Assembly: GCF_018283645.1 (NCBI RefSeq)
Contig: NZ_JAGSXH010000042.1
Span: 1-47,627, forward strand
DNA: 47,627 nucleotides
Origin: Actinocrinis puniceicyclus
Lineage (GTDB): Bacteria; Actinomycetota; Actinomycetes; Streptomycetales; Catenulisporaceae
Reading direction: 5' to 3'
Shown here: in pieces, positions 1 to 47,627 of the stretch
Layout: each line of letters begins with the position of its first letter
Numbering within the stretch: the stretch's first letter is position 1
Program-made: the position numbers and the translations under genes
Notes under the pieces: generated by a model
Told to the model about the DNA's origin: nothing
The model's database searches: none
The model's input: the letters and a program-made list of their open reading frames with translations, nothing else

Positions 1-850
1 GGCTGGGGCTGGGCGAACGACTGATGCTCGGGCTGCTGGACGGCGAAGCGCTGGAGCCGCCGCCGCATGAGCCGTCGTCGGTCCACACGTTCTGTGCGTT
101 GTTGCCGGGGATGTCGCCCTGGGTCCACCACTTGGCGGTCCAGGTGTGCCCGTTGTAGGACACGACGGCGCCGCCGTTGTACGCGGTCGTGGAAACCCAG
201 GCCGCGGTCGTGCACGAGCCCGTGCCACCCGACCCGCCGGTGGGTGTGGCGCTCGGAGAGGGGGTCGGCGAGGACGTGGTGGGGCTGGTGCTCGGCGACG
301 GGCTGCCGGAGCCGCCCGGGCCGCTGAGCGAGAAGTCGTCGGCCTCGTAGGCGGGTTGGCCGTACCAGCCGTGCACCCAGATCGTCACGCTGGTCGTGTT
401 CGCACCGGTGTTGAAGCTGGTGGTCAGCTGCTGGTAGCCGCCGCCGCCCGGTGTCCACGTGCTGGTGTCGCTGGTGCCGGTGCCGGTGTCGCCGATGTAG
501 ACGTATGAGCCGTCCACCCATGCCGAGAGCGTGTACGCCGAGTTCGGCTGGACGCTCACCGTCTGCGAGCACTGAGCGTCGTCGCTGCCGCTCGGGGTGG
601 CCTTGAGCGCATCAGAGCCCGAGTGCACGGGGCTGGTGGCGACGGAGCCGCTGTCGCTCGTGCAGGACCAGGGCGCGAGGGCGCCGGATTCGAAGCCGGG
701 GTTCTGGATCAGGTTGACGGCGGCGGCTTGCGCGCCGGAGGTCACCGCGACGACGCCGACGGTGGCCAGTACGACGCTGAACGCCGCGCCGGCCGCGGCC
801 AGCGCCCGTCGGCGCGGCTGCCGGAAGCTGGGACGGAGTATGCGTGCCAT
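1..850 (-). CDS. Secreted chitin-binding protein, probable chitinase, N-terminal part (runs off window)
   Basis: Reading leftward from the ATG at 850 gives 283 codons without a stop, so the 3' end lies outside the window. Residues 1-43 are a signal peptide: an Arg-rich start, a hydrophobic run, and a likely cut after SGAQAA. Residues 44-165 form a beta-sandwich carbohydrate-binding module of the CBM4/16 type, beginning NLIQNPGFESG and ending YEADDFSLSG. A Ser/Pro/Thr linker follows. Residues about 212-262 are a CBM5/12 chitin-binding module, with AWVSTTAYNGGAVVSYNGHT, the aromatic KWWTQGDIPG and flanking cysteines. A second Ser/Pro linker then begins, so a catalytic domain should follow. SP-CBM-CBM-linker-GH18/GH19 is a common actinomycete chitinase layout. 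The chitinase call is inferred from the CBM5/12 module and from DasR-like sites upstream. A lytic polysaccharide monooxygenase or another glycoside hydrolase is possible. Confidence 0.85.
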   Translation of the reverse strand, partial: MARILRPSFRQPRRRALAAAGAAFSVVLATVGVVAVTSGAQAAAVNLIQNPGFESGALAPWSCTSDSGSVATSPVHSGSDALKATPSGSDDAQCSQTVSVQPNSAYTLSAWVDGSYVYIGDTGTGTSDTSTWTPGGGGYQQLTTSFNTGANTTSVTIWVHGWYGQPAYEADDFSLSGPGGSGSPSPSTSPTTSSPTPSPSATPTGGSGGTGSCTTAAWVSTTAYNGGAVVSYNGHTWTAKWWTQGDIPGNNAQNVWTDDGSCGGGSSASPSSSPSISRSPSPS

Positions 851-1054
851 GACTGCCTTTCCGGTACGAGGCGGCACCGGCGGCGCGCGTGCACGCGACG
901 CGGCGCAGCCGCGGAATGGGTTGAGCGGGCGTACCGGGCGCCGAACCGGTGCGCGCGCTGCGTAGCGGAAGAACGTGTGAAAGAAACGTGGAGCGAGTGC
1001 GGTGCTGGTGCGGTGCTGGTGGTGCTGACTGAGCAGTGCCGTACTGAACTGAGG

Positions 1055-1126
1055 CCGATACCGATACTGATACCGATACTGATACTGATTCTGATACTGA
1101 TACTGATTCTGATACTGATACTGATG
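1055..1126. repeat. Hexamer tandem repeat, 12 units
   Basis: Twelve consecutive six-base units of the form CYGATN, mostly CTGATA or CCGATA, with CTGATT at regular intervals and CTGATG last. The array has much lower GC than its surroundings. It lies just downstream of the DasR-like sites with respect to the chitin-binding gene, so it would fall in that gene's leader or promoter. Slippage could change its length between strains. Confidence 0.9.
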
Positions 1127-1132
1127 CCAGAT

Positions 1133-1169
1133 TGGACTAGACCAGTCTGTCGGTCAATGGTCCAGACTG
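1133..1169. promoter_or_regulatory. Pair of DasR-like (dre) operators
   Basis: Two 12-base elements, TGGACTAGACCA (1133-1144) and TGGTCCAGACTG (1158-1169), start 25 bases apart. Streptomyces chitinase promoters carry paired 12-base repeats close to TGGTCTAGACCA, recognised by the GntR-family N-acetylglucosamine regulator DasR. The first copy differs from that consensus at one position and the second at three. Their position upstream of a chitin-binding protein supports chitin or GlcNAc control. The regulator itself is not in this window. Confidence 0.7.
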
Positions 1170-1451
1170 CCGCGCGCTCGGCGGGCGGCAGCCGGGCAGC
1201 GCACGCCCAGCCGACGCAGCCTACTAACGCAGCAGGTCAGCGCGGCAACACCGTCGTCAGCAGCCGGCATGGAGTTGAGCCGGGATTCAGGTTGCCTTAG
1301 GGTGCGCCGCGCCCGACGCCGAAGCTGCACGGACGGGCTCGGCCCGCCGCCCCTTCGGGCAAGCGGAGCGCTCACACGGCGTGTTCTGCGCGGTCGCGTC
1401 GTACCGTGCCGGAGTCAAGGCTCGGTCGGGCAGGACACGGAAAGGTGCACA

Positions 1452-2177
1452 GTGCGCACGGCGACTCGAAACACGGCAGCCCGGTTCACGACGTTCGCGA
1501 CGTTCGCGGCGGTCCTCGGCGGCTGTCTCGCGGCGGCGGGCTGCGCGACCGGCAGTGGCACGCCCGTCGCCGCGACCAAGGTGTCGGTCACGGCGACACC
1601 GCCCGCGGCCGAAGCGGCGAGCGGCCCGGCCGGCGGGAATCAGCCTTCTACGTCCGCTTCCACCACCGCGGCCCCGTTCCCGGTCGCGTGCACCTCGGTC
1701 AGCTCGCAGGGCACCTTCGTCTCGCCGGGACCTGGGCAGGTGAGCCTCGGTCAGATCAGCAGGGCGGTCGGCTTCACGGTCGAGACCGCGATGCCGGACA
1801 CGCAGTCGGCGCTCGGTTTCCACGGCTACGAGAACTGCCGTTACCAGTTCAGCACGCCAAGCGGCGGCGGCCAGCTCGACGTCTGGGTGGTGATCGGCAC
1901 CGACCCGACGACGACGGCGAACGAGCCGGCGGCCCGGGAGTTCGCCGACACCAAGACGCAGGCGATGCCGCGCTCTCAGCGCGGTTGCACCGGAGACTGC
2001 GCGTGGACCGTGTCCCCGACGCCCGGTCTCGGCGACTCGGCGCTCACGCTGACCCAGTCGGGCGATTCCGTGGTGGTCGCGCTCAAGGGGAACGTGTACG
2101 TGGAGGTCGGGCCGGGTGACTTCAAGGTGGAACGGGAGCTGTCCCTCGCGAGAGTGCTACTCGCGAACCTGCATTAG
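1452..2177 (+). CDS. Putative secreted lipoprotein, DUF3558-like
   Basis: The GTG at 1452 is chosen because GGAAAGG ends six bases upstream. The longer reading frame beginning at 1269 adds an Arg-rich stretch that is not signal-like. The 241-residue product starts VRTATRNTAARF, followed by a hydrophobic segment and cysteines in LGGC and AAGC contexts, compatible with a lipobox. A Ser/Thr/Pro/Ala-rich linker leads into a globular domain with paired cysteines (CTSVSS, ENCRYQF, GCTGDC). The late GLGDSALTL and VVALKGNVYVEVG segments recall actinobacterial DUF3558-type lipoproteins. The family match is tentative. The likely location is the outer face of the membrane and the function is unknown. 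It is divergent from the chitin-binding gene and convergent with the nuclease-ATPase gene, with 18 bases between their stop codons. Confidence 0.75.
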   Translation: MRTATRNTAARFTTFATFAAVLGGCLAAAGCATGSGTPVAATKVSVTATPPAAEAASGPAGGNQPSTSASTTAAPFPVACTSVSSQGTFVSPGPGQVSLGQISRAVGFTVETAMPDTQSALGFHGYENCRYQFSTPSGGGQLDVWVVIGTDPTTTANEPAAREFADTKTQAMPRSQRGCTGDCAWTVSPTPGLGDSALTLTQSGDSVVVALKGNVYVEVGPGDFKVERELSLARVLLANLH

Positions 2178-2195
2178 GACAAGGGACGCTCAGCC

Positions 2196-4634
2196 TCAGG
2201 ACGCCGGGCCGGCTCCCCAGGTGCCGGGATCGGTCCTCCGCCCGACCCTGTAAATGTCCTGCGAGAGCTTCCGGCTGACGTCCGACCATCGCCACGGCAA
2301 TTCCGAATTGGGCATCTTCGCCCATTGCCTGTCGAGATAAAGCCGGAAGTACTCGCTTCGCGCGAGGCGATCGGCAAGAGTATGGGCGTCGGAAATTACC
2401 GTTCGGTATCCCTCGTCAATGATCGACGTATCGGTGACCACGGCGTCTACGTAGGCGAAATAGGACATCAGAATTCGAACCGTATAAGCACCCACCGTCG
2501 TAATACGGTAATAGGCACGGACCTGATCTCCAGAGTATCGGGGAGATACCTCGCAGAGCCGATGCTCGGATGCATGCCCAAGCGCGGTGGCAATCTGTTC
2601 TGCGTTAAAACCAAGCTGTTGAGCGAACGTGTAAAGCTCGCTAGTGGCAACGTACCCCTCCTCACTGCCGCGTTCGCCAAGCGCCTGAAGCTGGCTTAGC
2701 ACCAGCGCAAGTAAGAAGTGTTCGCGTCCATCCGGCTGCGTGATCCGGAATACGTTCGCAATCGGAGATGAGTCGGGGTCATAGTAGACAGAATCACCGT
2801 AAAGTAACGCACGCAAGAACTCGTGAAGCGGAATCTTGTAGCTTCCGGATGTCTCCTGGATGGTGACGATCTTCCGCGTGTCAATGTGCCCGCTCCCAAT
2901 GAAGTCCGCCACGAACTTCAGCGCCAGACGCATGTTCCCACCGGCAAGGTTCTCGATTAGCGCTAACAACTCCTGGTTTTCCCGGAAGTTACTCGCAAGG
3001 ACGCCCAGGAACGCGACTAGACTTTCGCTGTCAACCGTAATTCCAGTCGGATAGGAGCCCAGGCGTTGCGTTTCATTCAACTGCTTGAGAGCGAAGTCGA
3101 CGCGGCGTTGTAGCACAACATCCGCTCTCGGAGGTGAGATCGTAAAAACGCGCGCCTGATAGCCAGAAAGGGCTCCTTTACGGCTAGACTGATAGAAGGT
3201 CTCCGGCCGCAGCGTGACAAATACAGTCGCCGGCCATGTCTGAGCAAGTTCGTTGGCAATGAGGAAGACTTGCTCCTGATCCTCGCTACTCCGCTGATCG
3301 ATGTTGTCCAAAAAGACAATCAGCTGCCTACGCTGATTCGAGCGCAAATGTTCCAGGCTCGCACGAAGGTGTTCCGCCCCGCTGTCCACCTTGTCTTGCA
3401 GAAAGCGGATTCGTGCCATTTCGTACGCGACGATATCGACGTTCTTCAGCTTACCGGCCACGGACTTCTCAAACCGATTTAACGCTCCGTGATAGACGGC
3501 TTCAACGAACGAGGCGTCCTCGATGTCAATATCGTACTGGGAATACAGCTGCCGCTTTGACTCGTCTATCACGAAGGCGGAAAGCTGACCGAGCGTAGTT
3601 GACGCTCCGAAGTCGATGTACAAACTCAGAGCATTTGCAAAGATGTCGGCGGCATCGACGTGAACGAGACGCTGAATAAACGTCGTCTTTCCGACACCGA
3701 CATCACCCAACAGCACAATCGGTCGTCGTGATGCGGCGGCCGCGAGCATATCCTGAGTTAAGGCTGGACTGAGCCCCTTCTTCCCCACCAGCGTCGCCAG
3801 CTGCGGTCCATCCTCGGCGCCCAGAAGCGCATATCGCGTCTGCAGAATCTGCTTACTGATCTCTGCGTACTGCGACAGTGCTCCACTTGAAGCATAGCAA
3901 TCGCGCAAAAAATCGTCGCGAAGTTCCTCCAACCTGGCGACATCCTCCAGGAAAAGCTCGCCGAGGATATCCAAACCCGCCTGCAGGTCATTCCTGCGTT
4001 TTACGCCGGGATAGTTGGTGAGGTGCCGTGCTAGCGGCTCGGGCGGAGGCGCCTCGGTCAGGCGTAGGGTTCGGTATATTGTGCGCTCATCGATTCCGAC
4101 CGGAGAAGCATTATCCCAAAGCAGTCGATAATCTGACCGCATATCCGTGAGGCTGGGAAATACCAGCGCCTTCCCCTTCATCGGAGGTACTTGATCATTC
4201 CGAGCCCCGATGAACAGCACAAACTGATTGCCATTTGTCACGCCGACCGGCGCAACGCCCCGACGAAAGGCATATTCGGCTACTTGCTCCATCGCCTCCC
4301 GTAGGGGCTTTCCAGCGGATCCGCTGGTCAAACTCTCAATGGAATGTACACCCAGCTTTGTCCCGGCGGGGAGGTCGAAATAGACGCCTTCACGCTTGGC
4401 CTCAACGATGAACTGAATCGCCGGAGTGCCAATCGCATAATCAATGCGCCCGCTTCCGGCGGGTTCCTCGGCGGTAATGGCTGCCCTGGGCCATCTGAGC
4501 ACCCGCGTCAGGAGCGCGTCAATCAAGTGCAGCCTAGTGGTCGCCTCGTTACGCGATTGCTCGGAAGCATTGGCCTCAGCCCATTCGATCAGGTCGTCGA
4601 GCGCAGCCAGACCTTGATCATAGTCATGGGGCAC
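2196..4634 (-). CDS. HsdR_N-like nuclease domain fused to P-loop ATPase; candidate defence protein
   Basis: GTG at 4634 is preferred because AGGAGG lies ten bases upstream; a GTG at 4655 has no ribosome site. The product is about 812 residues. The first ~190 residues resemble the N-terminal nuclease domain of type I restriction subunits: a helix with NEATTRLHLIDALL, then RIDYAIG and FIVEAKREG, giving the D...ExK pattern of PD-(D/E)XK nucleases. The middle is a P-loop ATPase with Walker A GDVGVGKTT and Walker B RQLIVFLDNIDQ, followed by TVFVTLRPETF, as in STAND/ORC-type ATPases. The C-terminal ~250 residues look like helical and winged-helix regions. No helicase motifs or methylase partner are seen, so it is not an ordinary restriction subunit. 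GC is visibly lower than in neighbours, suggesting recent acquisition. A role as a single-gene anti-phage system is inference. Confidence 0.8.
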   Translation of the reverse strand: MPHDYDQGLAALDDLIEWAEANASEQSRNEATTRLHLIDALLTRVLRWPRAAITAEEPAGSGRIDYAIGTPAIQFIVEAKREGVYFDLPAGTKLGVHSIESLTSGSAGKPLREAMEQVAEYAFRRGVAPVGVTNGNQFVLFIGARNDQVPPMKGKALVFPSLTDMRSDYRLLWDNASPVGIDERTIYRTLRLTEAPPPEPLARHLTNYPGVKRRNDLQAGLDILGELFLEDVARLEELRDDFLRDCYASSGALSQYAEISKQILQTRYALLGAEDGPQLATLVGKKGLSPALTQDMLAAAASRRPIVLLGDVGVGKTTFIQRLVHVDAADIFANALSLYIDFGASTTLGQLSAFVIDESKRQLYSQYDIDIEDASFVEAVYHGALNRFEKSVAGKLKNVDIVAYEMARIRFLQDKVDSGAEHLRASLEHLRSNQRRQLIVFLDNIDQRSSEDQEQVFLIANELAQTWPATVFVTLRPETFYQSSRKGALSGYQARVFTISPPRADVVLQRRVDFALKQLNETQRLGSYPTGITVDSESLVAFLGVLASNFRENQELLALIENLAGGNMRLALKFVADFIGSGHIDTRKIVTIQETSGSYKIPLHEFLRALLYGDSVYYDPDSSPIANVFRITQPDGREHFLLALVLSQLQALGERGSEEGYVATSELYTFAQQLGFNAEQIATALGHASEHRLCEVSPRYSGDQVRAYYRITTVGAYTVRILMSYFAYVDAVVTDTSIIDEGYRTVISDAHTLADRLARSEYFRLYLDRQWAKMPNSELPWRWSDVSRKLSQDIYRVGRRTDPGTWGAGPAS

Positions 4635-4923
4635 TGTCGCCCGACCTCCTGCCACGATCGCGAGTGCATGCTGTCAGCGTACCGAGCGTCCCGCCGCGTC
4701 TTGCAATCCAGAACGCACACGGTCCCACCACCCGATCAAGAACCTCTGCTGATGGCTGAACTGCTCCACACAAGCAAGATCGCCTGAGGCGGCTCAACCG
4801 TTTCGGCACGAAGTCACCGCGTGACGCGGGCCACGAGATCCGCGGAGAATTGTTGAGACCGAGCCAGCCTTGTCGACGCCCGGTTGAGCGGCCGAAGCCG
4901 CGGCGTACATTACGCTCGGGATC

Positions 4924-5589
4924 ATGAAAGTACTGGTCTCCACGCCGGTCGGCGAGGCGCGCGTGACCCGGTTTCCCGCGGCGGGCCGCCGCCGCGCGCT
5001 GGTCATCCTCGGGCACGGCGCCGGCGGCGGTGTCGAAGCCGCCGATCTACAGGCGCTGGCCGGCGCGCTTCCCGCGCGGGGCGTCGAGGTTCTGCTGGTA
5101 GAGCAGCCGTGGCGAGTAGCGGGCAAGCGGATCGCACCCGCGCCCAAGACGCTCGACATCGCGTGGCGTGCGGTGCTCGAACACGTGAATGACGACGACG
5201 ACCCCAGGGTCCCGCTCATCGTCGGCGGCCGCAGCGCGGGCGCACGTGTCGCCTGCCGAACCGGGTCGGACACCGGGGCGTGCGGGGTGATCGCGCTCGC
5301 CTTCCCGCTGCACCCGCCCGGAAAGCCGGAGAAGTCACGGGCCGGCGAACTGTCGGCCACCGGGCTGCCGACCCTGATCGTGCAGGGCGGGCGCGATCCC
5401 TTCGGCGCACCCGCGCAGTTCCCGGCGCTGCCCGCGACCCATCGGCTGGTCGGGCTGCCCGCGGGCAACCACGAGTTCGCCGTGCGCAGGAGCGAGCCGC
5501 CGGTGCTCGCCACGATCGTGGACATCGTCGCCGGATGGGTCGGCGACCTGGTCGGCACGCCCGGCGCGCCACACGACGACGCCTCCTGA
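4924..5589 (+). CDS. Small alpha/beta-fold hydrolase (KANL3/Tex30, dienelactone-hydrolase-like)
   Basis: The 221-residue protein has an alpha/beta hydrolase core. LVILGHGAGGG forms the oxyanion-side loop near residue 30. VGGRSAGARVACR is the nucleophile elbow (G-R-S-A-G), with Ser as the presumed catalytic residue. TLIVQGGRDPFG supplies the likely acid Asp and LPAGNHEFAV the His. The segment IALAFPLHPPGKPEKSR is characteristic of the KANL3/Tex30-like group of small cytosolic hydrolases common in actinobacteria. There is no signal peptide. The substrate is unknown. The ribosome site before 4924 is weak (CGGGA). It is convergent with the MerR gene downstream and shows no operon partner. Confidence 0.85.
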   Translation: MKVLVSTPVGEARVTRFPAAGRRRALVILGHGAGGGVEAADLQALAGALPARGVEVLLVEQPWRVAGKRIAPAPKTLDIAWRAVLEHVNDDDDPRVPLIVGGRSAGARVACRTGSDTGACGVIALAFPLHPPGKPEKSRAGELSATGLPTLIVQGGRDPFGAPAQFPALPATHRLVGLPAGNHEFAVRRSEPPVLATIVDIVAGWVGDLVGTPGAPHDDAS

Positions 5590-5629
5590 CCGACCCGAAG
5601 GCAGTCGCGCGCAGGCGGTTGCCGGAACG

Positions 5630-6445
5630 CTAAGCGGTGAAAGGCCAGGAGTGCGACGGCGTTTCGGTGATCCTCGCACGCAGCCTTTCCGCCCCGAGCC
5701 GGTTGAGCCGTCGCCAGGCCGGCGAAGCGTCGGTCATCTGCATCATGAGGTTCCCTTCGAGCGCCGCGGGATCGTTGAACGACTGCGCCACGGTGGCGTC
5801 CAGGCCCTCCAACTCCAGCTCGGCGCCGCGCTCGCGCTCCATGTAGTCCAGCAGCTCGTCGGCCAGTTGCTCCAGCCGCGGATCGTCCGGCTCCCAGTCG
5901 AAGGCCTCGTCGTAGGCGAGACACAGCCGGCGGAACTGCGGGTCCTCGACATATCCGCGTTTGTGCTCGATGAGCAGCGGCACCAGTTCGGGCATGCGCG
6001 CGGTGAGCATGATCCAGCCGTCCCGCTCCGTGCGCACGGTCCGCTCGCTGACGCCCATCGCGCGCAGCTCGTCCAGGAACGCCACGACGCCTCCAGGTAG
6101 GAACAGCCGTTCACCGCCGGCCAGTTCGGCGATGCGCCGCCGGTGCCGCTTGAGCTCGCGGACGCGTTCCGCCAAGGCCGCGTCGATCTGTGTCACGGCC
6201 TCGGCGAACTGCTCCGCTTCGGCGTCCAGCAGCTCCTGCACCCGCGCCAGCGGCACGCCGGCATCAGCCAAGGTCTTGATGCGGAACAAGTCGATGACAG
6301 CTTGCGCGTCGTAACTGCGGTAGCCGGAGGCGTCGCGTTCGGGCTCGGGCAGCAGCCCGCACCGGTGATAGTGGCGCACCGCGCGCACCGTCACCCCGAC
6401 GTAGCCGGCGAGCTGGCTGATGGTGAGCGTTGAGGTCATCGTCAT
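5630..6445 (-). CDS. MerR-family transcriptional regulator
   Basis: This 271-residue protein opens with a MerR winged helix: LTISQLAGYVGVTVRAVRHY, then HRCGLLPEPERDASGYRSYD. The next helices (AVIDLFRIKTLADAGVPLARVQELL) complete the DNA-binding domain and lead to a coiled-coil dimerisation helix. The C-terminal ~150 residues are acidic and helical, presumably the effector-binding part; I see no TipA-type or metal-binding cysteine motif. It lies 73 bases downstream of, and on the same strand as, an ABC exporter pair, so it is probably co-transcribed. A 21-base inverted repeat just upstream of the ABC operon is a plausible target. Control of the exporter by this protein is inferred from context. 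Confidence 0.9.
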   Translation of the reverse strand: MTMTSTLTISQLAGYVGVTVRAVRHYHRCGLLPEPERDASGYRSYDAQAVIDLFRIKTLADAGVPLARVQELLDAEAEQFAEAVTQIDAALAERVRELKRHRRRIAELAGGERLFLPGGVVAFLDELRAMGVSERTVRTERDGWIMLTARMPELVPLLIEHKRGYVEDPQFRRLCLAYDEAFDWEPDDPRLEQLADELLDYMERERGAELELEGLDATVAQSFNDPAALEGNLMMQMTDASPAWRRLNRLGAERLRARITETPSHSWPFTA

Positions 6446-6518
6446 CCCCCGGCTTGCGTAGGGCCGTCTCGTCTTCGGTCTCGGTTTCTGTTCCGGTCCG
6501 GTTCAGGTTCCGGTTCGG

Positions 6519-7322
6519 TCAGCGTAGGCGGCCGCGTCGGAACACCGTGCGCGCCCACCAGTATCCGAGCGCGAGGATCCCCAGGCACCACGCGAGCGCG
6601 ATCCACGCGTTGTCACCGATCGCCGTGCCGGTCAACAGGCCGCGCAACGTCTCGTTGACCGGAGTGAACGGCTGGTACTCGGCGAACCAGCGCACCCCGG
6701 CCGGCATCGACGCGGCGGGCACGAACGCGCTGCCGAGGAACGGCAGGAACTGGATCAGCATCGGGGTGTTGCTGGAGGACTCCGGGGTCTTGGACACCAG
6801 CCCGATCGCCACCGCCAGCCAGGTGAGCGCGAAGCTGAGGAGTTCCAGCAGGCCGATCGCGGCCAGCCAGGCGAGCGGGCCGCCGGTCGGCCGCCAGCCC
6901 ATCGCCACCGCGACGCCGATCACAAGCGCCGTGGCGACGCTCGTCTGGATCACGCTGGCGAGGACATGCCCGGTGAGCAGCGCGGCGCGGGAGATCGCCA
7001 TGGTGCGGAACCGATTGATGATGCCCTCGGTCAGGTCCACGCACACGGCCACCGAGGTCGCCATGCAGCCGGAGGAGACCGCCATCAGGATGATTCCCGG
7101 TGCGACGTAGTCGATATAGCCGCCGGTGTGCGTCGCGCCCGCGGCGTGCCCGTCGTTCAACCCCGCACCGAGCGTGCGGCCGAGGATTCCGACGAACAGC
7201 AGCAGGAGGATGACCGGCACACCGAGCGAAGCCGCGAGCATCGCGGGATAGCGCAGGACATGCCGCAGCGTGCGCCGCAGCATCGTCGCCGAGTCGGCCA
7301 CGGCGTATGTCAAGCTGCTCAT
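6519..7322 (-). CDS. ABC-2 type transporter permease (DrrB-like)
   Basis: The ATG at 7322 overlaps the stop of the ATPase gene by four bases (ATGA), implying translational coupling. The 267-residue membrane protein begins MSSLTYAVADSATMLRRTLR and has about six transmembrane segments, including a hydrophobic stretch around VPVILLLLFVGILG. It carries the ABC-2 permease features of daunorubicin-exporter DrrB relatives: an extracytoplasmic loop after the first segment, EGIINRFRTMAISRAALLTG as the coupling helix, and AEYQPFTPVNETLRGLL near the end. It should form the channel of a two-component efflux pump with the adjacent ATPase. The substrate is unknown; drug or lipid-like molecules are typical. 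Confidence 0.92.
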   Translation of the reverse strand: MSSLTYAVADSATMLRRTLRHVLRYPAMLAASLGVPVILLLLFVGILGRTLGAGLNDGHAAGATHTGGYIDYVAPGIILMAVSSGCMATSVAVCVDLTEGIINRFRTMAISRAALLTGHVLASVIQTSVATALVIGVAVAMGWRPTGGPLAWLAAIGLLELLSFALTWLAVAIGLVSKTPESSSNTPMLIQFLPFLGSAFVPAASMPAGVRWFAEYQPFTPVNETLRGLLTGTAIGDNAWIALAWCLGILALGYWWARTVFRRGRLR

Positions 7323-8374
7323 GATGTGGTCTTCCTCTCCGGCTGCGCGGTGCGGTTCTGTTCGTCCGGGGCCGATGCCTCGTGCCCGCGCCCGGTCAGC
7401 GCGAGGAACACGTCGTCGAGGTCCGGCAGGTGCACGGAGAGTTCTTCGGCCTCCACGCCGGCGGCGTCCAGGCGGTCCAGCACCTTCCGCAGGGCGCTTA
7501 CGGCGCCGTCGCTGGGGACCTGAGCCGTGAACGACTCGTCGTCCCGGGCCGAGAACTCCAGGAAGCCGGCCGCGAGATCGAGCGACCGCGCGTCCGCGAA
7601 ACGAAGCCTGATATGTCCGCCGGGCACCAGCCGCTTGAGCTCGGCCGGGCTGCCCTGCGCGACGATGCGGCCCCGGTCGAGCACCGCGACGTGGTCGGCG
7701 AGCCGGTCCGCCTCCTCCAGGTACTGCGTGGTCAGAAAGACGGTCACGCCGCCCGCCACCAGCCGGCGGATCAGCGCCCACAGCTCGCGGCGGCTGCGCG
7801 GGTCCAGCCCGGTCGTCGGCTCGTCGAGGAAGATCACCCGCGGCTCGCCGACCAGCGTCATCGCCAGATCCAGCCGCCGGCGCATCCCGCCCGAGTAGGC
7901 CATGACCCGCTGATCGGCCGCGTCGGCCAGCTCGAAGCGGCGCAGCAGTTGCTCGGCCCGGCGCCGGCCCTCGACCTTGCCGAGCCGGTGCAGGTCCGCC
8001 ATCAGGATCAGGTTCTCCCGCCCGGTCAGCAGGTTGTCCACCGCGGAGAACTGGCCGGTCACCCCGATCGCCGCGCGCACCGCGTCCGGCTCGGCGGCCA
8101 CGTCGTGGCCGGCGACCTGCGCTCGCCCGGCGTCCGCCGCGATCAGCGTGGAGAGGATGTGCACGGTCGTGGTCTTGCCGGCGCCGTTCGGGCCGAGCAG
8201 CGCGAAGACGGTCCCCGCGGCGACGGACAGGTCGATCCCGTCGAGGACCGGCTTCTCGCCGAAGGACTTGCGCAGTGCCCGGGTCACCAGCGCGGGGGCC
8301 GGCCCCGGCTCGACGATCCCGGCCTGCGGGGACGCGCTCTCGCGCGCCGGTTGTCGTGCGCTCTGATGTGCCAT
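7319..8374 (-). CDS. ABC transporter ATP-binding protein (DrrA-like)
   Basis: The ATG at 8374 is preferred over the long upstream extension because the protein then begins with a short polar tail and enters the ATPase core. The 351 residues carry Walker A GPNGAGKTTT, a Q-loop in GVTGQFSAVDNLLTGRENL, signature YSGGMRRRLDLA, Walker B RVIFLDEPTTGLDPRSR and switch-region TTQYLEEADRLAD. The Q-loop sequence and the C-terminal extension (VHLPDLDDVFLALTG) are typical of DrrA-type antibiotic resistance ATPases. It is the first gene of a probable three-gene operon with the permease and the MerR regulator. A 21-base palindrome lies 17 bases upstream of the start codon. Confidence 0.93.
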   Translation of the reverse strand: MAHQSARQPARESASPQAGIVEPGPAPALVTRALRKSFGEKPVLDGIDLSVAAGTVFALLGPNGAGKTTTVHILSTLIAADAGRAQVAGHDVAAEPDAVRAAIGVTGQFSAVDNLLTGRENLILMADLHRLGKVEGRRRAEQLLRRFELADAADQRVMAYSGGMRRRLDLAMTLVGEPRVIFLDEPTTGLDPRSRRELWALIRRLVAGGVTVFLTTQYLEEADRLADHVAVLDRGRIVAQGSPAELKRLVPGGHIRLRFADARSLDLAAGFLEFSARDDESFTAQVPSDGAVSALRKVLDRLDAAGVEAEELSVHLPDLDDVFLALTGRGHEASAPDEQNRTAQPERKTTS

Positions 8375-8391
8375 GCCCCCATCGTGGAAGG

Positions 8392-8412
8392 TTGACCCTA
8401 CGTCAAGGTCAA
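8392..8412. promoter_or_regulatory. Candidate MerR operator upstream of ABC exporter
   Basis: TTGACC (8392-8397) and GGTCAA (8407-8412) form a perfect six-base inverted repeat with a nine-base centre. It sits 17 bases before the ATG at 8374. On the minus strand one arm reads TTGACC and could double as a -35 element, as expected for a MerR-controlled promoter with a long spacer. Assignment to the MerR protein of the same operon is inference. Confidence 0.5.
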
Positions 8413-8529
8413 GCCAGTGGCGCCCCACTGTGGCGCGAGCCGGCCGCCCGTTGCGTAACCCGGACGCGCGCCATATACGCACACGAATAGACCTGCTTCA
8501 GGCCACTGATGGGAACACGGGGCTCCCGG

Positions 8530-9117
8530 CTAACGCGCGCGCAGACCGTCCAACGCGACGCCGAGAACGCGGTCCATCTGGCGCTCGTCCGAGAACTTGA
8601 CCATGGTGATCCCGCTGACCAAGCGCAGCACGTCCTCAAACCCGACGTCGGGGCGCACGGCGCCGGCCTCCTGCGCGCGGGCCAGCAGCGGCTCGCCCTC
8701 CGCGAACAGCGCCTGGCGGCAGTTGCCGAACACCGCGGTCGGCTGACCGATGGACGCGGTCAACTGCTCGGCGAGCGCGTGCTTCGTACCGACGTAACCG
8801 ACGTACCGGTGCAGCCATTGCACAAGAGCGTCCCACGGTGACAGCGTCGCGGACAGCTCGCGCGCGCTGCGGCACAGCTCCTCGACCTGCCCGACGTAGA
8901 TGGCCTCAAGCAGCGCCGGCCTGCTCGGGAAGTGCCGGTAGAGCGTGCCGATGCCCACGTCCGCGCGCCGGGCGATCGCCTCCAGGGTCACCGCGGAGTC
9001 CTCGGCGAATGCCTCCCCCGCGATCGCGAGCAGCTTCTCGTAATTGCGCCGCGCATCCGCGCGCTGCGGCCGGCGCCCGGCCACGCTCGTCACAGTCACG
9101 GCATCCGCGCTCGTCAT
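8530..9117 (-). CDS. TetR-family transcriptional repressor
   Basis: The 195-residue protein has an N-terminal TetR helix-turn-helix: RRNYEKLLAIAGEAFAEDSA, VTLEAIARRADVGIGTLYRH, then FPSRPALLEAIY. The remaining helices (ELCRSARELSATLSPWDALV onward) form the ligand-binding and dimer domain. Relatives with the signature VGIGTLYRHFP commonly repress an adjacent exporter. Here the neighbour is a divergent MFS drug transporter 110 bases away, and two copies of a 15-base palindrome lie between the genes. The protein most likely represses both itself and the transporter and is released by a substrate of the pump. The ligand cannot be read from sequence. Confidence 0.93.
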   Translation of the reverse strand: MTSADAVTVTSVAGRRPQRADARRNYEKLLAIAGEAFAEDSAVTLEAIARRADVGIGTLYRHFPSRPALLEAIYVGQVEELCRSARELSATLSPWDALVQWLHRYVGYVGTKHALAEQLTASIGQPTAVFGNCRQALFAEGEPLLARAQEAGAVRPDVGFEDVLRLVSGITMVKFSDERQMDRVLGVALDGLRAR

Positions 9118-9146
9118 GAACCCTTTCCCCTTTCCGGCTTGCTAAG

Positions 9147-9184
9147 TGGAGGCATCCTCCATATAGTTCTGGAGGGCGCCTCCA
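9147..9184. promoter_or_regulatory. Twin TetR operators between repressor and MFS gene
   Basis: Two copies of the palindrome TGGAGGNNNCCTCCA occupy 9147-9161 and 9170-9184. Their centres are 23 bases apart, with TATAGT (9162-9167) between them as a possible -10 element. The extended arms AAGTGGAGGC and GCCTCCACTT also make the whole site a larger inverted repeat. This is a textbook layout for a TetR repressor controlling a divergent promoter pair. Confidence 0.8.
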
Positions 9185-9226
9185 CTTTATCACTCGTCGA
9201 GCTCCCGTCGAAAGGCTCGCCGCATC

Positions 9227-10750
9227 ATGCCATCCTCCCTGTTAACCCGTGCGCCGGCCCGGCATTCCGCGGCCCAGGCGTCAAGCCGCCAGACCACGCG
9301 GACGACGCCGTCCCCGCTGGTCATGGCGATCATCCTGACCAGCCAGCTGATGATCGTGCTGGACGCGTCGGTCATCATCACCTCGCTTCCCAAGATCCAC
9401 GACGCCTTCGGGTTCTCCCCGACCGGTCTGTCGTGGGTGCAGAACGCCTACACGCTCGCCTTCGGCGGATTGCTGCTGTTCGGCGCCCGCGTGGGCGACA
9501 TCCTCGGACGGCGGCGTGTCTACCTCGCCGGCATCGCCCTGTTCACCCTCGCCTCGCTGCTCGGCGGCCTGGCTCCGAACGGCGCCTGGCTGCTGACCAC
9601 GCGCGCGGTCCAGGGCATGGCGGCGGCGATCGCCGCGCCCTCCACCCTCGCGCTGCTGATGATGAGCTTCCGCGAGCCGCGCGAACGGCTGCGCGCGATC
9701 TCCCTCTACGCCGCCGCATCAAGCGGAGGCGCCAGCGTCGGCCTCGTGCTCGGCGGCCTGCTCACCGACCTGGCCTCATGGCGCTGGGGCCTGTTCATCA
9801 ACGTCCCGATCGGGATCGCGCTGGTGCTGCTGGCGCCGCGCTACCTGCCGGAGACCGACCGCAACCCGGGCCGCTTCGACCTGGTCGGCGCCCTGAGCTC
9901 CACGCTCGGAATGACCGCGCTGGTCTACGGCTTCGTGCGGGCCGGCTCCGACGGCTGGTCCGACCGCGCCACCGTGGCCTCCTTCGCCGCGGCGGTGACG
10001 CTGCTGGCCGGGTTCGTCCTGTCCGAGGCGCGGGCCGAGCAGCCGATCATGCCGCTGCGGCTGTTCGCCAGCCGCGAGCGCTCCGGGGCGTATGTCGCCC
10101 GGCTGTTCACCGTCGGCGGGATGTTCGCCTACTTCTTCTTCCAGACCCAGTTCCTGCAGGAAGTGCTCGGTTTCAGCGCGCTGAAGGCCGGGTTCGCCTT
10201 CCTGCCGATGACCGCGGTGCTGTTCGCCACCTCACGGCTCGTGCCCCGCTTCGCCGGGAACGTCGGCAACGGCAGGCTGCTGGTCACCGGACTGCTGATC
10301 GCGCTGGCCGCCATGGCGTGGACCTGCCGGCTGTCCGCGGACACGCAGTACTTCCCGCGGATCGCGCTGCCGATGGTGCTGCTCGGCCTCGGCATGGGCA
10401 TCGCGTTCATCCCGCTGACCTCCTCAGGCATCGCCGGGGTGGACCAGAAGGACAGCGGCGCGGCCTCCGGACTGGTCAACGCCTTCCACCAGGTCGGCGG
10501 CTCGCTCGGGCTCGCCGTGCTGGTCACGGTCTTCGGCACCGCCGCGCGCGACGCGGCACGGCACCCGGCCGCCGGCGTCCCGGCCGCGCTGGCCGCCAGG
10601 CAGAACCTGGCGCACGCGATCTCGGCCGCTCTGACCGGCTCGGTGGCCTTCCTAACGGTCGCCGTCCTGATCGTCCTGACCACGGCGCCCGGCGTGGTGC
10701 GCCGCAGGGTGCGCCGTACCGAAGCCGTCGCGCTGCCCAGCCTGGACTGA
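9227..10750 (+). CDS. MFS drug efflux transporter, DHA2/EmrB-QacA type (14 TM)
   Basis: The 507-residue protein has 14 predicted transmembrane segments, the number expected of DHA2 pumps. Motif A-like sequence appears as GARVGDILGRRRVYLAG after the second segment. Other family signatures are VLDASVIITSLPKIHDAFG near the start, LTTRAVQGMAAAIAAPSTLAL and SGGASVGLVLGGLLTD (motif C-type). Proton-driven export of a drug or secondary metabolite across the cytoplasmic membrane is expected; specificity is not visible. AAAGG precedes the ATG. It is divergent from a TetR repressor and lies just after the twin operators. A strong hairpin terminator follows at 10891-10920. Confidence 0.93.
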   Translation: MPSSLLTRAPARHSAAQASSRQTTRTTPSPLVMAIILTSQLMIVLDASVIITSLPKIHDAFGFSPTGLSWVQNAYTLAFGGLLLFGARVGDILGRRRVYLAGIALFTLASLLGGLAPNGAWLLTTRAVQGMAAAIAAPSTLALLMMSFREPRERLRAISLYAAASSGGASVGLVLGGLLTDLASWRWGLFINVPIGIALVLLAPRYLPETDRNPGRFDLVGALSSTLGMTALVYGFVRAGSDGWSDRATVASFAAAVTLLAGFVLSEARAEQPIMPLRLFASRERSGAYVARLFTVGGMFAYFFFQTQFLQEVLGFSALKAGFAFLPMTAVLFATSRLVPRFAGNVGNGRLLVTGLLIALAAMAWTCRLSADTQYFPRIALPMVLLGLGMGIAFIPLTSSGIAGVDQKDSGAASGLVNAFHQVGGSLGLAVLVTVFGTAARDAARHPAAGVPAALAARQNLAHAISAALTGSVAFLTVAVLIVLTTAPGVVRRRVRRTEAVALPSLD

Positions 10751-11091
10751 TGCACCCGCCCGCGCTGAAGAACGGCACGACCCCCCGACCTCGCCGATTC
10801 CCCGATGCGCAAGATCCGCAAGATCCGCAAGAGTCGCCGAACGGCCGAGGACCGGGCAAAGGCTCGAACCCGGTCGAGCGCCCGACACCCGTGACACCGC
10901 CGCGACCGCGGCGGTGTCACGCTGTAGATCGGGACGCAACCACCGCATTCACGCCGCCTCGCCCATAACACGAGAAGGGGAAAACCGCCATAGCGCGCAA
11001 CCGGCTGACCCGCTGCCCGCGTATCATCAGCGACGGCCGTTGACCGTCTGCTTAAGCCATCGCGACCGGCCCTTGTTCGGGAGGACCCTGC
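10751..11091. other. Intergenic region with short repeats and terminator
   Basis: No gene is supported here. A nine-base unit GCAAGATCC is repeated nearly three times around 10808-10836, and a terminator hairpin lies at 10891-10920. The remainder leads into the promoter of the next membrane protein gene, whose ribosome site GGGAGGA is clear. Confidence 0.6.
10891..10920 (+). terminator. Terminator hairpin after MFS gene
   Basis: GTGACACCGCCGC (10891-10903) pairs perfectly with GCGGCGGTGTCAC (10908-10920) across a four-base loop. A 13-bp GC-rich stem without a U-tract is typical of high-GC actinobacteria. Confidence 0.8.
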
Positions 11092-12999
11092 ATGCTCATT
11101 CCACGCATGACGTCACGGCGTGCGGGGGTCCTGGAAGAGACGGGCGACGGGCCGCGACGCGGTGAGCAGACCGCCGGACCGGACCACGAGCAGGACGACG
11201 GTCAGGACCGCGGCGAGGACCGGGAACACGACCGGGGCGAGGGCCAGGCGCAGCCCGCGTACAGGCCTGCTGCGGACCCGGATGCGGCGACGAGCACCTC
11301 TCGTCCGCTGTGGCTCGACGTGCGCATACCGCACGCCGCGAAGATCATGCTCGCGCTGTGCGTAGCCGTCTTCGGCGCCCTCCTGTATGGGACGAGGCGA
11401 CTGGACTTCTACTACGACGAGTGGTCGTTCCTCGATGCCGCGAACCGTTGGACCCTGCGCTCGTACTTCGTGCCGCACAACGAGCACTGGTCCACGGTGC
11501 CGATGCTCGTCTACAAGGTCCTGCTACTCGTCAACGGCGCGCACAGCTATGTGCCGTTCATGGGGGCGCTGCTGCTGTTCCACGCGTCCGCCGCCTTTCT
11601 GCTCTTCGCCCTCGTGCGCCGGCGCTGCGGCGACCTGCTCGGGCTGATGGCCGGGACGGTCCTGCTGTGCCTGGGCCGCGGCTACGACGACATCATCTGG
11701 GCGTTCCAGATCGGCTTCCTCGGCTCCATAGTGTTCGGACTGCTGGCGCTGAACCTCCTCGGTGCTCGCCCGGTCGCGGGCCGGCGGCGCGCGGCGGCCG
11801 GTTCCACCGCGCTGCTGCTGGCCCTGATGTCCTCCGGGATCGGCCTGTTCTTCCTCGCGGCGGCGGCGCTCGACCTGCTGCTGGACCGCAACCGCCGCAG
11901 GCTGCTGTGGACTTTGATCACCCCGTCGGTGGCGTACGTCTGGTGGTACCTCGCCTTCGGCCGGCAGGGCACCGCCGGGGATCACTCGATCTTCACCTTC
12001 AAGACGCTGGAGGGGCTGCTCGGCTACACCCCGGCCGGCATCGGTTCGGCGGCGGCCGGGGTCTTCGCGCTCTCCCCGCTGTGGGCGCCGATCGCGTTCG
12101 CCGCGCTGACCGCGACCACCGCACTGCTGGTGTATCGCAAACGGCTGAACTGCGGGCTGGCCATTCCCGCCGCCGCCGGCATAGTGCTTCAGTTCACCCT
12201 GACCGGCCTGGTGCGCGCCCAGTACGGCGACTCGCAGGCGACGGCGTCGCGGTATGTCTACATAGGCGCGGTGTTCGTGCTGCTCATTCTCACCGAGGCG
12301 CTGCGCGACGCGCTCTGGCGCGGCCTGTGGCGCACGGTCGCGCCGATCACGGCGGCAGCGGTCGTGCTCGCCGGGGCGTCGGTGCTGGTGCACCAGGAGC
12401 GCATCCGCGCCAAGATGCTCTCGAAGCAGAAGTACGAACTGGAGATCACCTGGCTGTTCCGCGCGGCTCCCGGCCTGAGCCCGAACGTGGTGCTGGACCG
12501 CGGTCTGCTGCCGGTGGTCACCCCGGCGCTCTACTACCAGACGCGCGCCCTGTACGGCAGCCCGCTGCCGGAACTGACCGTATCCAAGCTCGGCAGCCTG
12601 CCGCAGAACGTGGTCAACAGCGAAATGCGGCTGCTGATGCCGCTGACGGTGACGGTGACGCAGTTCGCGAATCCGCCGGCGGCTGCCGGCCGGGCCGCCG
12701 TGCCCGGCTGCACGACCACGATCGCGTCCGGCGGTTCCCTTGACGTGAGCGCGCTCGGCGGCTCGGACGCCGCGGTCCGGCCGATCGGACCGCATGCGTC
12801 CAGCCGTCTCACGCTCGGCACCTGGTACGTCGGCGACGCTCCGGACGGCGCTCTTCAACAATGGAACGCCTCCGCGGGCCACGGCCTGCTCATCCGGCTC
12901 CCGGACACCGGACTGCACCTGCGCTGGCATCTGAGGGTCGCCGTCGCCGCCGGAAGTCCGGTGATGTTCTGCCCCGGCGGCGCCACACCGGCCACCTGA
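11092..12999 (+). CDS. Large multi-pass membrane protein, GT-C glycosyltransferase-like fold
   Basis: The ATG at 11092 follows GGGAGGA at good spacing. The 635-residue product has a hydrophilic, charged N-terminal tail of ~75 residues, then about ten transmembrane segments, then a soluble C-terminal domain of ~190 residues. After the first membrane segment the loop RRLDFYYDEWSFLD carries adjacent acidic residues, the position where GT-C enzymes (dolichol- or decaprenyl-phosphate sugar users) keep their catalytic Asp/Glu. The C-terminal part (LTLGTWYVGDAPDGALQQW) looks like an extracellular beta-rich domain. Assignment as a glycosyltransferase is inference from topology; no acceptor or donor can be named. 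No operon partner is seen. A convergent terminator follows. Confidence 0.75.
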   Translation: MLIPRMTSRRAGVLEETGDGPRRGEQTAGPDHEQDDGQDRGEDREHDRGEGQAQPAYRPAADPDAATSTSRPLWLDVRIPHAAKIMLALCVAVFGALLYGTRRLDFYYDEWSFLDAANRWTLRSYFVPHNEHWSTVPMLVYKVLLLVNGAHSYVPFMGALLLFHASAAFLLFALVRRRCGDLLGLMAGTVLLCLGRGYDDIIWAFQIGFLGSIVFGLLALNLLGARPVAGRRRAAAGSTALLLALMSSGIGLFFLAAAALDLLLDRNRRRLLWTLITPSVAYVWWYLAFGRQGTAGDHSIFTFKTLEGLLGYTPAGIGSAAAGVFALSPLWAPIAFAALTATTALLVYRKRLNCGLAIPAAAGIVLQFTLTGLVRAQYGDSQATASRYVYIGAVFVLLILTEALRDALWRGLWRTVAPITAAAVVLAGASVLVHQERIRAKMLSKQKYELEITWLFRAAPGLSPNVVLDRGLLPVVTPALYYQTRALYGSPLPELTVSKLGSLPQNVVNSEMRLLMPLTVTVTQFANPPAAAGRAAVPGCTTTIASGGSLDVSALGGSDAAVRPIGPHASSRLTLGTWYVGDAPDGALQQWNASAGHGLLIRLPDTGLHLRWHLRVAVAAGSPVMFCPGGATPAT

Positions 13000-13057
13000 C
13001 CGAACCCGCCGCACCCGGCGACCCGGCCCCGAACCACCGCCGGGTCCCCCGACCGGC

Positions 13058-13098
13058 GCGCCCCCGGCTCACCGCGCGATGCGGCGGGCCGGGGGCGC
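13058..13098. terminator. Bidirectional terminator between convergent genes
   Basis: GCGCCCCCGGC (13058-13068) pairs perfectly with GCCGGGGGCGC (13088-13098) across a 19-base loop. It lies between the stop codons of the membrane protein gene and the beta-helix gene, so it can serve both strands. Confidence 0.65.
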
Positions 13099-13129
13099 TG
13101 TCCTGTCGGTCAACGACTCACGGTCACGG

Positions 13130-15091
13130 TCACGGGTAACCGACCACGTCGCTCGGGCCGCCGAAGGAGGAGTCGACCGCGGCGCCGGTACCGTTGATCA
13201 CCGACTGGATGCCGCCCGAGCCGCTGAGGAACACGGTCAGGATGTCGTGGAACTGCACCCCGGGCGTATCAGGCGCCTGGAACGCCATCGCGTTCTCGAT
13301 GTCGACGCCCTGGTCGAAGTACGAGTAGCTGCCCATCCCGTAGCCCTGGAAGCCGGTGACCCGGTTCGCGACGTGGAAGGCGGGGTAGCCCTTCTGCGTC
13401 GCGCTCGCCATCCAGGACGCCTGATCCGGCACCTCGTACGGGTTCTCGTTCTGGAAGAAGATCACGGTGCCGCGCTGGCCGTTCCACACCGTCTCGTCCT
13501 TCTGGAAGTGCTCGACCGCCAGGCCGTACGCCGTCACGCCGTCGCCGTTGACGACCAGCCCCGTGTCGCCCCGGTCACCGGTCCACGTACCGGCGCCCGC
13601 GCCGTGGTCCGCGCGCCAGATCCACACGTCGTCGATGATCGAGTCGTTGCTGTTGTCGATGAACGCGTCGGTCACCGATCCGGCGGTGGCGCCGCCGACC
13701 CGGAAGAAGACGTCGTCCACGGTCACCGGGTTCGCCGCGTGTCCGAGCGGGAAGCCCTTCCAGCCGATCGTCAGCAGCGCGCGGGACTTGACCGGTCCGG
13801 CGTCGAACAGGAGACCGGAGAGGTTGACTCCCCCGACGTCGGCCACGTCCATCGCGACCTGGCCGCGGGTCGGCACCAGGGTCGGGAATCCGAGCCCGAT
13901 GATCTTCGTGTTCGGCCGCAGCACGTGGATGGTCCGCGGGAACTGATAAACGCCCGGGGTGAACAGCAGGTTGTCGCCGAGCGCGAGCGCGGTGTTGATC
14001 TGCGCGACCGTGCTCTTCCCGTCGACGACGTAGAAGGAGTTCAGCGGCAGCGAAGTGCCGGCGGTCTGGGACGCGGCGGACCACGTCGGGCCGCTGGAAT
14101 TCTGCTGCGGCGCGGGCACGAACACGCGATAACGACCAGATGAGTCAAGGTACAGATATGGCGCCTCCTGGGTGACCGGACAGGTGGCCAGCGTCGTGTA
14201 GGGCGCGGGGCCGCCGGACAGGCCGGAGTTCGACGCGAAGCTCTGCGCGGGCGCGCCGGGATCGCCGCAGAACACCTGGTTCCACACCCCGTTGGTCCAG
14301 CCGTCCAGCGCGGTGTCGCGGGCGATGTACTGCTGCTGCGATCCGTTGATCACGGTGCCGCCGGTGAACTGCGAGTCCGCGATGAAGCCGCCGCTGGCGT
14401 AGTCCGGCGAGCCGTCGCAGTAGTCCATCAGGCTCACGTTGCCGTTGACGCGCACCCGGCGCAGCGGCGCGGCCTGGGAGACCGCCCAGAACTCGGTGTT
14501 GCCCTTGCAGCCGGACTGTCCGGCCACGTTGATGGTCAGGTTCGAGACCGAGCGCCAGAAGTTGTCCAGGGCGACGCAGTTGTTCGGCGCGAAACACTGG
14601 TTGTAGACGTCGACCGAGCCGTTGATCACGGTGTCGCCCGGGTTCAGGCCGAGCCCCGCGACGGCGGTGTAGAAGCCGACCTGGAAGACCAGCGGATCGG
14701 CCGCCGAGCCGTAACTGCCGGGAGCGAACAGGACCGCGTAGCGCTCGCTGCCGAACTGATTGGGCACCTGCTGGTTGGCCAGGCCGTCCAGGGTGGTCTG
14801 GATCCGGCTCTGCGGCATGTCGGGGGTGAACACGACCACGTTCGGACCGAGGCTGCCGCCGGTCTTCGGCAGACCGGGGAACCCGGCTGGCCGCGGCGCC
14901 GCCTGCTGCGCGGATAGGGACTGCGTGGATAGGGACTGCGTGGATATGGACAGCGTGCCGGTGGCCGGGGCCGCGGCGCTGGCGCTGGTCGCGCCGCTCG
15001 CGGCGAGGCCCAGCGCGGCCACGGCCACGGCCAGCGCGCGGGCGGGCCGGCCCGGCCGCACCGGGCCCGCCTGCCTTCGAGGTCTGATCAT
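13130..15091 (-). CDS. Secreted right-handed beta-helix protein (GH55/pectate-lyase-like)
   Basis: The ATG at 15091 has GGAG about eight bases upstream. Residues 1-40 are a signal peptide ending ATSASAAA. The mature protein of ~610 residues is rich in short beta-strand repeats. It carries two copies of a pectate-lyase-superfamily opening: TLDGLANQQVPNQFGSERYA with LFAPGSYG, and STVAQINTALALGDNLLFTP with GVYQFP. This double beta-helix arrangement is seen in GH55-type and related polysaccharide-active proteins. Further strands (VDDVFFRVGG, DSIIDDVWIWRADHG) fit the solenoid. Homologues are sometimes labelled adenylyl cyclase in databases, but I see no cyclase motif. The substrate is unknown. A LacI-type operator 112 bases upstream suggests sugar-dependent control. 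A short internal repeat, STQSLSTQSLS, follows the signal peptide. Confidence 0.8.
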   Translation of the reverse strand: MIRPRRQAGPVRPGRPARALAVAVAALGLAASGATSASAAAPATGTLSISTQSLSTQSLSAQQAAPRPAGFPGLPKTGGSLGPNVVVFTPDMPQSRIQTTLDGLANQQVPNQFGSERYAVLFAPGSYGSAADPLVFQVGFYTAVAGLGLNPGDTVINGSVDVYNQCFAPNNCVALDNFWRSVSNLTINVAGQSGCKGNTEFWAVSQAAPLRRVRVNGNVSLMDYCDGSPDYASGGFIADSQFTGGTVINGSQQQYIARDTALDGWTNGVWNQVFCGDPGAPAQSFASNSGLSGGPAPYTTLATCPVTQEAPYLYLDSSGRYRVFVPAPQQNSSGPTWSAASQTAGTSLPLNSFYVVDGKSTVAQINTALALGDNLLFTPGVYQFPRTIHVLRPNTKIIGLGFPTLVPTRGQVAMDVADVGGVNLSGLLFDAGPVKSRALLTIGWKGFPLGHAANPVTVDDVFFRVGGATAGSVTDAFIDNSNDSIIDDVWIWRADHGAGAGTWTGDRGDTGLVVNGDGVTAYGLAVEHFQKDETVWNGQRGTVIFFQNENPYEVPDQASWMASATQKGYPAFHVANRVTGFQGYGMGSYSYFDQGVDIENAMAFQAPDTPGVQFHDILTVFLSGSGGIQSVINGTGAAVDSSFGGPSDVVGYP

Positions 15092-15202
15092 TCAACAGCT
15101 CCGTAAACGATTCCGGTGACGAGCGTACGGACGGTACCGCGGTCAGATGTGTGCTTGGACCCCCCGAAGTCCCGGAGATGGCGCCGGGCGGCGGGGGCCG
15201 CC

Positions 15203-15216
15203 GGAGAGCGCTCTCC
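15203..15216. promoter_or_regulatory. LacI-family operator upstream of beta-helix gene
   Basis: GGAGAGCGCTCTCC is a perfect 14-base palindrome with a central CG. It closely resembles the operators of actinobacterial LacI-family sugar regulators such as CebR and CelR (TGGGAGCGCTCCCA). It lies 112 bases before the beta-helix start codon at 15091 and 137 bases before the gad start codon at 15353, so it could affect either gene. The secreted beta-helix protein is the more natural target. Confidence 0.6.
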
Positions 15217-15352
15217 ATCGCGACAGTGAACACTTGCGTTACAGCCGTGTCAAGGGATGTGCCTGCCCGCGGGCGCGTAGCGGCCGCACTGGCGTGGGTG
15301 GCGTGGCGTGGCGCGGCTCGCGGCAACACCGAGCCGGTGGGATGGTGGAGCG

Positions 15353-16765
15353 GTGGGATTGCATGAGGGACACCGAAGCGACCGCCGCCTGGCCGTCAAT
15401 CCACTGCTGACCGACGCCGATCCGCTCGGCGCGCTCGAGACCGCGCCGCCCGTGCACCGACTGCCCGACGGCCCGATGCCGCCGCCGATGGCATACCGGT
15501 TGGTGCACGATGAGCTGTTGCTCGACGGAAACGCCCGGCTCAACCTGGCCACCTTCGTGACGACCTGGATGGAGCCGCAGGCCACTGCGCTGATGGCCGA
15601 GTGCGCCGAGAAGAACATGATCGACAAGGACGAGTATCCACAGACCGCGGAACTGGAGCGCCGCTGCGTCGCCATCCTGGCGGACCTGTGGAACGCCCCC
15701 GACCCGCGGACCGCGGTCGGCTGCTCGACCACGGGGTCGAGCGAGGCGTGCATGCTCGGCGGGCTCGCGCTCAAGCGGCGCTGGATGCGCGAGCCCCGCA
15801 ACGCCGGCCGGTACGCCGCCGGGGCGCGGCCGAACCTGGTCATGGGCATCAACGTGCAGGTCTGCTGGGAGAAGTTCTGCAACTTCTGGGAGATCGAGCC
15901 GCGCATGGTGCCGATGGAGGGCGAGCGCTACCACCTCGACGGCGAGCGCGCGGCCGCGCTGTGCGACGAGAACACCATCGGCGTGGTCGCGATCCTCGGC
16001 TCGACCATGGACGGCAGCTACGAGCCGGTACCGGAGATCTGCGCGGCGCTCGACGCGCTGCAGGAACGTACCGGCCTTGACATCCCGGTGCACGTGGACG
16101 GCGCCTCCGGCGCGATGGTCGCACCCTTCCTCGATCCGGATCTGCGCTGGGACTTCCGGCAGCCGCGGGTCGCCTCGATCAACACCTCCGGGCACAAGTA
16201 CGGCCTCGTATACCCCGGCGTCGGCTGGGCGCTGTGGCGGGACAAGGACGCGCTGCCCGAGGAGCTGGTGTTCAAGGTGAACTACCTCGGCGGGCAGATG
16301 CCGACCTTCGCGCTGAACTTCTCCCGCCCCGGCGCCGAGGTCGTGGCGCAGTACTACAACTTTCTGCGGCTGGGCCACGACGGCTACCGCGCGGTGCAGC
16401 AGGCGGCCCGCCACGTGGCCGGGCACCTGGCCGACCGGATCGAGGCGACCGGCTCGTTCCGGTTGCTGACCCGCGGCGACGAACTGCCGGTGTTCGCGTT
16501 CACGACCCGCGACGAGGTGAAGAACTTCGACGTCTTCGACGTCTCGCGCCGGCTGCGTGAACGCGGCTGGCAGCTGCCCGCGTACACGTTCCCGGCGAAC
16601 CGCGAGGACCTGGCGGTGCTGCGGGTGGTCTGCCGCAACGGATTCTCGATGGATCTGGCAGACCTGTTACTCAACGACCTGGACCGGTTGCTGGTCGAGT
16701 TGCGCCGGCAGCCCGGTCCGATGGGCGAGCACGGTGTGGAGAACCGCAGCGCCTTCCATCACTGA
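15353..16765 (+). CDS. gad: Glutamate decarboxylase
   Basis: GTG at 15353 gives 470 residues, close to E. coli GadB (466). This PLP enzyme converts glutamate to GABA and CO2, consuming a proton, and acts in the cytosol. Visible landmarks include MPPPMAYRLVHDELLLDGN, the phosphate-binding GCSTTGSSEACMLGGLA (near residues 123-139), PVHVDGASGAM with PLP-contacting Asp249, and the Schiff-base lysine Lys282 in SINTSGHKYGLVYPG. The C-terminal half contains the usual NFSRPGAEVVAQYYNFLRLG. No glutamate/GABA antiporter gene lies beside it, so acid resistance is not proven; GABA metabolism is equally possible. It is convergent with the second lanthipeptide transporter gene, overlapping it by seven bases. 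Confidence 0.95.
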   Translation: MGLHEGHRSDRRLAVNPLLTDADPLGALETAPPVHRLPDGPMPPPMAYRLVHDELLLDGNARLNLATFVTTWMEPQATALMAECAEKNMIDKDEYPQTAELERRCVAILADLWNAPDPRTAVGCSTTGSSEACMLGGLALKRRWMREPRNAGRYAAGARPNLVMGINVQVCWEKFCNFWEIEPRMVPMEGERYHLDGERAAALCDENTIGVVAILGSTMDGSYEPVPEICAALDALQERTGLDIPVHVDGASGAMVAPFLDPDLRWDFRQPRVASINTSGHKYGLVYPGVGWALWRDKDALPEELVFKVNYLGGQMPTFALNFSRPGAEVVAQYYNFLRLGHDGYRAVQQAARHVAGHLADRIEATGSFRLLTRGDELPVFAFTTRDEVKNFDVFDVSRRLRERGWQLPAYTFPANREDLAVLRVVCRNGFSMDLADLLLNDLDRLLVELRRQPGPMGEHGVENRSAFHH

Positions 16766-18597
16766 GCCGGGGCCGAGGCGACGACGGCCGGGGTCGGCGC
16801 GCGGACCCCGGCACCGTGCCAGAGCCCGACCATCTCGGCGTATTGCGCCGAGCGTGCGGCCAGGTCCTCGTGCGTGCCGAGATCGGTGCGCTCGCCGTCG
16901 AGCAGCAGTACCCGGTCCGCGCGCCGCGCCGAGCCGATGCGATGCACGACCAGGACCAGCGCGCCCGGACGCTCGCGGAACGCGGCCTCAGCGCGGAGTT
17001 CCGCGCCTTGGTCCAGGTGGCAGGTGGCCTCGTCGAGCAGGAGGAGCGGCGCGCGGGAGAGGTATCCGCGCACGAGCGCGATCAGTTGCCGCCCCCCGGG
17101 GGACAGCCGCGCGGGTACGAGGTGCGCGTCCAGGCCGCCGAGCGAGTCGAGCAGCGGCGCCGCGCCGATCCGCTCGGCCGCGGCGCCGATCTGAGCGTCA
17201 GTCGCATCAGGACGCAGATAGACGAGGTTCTCGCGCACCGTGCCCGCGAAGACGTATGCCTCCTGCGGAAGCAGGGTTCGAAGGCTTGGCAGCCGCGGTG
17301 CGGGGATCGCGGCCAGCGGTTCACCGAGCACGGTGACGTGGCCGGCGTCCGGACTGAGCAACCCGGCCAGCAGGTTGACCAGCGTCGACTTGCCGGCGCC
17401 GCTCGGCCCGACGATGGCGAGGCGTTCCCCGGCGGCGATGCTCAGGTCCAGCTCGGCGACAACCGGATCGGCCTGCGGTCCGTAGCGGAACCAGAGCCCT
17501 GATGCAGCGAGCACGGGCCGCCGCGACGTCGCGATGCGCGGTGCGGTGGTGCCGTTACCGTCCCCGGCGTCCACGTCCGGCTGCACCGGGCCGTCCTGCG
17601 CGAGTCCGCCCTCCGCGAGCCGGCGGACCGCTACGGACAAGCGCAGCGCGGAAGCACCGACACCCTGGACCAGAGTGCGCAGCGCGGGCTCCAGGTTCAC
17701 CGTCACGTATGTCAGCGCCCCGACCAGCGCCCCAACGGTCAGACCGCGCCGCAGCAACGACTGCGCGGCCAGCAGGATCAGCAGCAGCGGCACGTTTCCG
17801 CCGAACACGACGATCGCACGCCGCGCGGCGCCGAACCCGGCCAGGGCGCGGCTGAGCCGGTACTGCTCGTCCACGGCCGCACCAACGCTCGCCGCGACGC
17901 GCGGCTCGGCGCCCGCCGCCGTGATATCCCGCAGCGCCTCGACGCAGGCTCCGGTCAGCTGCGCGGCCCGCTCCTCGGCCAGGAACGCAGCACGCTGACG
18001 CCCGATCATCGGCTTGAGCAGCACGGCGAACCCCAGCAGCGCCAACAGCAGCGGCCCCAGGACCACAGCGGCGAGCGCCGGTGCGAGCGAGGCCACGCCC
18101 AGGCACACCGCGACCGCGGTCGCCGCGAACTGCCGCACCACCAGCAGTTGGCCGGCGACCACGTCCCGAACGGTCTCCACCTGCCGGGTCAACCGGGCCA
18201 CCGGCGCCGCGCCGCGCGGGCCGCTGTCCGCAGTCCCGTCGCAGGCACGCGTTAAAGCCGCGCGCACCAGCGCGGTCACCAGCGCGTCGCGCAGCGGCTC
18301 GACCACGTCGCCGAGCCGCGGATACACCGCCCGCGTGCCCAACGCGCCCAGGGCGGTCGCGCCGCCGAGCGCCAGCAGCCAGAGCAGGCCCACCGCCGAG
18401 CGTCCGCGCAGGAACCCCTCGTCCAGCGCGGCGGCGACGAAGCGGCCGGACACCAGTGCGGGCGCCGACTCCAGCACCGACCAGGCCAGCAGCGCCGCCA
18501 GCGCCCGGCGTCTGCGCAGGACCTCGGCCGCGACGAACCGGGCGCCGCGGGTCGCGCCCGGCCCCGCCGGTGCGCTCGGCGCGGGATCGCGCTTCAC
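16759..18597 (-). CDS. Lanthipeptide ABC exporter, second half-transporter (RamB-like)
   Basis: The 612-residue protein has an N-terminal six-helix ABC exporter membrane domain and a C-terminal ATPase. Walker A is GPSGAGKST near residue 396, the signature is LSPGGRQLIALV near 498 (Pro in place of the usual Gly-rich start), and Walker B is LLLLDEATCHLD near 516. Its start overlaps the stop of the preceding transporter gene by four bases (ATGA), so the two are translationally coupled and probably form a heterodimer. In the SapB cluster the equivalent pair RamA/RamB exports the mature peptide. The membrane domain is Arg-rich at its cytoplasmic ends. It is the last gene of the cluster. Confidence 0.9.
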   Translation of the reverse strand: MKRDPAPSAPAGPGATRGARFVAAEVLRRRRALAALLAWSVLESAPALVSGRFVAAALDEGFLRGRSAVGLLWLLALGGATALGALGTRAVYPRLGDVVEPLRDALVTALVRAALTRACDGTADSGPRGAAPVARLTRQVETVRDVVAGQLLVVRQFAATAVAVCLGVASLAPALAAVVLGPLLLALLGFAVLLKPMIGRQRAAFLAEERAAQLTGACVEALRDITAAGAEPRVAASVGAAVDEQYRLSRALAGFGAARRAIVVFGGNVPLLLILLAAQSLLRRGLTVGALVGALTYVTVNLEPALRTLVQGVGASALRLSVAVRRLAEGGLAQDGPVQPDVDAGDGNGTTAPRIATSRRPVLAASGLWFRYGPQADPVVAELDLSIAAGERLAIVGPSGAGKSTLVNLLAGLLSPDAGHVTVLGEPLAAIPAPRLPSLRTLLPQEAYVFAGTVRENLVYLRPDATDAQIGAAAERIGAAPLLDSLGGLDAHLVPARLSPGGRQLIALVRGYLSRAPLLLLDEATCHLDQGAELRAEAAFRERPGALVLVVHRIGSARRADRVLLLDGERTDLGTHEDLAARSAQYAEMVGLWHGAGVRAPTPAVVASAPAQ

Positions 18598-20357
18598 GCG
18601 CGGACCTGCGTCTGCGCGTCCTCGTCCGCGCCGAGCAGCGCGCGGTATTCGGGCTCTGACCAGAGCTCCCGGTGCGGGCCGAGCGCCCGCAGCCTGCCGC
18701 CCTCCATCCAGGCCACCAGGTCGGCGCGGGCCGCGGCGGCGGCCCGATGCGCGACCACGATCCGCGTGCGGCCCGCCGTCGCGCAGCCCATGGCCGCGCT
18801 GACCCGCGACTCGGTGACGGTGTCCAGCGCCGCGGTCGCATCATCGAGCACGATCACACGCAGCGTCTCGCCCGTGCTCGCCAGCGCCCGCGCCAGACCC
18901 AGCCGCTGGATCTCCCCGCCCGAGAACGGCGCCTGTTCCAGCGGCGTCTCGTACCCCTCCGGCAGTTTCCTGATGAACCCGTCCGCGCACGCCGCCCGCG
19001 CCGCGGCTTCAACCCGCTGCGGATGCCCGCCGAGGGCGATGCTGTCGCGCACGCTCTCGCCGACCGGCGCCGGCCGCTCGAAGGCGTACGTGACCGCGCC
19101 GCGCAGCGCCGCGCGGGAGAACTGCGGCAGCGGCACGCCGTCGAGCAGCACGGTGCCCGCGTCCGGGTCGAGCAGCCGGCCGGCGAGCGCGGCCAGCACG
19201 CTCTTTCCCGACCCGGCCGCGCCGACCACCGCCAACTCGGTCCCGCCGCGCACGACCAGATCAAGCCCCTCAATCACCGGTCCGTGTTCGCCGTGCACGG
19301 CCACCTGCCGGAACACCAGCTCCCCCGGCCCTTGCGGCGGCAGGTCACGGCTGCCGTAGCCCGGCCGCGGCAGCTCGTCCGCCTCGGCCAGGCGCAGCGC
19401 CGCGCCCCGGGCTCGCGAGAGGGCCAGCGCCGCCTGCGTCGAGGAGAAGAAGCCGAGACCGAGCGCCGCGTAACTCGCCGCCGCGAGCACCTGTCCCGCG
19501 GCGAGCCGCCCCTGCACCAGGCCCAACCCGGCGACGGCCAGCACCGAGCTCTGCGTTATCGCGAAAAGCAGCATGCTGCGCCAGCCCGCGACCCGCTGGC
19601 TGCGCCAGAGGCGGTGGCCGACCTCGGACAGCCGCGGGACCGGCGCGAGCACCCGCGCCGCTTCGATCTCGCGGGTGCCCGATGCCCGGATGGTGCGGAT
19701 CCCGGACAGGGCGTCGAGCAGGCGGGCCGCGATCTCGCTCTGCGTGTGCTGATACGCCGCGGCCAGATCAGCGGTCTGCCGTACGAAGGCCCGCAGAATC
19801 AGGACCCCGACGGGAACGGTCACGGCGAAGGCCGGCACGAGCCGCCAGTCGATCAGGCCGAGCGCGACGATGCCGCCGGCCGACATCACCAGGTCGGCGG
19901 CGGCGGTCACCAGGGCGGTCGGCGCGTTGGCGGCGTCCGGGGCGGAACCGACCAGTCGGCCGACCAGGTCGCCGGGGGCGAAGCGGCGGGTGGCCGCGGG
20001 CCCGGCCGCCAGGATCCGGTCCAGCAGGCGGTGGCGCAGCGAGGCCGTCGCCGCCGCGGCGCAGTACGGCCGGCCGAACTCGGCGAGCAGGTCCGCCGCC
20101 AGCAGCGCCGCGAGCAGGACGGCGAAGCGCGCGATCGGACCCGTGGCGCCGGCCGAGGACCCGGCCACCGGGCCGGCGGCCGTCGTGACGGCGTCGATCG
20201 CGCGCGCAAGAGCGGTGGGTAGCAACACCACCAGGACCGATCCGGCCAGCGTGCCGGCCGCGGTGATCAGGGTCCAGACACGGTGGCTTCGCGCGACCTC
20301 CAGCAACAACCGGTCGGCACGCCGCCGATCCGCCGCGGTAGCCGCGTTCGCCTCCAT
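18594..20357 (-). CDS. Lanthipeptide ABC exporter, first half-transporter (RamA-like)
   Basis: This 587-residue protein has an N-terminal membrane domain (six segments, beginning around VWTLITAAGTLAGSVLVVLL) and a C-terminal ATPase. Walker A is GAAGSGKS near residue 377, the signature is FSGGEIQRLGLARALA near 476, and Walker B is RVIVLDDATAALDT near 497. The residue after the Walker B Asp is Asp rather than the catalytic Glu, so this half may be the weak or degenerate ATPase site of the heterodimer. No C39 peptidase domain is present, so leader removal must rely on other proteases, as usual for class III lanthipeptides. It lies downstream of the precursor gene, separated by 188 bases that contain a strong hairpin. 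Confidence 0.9.
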   Translation of the reverse strand: MEANAATAADRRRADRLLLEVARSHRVWTLITAAGTLAGSVLVVLLPTALARAIDAVTTAAGPVAGSSAGATGPIARFAVLLAALLAADLLAEFGRPYCAAAATASLRHRLLDRILAAGPAATRRFAPGDLVGRLVGSAPDAANAPTALVTAAADLVMSAGGIVALGLIDWRLVPAFAVTVPVGVLILRAFVRQTADLAAAYQHTQSEIAARLLDALSGIRTIRASGTREIEAARVLAPVPRLSEVGHRLWRSQRVAGWRSMLLFAITQSSVLAVAGLGLVQGRLAAGQVLAAASYAALGLGFFSSTQAALALSRARGAALRLAEADELPRPGYGSRDLPPQGPGELVFRQVAVHGEHGPVIEGLDLVVRGGTELAVVGAAGSGKSVLAALAGRLLDPDAGTVLLDGVPLPQFSRAALRGAVTYAFERPAPVGESVRDSIALGGHPQRVEAAARAACADGFIRKLPEGYETPLEQAPFSGGEIQRLGLARALASTGETLRVIVLDDATAALDTVTESRVSAAMGCATAGRTRIVVAHRAAAAARADLVAWMEGGRLRALGPHRELWSEPEYRALLGADEDAQTQVRA

Positions 20358-20438
20358 ATCCGCCCCTCGGCTGCTTTCGTCCTTCGGCTGCTTTCGTCCT
20401 TCGCCCGGGCCGGGCCGTCCGCCGCTCGGGAATGCGTC

Positions 20439-20475
20439 CCGGCGTTCCCCGCGCTCGTGGCGCGGGGAACGCCGG
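20439..20475 (-). terminator. Hairpin between lanthipeptide precursor and transporter genes
   Basis: CCGGCGTTCCCCGCG (20439-20453) pairs perfectly with CGCGGGGAACGCCGG (20461-20475) around a seven-base loop. It is placed after the precursor stop and before the transporter start. It may act as a partial terminator or an mRNA-stabilising stem, so that the precursor transcript outnumbers the transporter transcript. Confidence 0.75.
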
Positions 20476-20545
20476 AGTTCTCTCTGCTATGCCCGGTGGC
20501 TACGCTTCGAGCCGGGCCGGGCCGAGCCCGCTAGCTCGCGGACCG

Positions 20546-20662
20546 TCAGACGCAGAGGATCACGCTGGTGGTGCTGATGCAGCTGAGCAGGCTCACCGTG
20601 GACGCACCGCCGTGGTTCTCGGTCACCGGAGCCTCCATGCCCTGCAGGTCGAGGATCGCCAT
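20546..20662 (-). CDS. lanA: Class III lanthipeptide precursor (SapB/RamS-like), 38 residues
   Basis: ATG at 20662 follows a purine-rich ribosome site (AAAGG, GGAAG). The product of 38 residues has leader motif ILDLQGME (residues 3-10), matching the conserved L-x-LQ-x-ME helix that class III synthetases recognise. The C-terminal core contains STVSLLSC (21-28) and STTSVILC (30-37), two successive S-x2-S-x3-C motifs that in SapB-type peptides become labionin or lanthionine rings after Ser phosphorylation, elimination and cyclisation. The mature peptide would be short, hydrophobic and amphipathic, as for SapB, a morphogenetic surfactant. It sits between its synthetase gene and the transporter pair, as in ramCSAB. 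The start of the core is uncertain; a cut near Gly18-Gly19 is possible. An antibiotic rather than morphogenetic role cannot be excluded. Confidence 0.92.
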   Translation of the reverse strand: MAILDLQGMEAPVTENHGGASTVSLLSCISTTSVILCV

Positions 20663-20747
20663 GATCTTCCGCCTTTCTGGTTGGGTTGTGCTTGCGTCCC
20701 ACGGCCTGCCGGCCGCGAGTCTTCGTGGGCACCGCAGCCCGGGGCGC

Positions 20748-23420
20748 TCAACGCGCCGCCGCGGTCTGCGGTGCCTTCCCCGTGGGTGTTGTCGCCGTCG
20801 AGCCGCCGCGCCCGAAGAACGGCAGGGCGTCGCCGGCCGCGAGCGCGGCGTTGAGGGCGAGCAGGATTCCGGCGCCTCCGGATGCCAGATCCATCGAGAG
20901 GCGCAGCAGTTGGTCGCCGGGGAACGCCAGGTGTCCCCGGTAGGACATCGCGTGCCATGTCAGACGCCGGATGTGCCGCTCGATCACCGCGTCGAGATCG
21001 AGCCCGCCCGCGTCCGCCGCGGCGTCGCGCAGCCGGGTCAGATACGTGATCATGCCCGCGCGGCCGTTGAACAGGCCGGACTGGATCACGAACTCCACGT
21101 CGCAGGCCCTTGCGATACCGGGTTCGAACGCGGCGAGCGGCGAATCCGGGCGGTGGGCCAGGTATTCGCGCAGCACCAGGCCGATGCCGGCGCTGCCGAC
21201 CGCCACGTACGGCAGGACTCTGGTTCCATCGGCCAGCTGGACGGTGCCGTCCGCCATGTTCCGGCAGGCGTCCAGGTCTCGGCGCAGCGCGTCTTCCGCC
21301 AGGTCGAGCAGCCCGGTGTCGCCGGTCTCCTCGTACAGCCGCACCGCGAGCAACGCCGCGCCGGACGCGCCGTGGACCAGTCCCTCGCGCGCCTCGCCCA
21401 GGCGCTCGGCGCGCCTCTCCCCGGCCGCCGCGAGATGCGCGGCCAACCGGTCCGCGGCGAGCAGCGCCGAGTCCCGCCAGGCGCTGTGCCCGGTCACCCT
21501 CGCGAAGTGCAGGTCGACCAGGCCGATCCCGGCCAGCCCCTCGGTCAGGTCCGCCACCGCGTCGCCGATCCCGGACGCGGTCATCTTGGCCTCGGCGAGC
21601 CGGTCCAGCAGGTTCAGCGCCGCGTCGCGCCGGCCGAGCACGTCCAACGCGTAGGCGGTGCCGTGCGTTCCGGTCAGCGCACCGGGGGTGACCGGGTCGC
21701 GCCGGCTCGCCTCGACAAGCCAGTCCACGTGCGCGGGATCCACCTGAGCGCCGCCGGCGTGCAGCGCGTAGAGCACGCCGGCCGCGCCGTAGGCAAGGCC
21801 ATGGCCGTGTCCGCCGCGGGCGAACTGCTCGATGTCGCCGGGGAAGAGCCGATCGGTCCGCTCTGGCGTGGCGGCGGCCGCGATCGCCGCGCTGAGCGAG
21901 GAACGCAGCGACGGCCAGTCGTGCGGCCCGTCCGGGTCGAGCAGCGTCGCGACGTGAGGATCGGCCGTCACGGTCGGCGGGCCCGACCGGTCCGGCCCGG
22001 CCTCCGGCACCGCCGCGTGCAGGTAGCCGGTGTCGAAATAGCCGTCGGGCAGCGGGAAGTAGCGTTGGATCGAGGCCATGAGCTGCCCGGCCTTCTGCCG
22101 GTCCAGGTGCAGCATCGCGACCACGGGCAGCAGCATCCACAGGCGCAGGCTGGCCAGCGCGTAGCGGTCCACGTCGAACCCGCGCAGGCTGCGCGGCGCC
22201 GCGAACCCGCCGGCGCCCAGGCGGGGCGGCGTGTAGTCGTCGACCGGGGAGGCCAGTTCGAAGTCGAGGAAGACCACGCCGCCGTCGGGACGGAGCATCA
22301 CATTGTTCGGATGCAGGTCGCCGAACACGACGCCGCGCTCGTGGACCTCTGCCAGCGCCCGCGCGACCCGGTCCGCGGTGCGCACCGCCCAGGCCGCGTA
22401 ATCGGCCAGCTTTTCAGGGCTCTGCCCAGGATGTACGAGCGGGAAGTCGCGCACGAAGGCCGAGTTGAGCGTCTCGCCCTCGACGAAGGTCTCGACGAGG
22501 AAATGGTGCTCCCACGCGGTCGCGTATTCCACCACCCGCGGCACACAGCCGAGCCCGCGCAGCCGGTCGAGGATCTCGCGCTCGTGGCCCAGCCTCGCGA
22601 TCGCGTCCACGCCACCCTGATCAAGACCCGAATACGGGCGTCCCTCCTTGAGCACGACCTTCCCGCCGCCGGCCACCGCCGCGTCGTTCGGCCGGGCCAG
22701 GTAGATCCCGCCGCCGTTGGAGAAGTGCAGCACCCGCTCGATCTGGTACGGCAGCTCGAAACGCTGCGCGTCGCGCGCGGCCAGCTGCGGTTCCAGGAAT
22801 GCGGGCAGTTTCACCCATTCCGGCAGCGAGAAGACCGGTCCGCGCCGATCGGTCACCAGGCCGCCGTCCGGGCGCCGCAGCGCCAGTTCCCGCGCCCCGC
22901 CCTCGCCGACATGGTAGAACTCTGCGAACGCGCCGTAACGCGTGTAGAGCGGGCCGGCGTTCCAGCGCAGATCGCTCAGGACATAGGGACCGGGTTCGCC
23001 GCCGACCAGCGCGTCGAGTTCGCTCAGCGTGCGCTCGAGTTCGGTCTCGTCCACCGGGTAGAGCGTCAGCAGTTTCCCGCTGGCGCCACGCGGCGCGTAC
23101 TTGCTGTTCTGCATCAGCAGCGCCGCGGGGCCGCGCAGGAATTTGAACGCCACCCGCCGACCGATGCAGTACTCGTATACCGTGTCCACGATCCGCTCGG
23201 CGTTGTCCGGCGTGGCGGAGACATGGATCTTCCAGCCCTGCACCGGCAGGCGGGCACCGTCGGGCTGACAGACGCACCACAGCCCGTGCCACGCCCGGGT
23301 CCAGCCGGCCGGCACCGCGGCGGCGGTGGCCGGGAAGTCGGCGACCGCGCGCTGCCAGCGTTCCGGTGTGTCGTAGAACACCGGATCCGCGAAACAGAAC
23401 GGCTCGTAGCGTACGTCCAT
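20748..23420 (-). CDS. lanKC: Class III lanthipeptide synthetase LanKC (RamC-like)
   Basis: The ATG at 23420 (MDVRYEPFCFADPVFYD) has GGAGG 11 bases upstream and matches the usual start of the family; the upstream extension to 23642 is Arg-rich and unlikely. Of 890 residues, 1-200 are the phospho-Ser/Thr lyase domain (GWKIHVSATPDNA, FKFLRGP, SKYAPRGASGK). Residues 230-430 form a Ser/Thr kinase domain with ATP-binding Lys258 (VVLKEG), helix-C Glu280, catalytic Asp368 in FGDLHPNNVM and DFE (386-388) in place of DFG. Residues 500-890 are a LanC-like cyclase without the Cys-Cys-His zinc ligands, as expected for class III and not class IV. It phosphorylates Ser/Thr of the precursor, eliminates phosphate and forms the rings. 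The precursor gene starts 85 bases downstream on the same strand. Confidence 0.95.
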   Translation of the reverse strand: MDVRYEPFCFADPVFYDTPERWQRAVADFPATAAAVPAGWTRAWHGLWCVCQPDGARLPVQGWKIHVSATPDNAERIVDTVYEYCIGRRVAFKFLRGPAALLMQNSKYAPRGASGKLLTLYPVDETELERTLSELDALVGGEPGPYVLSDLRWNAGPLYTRYGAFAEFYHVGEGGARELALRRPDGGLVTDRRGPVFSLPEWVKLPAFLEPQLAARDAQRFELPYQIERVLHFSNGGGIYLARPNDAAVAGGGKVVLKEGRPYSGLDQGGVDAIARLGHEREILDRLRGLGCVPRVVEYATAWEHHFLVETFVEGETLNSAFVRDFPLVHPGQSPEKLADYAAWAVRTADRVARALAEVHERGVVFGDLHPNNVMLRPDGGVVFLDFELASPVDDYTPPRLGAGGFAAPRSLRGFDVDRYALASLRLWMLLPVVAMLHLDRQKAGQLMASIQRYFPLPDGYFDTGYLHAAVPEAGPDRSGPPTVTADPHVATLLDPDGPHDWPSLRSSLSAAIAAAATPERTDRLFPGDIEQFARGGHGHGLAYGAAGVLYALHAGGAQVDPAHVDWLVEASRRDPVTPGALTGTHGTAYALDVLGRRDAALNLLDRLAEAKMTASGIGDAVADLTEGLAGIGLVDLHFARVTGHSAWRDSALLAADRLAAHLAAAGERRAERLGEAREGLVHGASGAALLAVRLYEETGDTGLLDLAEDALRRDLDACRNMADGTVQLADGTRVLPYVAVGSAGIGLVLREYLAHRPDSPLAAFEPGIARACDVEFVIQSGLFNGRAGMITYLTRLRDAAADAGGLDLDAVIERHIRRLTWHAMSYRGHLAFPGDQLLRLSMDLASGGAGILLALNAALAAGDALPFFGRGGSTATTPTGKAPQTAAAR

Positions 23421-23869
23421 TGCGAGGCGAACCTCCACGGTCCTCGTCCCCACCCGGGTCCTCGTCCCCGACCCGATGCGCGCCGAGCGGCCCGCACAGG
23501 CTTCAGTCCAGCACGCCGCTCTCGCGATCGCCGCGCTCCCGACCAAACGCCGTCCAACCTCCGACCGGACGCCGACCAACGGCGCCCCGCGGCCGCCCCG
23601 GCGGCGCCACATAAAGAAACTCAACACGACCGGGCCACCCATACGAGTGAATTTGCAGCGCCGGTGTCACCCGATCGCACTACCGCGCGTCGGCTGCTTC
23701 GGCGCAGATTAACGGCGCATTACGCAGCGCATCGGCGTGACGCTCAGTGATCGAAGTTCGCAATGCGCACCGACCGCGCTCTTCAACTAACAATCAGAGT
23801 TCTTTTACATTCGAAGGCGTGACTCGTGACGCCAGTACGGACTGTCTTCGTCGTGAGGAGGTGCCGGCA
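23421..23869. other. Divergent promoter region between lanKC and the XRE regulator
   Basis: This 449-base stretch holds no supported gene; the readable frames in it are Arg-rich extensions. A partial tandem duplication, unit GTCCTCGTCCCCACCCG, lies at 23440-23475 just upstream of lanKC. The right part is comparatively AT-rich and contains a candidate promoter for the regulator. Confidence 0.6.
23782..23811 (+). promoter_or_regulatory. Candidate promoter of XRE regulator
   Basis: TTCAAC (23782-23787) and TACATT (23806-23811) are 18 bases apart in a locally AT-rich patch, 58 bases before the GTG at 23870. Both hexamers are imperfect matches to the vegetative consensus. Confidence 0.35.
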
Positions 23870-24202
23870 GTGAGTTCGTCAGCCGACGACTCGGGCAGCC
23901 GGGAGGGGGCCGCGGCGCATCGGCTCGGGGCGGCGCTGCGCCTGCGCAGGCTGGAGATGGGCCTTTCCCAGCGGCAACTGGCCCGCTTGATCGGCCTGTC
24001 AGCGCACAGCAATCTGGGTGACTACGAACGCGGTCAACGCATTCCGCCCGGAGACATCGTTGTCGCCTGCGAACAATTGCTGTCGGTCGAACCCGACTAC
24101 CTGCAAGCGCTGCGCCGCGAGGCGCTCAGCGAGCGGGCCCGGCGGCTGTGCAGTATTTATGACACCGCGGCGCGGCCCGCGATCCGGCGTAGTCCCGACT
24201 GA
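23870..24202 (+). CDS. XRE-family helix-turn-helix regulator
   Basis: GTG at 23870 is chosen because GAGGAGG lies nine bases upstream. The 110-residue protein has a single XRE domain from about residue 18: LGAALRLRRLEMGLSQRQLA, RLIGLSAHSNLGDYERGQR, then IPPGDIVVACEQLLSV. The C-terminal tail is short and basic, with no metabolite-binding domain. It is divergent from lanKC across a 449-base region and is the nearest regulator to the lanthipeptide genes. In the ram cluster the equivalent position is taken by the NarL-type activator RamR, so if this protein controls the cluster it is a different regulatory solution. That link is inference. Confidence 0.85.
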   Translation: MSSSADDSGSREGAAAHRLGAALRLRRLEMGLSQRQLARLIGLSAHSNLGDYERGQRIPPGDIVVACEQLLSVEPDYLQALRREALSERARRLCSIYDTAARPAIRRSPD

Positions 24203-24517
24203 CGAAAGAGCCACCGTTGCCGGAATGCGCGGCGCCCGGCCTCAAAAGGCGCGCATGGCCCATCCGAACGCGCCGGCCGCCCGAACCACCGAGGAGCGGG
24301 TCGCACCGGCGTAGGCCGCCACCCCCGGTGGGCACCGGCTGACAGCCCTCGATCATTAACCTCGCCCTAAGACGGATTCAGGGCGGCGGCGCGCATCCGC
24401 GGAAGGGTACGGACGAGCGGCGTGCGGTGGTGAGATGGGCCGCGGCGCGAAGGCCGCGCAGCCGCCGACGCACCACTGCGGCATTGCCGCGGCGTCATCC
24501 GGCTTCTCGAACGCGGC
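24203..24517. other. Intergenic region without supported gene
   Basis: I see no gene with a plausible start and composition here. A weak inverted repeat, CGCCCT/AGGGCG, near 24363-24386 could be a terminator. The stretch separates the XRE regulator from a convergent gene for an anchored extracytoplasmic protein. Confidence 0.5.
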
Positions 24518-25060
24518 TCAGCTCGGACTCGGGCTCGGGCCGACGATCTGGACCTGGGGGGTGTATCCGTTCCACGTGGCGAAGACCGAATACGTCGTCG
24601 AACCCTGGCTGAAGTCGACGCGCAGCCAGCCGGCCGCCGACCAGTTCTGCACCGAGTATCCGGCGGCCGGGGTCGCCGAGACCAGCGTGACGTGGTGGGC
24701 CGAGATCGCGAGCACCACGGCGCCCCCGGCCGTCTCGTACCGGGACAGCGAACTGCTCGGCGACGGCGTCGGCGAGGACGCCGTGGGCGAGAGGGCCGGC
24801 GCGCTCCCGTGCGCGCGCGAAGGCGCGGCGCCCACCGCCGCCCGCGCCGAACCCGTGGCGGGCCCGGCGTCCGGGGACGGCAGCGGCGACGGGCCGGTGC
24901 GGCCCTGCGCTCCGGCCGCGAGCACCGCCGGCGGGGTCTCTGCCGCGGGTAGCAGCACCGAGTCCACGCCGAGCCAGGCCACCGCGGACGCGATCGCGGT
25001 CGCCCCGGCCCAGGCCGCCACCGCGAGCGGTGCCCGCCGCGCGGCGGCCGCCCTGTTCAC
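24518..25060 (-). CDS. Membrane-anchored or secreted protein of unknown function
   Basis: GTG at 25060 (VNRAAAARRAPLAVAAWAGA) gives 180 residues. The N-terminus is basic followed by one hydrophobic segment (AVAAWAGATAIASAVAWLGV), a signal anchor or uncleaved signal. A long Ala/Pro/Ser linker (PSPLPSPDAGPATGSARAAV, then SPTPSPSSSLS) leads to a ~70-residue C-terminal domain. That domain has alternating hydrophobic strands (GAVVLAISAHHVTLVSATPA, GWLRVDFSQG, YSVFATWNGYTPQVQIVG), which looks like a small beta-sandwich. It is divergent from the response regulator gene 47 bases away, so it may belong to the regulon or supply the sensed signal. I do not recognise the family. Confidence 0.7.
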   Translation of the reverse strand: MNRAAAARRAPLAVAAWAGATAIASAVAWLGVDSVLLPAAETPPAVLAAGAQGRTGPSPLPSPDAGPATGSARAAVGAAPSRAHGSAPALSPTASSPTPSPSSSLSRYETAGGAVVLAISAHHVTLVSATPAAGYSVQNWSAAGWLRVDFSQGSTTYSVFATWNGYTPQVQIVGPSPSPS

Positions 25061-25106
25061 GCCCACTGGTTCCCTCTCACCCGGCCATGGAATACGGTGC
25101 CACGCT

Positions 25107-25790
25107 ATGGCGAACGTGCTCCTGGTCGAAGACGATCCAGACGTCCGGTCCGCGGTCATCCGCCAGCTCACCGCGTTCGGGCACGCGGTGCGCAGCGCCG
25201 GGACCGCGCTCGCCGCGCTGCGCGAGGCCAGCCGAGACCCGGGCGACATCATCGTGCTCGATCTCGGGCTGCCGGACCTGGACGGCTCCGAGACGCTGAA
25301 GATGCTACGCGCCGTCACCCGGGTTCCGGTGATCATCGCCACCGCCCGCGACGACGAGGCCGAGATCATCAGGCTGCTGAACGCCGGCGCGGACGACTAT
25401 CTGGTAAAACCGTTCTCCGGCGGCCACCTCGCCGCCCGCATCGCCGCTCTGCTGCGCCGCTCCGGTGCCGGGCAGGCCCCGGCCGCGCTGCGGGTCGGCG
25501 GGCTCGAGGTCGACCCGCGCCGGCGCGAGGCCCGGCTCGACGGCCGCGCGCTGGACCTCGCCCGCCGCGAGTTCGACCTGCTCGCCTATCTCGCGGCCCG
25601 GCCCGGCGAGGTGGTGACCCGCCGCGAACTGCTCACCGAGGTCTGGCAGCTGCCCTACGGCGACGATCAGACCATTGACGTTCACCTTTCCTGGCTGCGG
25701 CGCAAGCTCGGCGAGCGGGCCAGCGCGCCACGGTACCTGCACACGGTGCGCGGCGTGGGCGTCCGGCTGACCGAACCGCCGGACCGATGA
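25107..25790 (+). CDS. OmpR-family response regulator
   Basis: The ATG at 25107 starts the receiver domain exactly (MANVLLVEDDPDVRSAVIRQ). The 227 residues comprise a receiver with acidic pair Glu8-Asp9-Asp10, phospho-acceptor Asp52 (IIVLDLGLPDLDG), the conserved Thr/Ser region IIATARDD and Lys101 in DDYLVKPF. A C-terminal winged helix follows from about 125 (GGLEVDPRRREARLDGRALD ... FDLLAYLAARPGEVVTRREL ... VHLSWLRRKLGE). It binds DNA after phosphorylation by its partner. The histidine kinase gene follows after a short gap, so the two form a two-component system. Its input and targets are unknown. The nearby lanthipeptide genes and the divergent anchored protein are candidates. Confidence 0.95.
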   Translation: MANVLLVEDDPDVRSAVIRQLTAFGHAVRSAGTALAALREASRDPGDIIVLDLGLPDLDGSETLKMLRAVTRVPVIIATARDDEAEIIRLLNAGADDYLVKPFSGGHLAARIAALLRRSGAGQAPAALRVGGLEVDPRRREARLDGRALDLARREFDLLAYLAARPGEVVTRRELLTEVWQLPYGDDQTIDVHLSWLRRKLGERASAPRYLHTVRGVGVRLTEPPDR

Positions 25791-25803
25791 GGCGCGCTCT
25801 GAC

Positions 25804-25851
25804 GTGCGGCCCGAGGTGCGGCCCGAGGAGCGGCCCGAGGAGCGGCCGATG
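25804..25851 (+). repeat. 12-bp tandem repeat at histidine kinase start
   Basis: Four consecutive 12-base units related to GTGCGGCCCGAG span the junction between the response regulator and the kinase. They contain several possible start codons (GTG 25804, GTG 25816, ATG 25849) and repeated GAGG ribosome-site-like sequence. Confidence 0.8.
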
Positions 25852-27195
25852 AGATGGGCCCTGGCGCGGGTGGCCCTCGCCGTCACGAGCATGGTCGCGC
25901 TGGCCTTCCTGATCCCGCTGGGTTTCGCGATCGACCACATCGCCGCGCAGCGCGCCCTCGCCGACGCGCAGGCGCGGATCGCGGCGATCGAACCGGTTCT
26001 CGCCGTGACCACGGACCGCACACAGCTGGAAGGCGCGTTGGCGACGATGTCCGGCGCGCAGGACATCGCGCTCCAGCTGCCCGGCGAAGCCGCGCTCGGC
26101 ACCAGCCACGCCAGCGCCGCACAACTGGCCGCGGTCGCGGCGCAGGGCCGCGCGCAGACCCTCGCGGTCCCGGGCGGTTCGGTGCTGGTGCAACCGGAGC
26201 TGGTCGACGGCGGGCGGCTGACGCTGATCGAGGTCTTCATCGACGCCGGCCGCACGCGTCAGGGCGTGGCGCGCGGCTGGCTGATCCTCAGCGCCGTCGC
26301 GCTGGTGCTCGTCGCGGGTTCCACTCTGGTCGCGGACCGGCTGGCCACCCGGGTCGTGGGCGCGGCGCGCCATCTCGCCGAGGCGTCGCGCAAACTCGGC
26401 GACGGCGACACCGCGGTGCGCGTTACCACCGGCGGCCCGAACGAGCTGCGGGAGGCCGGCGACGCGTTCAATGCGATGGCCGACCGGGTGGTTCAGCTGC
26501 TCGCGGCGGAACGGGAACTGGTCGCGGACCTCTCCCACCGGCTGCGCACGCCGCTGACCGCGCTGCGGCTCAACGCCCAGGCGCTCGGTGACGGACCGAG
26601 CGCGGCTTCCACCCGCGAGGCGGTGGCGAAGCTGGAGCAGGAGGTGGACCAGATCATCCGCGCCGCCCGCGGCGGGACCGCGGCGTCAGGATCCTGCGAC
26701 GTGGCCGCGGTGGTGGCCGAGCGGATGGCGTTCTGGTCGGCGCTGGCCGAGGACCAGGAGCGGCCCTGGCAGCTGGTCGGCGCCGCCGGACCGGCCCACG
26801 TGCCGGTGACCGCCGCCGAGTTGGCCGCGGCCCTGGACGCGGTGCTGGGCAACGTGTTCCGGCACACCCCCGAGGGCACCGCGTTTCAGGTCACGGTGCA
26901 CCGCGGCAACGGCTCGGTGGCGGTCCTGGTGGACGACGCGGGACCGGGACTGGCCGACGCGGCGCGCGCGGTGCGCCGCGGCGAGGGCTCGGGCCGGACG
27001 GGTTCCACCGGACTCGGCCTGGACATCGTGCGCAAGCTGGCCGAGCGCACCGGCGGCTCGCTGACCATCGACCGCTCGCCGCTGGGCGGTGCGCAGGTGC
27101 ACTTCTCCTTCCTCGCCCCGTCCTCGAACGCGGTCACTGCCCCGGGGTCGCCGGCTGGGCGAACAAGGCGGTATGCGCGCCGAGCACGCGCGTGA
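25849..27195 (+). CDS. Sensor histidine kinase, partner of the preceding regulator
   Basis: ATG at 25849 is preferred because GAGGAG lies seven bases upstream and the protein then starts MRWALARVALAVTSMVALAF. GTG at 25804 would add a 15-residue Arg/Pro/Glu repeat. The 448 residues have a first membrane segment, an extracytoplasmic region of ~110 residues, a second segment (WLILSAVALVLVAGSTLVAD), a HAMP domain, the dimerisation helix with His230 in DLSHRLRTPLTALRL, and an ATPase domain. The G-box residues read GPGLADAAR and GSTGLGLDIVRKLAERTGG; the N-box is VLGNVFRHTPEGT. The 3' end overlaps the convergent methyltransferase gene by 62 bases. Confidence 0.92.
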   Translation: MRWALARVALAVTSMVALAFLIPLGFAIDHIAAQRALADAQARIAAIEPVLAVTTDRTQLEGALATMSGAQDIALQLPGEAALGTSHASAAQLAAVAAQGRAQTLAVPGGSVLVQPELVDGGRLTLIEVFIDAGRTRQGVARGWLILSAVALVLVAGSTLVADRLATRVVGAARHLAEASRKLGDGDTAVRVTTGGPNELREAGDAFNAMADRVVQLLAAERELVADLSHRLRTPLTALRLNAQALGDGPSAASTREAVAKLEQEVDQIIRAARGGTAASGSCDVAAVVAERMAFWSALAEDQERPWQLVGAAGPAHVPVTAAELAAALDAVLGNVFRHTPEGTAFQVTVHRGNGSVAVLVDDAGPGLADAARAVRRGEGSGRTGSTGLGLDIVRKLAERTGGSLTIDRSPLGGAQVHFSFLAPSSNAVTAPGSPAGRTRRYARRARA

Positions 27196-28327
27196 CGATC
27201 AGCACCGCCGAGTTCGGGCCGGACGGTTTCAGCTGTCTGCGCAGCACCGCCGGGTCCACGTCCGCGCCGCGCTTCTTGACCGTCAGCACCCCGATTCCGC
27301 GCCGCGCCACCTCGGCGCGCAACCGCTTCACGTGGAACGGCAGCACGTCAGTGATCCGATACGCGGTCGCGAACGGTGTCAGGACGAGTCGATCAGAGGT
27401 CAGGTACGCGATCGTCGCGTCGATCGTCGTCGCGTCCAGCTGCCCGGCCAGCTCGCCGATCACGTGCGCGCAGATCACCGCCCCGTCCGGTTCGTACAGG
27501 TACCGTCCCACCTGCGCCGGCTCAGGGTCCACCACGCCGGCGGACACGAGGCTGTGCGGGCCCGGCAGCACCGTCGCGCGCCGATGGGCGCCGGCCAGCG
27601 GTCCGAAGTAGATCCCGGCCTCCTTCACCTCGCCCGCCTCGGAGACCCATTCGGCCTCGGCCCCGGCCGGAATCAGCTCCCGCGGCAGCCCCGGGGCGAC
27701 CTTGAAACCGGCCGCCCCCACCCGCCGCGCCAACTCCAGCGCGAAGCTCCACGGCGGCGTGTAGGCGGCCGGGTCGAACACCCTGCGGTGCTCGGCGCGC
27801 CGCGCCGGATCGAGGAAGACCGCGTCGAAGCCTTCGAGTGCAACTTTCGTGGCGTCCGCGCACCGCACCTCGATCCGGTCGGCCAGCGCGGCGGCCCGCG
27901 CGTTGGCGGCGGCCACCGCGCTGGTGACCGGGTCACGATCCACCGCCAGCACCTCGATCCCGGCCGCCGCGAAGGCCAGGGCGTCGCCGCCGATGCCGCA
28001 GCCCAGGTCCGCGACGCGCCGCACCCCGGCCGCCCGGTACCGCCGCGCCCGAAGCTCGGCGACGGACCGCCGCGTCGCCTGCTCCAGGCCGACCGGGGTG
28101 AAGTACATGGTCGCGGCGGCATCGCCGAACTTCGCCCGGGCCCGCTCGCGCAGGCGCGCCTGCGTCAACGCGGTCGCCACCAGCGACGCCGGGTAGCGTT
28201 CGCGCAGTTTGGAGGCGAGCGGCAGCGCGGCCGCCTGCGTGTAATGGCCGCCGCCGAGTTCGGCCAGCAGCGCCTGCCCGGGCGGGTCGAAAAGAGCCTC
28301 GAAGTCCGCGATCTCCATACGGCTCAT
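27134..28327 (-). CDS. SAM-dependent methyltransferase with THUMP-like C-terminal domain
   Basis: The ATG at 28327 (MSRMEIADFEALF) has GAGG seven bases upstream. The 397-residue protein has an N-terminal helical region, then a Rossmann methyltransferase core with motif I VADLGCGIGGDALAFAAAGI and the acidic end of strand 2 in VLAVDRDP. CADATK and FLDPARRAEHRR follow; DPAR is the catalytic-loop-like sequence of this group. The C-terminal ~100 residues (FHVKRLRAEVARRGIGVLTV, KKRGADVDPAVLRRQLK) match the THUMP-like domain seen in actinobacterial homologues. The likely substrate is RNA or a protein, but is unproven. It is divergent from the DUF2079-like gene 72 bases away and overlaps the histidine kinase gene tail-to-tail by 62 bases. 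Confidence 0.88.
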   Translation of the reverse strand: MSRMEIADFEALFDPPGQALLAELGGGHYTQAAALPLASKLRERYPASLVATALTQARLRERARAKFGDAAATMYFTPVGLEQATRRSVAELRARRYRAAGVRRVADLGCGIGGDALAFAAAGIEVLAVDRDPVTSAVAAANARAAALADRIEVRCADATKVALEGFDAVFLDPARRAEHRRVFDPAAYTPPWSFALELARRVGAAGFKVAPGLPRELIPAGAEAEWVSEAGEVKEAGIYFGPLAGAHRRATVLPGPHSLVSAGVVDPEPAQVGRYLYEPDGAVICAHVIGELAGQLDATTIDATIAYLTSDRLVLTPFATAYRITDVLPFHVKRLRAEVARRGIGVLTVKKRGADVDPAVLRRQLKPSGPNSAVLIVTRVLGAHTALFAQPATPGQ

Positions 28328-28399
28328 TCTCGATCCTCGGCGGCCGCGCCGCGTGCCGGCTCTTGGCCGGGGCACGAATCGGTCGATACCCTACGCCCC

Positions 28400-30004
28400 A
28401 TGGCCTATACCAATGCGGATGAAGTGCCCGAGAATCCGGAAACCGCCGCATTGGCCGCCGCGGCGGGGACGAGTTCTTCGACGCTGACCGAGGCGCGGCC
28501 GGACGCAGCGGCGACCTGCGACGTGCCGGACGGGTCCGCGGCCTCCCGCTTCCGTGTGCTGCCGCGCTGGTCGCCGCGGACCTACGGCCCCTGGCTGCTG
28601 GTGGCCGGCCTCATGACGGTCTACCTGCTCATCTCGCTCGCGCGTTACTACCGTTTCGCCCCGACCAGCTGGGACCTCGGGCTGTTCACGGAGGAGGTGA
28701 AGCAGTACGCGCACTTCCACGCGCCGATCGACGACGCGCGCTCGCCCGGCTACGAGATCCTCGGCGAGCACTTCAGCCCGATCACCGCGCTGCTCGGCCC
28801 GGTCTTCCTGCTCTTCCCCACCGCGGTGACGCTGCTGGTCGCACAGGCGTTCCTGTTCGCGCTGGGCGCGGTGCCGCTGGTGCGTCTCGGCGCCGACCGG
28901 ATCGGGACCGGCGCCGGGTACGCGCTCGGCGCGGCCTACGGGCTCTCCTTCGGCCTGGCCGAGGCCGTCGACGCGGACTTCCACGAGGTCGCGTTCGCCG
29001 TCCCGCTGATCGCCTTCTCGCTGTGCGCCATCGTGCGCGGGAAGTACACGCACGCGGCGCTGTGGGCGCTGCCGCTGCTGTTGTGCAAGGAGGACCTGGG
29101 GATCACGGTCGTACTGCCGATCGGCATCGCGCTGATCCTCTACGGCCGCACTCTGCTCGGCTCCCTGCTCTCCGCGGCCGGCACGGCGGGCTCTCTACTC
29201 ACGATCTACTGGATCATCCCCACCCTCAACCCCACGCACCAGTACGAGTACTGGAACAAGGGGGGCTGCGCGGACCCGACCCAGCCCGGCGGCGCGAAAC
29301 CGATCACCTGCCTGGTCGGTCAGGGCCTGCAGAACCCGGGCGGCAAGCTGGAGCTGGTGTTCCTGCTGCTGGCGATCACCGCGTTCGTCGCGCTGCGCTC
29401 GCCGCTGGCGCTGCTGGCGCTGCCGAACCTCGGCTCGCGGTTCATCACGACCAATGCGACGTTCTGGGGAACCGCCTGGCACTACAACGCGGTGCTGATG
29501 CCGATCCTGTTCGTCGCCGCCGCGCACGGGATCGCGCGGGCCCGCGCCGCCGAGCCGCTGCCGGACATCTCCAGGCCGCCACGCCGCTGGGCGAGAGGGG
29601 TGAGCAGGGCCATGGCCGCCCACGGCCCGGTCGCGATGCTGGCCGTCTCGTTCGCGCTGGTCCCGCAGTTCTCCTACAACCAGCTGTTCGACCCGAACAC
29701 CTTCACCTTCGACGCGCGCACCGAGGCGCTCAGCCACGCCATCTCGCTGGTTCCAGACGGGGTGACGGTCGAGACCACGATCAACATGCTCGCGCCGCTC
29801 TCCGCGCGCGACGACACCTTCTGGGTCGGCAACACGCCCGCGTCGGTCGCGCCGCAGTACGTCGTCTTCGACCAGGTGGTCTCCGGGTTCAGCCCGCCGA
29901 TCAGCGACGTGCCCGGCTTCGAGCAGCAGCGGCACCCCGGCTCGAAGTACAAGGTCGTCTACCAGGACGGTTTCGGCATCTACGTGCTGCGCAACACCTC
30001 CTGA
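28400..30004 (+). CDS. DUF2079-like multi-pass membrane protein
   Basis: The ATG at 28400 (MAYTNADEVPENPETAALAA) is chosen over the far-upstream frame because everything before it overlaps the divergent methyltransferase. The 534-residue product has a ~70-residue cytoplasmic tail and roughly nine to eleven membrane segments. FAPTSWDLGLFTEEVKQYAH and GYEILGEHFSPITALLGPVF match the characteristic first loop of DUF2079 proteins, which are thought to have a GT-C-type fold. LCKEDLGITVVLPIGIALIL and the C-terminal extracellular segment also fit. A transferase of lipid-linked sugars is a reasonable but unproven guess. It is the last intact gene before the IS remnant. Confidence 0.85.
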   Translation: MAYTNADEVPENPETAALAAAAGTSSSTLTEARPDAAATCDVPDGSAASRFRVLPRWSPRTYGPWLLVAGLMTVYLLISLARYYRFAPTSWDLGLFTEEVKQYAHFHAPIDDARSPGYEILGEHFSPITALLGPVFLLFPTAVTLLVAQAFLFALGAVPLVRLGADRIGTGAGYALGAAYGLSFGLAEAVDADFHEVAFAVPLIAFSLCAIVRGKYTHAALWALPLLLCKEDLGITVVLPIGIALILYGRTLLGSLLSAAGTAGSLLTIYWIIPTLNPTHQYEYWNKGGCADPTQPGGAKPITCLVGQGLQNPGGKLELVFLLLAITAFVALRSPLALLALPNLGSRFITTNATFWGTAWHYNAVLMPILFVAAAHGIARARAAEPLPDISRPPRRWARGVSRAMAAHGPVAMLAVSFALVPQFSYNQLFDPNTFTFDARTEALSHAISLVPDGVTVETTINMLAPLSARDDTFWVGNTPASVAPQYVVFDQVVSGFSPPISDVPGFEQQRHPGSKYKVVYQDGFGIYVLRNTS

Positions 30005-30087
30005 CAGCGAGGCGCGGCGTTGCCTACCGCGCCCTGCCACAGCCCTGCGCCTAGACGGGGTGTTCCGATCGCCGGTCAGTAGTCAGC

Positions 30088-30146
30088 GATCAGTGGTCGT
30101 GGGTCATCAGTGGTCGTAGGTGATTAGTGGTCGTAGGTGATCAGTG
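30088..30146. repeat. 17-bp tandem repeat inside IS end
   Basis: Three full copies and one partial copy of a 17-base unit, GATCAGTGGTCGTAGGT with one or two changes, lie just inside the left inverted repeat. The second IS remnant (37231-37395) has only one copy, so the array expanded in this one. Confidence 0.8.
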
Positions 30147-30531
30147 ACCGGGTGACGCTGGCCGGTCTTGTTGTCGTGCCAGATCGCGGCGGCCATCGCC
30201 GGGACGCGCTGCGCGACGCGGATCGCGACGCCCTCGATGCTCTGACCCCCGTGCTCTTCCGGGTCGAGTCGGCCCTTGACGGTGTCGTTGGCCGATTCGA
30301 TCAGCCGGCGGACCTTCTTGAGCATCGGCTCTCCATGACGTTGACGTTCCCGCTTGCGTGCGGGGCGCGGCAACTCGATTCTGAGGCGTAACCGAGCAGC
30401 GCCTGGGCCGCGGCCACACACCAGCTCGCTGTCAGTCAGCTGCGGCGGCCGCCCGCCCGCCGGATCCCGGCGAGGTCGTCGTCGATTTTCACGTACAGTG
30501 CGGTGATGAGGGTGTCCAGGTCTGTCGTCAC
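30107..30531 (-). pseudogene. IS982-family transposase pseudogene
   Basis: From the GTG at 30531 the frame reads VTTDLDTLITALYVKIDDDL, the normal start of this transposase family. One extra base then breaks RAGGRPPQLTDSELVC, and a second shift follows in the VAAAQALLGYASES region. The middle, including most of the DDE catalytic core, is deleted. The final part, KVRRLIESANDTVKGRLD and VAIRVAQRVPAMAAAIWHDN, is the intact C-terminus. It cannot encode an active enzyme. Confidence 0.85.
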
Positions 30532-30732
30532 AAACAGTGCATGGACACCCTCACCCCGTTCCCGCAGGCGATCGGAATACCTCGTCTAGCCTAATCATCT
30601 GGTCGCGCACACCCGGCAGTTAGGGACGTGCGTGATCGGTCGCCCCCGATCGGTCGGATTCAAGGCCCTGCGACGACTGTTGCTCAAGGGCGAACTGCGC
30701 CCTACGAGGCGGAAGTCAAGCGGGCAAGGTCA

Positions 30733-30771
30733 AGTTCGCCTCGCCCCCTGACTGAGCCGGGGCGAGGCGAA
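30733..30771 (-). terminator. Terminator after CHAP-protein operon
   Basis: GTTCGCCTCGCCCC (30733-30746) pairs perfectly with GGGGCGAGGCGAAC (30758-30771), a 14-bp stem with an 11-base loop. It lies 47 bases past the stop of the CHAP protein gene. Confidence 0.8.
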
Positions 30772-30817
30772 CTGGTGTGACGGGCGCTGGTTCAATCCAG
30801 ATCAGGGGCTATTAGCG

Positions 30818-32365
30818 TTATGCGATACTCGGGCTGGTGCCGCTGAGCATGCCTTGCGTGGTGTTTGCGTTGCCGCTGGAACCCCAGACGATGAGGCTTC
30901 CGGTATTGGCCTCGAACGCCTCTTCGGATCCGCCGTTGGGCTGCGCGGTGATGGCGGGACTCGTGCCGGCCATCATGCCCTGCCCAGTATCGGCGTTGCC
31001 GCTGGAACCCCAGAGAATCAGATTCCCTGAGTTTGCTTGGAACGCCTCTTCGTAACCTCCCGAAGTCAACGCGGCGATGGCGGGGCTGGTGCCGGCCTTC
31101 ATACCCTGCGTAGTGGTCACGGTGTTGGTCGACGGAGACCACGTGTACAGATCACCGGCGTTGGTCTGGAACGCGACCTGATACCCCCCGCTGGAGGAAG
31201 CGGCGATGCTCGGACTGGTCCCGATCATCATCGCGTCCTGAGTATTCACCAGACTCGACGGCGACCAAGTGAACAGGTTACCGGTGTTAGCCTGGAAGGC
31301 CACCTCATACCCGCCACCGGCCAGCGCGGCGATACCCGGGCTGCTGCCCTTCATCATGCCCTCGCTGGTGTTGACCACGCTCGACGGCGTCCAGGTGAAC
31401 AGGTTGCCGGTGTTGGCCTGGAAAGCGACCTCATACCCGCCATTGGGGGATGCCGCGATTGCCGGGCTGGTGCCGGCCATCATGCCTTCCTGCGTGTTGA
31501 TCAAGCCGCTGGGTCCGGTCACATACAAGTCCCCATTGTTGGCCTGGAAGGCAATCTCATGCCCACCACCGGCCAGCGCGGCGATACTCGGGCTCGTGCC
31601 CTTCATCATGCCCTCGCCAGTGTCGGCCGGCCCGGATGACGATGAGTAGGTGAACAGATCGGTGTTGTTAGCTTGGAAGGCCGATTCGAAGCCCGAACTC
31701 GACGTCAGCCCGACTGGCGTCACATAAGCGCTGATGGTCATGCCGATGTACGTCGGCGTAGATCCGACGGTTCGCTCAGAGGCGGAGATGTTCACGGCCT
31801 CTACCCGCGACGTGTCAGCCCAGTAGGCCTCGGAGCCGCCGCTAGCGCCACCAAAGTCGCCGTTTGCGGTCTGGATGGACCCATCGGGATTGACGGCGGC
31901 AACCAGTCCGACGTGGTCGGCAACTCCTCCACCCGTGTAGTTGAAGACGATGGCGTCGCCGACCCGCGGTACATACGAGGTTGACGTGTGCAGAGTGCCG
32001 TTGTTGGAGCCGTAGGTGTAGAAGCTGCCCGAACCTGCGGTCAGACCGCTGATGTTGATGGTGCCGCCGGACGCGTTCTGCCAAACCCACTTCGCGAAGT
32101 CGGAGCACCAGTACTCGCCGTATCCGGACCCGTTGACGGTCGTGTAAGTGCAGCTGCCTCCGAACGCGTTACCACCAAGGCTGTTGTTGGAACTGTTGAC
32201 AGTGGAGCACCAGCCGGCTCCCTTGCCGATGTTGGCCAAAGCTAGGCTGGCTATGTCATTCGTGGTGGTCGCCGAGGCGGGGGCTGCGGTGATGTACGCA
32301 GCAGCGGGCGCGAGGATCAAGGCGGCCAGGGTAGTGACCGCTGTACGGCGGACGGCGCGAGACAT
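30818..32365 (-). CDS. Secreted CHAP-domain hydrolase with seven C-terminal repeats
   Basis: ATG at 32365 has GGAG five bases upstream. Residues 1-32 are a signal peptide (cut near PASATTT). A CHAP amidase/peptidase domain (about 35-220) shows catalytic Cys87 in EYWCSDFAKWVW and His151 in ADHVGLVAAV, so it likely cleaves peptidoglycan cross-links or stem peptides. Residues ~225-515 are seven repeats of ~42 residues, each with F-Q-A-N-x-G-x-L-F/Y-x-W and G-M-M-x-G-T-S-P-x-I-A-A, probably a beta-propeller-like or substrate-binding array. The protein stops inside the next repeat unit (GTSPSIA). It is the last gene of a four-gene operon that starts with a small secreted peptide. GC is lower than in flanking housekeeping genes. 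A role in wall remodelling or lysis of other cells is inferred. Confidence 0.88.
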   Translation of the reverse strand: MSRAVRRTAVTTLAALILAPAAAYITAAPASATTTNDIASLALANIGKGAGWCSTVNSSNNSLGGNAFGGSCTYTTVNGSGYGEYWCSDFAKWVWQNASGGTINISGLTAGSGSFYTYGSNNGTLHTSTSYVPRVGDAIVFNYTGGGVADHVGLVAAVNPDGSIQTANGDFGGASGGSEAYWADTSRVEAVNISASERTVGSTPTYIGMTISAYVTPVGLTSSSGFESAFQANNTDLFTYSSSSGPADTGEGMMKGTSPSIAALAGGGHEIAFQANNGDLYVTGPSGLINTQEGMMAGTSPAIAASPNGGYEVAFQANTGNLFTWTPSSVVNTSEGMMKGSSPGIAALAGGGYEVAFQANTGNLFTWSPSSLVNTQDAMMIGTSPSIAASSSGGYQVAFQTNAGDLYTWSPSTNTVTTTQGMKAGTSPAIAALTSGGYEEAFQANSGNLILWGSSGNADTGQGMMAGTSPAITAQPNGGSEEAFEANTGSLIVWGSSGNANTTQGMLSGTSPSIA

Positions 32366-32421
32366 GAGCACTCCGTAATGTGTCAGTAGGTGAATATGGG
32401 TTACGCGCAGGGCGCGGCGGA

Positions 32422-33189
32422 TTAGCCGGCAGTGAGCCGGCTGGGGAGGCTGGTGCGGGCGAGTTGCGTGCCGCCAGGCAGTTCGACGGCGTAAAGCGTG
32501 GCGGCGAGGGATTTGGCCGGGTTACTCGCGGAGAGGGCCAGCCGATAGCGGATCGTGGTGCTCGCGCCGGGTTGAAGGTCGATACCGCCAATGGCAGTGG
32601 CCAGGAAGCCAGGGTTGCCGTCGCCTTCGGGCATCGGAGCGTTCTGCCAGGCGCCGGTTGCGGTGTTGAAGCGCTGGAGGGTTCCCTGGGCGCAGTTGCA
32701 GGGTCCGCCAACGATCTGGAAAAGCGGCGCTACGTCGGATGCGTCAATGGTGCTGTGATTGGTGAAGGTGGCGGTGAATTCGACCGCAGGGCCGCCAGCG
32801 GTAATCGTGGCGGGAATGCCGGTGAGTTGGGCGCTGATCGCTCCTGCGGGCAGGGTCGATGTGGTGTGGGTCGCAGGACTCATTGACGGGGCACTCGTTG
32901 GTATGCCGGCAGACAACTTGACAGATCCGCTGGCTGGGCCCGTGGTCGTCGGCGTCCCGGTCGGAGTGTTCGTCGTGATGGGCGGGTTAACGGAAGGGGT
33001 CAGGCCCGCGGGGCTTGCGGTGACGCCGACAGTTGTCCTAAGTGCGTGCGGCGCTCCGGCCGAGGCGGTGGTGTGGGCCGTAATGGCCAGCGCGGTGGTG
33101 GCTACGGCCGCGGTGACGACGGGAACGGCCACCACAAGCGCTACTATCGAATATTTTGCTTTTACCGGCAGCCGAAAGGTCGTTTTCAT
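32422..33189 (-). CDS. Membrane-anchored or secreted Thr/Pro-rich protein
   Basis: The 255-residue protein starts MKTTFRLPVKAKYSIVALVV; residues ~12-37 form a hydrophobic signal anchor or signal peptide. A Thr/Ser/Pro-rich linker (TPSVNPPITTNTPTGTPTTT) spans about residues 60-110. The C-terminal ~135 residues form a beta-rich domain: SAQLTGIPATITAGGPAVEF, then TATFTNHSTIDASD, GPCNCAQGTLQRFN and GASTTIRYRLALSAS. This resembles extracellular Ig-like or DUF11/CARDB-type sandwiches, with two nearby cysteines. Its start overlaps the stop of the 98-residue gene by four bases (ATGA), so the two are coupled. The function is unknown. As part of the peptide-CHAP operon it may display or capture a partner at the cell surface. 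Confidence 0.78.
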   Translation of the reverse strand: MKTTFRLPVKAKYSIVALVVAVPVVTAAVATTALAITAHTTASAGAPHALRTTVGVTASPAGLTPSVNPPITTNTPTGTPTTTGPASGSVKLSAGIPTSAPSMSPATHTTSTLPAGAISAQLTGIPATITAGGPAVEFTATFTNHSTIDASDVAPLFQIVGGPCNCAQGTLQRFNTATGAWQNAPMPEGDGNPGFLATAIGGIDLQPGASTTIRYRLALSASNPAKSLAATLYAVELPGGTQLARTSLPSRLTAG

Positions 33190-33482
33190 CTCTTCATCCT
33201 TAGCCGAGCGACGAATGGCTCAGAGTAATTCACGGAAATCGAGGACGAGGCCTGGTATGCCCTCTCGAGAAGGCGGGTAGCACGTTCCCACGAGTCAATT
33301 TCTGAGCGTTCCCCGAAGAACATGATGAGGTCAATACGACCTGGACCGGCGCGGGCTCGGATATGTTCTAAGCCGTCTTCTTCAACGGTGTGCGCCCAGA
33401 GGATGTCGAGGAGTTCCGCCGCGTCACCAGGGCTGCTAGCTGCAGGGCCCTTCGTGGTCAGAACGACGTGGATGGCGTGCAC
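33186..33482 (-). CDS. Small cytosolic protein of unknown function (98 aa)
   Basis: GTG at 33482 follows the stop of the small-peptide gene by three bases, with GGGGA-rich sequence upstream. The product has no signal or membrane segment. It begins HAIHVVLTTKGPAASSPGDA and continues with ELLDILWAHTVEEDGLEHIR, ARAGPGRIDLIMFFGERSEI and DSWERATRLLERAY. The alternating beta/alpha pattern suggests a compact ferredoxin-like or similar alpha/beta fold. I do not recognise a named family. Its position, squeezed between a secreted peptide gene and a coupled surface-protein gene, suggests a role tied to that peptide, such as a chaperone, immunity or maturation partner. That is inference. Confidence 0.75.
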   Translation of the reverse strand: MHAIHVVLTTKGPAASSPGDAAELLDILWAHTVEEDGLEHIRARAGPGRIDLIMFFGERSEIDSWERATRLLERAYQASSSISVNYSEPFVARLRMKR

Positions 33483-33485
33483 GGG

Positions 33486-33635
33486 TCATCCCCATGTCAG
33501 GTCGGCGGGCCGCACCACGGCCGAGGAAACGCTCGCCGCAGATCCGGATTCGACCGTCGATATGGCGTTGGAAACACCTGCGAAACCGATTACAAATAGA
33601 ATCGAAGCAGTGATCGTGCGGATCGAGGAAGACAT
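33486..33635 (-). CDS. Small secreted peptide precursor, 49 aa
   Basis: ATG at 33635 has GGAAAGGG upstream. The 49-residue product has a clear signal peptide (SSSIRTITASILFVIGFAGV), with a likely cut after SNA. That leaves a mature peptide of about 24 residues, rich in Ser, Val and Ala and ending in PADLTWG. There are no cysteines, so it is not a disulfide peptide or lanthipeptide. The stop lies three bases before the start of the 98-residue gene, making it the first gene of a four-gene operon. It is divergent from a TrmB/LuxR-type regulator, with palindromes between. A role as an extracellular signal or as the substrate of downstream gene products is a hypothesis. The gene is easily missed because longer overlapping frames obscure the start. 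Confidence 0.75.
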   Translation of the reverse strand: MSSSIRTITASILFVIGFAGVSNAISTVESGSAASVSSAVVRPADLTWG

Positions 33636-33675
33636 GGGGGTACCCTTTCCCGTGCATGGTTTGATTAGCGATAAA

Positions 33676-33772
33676 TTCCCGGAACCGGGTCTTGGTCGTT
33701 GCATCACCCTGTTTCTCGGGCGACCGCTTCCAATGACTACTTTCCGGGAAAGGCAGTGGTTGCGGAAGCGGT
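33676..33772. promoter_or_regulatory. Nested palindromes in peptide/LuxR divergent promoter
   Basis: CTTTCCGGGAAAG (33740-33752) is a palindrome with a one-base centre. It is framed by ACCGCTTCC (33723-33731) and GGAAGCGGT (33764-33772), an outer inverted repeat that is almost concentric with it. TTCCCGGAA at 33676-33684 is the reverse complement of the inner core TTCCGGGAA, giving a second copy 66 bases away. These are likely operator sites, most simply for the adjacent LuxR-type regulator. Confidence 0.6.
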
Positions 33773-33938
33773 TCCACCAGTCACCAATCGGCCTGGCACC
33801 AAGGCGCCAGACCGAGTGCATCCGCGGTTGCCGCTCGGATGCCAGGACCCTGTCTTGAACACGGCTACGCGAGCTGAGATTATGAGCTTGCTGCCATCGC
33901 TCAACTGTGCGATGCCGACTCAGTCGAGGGGTGACGGG

Positions 33939-34922
33939 GTGTTGGAACCGTTAGGTCTCACCGCGATGGCGCAGTCCGTCTATCACCTGATGCTCGAGCG
34001 ACCTGAGTTCGGAGTCGCACAGTTAGCTGACGCGACAGGGTTCACGGAGGCCAGCGTGCGCGCTGCCCTCGACGATCTCGCAGACCTGATGCTGGTGCGG
34101 GTCTCGCGCGAGGACCCAAACCGGCTGCGGGCAGTGAGCCCCGAAGTGGGTCTCGCGGACCTGATGCGTCGCCACGAGGCTGACCTCGCCGCCCGTCAGG
34201 CTAAGGTCGCCGCAGCTCGGGCGGCTGTCACCCGGCTGGTCGCCGAACGGGCCGACGCCTTCAACCCCGGGTCCGCGAACGGCGAGCGACTGGTCGGCCT
34301 TGACGCGATCCAGCACCGTTTGGAGAGCTTGGGCCACGCCGCGACCAAAGAGTGCGTAGGTGTACACCCTGGCGCAGCGCAACGCGCGGAGGACCTAGCG
34401 GAGGGCCGCTTGCTGGACGCCGAGGCCCTGAGCCGCGGAGTGGCGTTTCGGACTCTGTACCAGGACAGCGTGCGCAACGACCCCGCCACCATCAACCACG
34501 CGCATTGGCTCATGGACCGCGGGGGTGAGGTGCGCACAGCTCCAATCGTGCCGCAACGGCTGGTCATCGTTGACCGCACCCACGCGCTGGTACCCCTGGA
34601 CCCAGCTGACACTCGAAAGGGTGCCTTGTACGTGACCGAACCCGGCATCGTCGCGGCACTGGTAGACCTCTTCGAACAGGCATGGGCCACCGCGGTCCCC
34701 CTCGGCGCGACCCGCACCCGCGACCCAGACACCGGCCTGAGCGACACGGAACGCGAACTGCTCAGCCTGCTCAGTTCCGGCATGACAGACGAGGCCGCCG
34801 GCCACCGTCTCGGACTGTCTCTGCGGACCATACGCCGCATGATGGCCTCCATCATGGAACGGCTTGCTGCGACCAGCCGTTTCGAGGCCGGGCTCAAGGC
34901 CGCGAAACGCGGCTGGCTCTGA
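33939..34922 (+). CDS. TrmB/LuxR-type transcriptional regulator
   Basis: GTG at 33939 is chosen because GAGGGG lies seven bases upstream. The protein then starts VLEPLGLTAMAQSVYHLMLE, the usual beginning of this family. Of 327 residues, 1-65 form a winged helix of TrmB/MarR type (FGVAQLADATGFTEASVRAA, LDDLADLMLVRV). The middle ~190 residues include a coiled coil and a domain (VAFRTLYQDSVRNDPATINH, then MDRGGEVRTAP) that recalls the PLD-like sensor part of TrmB regulators. The end is a LuxR helix-turn-helix (LSDTERELLSLLSSGMTDEA, LGLSLRTIRRMMASIMERL). Such dual-HTH regulators commonly sit beside small-peptide genes in actinomycetes. It is divergent from the secreted-peptide operon. Confidence 0.88.
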   Translation: MLEPLGLTAMAQSVYHLMLERPEFGVAQLADATGFTEASVRAALDDLADLMLVRVSREDPNRLRAVSPEVGLADLMRRHEADLAARQAKVAAARAAVTRLVAERADAFNPGSANGERLVGLDAIQHRLESLGHAATKECVGVHPGAAQRAEDLAEGRLLDAEALSRGVAFRTLYQDSVRNDPATINHAHWLMDRGGEVRTAPIVPQRLVIVDRTHALVPLDPADTRKGALYVTEPGIVAALVDLFEQAWATAVPLGATRTRDPDTGLSDTERELLSLLSSGMTDEAAGHRLGLSLRTIRRMMASIMERLAATSRFEAGLKAAKRGWL

Positions 34923-35300
34923 ATCCGTCGCGTCGCCGTCGGCCCGGCGCCGGAAACCCAGTACTGATGACCGGGCGCGGGCGGCCGAGAAGGTTCGGGA
35001 ACCGGCCGGAAAGCCAGCTGCCACTCCTCCGAACCGCCGCGTTCAGCGGCATCCACGTTGAAGGGCCAGCCTCTCTGCGGGGGCGTCAGCTTCACGGCGC
35101 GCTGGCCGCCACCCGGGTTGGCCAGTGACCGGCGAGATCTGCTGCTGGGCGGCTGAAACCGATCGCGCCGCGAGGCTGCTCGTAAGAAGGGCAGTCGGGT
35201 CGTCAGCGCGCCGGGTGACGGTACCGGCGGGTGTGCGACAATCCTCTAGCTCTGGCACCCACGAGCTAGAGGAATGGGTTAGGTGCTGTAAGGGGTCGTA
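34923..35300. other. Intergenic region with inverted repeat (35243-35272)
   Basis: No gene is supported in this 378-base stretch. CCTCTAGCTC (35243-35252) and GAGCTAGAGG (35263-35272) form a perfect ten-base inverted repeat with a ten-base centre, 29 bases before the next start codon. It could be an operator or a leader hairpin for the membrane protein gene. Confidence 0.6.
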
Positions 35301-37139
35301 GTGGACGCAGTCAGGCTCGGTTACGAGTACGTAGTCGCTCTCGTGATGCTGCTACTTCCGGCGGCCGCATGTGTGCTCATTGCACGCCGTTACGGCGTGC
35401 GTAATCCCGTTCTGCTGTTGGCCTGTGGCTTCGTGGGTAGCGGGCTGTTGGGTTTCGCGGTCTTCTGGCTTTATCTGTTCGCCGCCAGAGTCGGGCATGG
35501 GGCCGCGCTTGCCGTGGACCTCGGAGCCGCGGTCGTCATGGGAAATGCCTGTCGGCGCCGCTTTGCCCTATGGCGGCAACTGCGGTCCCTCGCACCGGTG
35601 ACGGCTGTGTTCGCGACTTCTGGCTTGTTCAATCTCGCGCTGGGTTACCTGCACGGCGGCCTGTCCGCGAAAGCGGATATCGCTCCCAACCGTTACCTGG
35701 CAGGACTGCCAGGTGACAACGCGTTGCCCTTTCTGTTCGCGCGGCAGTTGGAGAGCCATGTTCGTCCGCTTCCACACTTTCTGGCGTGGGGGTATCAATC
35801 CAGTGACCGCCCGCCACTTCAGACCGGATATTACCTGCTGGAGCAGGCGGTCGTTCGCAACAGCGGATTCGACGTCTACCAGGTGTTCTCGACTCTGGTC
35901 GAGAGCACATGGGTATTCGGACTCTGGGCGCTGCTGTATGCAGCGCGACGGCCTCGATGGACGATCCCCCTGAGTCTCGCGGCCGGCCTGTTCTCCAGCT
36001 TCACCATCATCAACACCTTCTTCACGTGGCCGAAGTTCGTCTCCGCAACAGGTGCGTTGTTGTGCTGTGCCGTGGTGCTGTCCCCGGAGATGCGCGGTCT
36101 GAACCGCAGCAAGCTCGCCGGCGCCTTAGCGGGTGGGTCGCTCGGCGTCAGTCTGCTCGGCCATCCCAGCGGAGTATTCGCCGTTCCGGCGATCGCGCTC
36201 GTGCTTTTCATCCTCTGGGTCTTCGCTGCTGTTCGGCCGCGAGATTGGGCGCTGCCCACGTGGCCGGTGCTTCTGAGCGCAACTGCCGCGATATTTATCG
36301 CGTACATTCCGTGGATGCTGTATCAAAGGCTGTACCAGCCGCCCGCGAATGCCTTGCTGGAGTTGCAACTGGCCAACCAGAGCAACCCGGTGCGCGGCAA
36401 GTCCACAATGCACGTCATCGCGAGCGCTTACGAAAAGCTCAGTGCGCATCAGCTGGTATCGTATAAGATCTCGAACCTGACCACGCCGTTCAGCCATACG
36501 TTCGATAGTCTGACGCAGACGGGGAGTGTGGCTTTTCACTCGCTTCTCGGGCAGAACACTGCCGCGGCGGCGGCGGCGAGCCGGCTCATCAACATACAGT
36601 TCTTCTTCATCGGTCCAATCCTCGGGATCGTGGGCTGGGGGATCGTGCTGCTCCTACTGCGCGGCATCGTGACCGGTATCCGGCGTCGACCGCAGCCCGA
36701 TGGTGCTTCCTGGGAACTGCTCTGGCTGCTGGTACTCGCTCTCACGGTATTCGGGTGGGCAATGGTCCTCTTTGGCCCGGGAGCGACGGTGGCACACCAG
36801 GGTACTTATATCGTCGAGCCCGTATGCTTCGCTCTCGGTGTTCTGGGATGGTGGTCGGTTTCGCCAAAAGCCGCCGTCGCCGTGGTCGCGGCCTCCTCGG
36901 CGCTGACGCTGTGGACGTTCATCCGATTCACGCCGAACGCCGCGGTGAAGACTCCCGGCATGACCGCCCACACCAGCGTGTCGGTTGGGCTGCTGTTGGC
37001 GGCGTCCGTGCTCGCTTGTCTGGCATCCTTGTGGTGGCTGGGCATCAGCACCCGAACGGAACCGGTGGCCACGGACCGCCTCGTGGTACGACCGCGCACT
37101 GCGCACATGTCCCAGACAGAGCCTGCCGCTGGCCAGTAA
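35301..37139 (+). CDS. Large multi-pass membrane protein of unknown function
   Basis: GTG at 35301 follows AAGGGG with five bases between. The 612-residue product has about 12-14 membrane segments, starting with YEYVVALVMLLLPAAACVLI. A long loop between the third and fourth segments contains AKADIAPNRYLAGLPGDNAL, PFLFARQLESHV and YQSSDRPPLQTGYYLLEQAV. Asp and Glu residues in that first large loop and the overall topology resemble polyprenyl-phosphate-sugar (GT-C type) transferases. A second loop near LELQLANQSNPVRGKSTMHV is also extracytoplasmic. There is no soluble enzymatic domain. I would not assign a substrate. It is the last gene before the second IS remnant, with a GC content a little below the flanking regions. 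Confidence 0.78.
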   Translation: MDAVRLGYEYVVALVMLLLPAAACVLIARRYGVRNPVLLLACGFVGSGLLGFAVFWLYLFAARVGHGAALAVDLGAAVVMGNACRRRFALWRQLRSLAPVTAVFATSGLFNLALGYLHGGLSAKADIAPNRYLAGLPGDNALPFLFARQLESHVRPLPHFLAWGYQSSDRPPLQTGYYLLEQAVVRNSGFDVYQVFSTLVESTWVFGLWALLYAARRPRWTIPLSLAAGLFSSFTIINTFFTWPKFVSATGALLCCAVVLSPEMRGLNRSKLAGALAGGSLGVSLLGHPSGVFAVPAIALVLFILWVFAAVRPRDWALPTWPVLLSATAAIFIAYIPWMLYQRLYQPPANALLELQLANQSNPVRGKSTMHVIASAYEKLSAHQLVSYKISNLTTPFSHTFDSLTQTGSVAFHSLLGQNTAAAAAASRLINIQFFFIGPILGIVGWGIVLLLLRGIVTGIRRRPQPDGASWELLWLLVLALTVFGWAMVLFGPGATVAHQGTYIVEPVCFALGVLGWWSVSPKAAVAVVAASSALTLWTFIRFTPNAAVKTPGMTAHTSVSVGLLLAASVLACLASLWWLGISTRTEPVATDRLVVRPRTAHMSQTEPAAGQ

Positions 37140-37230
37140 TGGCGCTCAACGCGGCGAAGTCCGCTTGTGTCGACGCATGCGCCCGTGGCGCTCGCTCCAT
37201 CCTTGATCCTCGCCGGGCGCGCTGAAACCG

Positions 37231-37395
37231 GCACGGCGGTCAGAGCATCGAGGGCGTCGCGATCCGCGTCGCGCAGCGCGTCCCGGCGATGGCCGCCGCG
37301 ACCCGGCACGACAACAAGACCGGCCGGCCGATCACCCGGTCACTGATCACTTACGGCCACTGATCACTGACCGGCGATCGGAACACCTCGTCTAG
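37231..37395 (+). pseudogene. IS982-like remnant, copy 2 (transposase C-terminus and right end)
   Basis: The plus strand reads HGGQSIEGVAIRVAQRVPAM then AAATRHDNKTG to a stop at 37361-37363, almost identical to the C-terminus of the transposase in copy 1. The terminal inverted repeat at 37371-37395 ends in CACCTCGTCTAG. The 5' part and the left end are missing. This copy is inverted relative to copy 1. The block 37140-37230 before it holds nothing I recognise. Confidence 0.85.
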
Positions 37396-37464
37396 GATGT
37401 CTCGCAGTCATCCAAAGTCATCTGACGGTCACCCAGATCGTTCGAACGGATCGGAGTGGGAACT

Positions 37465-37890
37465 GTGGCAACGACTCGCAAGGCCGCGGCGCACTGGGAA
37501 GGCAGCTTGATGGAGGGGAAGGGCGAGGTCACGTTGAACTCGTCCAGCCTCGGCACCTACCCCGTGACCTGGGCGGCGCGCTCGGCGGAGCCCAACGGCG
37601 TCACCTCGCCGGAGGAACTGATCGCGGCGGCCCACTCCACCTGTTTCTCGATGGCTCTCTCGCACGCGCTGGCCCAGGCGGGTAACCCGCCGGCCACCGT
37701 GGACACGGCCGCCGAGGTGGACTTCCAGCCTGGCACCGGCATCACCGCGATCCGTCTGAGCGTGCGCGCCTCGGTCCCGGGCATCACCGCCGAGCAGTTC
37801 GCCGACTTCGCCGCAAAGGCGAAGGAAGGCTGCCCGGTCTCCCAGGCGCTCAAGGCCGTGCCGATCAGCCTTGAGGCCGAACTCGTCTGA
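37465..37890 (+). CDS. OsmC-family peroxidase
   Basis: GTG at 37465 has GGAG eight bases upstream and gives 141 residues starting VATTRKAAAHWEGSLMEGKG. OsmC/Ohr proteins are cytosolic thiol peroxidases that reduce organic hydroperoxides using two cysteines. Cys60 is in EELIAAAHSTCFSMALSHAL and Cys123 is in EGCPVSQALK. The N-terminal WEGSLMEGKGEV and TWAARSAEPNGVTSPEEL match the OsmC subgroup more than Ohr. It probably acts as a homodimer with the active site shared across the interface. It is monocistronic, with a strong convergent terminator behind it. Confidence 0.95.
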   Translation: MATTRKAAAHWEGSLMEGKGEVTLNSSSLGTYPVTWAARSAEPNGVTSPEELIAAAHSTCFSMALSHALAQAGNPPATVDTAAEVDFQPGTGITAIRLSVRASVPGITAEQFADFAAKAKEGCPVSQALKAVPISLEAELV

Positions 37891-37901
37891 CCCGCGCACG
37901 A

Positions 37902-37966
37902 CGGCCGGGGCGCATGCGGCGGCTTCCGAGTCCGCTGGAAACGACGCCTAGCATGCGCCCCGGCCG
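37902..37966. terminator. Bidirectional terminator between osmC-like gene and secreted protein gene
   Basis: CGGCCGGGGCGCATGC (37902-37917) pairs perfectly with GCATGCGCCCCGGCCG (37951-37966), a 16-bp stem with a 33-base loop, between two convergent stop codons. Confidence 0.8.
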
Positions 37967-37981
37967 CCGAGTGGCCGCTCC

Positions 37982-38452
37982 TCAGGAGACGGTCAGCGTT
38001 CCGTAGGCGAACGTGTCGTCGGTGGTGTACGTGACTCGCGCGTAAACGGTGAAGTTGTCGGTTCCGCCGGCGATGGCGGTCAGCTTCACGGTGATGGTCA
38101 TGCTGGCCCCCGGAGCCAGCAGGTTGTTGCCGCAGTAGATGAGCCTGCGCAGGTTGCGCGGCGTACAGGCGTGCCCGCTCACCGCGGTGATCTGCTCCGC
38201 GGCGTACTGGGGGTTCTCGATCCCCAGCGACGCGGCCACGGTCGAGGAGGTGTTGTTGGTGGCCGTCGCCACGACCACCACCTGACCGCCCACGACCGTC
38301 GTGCTCGGGGTGATGGTGAGGGTGCCGGTAACCGGGGCTGCGCCGCCGGCGTCGGTGGCCGCCTGAGCGGTGGCCGGTCCGGCGATGGCGAGAGCGGCCG
38401 CGGCCAGCACGCCTGCGGCCACCCGGGCGGCGGCCCGCTTGACGAGAATCAC
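37982..38452 (-). CDS. Small secreted protein with beta-sandwich (DUF11/CARDB-like) domain
   Basis: GTG at 38452 follows GGAAGGAAG and gives 156 residues. Residues 1-37 are a signal peptide (VILVKRAAARVAAGVLAAAA, cut after PATAQAA). The mature ~120 residues form one beta-rich domain: GTLTITPSTTVVGGQVVVVA, TATNNTSSTVAASLGIEN, ACTPRNLRRLIYCGNNLLAP and SMTITVKLTAIAGGTDNFTV. This matches the pattern of extracellular DUF11/CARDB-type Ig-like domains, with one pair of cysteines probably disulfide-bonded. No enzymatic motif is seen, and its role at the cell surface is unknown. It is convergent with the OsmC gene and divergent from the FMN-binding gene. Confidence 0.82.
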   Translation of the reverse strand: MILVKRAAARVAAGVLAAAALAIAGPATAQAATDAGGAAPVTGTLTITPSTTVVGGQVVVVATATNNTSSTVAASLGIENPQYAAEQITAVSGHACTPRNLRRLIYCGNNLLAPGASMTITVKLTAIAGGTDNFTVYARVTYTTDDTFAYGTLTVS

Positions 38453-38875
38453 GGTTCTTCCTTCCCGCCCGCTCGTACCGGCAGAACCCGTCGTCACCTC
38501 GGTTGGAGCGGGGCGACATATGCAACGGCAAACGTGGGCGACGCAGTACACAGTGACAACGGTGACGAGACGGCGGCAAATTTATCAGTGCACGAAGGCG
38601 CTTTCACGTCCCAGTGCTCTGATCCAGGACGTTTCCGCCCGCCGGAGAGGAACTTGCATCGGGAACCGCCGCTGCGGGCCACTCGGGCTACCGGCCGCTA
38701 GACTCGTCAAGAGACTTGACAAGATCGCGCGTTCGGCAAAGACCCGGCCAAGAAATCGCACGCCACGCCGGGTACACCAGGGGCCGCGACCCTGCCGGAG
38801 CCGCCGGGACTTGCCCCGGCGGCCGGTGACCGGGCATCATCTGCCCCGGCAGGAGCCGGAAGGAGGAACGCTGCG
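38453..38875. other. Divergent intergenic region with palindrome and hairpin
   Basis: No gene is supported in 423 bases. GTCAAGAGACTTGAC (38706-38720) is a palindrome with a three-base centre and may be an operator. A nine-bp hairpin, GCCGCCGGG with CCCGGCGGC (38800-38823), lies in the probable leader of the FMN-binding gene. Confidence 0.55.
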
Positions 38876-39286
38876 ATGAGTCTGCGCCGCACGGCCGCTG
38901 TGGTCATCGCCACGATGCTGGCCATGCTCGCGCTGTTCGCGGCCAAGGCCGGCAGCCGTGCGCAGAACGCCGCGATGTCGGTCACCATCGTGTCCCAGGG
39001 CCCGGTCCACGTCGCGACCGGACCTCAGATCGTCCTGGCGCACGGCATCGTCCAGGTCAAGGTGACCGTCACGGACGGCCGGATCATCGATGTGACGGCA
39101 CTTCAGCTGCCGCACGACAATCCGCACTCGTGGGACGACTCGACCGAGGCCGCGGCCAAACTGCGCACCGAGGTACTTGCTGCGCAGAGCGCTGACGTGA
39201 ACGTCGTCTCCGGCGCGACGTACACCTCGCGCGGGTACGCCCGCTCGCTTCAGGCCGCCCTCGACGCCCTCGGGATGAAGTCCTGA
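38876..39286 (+). CDS. Membrane-anchored FMN-binding domain protein
   Basis: ATG at 38876 follows a strong GGAAGGAGG. The 136-residue protein has one N-terminal membrane segment (AAVVIATMLAMLALFAAKAG) and a single extracytoplasmic FMN-binding domain. VQVKVTVTDGRIIDVTALQL is the opening strand pair. VNVVSGATYTSRGYARSLQA carries the S-G-A-T-x-T-S motif, whose Thr is the site of covalent FMN attachment in NqrC/RnfG relatives. Short single-domain versions are frequent in actinobacteria beside ferric reductase-like membrane proteins, but none is adjacent here. It likely takes part in extracytoplasmic electron transfer; its partner is unknown. Confidence 0.88.
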   Translation: MSLRRTAAVVIATMLAMLALFAAKAGSRAQNAAMSVTIVSQGPVHVATGPQIVLAHGIVQVKVTVTDGRIIDVTALQLPHDNPHSWDDSTEAAAKLRTEVLAAQSADVNVVSGATYTSRGYARSLQAALDALGMKS

Positions 39287-39365
39287 TCCCCCGCGTGCAA
39301 CCGGACCGCGCTGATCCCCTGGCGCTGATCCCCGGCGCCGATACACCACTGTTGATCTGCCGCCG

Positions 39366-39608
39366 CTAATCCACCGTCTCGAACGGCCACGAGTGCGGCG
39401 GCCGCGCGCACAGCCGCTGCGGCGGCTCGGGCAGCGCGGGCCGTTCGGACCCGGTGTCATCCGGCAGCCGGATCAGAGCCACGAGACGGTCCGCGGACCG
39501 GAACAGCTCGGCGCCCGCCCCTTCGGGCAGCTGCGGCTCGACGCTCTCTCGCCACCACGCGACCAGCCCGCCCGCGTCACCCTTCGCCTCCCACATCAGA
39601 ACTCGCAC
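39366..39608 (-). CDS. Small conserved hypothetical protein downstream of tsaD
   Basis: GTG at 39608 (RVLMWEAKGDAGGLVAWWRE) has GGAGG upstream and lies 15 bases after the tsaD stop, so it is probably the last gene of that operon. The 80-residue product has no signal or membrane segment. It has a short beta-alpha-beta pattern (VLMWEAKGD, GAELFRSADRLVALIRL) that suggests a small ferredoxin-like fold, then a Pro-rich tail ending in HSWPFETVD. I do not recognise a function. Confidence 0.7.
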   Translation of the reverse strand: MRVLMWEAKGDAGGLVAWWRESVEPQLPEGAGAELFRSADRLVALIRLPDDTGSERPALPEPPQRLCARPPHSWPFETVD

Positions 39609-39623
39609 TCGCCGGCCTCCGCC

Positions 39624-40679
39624 CTACACCAGCACGTCGGTGATCAGCATCGAGGAATCCGCGGGCAGATCGAGCGCGGAGGGCCGCGCACCGCGCGCCA
39701 CCAGCTGCGCGCCGAGCGCCGCGACCATCGCCCCGTTGTCGGTGCACAGCTTCGGGCGCGGCACCCGCACCCGGATGCCCTGGTCCGCGGCCCGCTGCTC
39801 GGCCAGCGCCCGCAGCCGCGAGTTCGCCGCGACGCCGCCGCCGATCAGCAGATGATCCACGCCGTTCTCCTTGCAGGCCCGGACCGCCTTGCGGGTGAGC
39901 ACGTCGACGACCGCCTCCTGGAACGAGGCCGCCACGTCCGCGACCGGAACCGGCTGCCCGGACCGCTCGCGCGCCTCGACCCAACGCGCCACCGCGGTCT
40001 TCAGGCCGGAGAACGAGAAGTCGAAGGGCGCGTCGCGCGGGCCGGTCAGCCCGCGCGGAAAGGCGATCGCCGCGCCGTCGCCCTCGCGCGCCGCCCGGTC
40101 GATCAGCGGCCCGCCCGGGAACCCCAGCCCGAGCACCCGCGCCACCTTGTCGAACGCCTCACCCGCCGCGTCGTCCACGGTGCTGCCCAGCGGCCGGATG
40201 TCCGAGGTGACGTCGGGCACGAGCAGCAGGGAGGAGTGGCCGCCGGAAACCAGCAGCGCCATGCACGGCTCGGGTAGCGGCCCGTGCTCCAACTGGTCCA
40301 CGCACACGTGCGCGGCCAGGTGGTTCACCCCGTACAGCGGCTTGTCCAGCGCCAGCGCGTAGCCCTTGGCCGCGGCGACTCCCACCAGCAGCGCCCCGGC
40401 CAGGCCGGGTCCGGCGGTCACCGCGATCGCGTCCACGTCCGCCAGCTTCAACCCGGCTGTCTCCAGGGCCCGGTGCACGGTCGGGACCATCGCTTCGAGA
40501 TGCGCGCGCGAGGCGACCTCCGGCACCACTCCGCCGAAGCGGGCGTGCTCGTCCACGCTGGTCGCCACCGCGTCCGCGAGCAGTTCGTTGCCGCGCACGA
40601 TGCCGACGCCGGTCTCGTCGCACGAGGTCTCGAAGCCGAGCACGATCGGCAGGTCCACGCTCCCAGAGCCGAGGGTCAC
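39624..40679 (-). CDS. tsaD: tRNA N6-threonylcarbamoyladenosine transferase TsaD
   Basis: GTG at 40679 follows GAGGAAGA and begins five bases after the rimI stop, giving 351 residues; the longer frame simply reads through rimI. TsaD transfers the threonylcarbamoyl group to A37 of ANN-decoding tRNAs with TsaB and TsaE. The ASKHA-fold N-terminus is [15 protein letters not shown]. The metal-binding pair is in NHLAAHV (HxxxH). [13 protein letters not shown] binds phosphate. The second domain has [15 protein letters not shown] and [17 protein letters not shown]. The late [12 protein letters not shown] motif is complete. Essential in most bacteria. It belongs to a tsaB-rimI-tsaD operon. Confidence 0.97.
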
Positions 40680-40684
40680 GGTAC

Positions 40685-41206
40685 TCAGTCTTCCTCTCCG
40701 AATCGTTCGATGACGCCCGACGCGCGCATCACCAGCGCGTCCACGTTCGCCGGCTGGTAGTAGCCCCGGCGCAGGCCGACCTGCACGAACCCGAACTCGC
40801 GGTACAACTGCTGCGCCGGCGGGTTGTCCACGCGCACTTCGAGCACCACGTCGTCGCACTGCCGGCGGGCCGCCTCCCGCAGCAGTTCGGTCAGCAGCGC
40901 CCGGCCGAGCCCGCGGCCCCGGCGGCCCGGGTCGACCGCGATCGTCTGCACCTCCGCCTCGCCGATGCCGGCCAGCAGGCCCGCGTAGCCGACCAGGCGC
41001 GGACCGTCGCGGTCCGGGTGCGCCGCGTCGGCGCCGAACTCCTCCGCGACCAGGTAGTAGCGGGTGGCCACCTCGGCCAGCTCCGACCAGAACATCCCGA
41101 CCGACCAGGCGTCCTCGGGAAACACCGTATATTCGAGCACTGTCACCGCGGGCAGGTCCCACCACCGCATCGGCCGCAGCACCGTCCGCAGCGGCAGGCC
41201 GTTCAC
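40685..41206 (-). CDS. rimI: Ribosomal protein S18-alanine N-acetyltransferase RimI
   Basis: GTG at 41206 overlaps the tsaB stop by four bases. The 173-residue GNAT acetyltransferase has [20 protein letters not shown] with the FPEDAWS segment typical of RimI. The acetyl-CoA loop is [15 protein letters not shown] (R/Q-x-x-G-x-G/A), followed by [20 protein letters not shown] and [13 protein letters not shown]. It acetylates the N-terminal Ala of S18 and possibly other proteins. Its place between tsaB and tsaD is a conserved bacterial arrangement, which supports the name over a generic GNAT. Confidence 0.94.
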
Positions 41207-41874
41207 CGCAGCGCCGGCTGGCTCACCGGCTTACGGGCACCCGGTTCCACAGCGTCGGGACGGCGCAGATAGAGCGGCTGCGGCGGCAACAGAGCAGCGC
41301 CGGAAGCCAGCCGGCGGACCGTCAGTTCGGCGAGGTCCGCGGCCGCGGGATACACCGGCTCGATCGCCTTCGCGAACGCGTCAGGGTATTTCACCGCTCC
41401 CTCGCCGGCCACCGGCAGCCCGGCCAGCCGCGGGGCGACCTGCTGCGGCCAGTCCACCGCCGGATCACCATCCCGCTGCTGCGGGCCCGTGTAGCGCGCC
41501 CAGTAGATCTCGCGTCGCCGCGCGTCCGTGGCGACGGCGAACGGACCGTCACACTCGACGGCGAAGGCGAGGACATCCAGCGTGCACACACCGTGCACCG
41601 GAATGCCGAGCGCGTCACCGAGCACCCTCGCGGTCACCAGCCCGACCCTCAGGCCGGTGAACGGACCGGGCCCGACACCCACCGCGACGTCGGTGAGATC
41701 CAACCGGTCCCGCCCGGCCTGCGAGAGCACGGCGCGGATGCCGGGAGCGAGCAGTTCCCCGTGCCGGCGCGCATCGACCTCGGTGTATTCGGCCAGTACC
41801 CGGACCCCGTCGTGCAGCGCGACAGTCACGGCCGGTGTCGCTGTGTCAAAAGCCAGGAGGAGCACGGGAGCCAT
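41203..41874 (-). CDS. tsaB: tRNA t6A biosynthesis protein TsaB
   Basis: ATG at 41874 ([20 protein letters not shown]) has GGTGGGG upstream and gives 223 residues, the usual TsaB length. It is a catalytically inactive ASKHA-fold partner of TsaD. Landmarks are [40 protein letters not shown] and [14 protein letters not shown], the dimer-interface region. It heads a tsaB-rimI-tsaD operon with overlapping or closely spaced genes, and is divergent from an L,D-transpeptidase-like gene 101 bases away. Confidence 0.96.
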
Positions 41875-41975
41875 TATCGCCCCACCGGCGGGCCTCTCCC
41901 GCACGCGCGCCGGTTGCGGCATGATGGATCCCCGGCGCATCGACGAAGGCGCGCCGGACCGGAGGAATACTCGCC

Positions 41976-42653
41976 ATGGGCAGACGCGGTGTCGGTGCAC
42001 ACGGCACACCTGCGCGCGATTGCGCGCCGGATCAGGCGTCCGCCCAGGCTCCGCGCCAACGCGCGAAGAAGAACGGTCGCGGCGCGACGTACTCGGTCGT
42101 CGTAATGACCGTGGGCTCGCTGTTCGCCGTCGCGGTGCTGGCGGCGCAGGCCGCGGCGACCGCACCGCGCGTGTCCAACAACCCGACCGTCAACGCGGGC
42201 AAAGCCTCGGTTCAGCCGTCGGCGAACGCCTCCGGCGCCCCGAGCACCTCCGGCGGCGCGAACGCGCTGCCCGCGGGCTCAGGTTCGGGTGCGCGCATCG
42301 TCTACGGCGAGGCCGCCAAGCGCGTCTGGCTCGTGTCCGCCGCCAACGCGGTCGTGCGCACGTTCCCGGTGGTGCCCGGCACGGTGACCGCGCCGACCGG
42401 GAACTTCGCCGTGACCAACCGGCTGGCCGCGGTCACCGGCACGGACGGCACCCCGGTCCAGTACGTCGTACTGTTCGACAAGGCGAAAGTCGGCGGCTCG
42501 GCGACGGCCTTCGGCTTCGACGCGGTGGCCAACGTGACCGGGATGCCCCCCGCACCGGCCTCGCGTACCGGTGGCATCCGGATGCAGCAGACTGACGCCC
42601 AGGCGCTGTGGACGTTCTCCAGCATCGGCACGCCCGTCGTCGTAATGCCCTGA
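41976..42653 (+). CDS. Membrane protein with degenerate L,D-transpeptidase (YkuD)-like domain
   Basis: ATG at 41976 follows GGAGG. The 225-residue protein has a ~40-residue basic cytoplasmic tail, one membrane segment (YSVVVMTVGSLFAVAVLAAQ), a Ser/Gly/Asn linker and a C-terminal domain of ~120 residues. That domain follows the YkuD fold order: GARIVYGEAAKRVWLVSAAN, VPGTVTAPTGNFAVTN, then GGIRMQQTDAQALWTFSSIG with the final TPVVVMP. In active enzymes the SHGCIRM motif supplies His and Cys. Here it reads RTGGIRM, so both catalytic residues are lost, and the upstream HG motif is absent. It is therefore probably a binding or scaffold pseudoenzyme at the cell wall. It interrupts the tsa/alr housekeeping run in the opposite orientation. 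Confidence 0.82.
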   Translation: MGRRGVGAHGTPARDCAPDQASAQAPRQRAKKNGRGATYSVVVMTVGSLFAVAVLAAQAAATAPRVSNNPTVNAGKASVQPSANASGAPSTSGGANALPAGSGSGARIVYGEAAKRVWLVSAANAVVRTFPVVPGTVTAPTGNFAVTNRLAAVTGTDGTPVQYVVLFDKAKVGGSATAFGFDAVANVTGMPPAPASRTGGIRMQQTDAQALWTFSSIGTPVVVMP

Positions 42654-42667
42654 CCCTCCCGGCCGGC

Positions 42668-43186
42668 TCAGCCGAACCGCTCGGCCAGCCCCGCTCCGTA
42701 CGCGCGGACCTCGACGACCCTGACGTCGTCAGCTCCCTGCGCCGCCGCGGCGTCGAGGGCCGCCGTCCGCTCGATGCGCACCTCCAGCCGCTCGCCGGAG
42801 AGCACCTCGGCCTTGCCCTCGCCCCACTCGACGACCGTCACCGAGTCCTCGACCGAGGCGTCCAGGTCGAGGTCGTCCAGCTCGGCGAGCGAGCCGAGCC
42901 GGTAGGCGTCCACGTGCACCAGCGGGGTGCCGCCGGAGAGCGAGGGGTGCACCCGCGCGATCACGAACGTGGGCGAGGTGATCGGCCCGCGCACGCCCAG
43001 GCTCTCGGCCAGGCCCTGGGTGAACGTGGTCTTCCCGGCCCCAAGTTCACCCGAAAGGATGACAAGGTCGCCCGCGCGCAGCCGGCTACCGAGCCGCAGC
43101 CCGGCCTCCCGCGTGTCCCGCGCCTGAGCGGCTTCGACCCGCTCCACCACCGTCACCGCACCGATGTCCGTCACTGCGTCGCCCAC
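42668..43186 (-). CDS. tsaE: tRNA t6A biosynthesis ATPase TsaE
   Basis: The 172-residue protein starts at GTG 43186. Walker A GELGAGKTT is at residues 46-54, followed by FTQGLAESLGVRGPITSPTF, the TsaE-specific switch segment. HVDAYRLGS precedes DLDASVEDSVTVVEWGEG, the family's E-W-G motif. TsaE binds the TsaB-TsaD complex and hydrolyses ATP to reset it after each t6A cycle. It lies between the alpha/beta hydrolase gene and the divergent YkuD-like gene, as in many actinobacteria (alr-hydrolase-tsaE). Confidence 0.96.
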   Translation of the reverse strand: MGDAVTDIGAVTVVERVEAAQARDTREAGLRLGSRLRAGDLVILSGELGAGKTTFTQGLAESLGVRGPITSPTFVIARVHPSLSGGTPLVHVDAYRLGSLAELDDLDLDASVEDSVTVVEWGEGKAEVLSGERLEVRIERTAALDAAAAQGADDVRVVEVRAYGAGLAERFG

Positions 43187-43226
43187 CGCGCTCCGCCTGC
43201 CTCTGCGCCCGAACCGGATGATCCGT

Positions 43227-44420
43227 CTACGAGGCGTTCGACGACTTGCCCTGACGCCCCTCGACCCGGTCCAACAGCCTACGCAGTGCGGCGTTCACCT
43301 CATGCGGATGCTCAAGAATCACGACGTGTCCGGCGTCCGGCACGCACACGAAGTCCGCGGAAGGGATCGCGTCGGCCAGCGCGCGACTGTGCCTGAGCGG
43401 CAGCAACAGATCCTTGTCGGCCGCCAGGACCAGCGTCGGTACCCGGTCGAACAACGGGATCGCGTTCGCCTTGTCGTGGTCCCGCAGCACGGTGAAGAAG
43501 CGGGCGATGACGTCGATCGGCGTCGACTGGATCAGTTCCAGCACGAAACGCACGGCGGACTCCGGGGCCTCCGCGCCGAAGGCATACCGCCGCGCCAGCA
43601 CCAAGCCCAGGTCTCCGCCGACCCGGCGGCCGCGCTCGACCAGACCGCGCTGCCTGTTCAGCAGTTCGAACACGCCGGGAGCGGTCGAGTGGAACACCCT
43701 GGCCGCGGCCCTGGGCAGGCCGAACTCCAGGTCCGCGAACTGCCCGCCGGACGTGGCCAGCAGGCCGGCGCCCACCACCCGGTCCCCGAACAGCTCCGGG
43801 TGCGACTCGGCCAGCGCCATCATCGTCATCGCGCCCATCGAGTGCCCGATCAGGACGATCGGACCGGTCGGACAGGTCGCCTCGATCACCGCGTACAAGT
43901 CCTCGCCGGTGACGTCGATGGACAGGTCCCTGCCCGGCTTCAGCGAATCGGAGCGGCCGTGCCCGCGCTGGTCCCAGAACACCATGCGGTATTCGCCGGA
44001 GAACTCGGAACGCTGATAGTGCCAGCTGTCCTGGTGCAGGCAGAACCCGTGCGTGAAGATCAGGGTCGGACGTTCGTCCTCCGCGTGCGCGCGCGACGGC
44101 TGCCGGGAAGAGGAACGGCCGCTGCGGTTCCAGTTCACGCTGCGCGGCCAGCCGAACGGGTCGTCGACCTCGACATAAAGCTCCGTGCCGTCCGCCGCCA
44201 TCACCGTCTGTGGAAGGCCGCGCAGCGTGCCGTAAGCCTCGCCCGGATCGTGGATCTGCGCCATCCGCCGCACGGCCCGGCCTATCGTGTACCGCTCGAG
44301 CGCGATCCCGACGGCCGTGCCCGCCGCGACGACACCCAGCGCCGCGCCCACGATGCTCGCGCCGCGCGGAAAACCGCGCTGGATCGCGTTCTGCGCGACG
44401 CCTGACGCACTTTCACCCAC
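43227..44420 (-). CDS. Alpha/beta hydrolase, membrane-anchored
   Basis: The 397-residue product has an N-terminal hydrophobic segment (ASIVGAALGVVAAGTAVGIA), a probable membrane anchor, then an alpha/beta hydrolase domain. THGFCLHQDSW holds the oxyanion loop, VFWDQRGHGRSD the conserved strand-loop, VLIGHSMGAMTMMALAE the nucleophile Ser, LVLAADKDLLLP the acid Asp and VPDAGHVVILEHPHEVNAAL the His. A stretch of Arg/Ser (SGRSSSRQPSRAHAEDE) interrupts the domain near residue 100. The gene sits between alr and tsaE, a position conserved in actinomycetes, but the substrate is unknown; lipid esterase or proline iminopeptidase-like activity is possible. Confidence 0.92.
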   Translation of the reverse strand: MGESASGVAQNAIQRGFPRGASIVGAALGVVAAGTAVGIALERYTIGRAVRRMAQIHDPGEAYGTLRGLPQTVMAADGTELYVEVDDPFGWPRSVNWNRSGRSSSRQPSRAHAEDERPTLIFTHGFCLHQDSWHYQRSEFSGEYRMVFWDQRGHGRSDSLKPGRDLSIDVTGEDLYAVIEATCPTGPIVLIGHSMGAMTMMALAESHPELFGDRVVGAGLLATSGGQFADLEFGLPRAAARVFHSTAPGVFELLNRQRGLVERGRRVGGDLGLVLARRYAFGAEAPESAVRFVLELIQSTPIDVIARFFTVLRDHDKANAIPLFDRVPTLVLAADKDLLLPLRHSRALADAIPSADFVCVPDAGHVVILEHPHEVNAALRRLLDRVEGRQGKSSNAS

Positions 44421-44515
44421 GAGAAACTACCTCTCCGCTGTAGCGACCCCAGCCTCCACTTGAGGTGTTACCCGCTAGTATCGTCAGCAGACGTGTAAAG
44501 GTGGACACCGGGCGG

Positions 44516-45673
44516 CTACGGGTTTCCGCCGGCGTGGAGGTAGACACGAGCTACCCGCGGACCGATCCGCGTAACGATCTCGTACGCGATCGTTCCGACG
44601 AGTTCGGCCCAGTCCTGCGCCGTCGGCTCGCCGCGCTCGCCCGGCCCGAAGAGCACGACCTCGTCGCCGACTCCCGCTTCCTGATCGCCCAGGTCGACCA
44701 CGAACTGGTCCATCGCGACCCGGCCGGCGATCGTGTGGCGCACCCCGTCGATCCACACCGGCGCACGGTTCGACGCGGCGCGCGGGATGCCGTCGGCGTA
44801 GCCGGCCGGGACCAGACCCAGGCGTGTGCGCCGCGCGGTGTGGTACGTGTGCCCGTACGAGATGCCGCTGCCGGCCTCGACCTGCTTGACCAGCGCGAGC
44901 CGGCCGACCAGCGTCATGGCCGGATGCAGGCCGAAGTCGGCCGCGCTGCCCTCGTCCGGGGCCGGCGAGACGCCGTAGGTCGCCAGGCCGCTGCGCACCA
45001 GGTCGAAGTGCGAATCCAGGACCAGCAAGGTGGCCGGGGAGTTCGCGATGTGCCGCACCTCGGGGCGCAGGCCCGCGCGCTCGGCGATGTCCAGCGCCAC
45101 GTGGAACGCACTCAACTGCGCGGCGACGGACGGATGGCGCGGCTCGTCGGCACAGGCGAAGTGGGACCACAGGCCCGTCACCGTCACCAGGCCGTCCTCC
45201 TGCGCCTTGACCGCCTCCTCGACCAGCAACGGCCAGTCATGCGGCGGCGCGCCGTTGCGGCCCAGCCCGGTGTCCGCCTTCAGCTGGATGCGGGCGGGCC
45301 GGCCGCCGAGTGCCCGCACCGCCTCGGTCACCTCGCGCAGCGCCCAGAGTCCCGAGACCGAGACGTCGACGCCCGCCGCGATCAGGTCGGCGAACGGATC
45401 GCCCGGGACGTGCAGCCAGGTCAGGATCGGCACCGTGAGCCCCGCGGCGCGCAACGCCAGCGCCTCCTCCGGCAGCGCGGTACCCAGCCATGTCGCCCCC
45501 GCCTCGACCGCCGCCCGCGCGCACTGGACCATTCCGTGCCCGTAAGCGTCGGCCTTGACCACGGCCATCACCTGCGCTGAGCCGGCTACCTCCCGCATCC
45601 GGCGCACATTGGAGCGGACCGCGGCGAGATCGATCCTGGCCTCCAAACGCGCCTGCTCACCGGTGCTCATCAC
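44516..45673 (-). CDS. alr: Alanine racemase
   Basis: GTG at 45673 overlaps the nnrD stop by four bases; the ATG immediately after (45670) is an alternative start. The 385-residue PLP enzyme makes D-Ala for peptidoglycan. The TIM-barrel N-terminus EARIDLAAVRSNVRRM precedes the PLP lysine in MAVVKADAYGHGMVQCARA. The second catalytic base Tyr is in GSGISYGHTYHTARRTRL. GYADGIPRAASNRAPVWIDG and GRVAMDQFVVDLG are also standard. The length is normal for the family. It is translationally coupled to nnrD. Confidence 0.97.
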   Translation of the reverse strand: MMSTGEQARLEARIDLAAVRSNVRRMREVAGSAQVMAVVKADAYGHGMVQCARAAVEAGATWLGTALPEEALALRAAGLTVPILTWLHVPGDPFADLIAAGVDVSVSGLWALREVTEAVRALGGRPARIQLKADTGLGRNGAPPHDWPLLVEEAVKAQEDGLVTVTGLWSHFACADEPRHPSVAAQLSAFHVALDIAERAGLRPEVRHIANSPATLLVLDSHFDLVRSGLATYGVSPAPDEGSAADFGLHPAMTLVGRLALVKQVEAGSGISYGHTYHTARRTRLGLVPAGYADGIPRAASNRAPVWIDGVRHTIAGRVAMDQFVVDLGDQEAGVGDEVVLFGPGERGEPTAQDWAELVGTIAYEIVTRIGPRVARVYLHAGGNP

Positions 45674-47106
45674 TGAAGATTGTGCCAGGCCCGCGGAAGG
45701 GAGGCGAGCAGGTCACCGGCCGCGATCGGGCCCTCGCGGCGCGCGAGCCTCCCCGCGAGACCGTGCATGTAAGCGCCGACGCTCGCTGCGTCCAGCGGCC
45801 GCAGGCCGGCCGCGAGCAGCGCGCCGATCAGGCCGGCGAGCACGTCGCCGCTGCCCGCCGTCGCCAGCGCCGCGGTCCCGGTCGGGTTGGCGCGCACCGC
45901 GCCGCCGCCCGGCTCGGCGATCAGCGTGGTAGAGCCTTTGAGCAGGACCGTGGCGCCGAGTTCCGCCGCGAGCCCGCGCACGAAGTCGAGCCGGTTCGCC
46001 TCCACCTGCGCGCGCTCCACCCCCAGCAATCGGGCCGCTTCACCGGCGTGCGGGGTGAGCACGATGTGTTCGCCGAGGTCGAGATCGTCGAGATACGTCA
46101 ACGCGCCCGCGTCGAGCACGGCCGGAAGCGCGCTGTCCACGACCTGCTTGGTCCGCTGTGCCGCGTACTCGTCGTCGGCCGGAAGACCGCTCCCGCACAC
46201 CCATGCCTGCACGCGGCCCGCCGCGCTCGGCAGTTCCGCCTCGACCAGAACCTCCGGCCAACGGCGCAGGATCTCTTCGCCGACCTGACGCGGGCCCGAG
46301 TACCGCACCGCCCCCACGCCCCCGCGCAGCGCACCACCTACCGCCAGCATCCCGGCCCCCGGATAATCCACCGACCCGCAGGCGACACCGACCACCCCGC
46401 GCAGGTACTTGTCCGTAGCGTGGGACGGTCGCGGCAGCAGACCGGCGACATCAGCGGCCTGGAGCGCCTCCACAGCCGCGTGCTCGGGCAGCGCGCTCAA
46501 GCCGATGTCGACCAACTCGACCACGCCCGCGTGCTCAGCGGCCGGATCGATCAACAGCCCCGGCTTGTACGCCCCGAAGGTGACGGTCGCGTCGGCCCGG
46601 ACGCACGTCCCGGCGACCTGCCCGCTGTCCGCGTCGATCCCGCTCGGCAGATCGACCGCGAGCACCGCGGCCGCGGCGTCCGCGGCGGCCCGGGCCAGCT
46701 GCGCGGCGCGTCCGCGCAGGCCGCCGTGCCCGCCGATGCCCAGCATCCCGTCGATGATCAGCTCGGCGTCGTCCAGTGCCGTTTCGTCGGCGGTGCGGCC
46801 CCCGGCCTCGACCAGAGCGGCCAGACCCCCGGCGTGCACGCGTGTCTCGTCCAGCAGAACCGCGCGCACCCTCGCCCCGCGGCGCGCGAGTCCCGCCCCC
46901 GCGTACAACGCGTCGCCGCCGTTGTCACCCACGCCGACCAAAAGTGCGACGCGCGCACCGTACACGCCGCCCGAGTCCCGCAGGATGCGCGCGGCCACGG
47001 CCGCCAGTCCCGCCGCGGCCCGCTGCATCAGGGCCCCGTCGGGCAGACGGGCCATCAGATCGGCTTCGGCCCGGCGGATCTCGTCAACGTGATAGGCACG
47101 GCGCAT
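45670..47106 (-). CDS. nnrD: Bifunctional NAD(P)H-hydrate epimerase / ADP-dependent dehydratase
   Basis: The 478-residue fusion repairs hydrated NAD(P)H. The N-terminal ~210 residues are the YjeF/NnrE epimerase domain (LMQRAAAGLAAVAARILRD, VGVGDNGGDALYAGAGLARR, AVDLPSGIDADSGQVAG). The C-terminal ~260 residues are the ribokinase-like dehydratase: HIVLTPHAGEAARLLG, TVLLKGSTTLIAEPGG and NPTGTAALATAGSGDVLAGL, the last containing the anion-hole GSGD. Both active-site regions look intact. The ATG at 47106 is 42 bases downstream of acpS. It precedes alr with a four-base overlap, so acpS-nnrD-alr is likely an operon. Confidence 0.96.
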   Translation of the reverse strand: MRRAYHVDEIRRAEADLMARLPDGALMQRAAAGLAAVAARILRDSGGVYGARVALLVGVGDNGGDALYAGAGLARRGARVRAVLLDETRVHAGGLAALVEAGGRTADETALDDAELIIDGMLGIGGHGGLRGRAAQLARAAADAAAAVLAVDLPSGIDADSGQVAGTCVRADATVTFGAYKPGLLIDPAAEHAGVVELVDIGLSALPEHAAVEALQAADVAGLLPRPSHATDKYLRGVVGVACGSVDYPGAGMLAVGGALRGGVGAVRYSGPRQVGEEILRRWPEVLVEAELPSAAGRVQAWVCGSGLPADDEYAAQRTKQVVDSALPAVLDAGALTYLDDLDLGEHIVLTPHAGEAARLLGVERAQVEANRLDFVRGLAAELGATVLLKGSTTLIAEPGGGAVRANPTGTAALATAGSGDVLAGLIGALLAAGLRPLDAASVGAYMHGLAGRLARREGPIAAGDLLASLPRAWHNLQ

Positions 47107-47147
47107 GTCCCGACTCTATGCCGAAGCCCACCGGGAAACGGGTCAGT

Positions 47148-47498
47148 TCAACCCTCGGCGATGACAACCGCTGAGGCGATCCCGGCATCGTGGCTGAGCG
47201 ACAGATGCAGGTTCACCACGCCCAGTTCGGCGGCGCGCGCCGCGACGCTGCCGCGTACCACCAGCCGGGGCCGGCCCGAGGTCTCGCTGACCACCTCGGC
47301 GTCGTGCCAGTGCAGCGTCCCGGGCGCGCCGAGCGCCTTCGCGACCGCCTCCTTCGCGGCGAACCGGGCCGCGAGCGAAGCGATCTTCACGCGCCGCTCG
47401 CCCTCGGTGAAAAGCCGCTCGGCCATGCCGGGGGTTCGTTCCAGCGTCGCCTGGAAACGCGCGACGTCGACCACGTCGATGCCCACTCCGACGATCAT
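47148..47498 (-). CDS. acpS: Holo-[acyl-carrier-protein] synthase
   Basis: ATG at 47498 has a perfect AGGAGG nine bases upstream. The 116-residue protein transfers 4'-phosphopantetheine from CoA to acyl carrier proteins. [20 protein letters not shown] contains the Mg-binding Asp, and [20 protein letters not shown] the second metal-ligand Glu. [19 protein letters not shown] is the usual C-terminus. The length is typical of group I AcpS. It is the first gene of the acpS-nnrD-alr run. The 129 bases upstream to the window edge hold no gene I can support. Confidence 0.96.
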
Positions 47499-47627
47499 CG
47501 CCGCTCACCTCCTGGGCCGCCGGACGTAGCGGCGCCACCTACTCGGCCAGGTCGCCGCCGCCACCGACTCACCGCGCACTGTCAGCCGGCGAATGCGGTG
47601 CGTGCCAGCCACCCTACCGGGGCCCGC

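Follow-up and report, generated by a model that had tools for sequence, protein, structure and literature searches.

A conserved secreted-peptide cassette beside a divergent TrmB-LuxR regulator in Streptomycetales: a candidate peptide signalling module

The window analysed here is the whole of a 47,627 nucleotide stretch of Actinocrinis puniceicyclus (contig NZ_JAGSXH010000042.1). Within it, four minus-strand genes lie opposite a divergent regulator gene, and the features are as follows:

33486..33635, minus strand: gene for a 49-aa Sec-type propeptide (signal sequence at residues 1-24, Ala/Ser-rich linker, tail PADLTWG)
33489..33509, minus strand: codons encoding the P-A-D-L-T-W-G tail, which is proposed to be the mature signal or its core on the family-level basis that the tail is conserved and the linker is not
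33186..33482, minus strand: gene for a 98-aa small protein, whose GTG start codon follows the stop codon of the peptide gene at a distance of 3 nt
32422..33189, minus strand: gene for a 255-aa predicted secreted or surface protein, overlapping the 98-aa gene by 4 nt
30818..32371, minus strand: gene for a 517-aa secreted protein with a CHAP domain and C-terminal repeats, the proposed output gene
33939..34922, plus strand: gene for the 327-aa divergent regulator, with an N-terminal TrmB helix-turn-helix (HTH), a middle domain and a C-terminal LuxR/GerE HTH
34245..34694, plus strand: the regulator middle domain (residues 103-252), proposed to sense the peptide; it overlaps a weak DUF7436/DUF6879 match
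33793..33810, no strand assigned: operator-like palindrome CTGGCACCAAGGCGCCAG, differing at one position from CTGGCACCNNGGTGCCAG and lying 157 nt upstream of the start codon of the peptide gene

The packing is as tight as a preliminary description of this DNA had stated, a 3-base gap and a 4-base overlap being followed by 50 bases between the 255-aa and the CHAP ORFs (56 when counted from an in-frame ATG two codons further on). The cysteine-free secreted peptide ending in PADLTWG that it had described was likewise found: the product reads MSSS...SNA and then ISTVESGSAASVSSAVVRPADLTWG, contains no cysteine and, as judged by eye, would be cleaved after S-N-A. Pfam matches in the cassette and regulator were to CHAP, TrmB and LuxR/GerE. 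The 255-aa product matched no Pfam family above the cut-off, the 49-aa and 98-aa products had no match in either Pfam or NCBIfam, and no exporter, protease or importer gene was recognised by Pfam within the window cassette.

The regulator probably starts at the GTG at 33939, rather than at 33699, where the open frame has its first start codon, because a homologue points there. When 27 regulators were searched against Pfam (E<=0.001), 18 carried the TrmB HTH and 26 the LuxR/GerE HTH. The 20 families matched included no tetratricopeptide repeat (TPR) family, no autoinducer-binding domain and not the family that we take to be the C-terminal sugar-binding domain of TrmB. TrmB proteins are sugar regulators; the window protein resembles them in its N-terminal winged HTH, although its score is barely above the cut-off (25.8 against 25.6 bits), and differs in lacking a recognised sugar-binding family and in carrying an additional LuxR HTH. 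The structure model of the regulator, built from a two-sequence alignment, was poor (mean pLDDT 48). No relatives of the regulator were found in viral contigs. The regulator itself ends in GWL.

The 98-aa gene is present in 97 of 293 genomes of the order, and H40 of its product is invariant in an alignment of 29 sequences. In fold searches no Foldseek match reached E<=1e-3, the absence of a family there being uninformative, and only weak matches (VIA Z up to 8.4) were obtained, to varied folds of the ferredoxin-like class. The protein is predicted to adopt a ferredoxin-like fold, a resemblance that may reflect just a common arrangement. It is probably a cytosolic accessory of a sensing or export step.

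Listed matches to the 98-aa gene provided a first set of 100 loci and, from genomes not used earlier, a held-out set of 80, both drawn from listings that were not exhaustive. Upstream signal-peptide ORFs were called blind to their tails, and 126 of the 130 loci with a call bore a Trp motif or a C-x-x-C tail (54/57 in the first set and 72/73 in the held-out set). The four calls without a motif had implausible frames and were dropped (L096, L111 and L123; L236 in the held-out set). L111 was later found to have a downstream peptide. One locus, L066, was added by hand using a wider hydrophobic window, giving 55 first-set loci with an upstream peptide. In 16 further loci (17 calls, with L085 rejected) the peptide lies downstream instead, representing the same module in permuted order. 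The preliminary description had named the lack of a short ORF next to the 98-aa gene in related genomes as grounds for rejecting it; when this was checked, a conserved-tail signal-peptide ORF was present at 143 of 180 loci (55 and 72 upstream, 16 downstream), so that the description was not refuted. The existence of the four-gene cassette and its divergent regulator is thus confirmed, and they form part of a conserved module in which the peptide and 98-aa genes are in many loci only 1-11 nt apart. The 255-aa surface gene may not be a constant part of this module, and the D-x-T-W-G tail, whilst present in the window, is one of many tail types in the family.

A Trp within the last three residues or a C..C tail occurred in 109 of the 126 motif-bearing calls, versus 25 of 190 opposite-strand calls (24 W-tails and one C..C), a background from which long frames were excluded, as they were not by the upstream caller. 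Two earlier backgrounds were discarded. The first (84 W-tails in 469 calls elsewhere) was contaminated by downstream peptides and, among other things, by regulator fragments with their terminal GWL. Downstream peptides were still present in the second (43/294), which led to their discovery.

A divergent regulator is found at 126 of the 143 peptide loci; upstream-peptide loci lacking one in the fetched stretch number 9/55 in the first set and 8/72 in the held-out set. Such a regulator also occurs at 29 of the 37 loci without a recognised peptide. Another 20 regulators, most of them (18) distant, mostly had no peptide in their surroundings when these were filtered for a W or C..C near the end, with credible cases at L301 (a close regulator) and L291 and a possible one at L282. 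The preliminary description had given it as known that TrmB/LuxR regulators often neighbour small-peptide genes; we found no paper saying so.

The Trp motif often takes the form xxxW-G/D and is present in one to five copies per precursor. Across 22 multi-copy precursors, identity over the four residues around the Trp was 0.95 within and 0.39 between precursors, a result reached by none of 20000 permutations. Moreover, in 12 non-overlapping pairs pN/pS was 0.20 for the motif, against 0.84 for the linker and 0.83 for the signal peptide. Genomes can carry several paralogous cassettes, and these differ in tail, while the motif is conserved within regulator clades. Plasmid-borne copies also exist, and two precursors in plasmid records are annotated as 'hypothetical protein'.

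Co-variation between tail and regulator was assessed at 91 W loci of the 109 merged loci, leaving out CxxC loci and those without a close regulator. Locus pairs are non-independent and linked genes share history, and with this limit tail similarity correlated with the middle domain at a Spearman coefficient of 0.54, compared with 0.38 for each HTH and 0.43 for the small protein. For pairs below 65% identity the values fell to 0.24, 0.08 and 0.05 (the two HTHs) and 0.16, and below 60% identity the middle-domain correlation was only 0.08. With variability-matched columns the comparison was 0.53 for the middle domain versus 0.39. With L266, whose second W lies close behind the first, left out, residual mutual information with the tail was higher in middle-domain than in HTH columns (p=1.3e-4), with R190 (His187 in the 327-aa window protein) as the column of strongest co-variation, and the four tail positions required 63 steps on the middle-domain tree, 70 on the HTH tree and 73 on the small-protein tree; whole tail classes required an identical 40 steps on all four trees. 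On these measures tail similarity tracks the middle domain moderately better than the HTHs.

Part of the divergent promoters contain a palindrome, CTGGCACC-NN-GGTGCCAG. At <=3 mismatches it was present in 19 of 45 peptide loci of the first set, the set in which the palindrome was discovered, independently in 15 of 62 held-out loci, and in none of 34 first-set loci without an upstream peptide; shuffles gave 0.35 per 79 and per 62 regions. It fits only part of the family, 26/45 and 47/62 loci having no such site. The 47.6-kb window holds two sites at this threshold against 0.58 expected. Genome-wide counts at <=2 mismatches showed no clear excess over the reversed-pattern control (3/3, 13/9, 8/10 and 8/6), and therefore sites with 0-1 mismatch alone were used, without a control of their own. 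Together with the tail and middle-domain co-variation, this shared site supports the earlier suggestion that the peptide is linked to its regulator.

On the strength of gene order, tail conservation, repeat homogenisation, the operator-like site and the co-variation, all observed at the level of sequence, we consider it probable that the cassette serves peptide signalling, with an exported pheromone as the signal and, as its sensor, a cytosolic dual-HTH regulator distinct from the RRNPP (TPR) type. We infer the signalling role and its steps, including the direction of regulation. A Sec-exported precursor carrying one to five short Trp-containing motifs, or one CxxC tail, would be cleaved extracellularly, freeing the tail, which would then re-enter the cell through an assumed oligopeptide permease and bind to the middle domain of the TrmB-LuxR regulator. 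The regulator would act on the palindrome in the divergent promoter and would therefore control both its own expression and that of the peptide operon, together with nearby genes for secreted proteins. Outputs would include the CHAP wall hydrolase in the window and, elsewhere, transglycosylases and FG-GAP or lectin-like proteins; the wall hydrolase output that had been suggested is a frequent neighbour, but not a universal one. NRPS-type domain genes adjoin the cassette in a few loci.

Three other readings were weighed. It is unlikely, though the best placed of these, that the cassette makes an antimicrobial or RiPP-like peptide with repeated cores under a local regulator, the small protein giving immunity or maturation help. 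Multi-copy cores, CxxC tails in part of the family, multiple paralogues per genome, plasmid copies and MFS-type transporters among 3 of 56 downstream ORFs would suit such a product; however, no lanthipeptide, radical-SAM or YcaO family was recognised in the 25 Pfam families listed for those ORFs, out of 31 in all, the signal is ordinary Sec-type, the motif is kept within regulator clades, and an antibiotic would not need a tail that co-varies with a cytosolic regulator domain. We give slightly less weight again to a surface-structural or wall-associated peptide, with a regulator that senses envelope stress, a sugar or the like and co-regulates peptide and wall hydrolases. The downstream genes are indeed often extracellular (CHAP 7, transglycosylase 6, FG-GAP 9 and Big_7 7 of 56), but variable motifs homogenised per precursor resemble specificity rather than structure, and the tail co-variation with the middle domain also argues against this. 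Least probable is a pre-export leader or sensor peptide, inside or at the membrane, whose tail would bind directly to the regulator or to the 98-aa protein and so report on secretion without cell-cell signalling. The tight spacing to a predicted cytosolic small protein and the lack of an importer gene in the window cassette would suit it; multi-copy cores and weak signal and linker constraint better match a released product.

The signalling reading invites comparison with RRNPP quorum sensing of Bacillota (Rap-Phr, NprR-NprX, PlcR-PapR), whose criteria are given in the accessible part of PMC10075063. The likeness lies in an adjoining propeptide and a 250-500-aa regulator (here 327 aa) and, as a sequence profile only, in a propeptide with a basic-hydrophobic N-terminus and, at its C-terminus, a short tail that could be the mature signal. 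Some RRNPP propeptides hold several copies, according to the available part of PMC11343458, as do the multi-copy precursors here. In contrast, the present regulator has a TrmB HTH, an unassigned middle domain and a LuxR HTH in place of a TPR family, and the cassette differs in its divergent orientation, its extra 98-aa gene and its occurrence in Actinomycetota. LuxR-type regulators of Actinobacteria, as surveyed in PMC3466318, share the C-terminal GerE/LuxR HTH but differ in that here no autoinducer-binding family was found and the second HTH belongs to the TrmB type, a name absent from the main text of that survey. For the import step only, an analogy is offered by BldK, which imports a 655-Da peptide signal in S. 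coelicolor (PMC9640686, in part), this being a Streptomyces peptide of similar size class whose uptake depends on an oligopeptide permease.

Signals of Actinomycetota are typically enzyme-made small molecules, oligopeptide signals having been described for Bacillota (PMC10075063, accessible part). The module is apparently widespread in Streptomyces-type bacteria and undescribed, no earlier description having been found in the open-licence PMC literature, and its gene class has so far gone unnamed by annotation. We hold it an even chance that it represents the first Streptomycetales family of ribosomal peptide pheromones with a non-TPR one-component receptor, in which specificity would be encoded by the residues flanking a single Trp (or by a CxxC tail), and several private channels per genome would control secreted wall hydrolases encoded nearby and, at a few loci, adjacent NRPS-type-domain genes. 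As paralogous cassettes have different tails, several private channels per cell are possible. If this is true, a ribosomal signal with a matched receptor would make channels predictable from genomes and testable with synthetic short peptides, with consequences for how the main producers of antibiotics develop and turn over their walls, and for their silent gene clusters. It would also provide a candidate set for the unidentified peptide signals thought to be imported by permeases such as BldK, and the old question of the cargo of streptomycete oligopeptide permeases would become more directly testable.

The window is a single contig (C366) of a 6.77-Mb genome. The preliminary description had set out four minus-strand genes facing a dual helix-turn-helix (HTH) regulator; the four-ORF layout was confirmed by ORF calls, and both HTHs were matched in the regulator. 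The features are as follows.

Minus strand, 49 aa: signal-peptide ORF, tail PADLTWG
Minus strand, 98 aa, beginning 3 nt past the peptide ORF: small-protein ORF
Minus strand, 255 aa, 4-nt overlap with the 98-aa ORF: predicted secreted or surface protein
Minus strand, 517 aa, last of the four: CHAP protein
Plus strand, divergent: regulator, TrmB HTH and LuxR HTH (Pfam)
33793-33810: palindrome, one mismatch

Alignment to a 65%-identical homologue places the likely regulator start at GTG 33939, giving 327 aa. Neither the 49-aa peptide nor the 98-aa product matched Pfam, NCBIfam or PHROG.

Loci around 100 small-gene matches, among those listed, from 70 genomes (set 1) were screened with a peptide caller blind to the tail, which looked for short ORFs that end beside the small gene, begin with basic residues and contain a hydrophobic segment. 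Upstream peptides were called at 57/100 loci, 54 of them with a Trp motif or C-x-x-C tail; dropping the three calls without a motif and adding L066, found using a wider window, left 55 loci (42 Trp type, 20 of these carrying the motif two or three times, and 13 CxxC type). The identical caller, applied to 80 held-out matches in 49 new genomes, called 73: a Trp past residue 20 was present in 65 and a C..C tail in 7, which leaves 1 with no such feature. In set 1, 45 loci lacked an upstream peptide; 16 of these had one downstream of the small gene, including a second cassette in the genome that the window comes from (NISWD tail); a third cassette of this genome carries the motif ...GGFEWS.... Taken together, upstream peptides (55 set-1 and 72 held-out) and the 16 downstream place a peptide at 143/180 loci, bearing out the expectation that a short signal-peptide ORF would accompany the 98-aa gene in relatives. 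The divergent regulator adjoins 126/143 peptide loci and also 29/37 loci without a recognised peptide, and 40 genomes (17 + 23) hold at least two peptide cassettes among the fetched loci. A Trp fell within the last three residues of 90/126 peptides versus 24/190 opposite-strand background calls, and a C..C tail ended 19/126 versus 1/190; in the remaining 17/126 the Trp was placed farther from the C-terminal end.

Several fetched loci vary this arrangement. Permuted cassettes, with a divergent regulator, the small gene first and a W-tail peptide downstream, occur at L108 (own genome, C277), L069, L111, L118, L132-L134, L136, L139-L143, L145, L147 and L149, with tails including DMIWG, DVTWG, DAGWQ and NMGWQ. 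At L079 the frame upstream of the small gene ends ...MFFAFFGLIWD, suggesting a leaderless or degenerate tail peptide, whilst at L058, L064, L073 and L076 there is no separate peptide and the small ORF carries a conserved Cys-containing in-frame N-terminal extension (GHGCGPKC...HVWS). NGFSWG or GFGWG peptides lie by the small gene at L144, L146, L148, L152, L103 and L107, where the family regulator is absent from the stretch; in the first four, genes that follow look by eye like glycosyltransferases. L025 (Streptomyces capoamus) is apparently a decayed copy, having a short regulator match and a signal-peptide-like frame that continues without a tail. Around regulators, L301 (G061 C3:125630-126631) has a divergent peptide ending ...KTDMGWQ and no small-gene match there among the five listed for that genome, and in L291 (G226 contig C1, 172884-180693) a tandem TrmB-LuxR gene array is adjoined by a signal-peptide ORF ending ...TALDFVWA.

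The tail is the constrained part of the precursor. Across 14 pairs with regulators 80-90% identical, the tail was 72% identical versus 39% for the linker between signal sequence and tail, and pN/pS over 12 non-overlapping pairs was 0.20 for the motif, 0.84 for the linker and 0.83 for the signal sequence. Multi-copy precursors (20 from set 1 and two read singly) had all copies identical in 17/22 cases, for example VIGWD x3, SINWD x2 and GFDWG x3, and one held-out precursor carries five W motifs. Identity at the four residues flanking the Trp averaged 0.95 within versus 0.39 between precursors (0/20000 permutations as extreme). Because copies stay alike while the family diverges, these sequences suggest that a single receptor reads all copies of a precursor.

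Tail similarity was compared with each segment over 91 Trp-type loci, whose pairs are not independent; Spearman correlations were 0.54 for the middle domain (between the two HTHs), 0.44 for the coil, 0.43 for the small protein and 0.38 for each HTH. Given the middle domain, partial correlations of the other segments fell to -0.07 to 0.06, whereas that of the middle domain given any other segment was 0.33-0.41. For pairs below 65% identity the values were 0.24 (middle), 0.16 (coil), 0.16 (small protein), and 0.08 and 0.05 (HTHs); below 60% the middle-domain correlation dropped to 0.08. Variability-matched columns gave 0.53 (middle) versus 0.39, the middle domain leading in 200/200 such draws for divergent pairs, and in a smaller first set (35 loci) the order was unchanged with one exception, the small protein coming last. 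The top 20 background-corrected co-varying columns comprised 12 from the middle domain, 4 from the coil, 3 from the HTHs and 1 from the linker, and none of the small protein's 87. Over four positions, the number of tail changes was lowest for the middle-domain tree (63), followed by the full (66), HTH (70) and small-protein (73) trees; 12 column bootstraps each gave 63-69 for the middle domain and 67-75 for the HTHs. Whole tail classes required 40 steps on each of four trees, with no difference. These comparisons point, consistently but moderately, to a tail that follows the middle domain beyond other segments. This domain had only weak Pfam matches (DUF7436 in 15/27 and DUF6879 in 9/27 regulators). 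PDB matches of the 27-sequence regulator profile lay on the C-terminal HTH, some extending into the middle-domain end, and one instead on the N-terminal third; none was centred on the middle domain.

Inverted-repeat enumeration in the divergent regions of 45 set-1 peptide loci (the discovery set) gave a dominant palindrome, CTGGCACC-NN-GGTGCCAG. At up to two mismatches it occurred in 17/45 of these, in 0/34 set-1 loci without an upstream peptide, in 0/470 control segments and never when each of the 79 regions was shuffled 20 times. Held-out loci contained it in 15/62 cases at up to three mismatches versus 0.35 expected, and in 12 of the 15 it precedes the peptide start by 147-166 nt. The window palindrome is the sole site at one mismatch or fewer in its own genome; a 10.5-Mb relative (G002) has just two, one at the cassette and the other 3.8 kb away. 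Genome-wide counts at two mismatches resemble control. From this distribution we infer that the regulon of the putative operator is local. Among the held-out loci (within L202-L281), 47 divergent regions lack the main palindrome; some of them have in common a repeat of about TGTCCG-N4-CGGACA, and operator types may differ between subgroups.

The 98-aa protein was present in 17/60 relatives (single-sequence search), 97/293 genomes of the order (16-sequence profile) and 20/394 genomes of the class (29-sequence profile), these 20 being 16 of the order (own included), 3 of one other family and 1, weak, in a further family. The 29 homologues matched no Pfam family, and His40 is invariant across the 29-sequence alignment. 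The protein was modelled as beta-alpha-beta-beta-alpha (pLDDT 84), a predicted ferredoxin-like fold by eye, with no close relative in the PDB by structure or sequence. Where a peptide locus has a close regulator (47 loci), a simple GC-frame rule gave 56 downstream ORFs in all, with Pfam matches to FG-GAP (9), CHAP (7), Big_7 (7), transglycosylase (6), Tachylectin (4), MFS (3), SLT_3 (2), AMP-binding (2) and condensation (1). Neighbouring genes thus often, though not always, encode secreted wall enzymes or surface proteins.

Probably, the precursor would be exported by Sec, its tail or tails released and taken back into the cell, and the tail would bind the middle domain and alter regulator binding at the palindrome, feeding back on peptide, regulator and exoenzyme genes. 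For the uptake step there is an analogy only, in PMC9640686, where the Streptomyces BldK oligopeptide permease imports a 655-Da peptide, a presumed signal. So arranged, the cassette would work like RRNPP signalling, going by its criteria (PMC10075063), and some RRNPP propeptides are multi-copy (PMC11343458). It is not an RRNPP member, because Pfam found no TPR family in 27 regulators. No description of the cassette was found in searches of open-licence papers; the word TrmB is absent from the main text of an actinobacterial LuxR survey (PMC3466318), and passages of an actinobacterial quorum-sensing review yielded no peptide system of this kind. Two of the peptides, in RefSeq-derived plasmid records, are annotated 'hypothetical protein'. 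We rate the principle of a peptide with a cytosolic receptor as known, and the receptor architecture and phylum-level setting as new.
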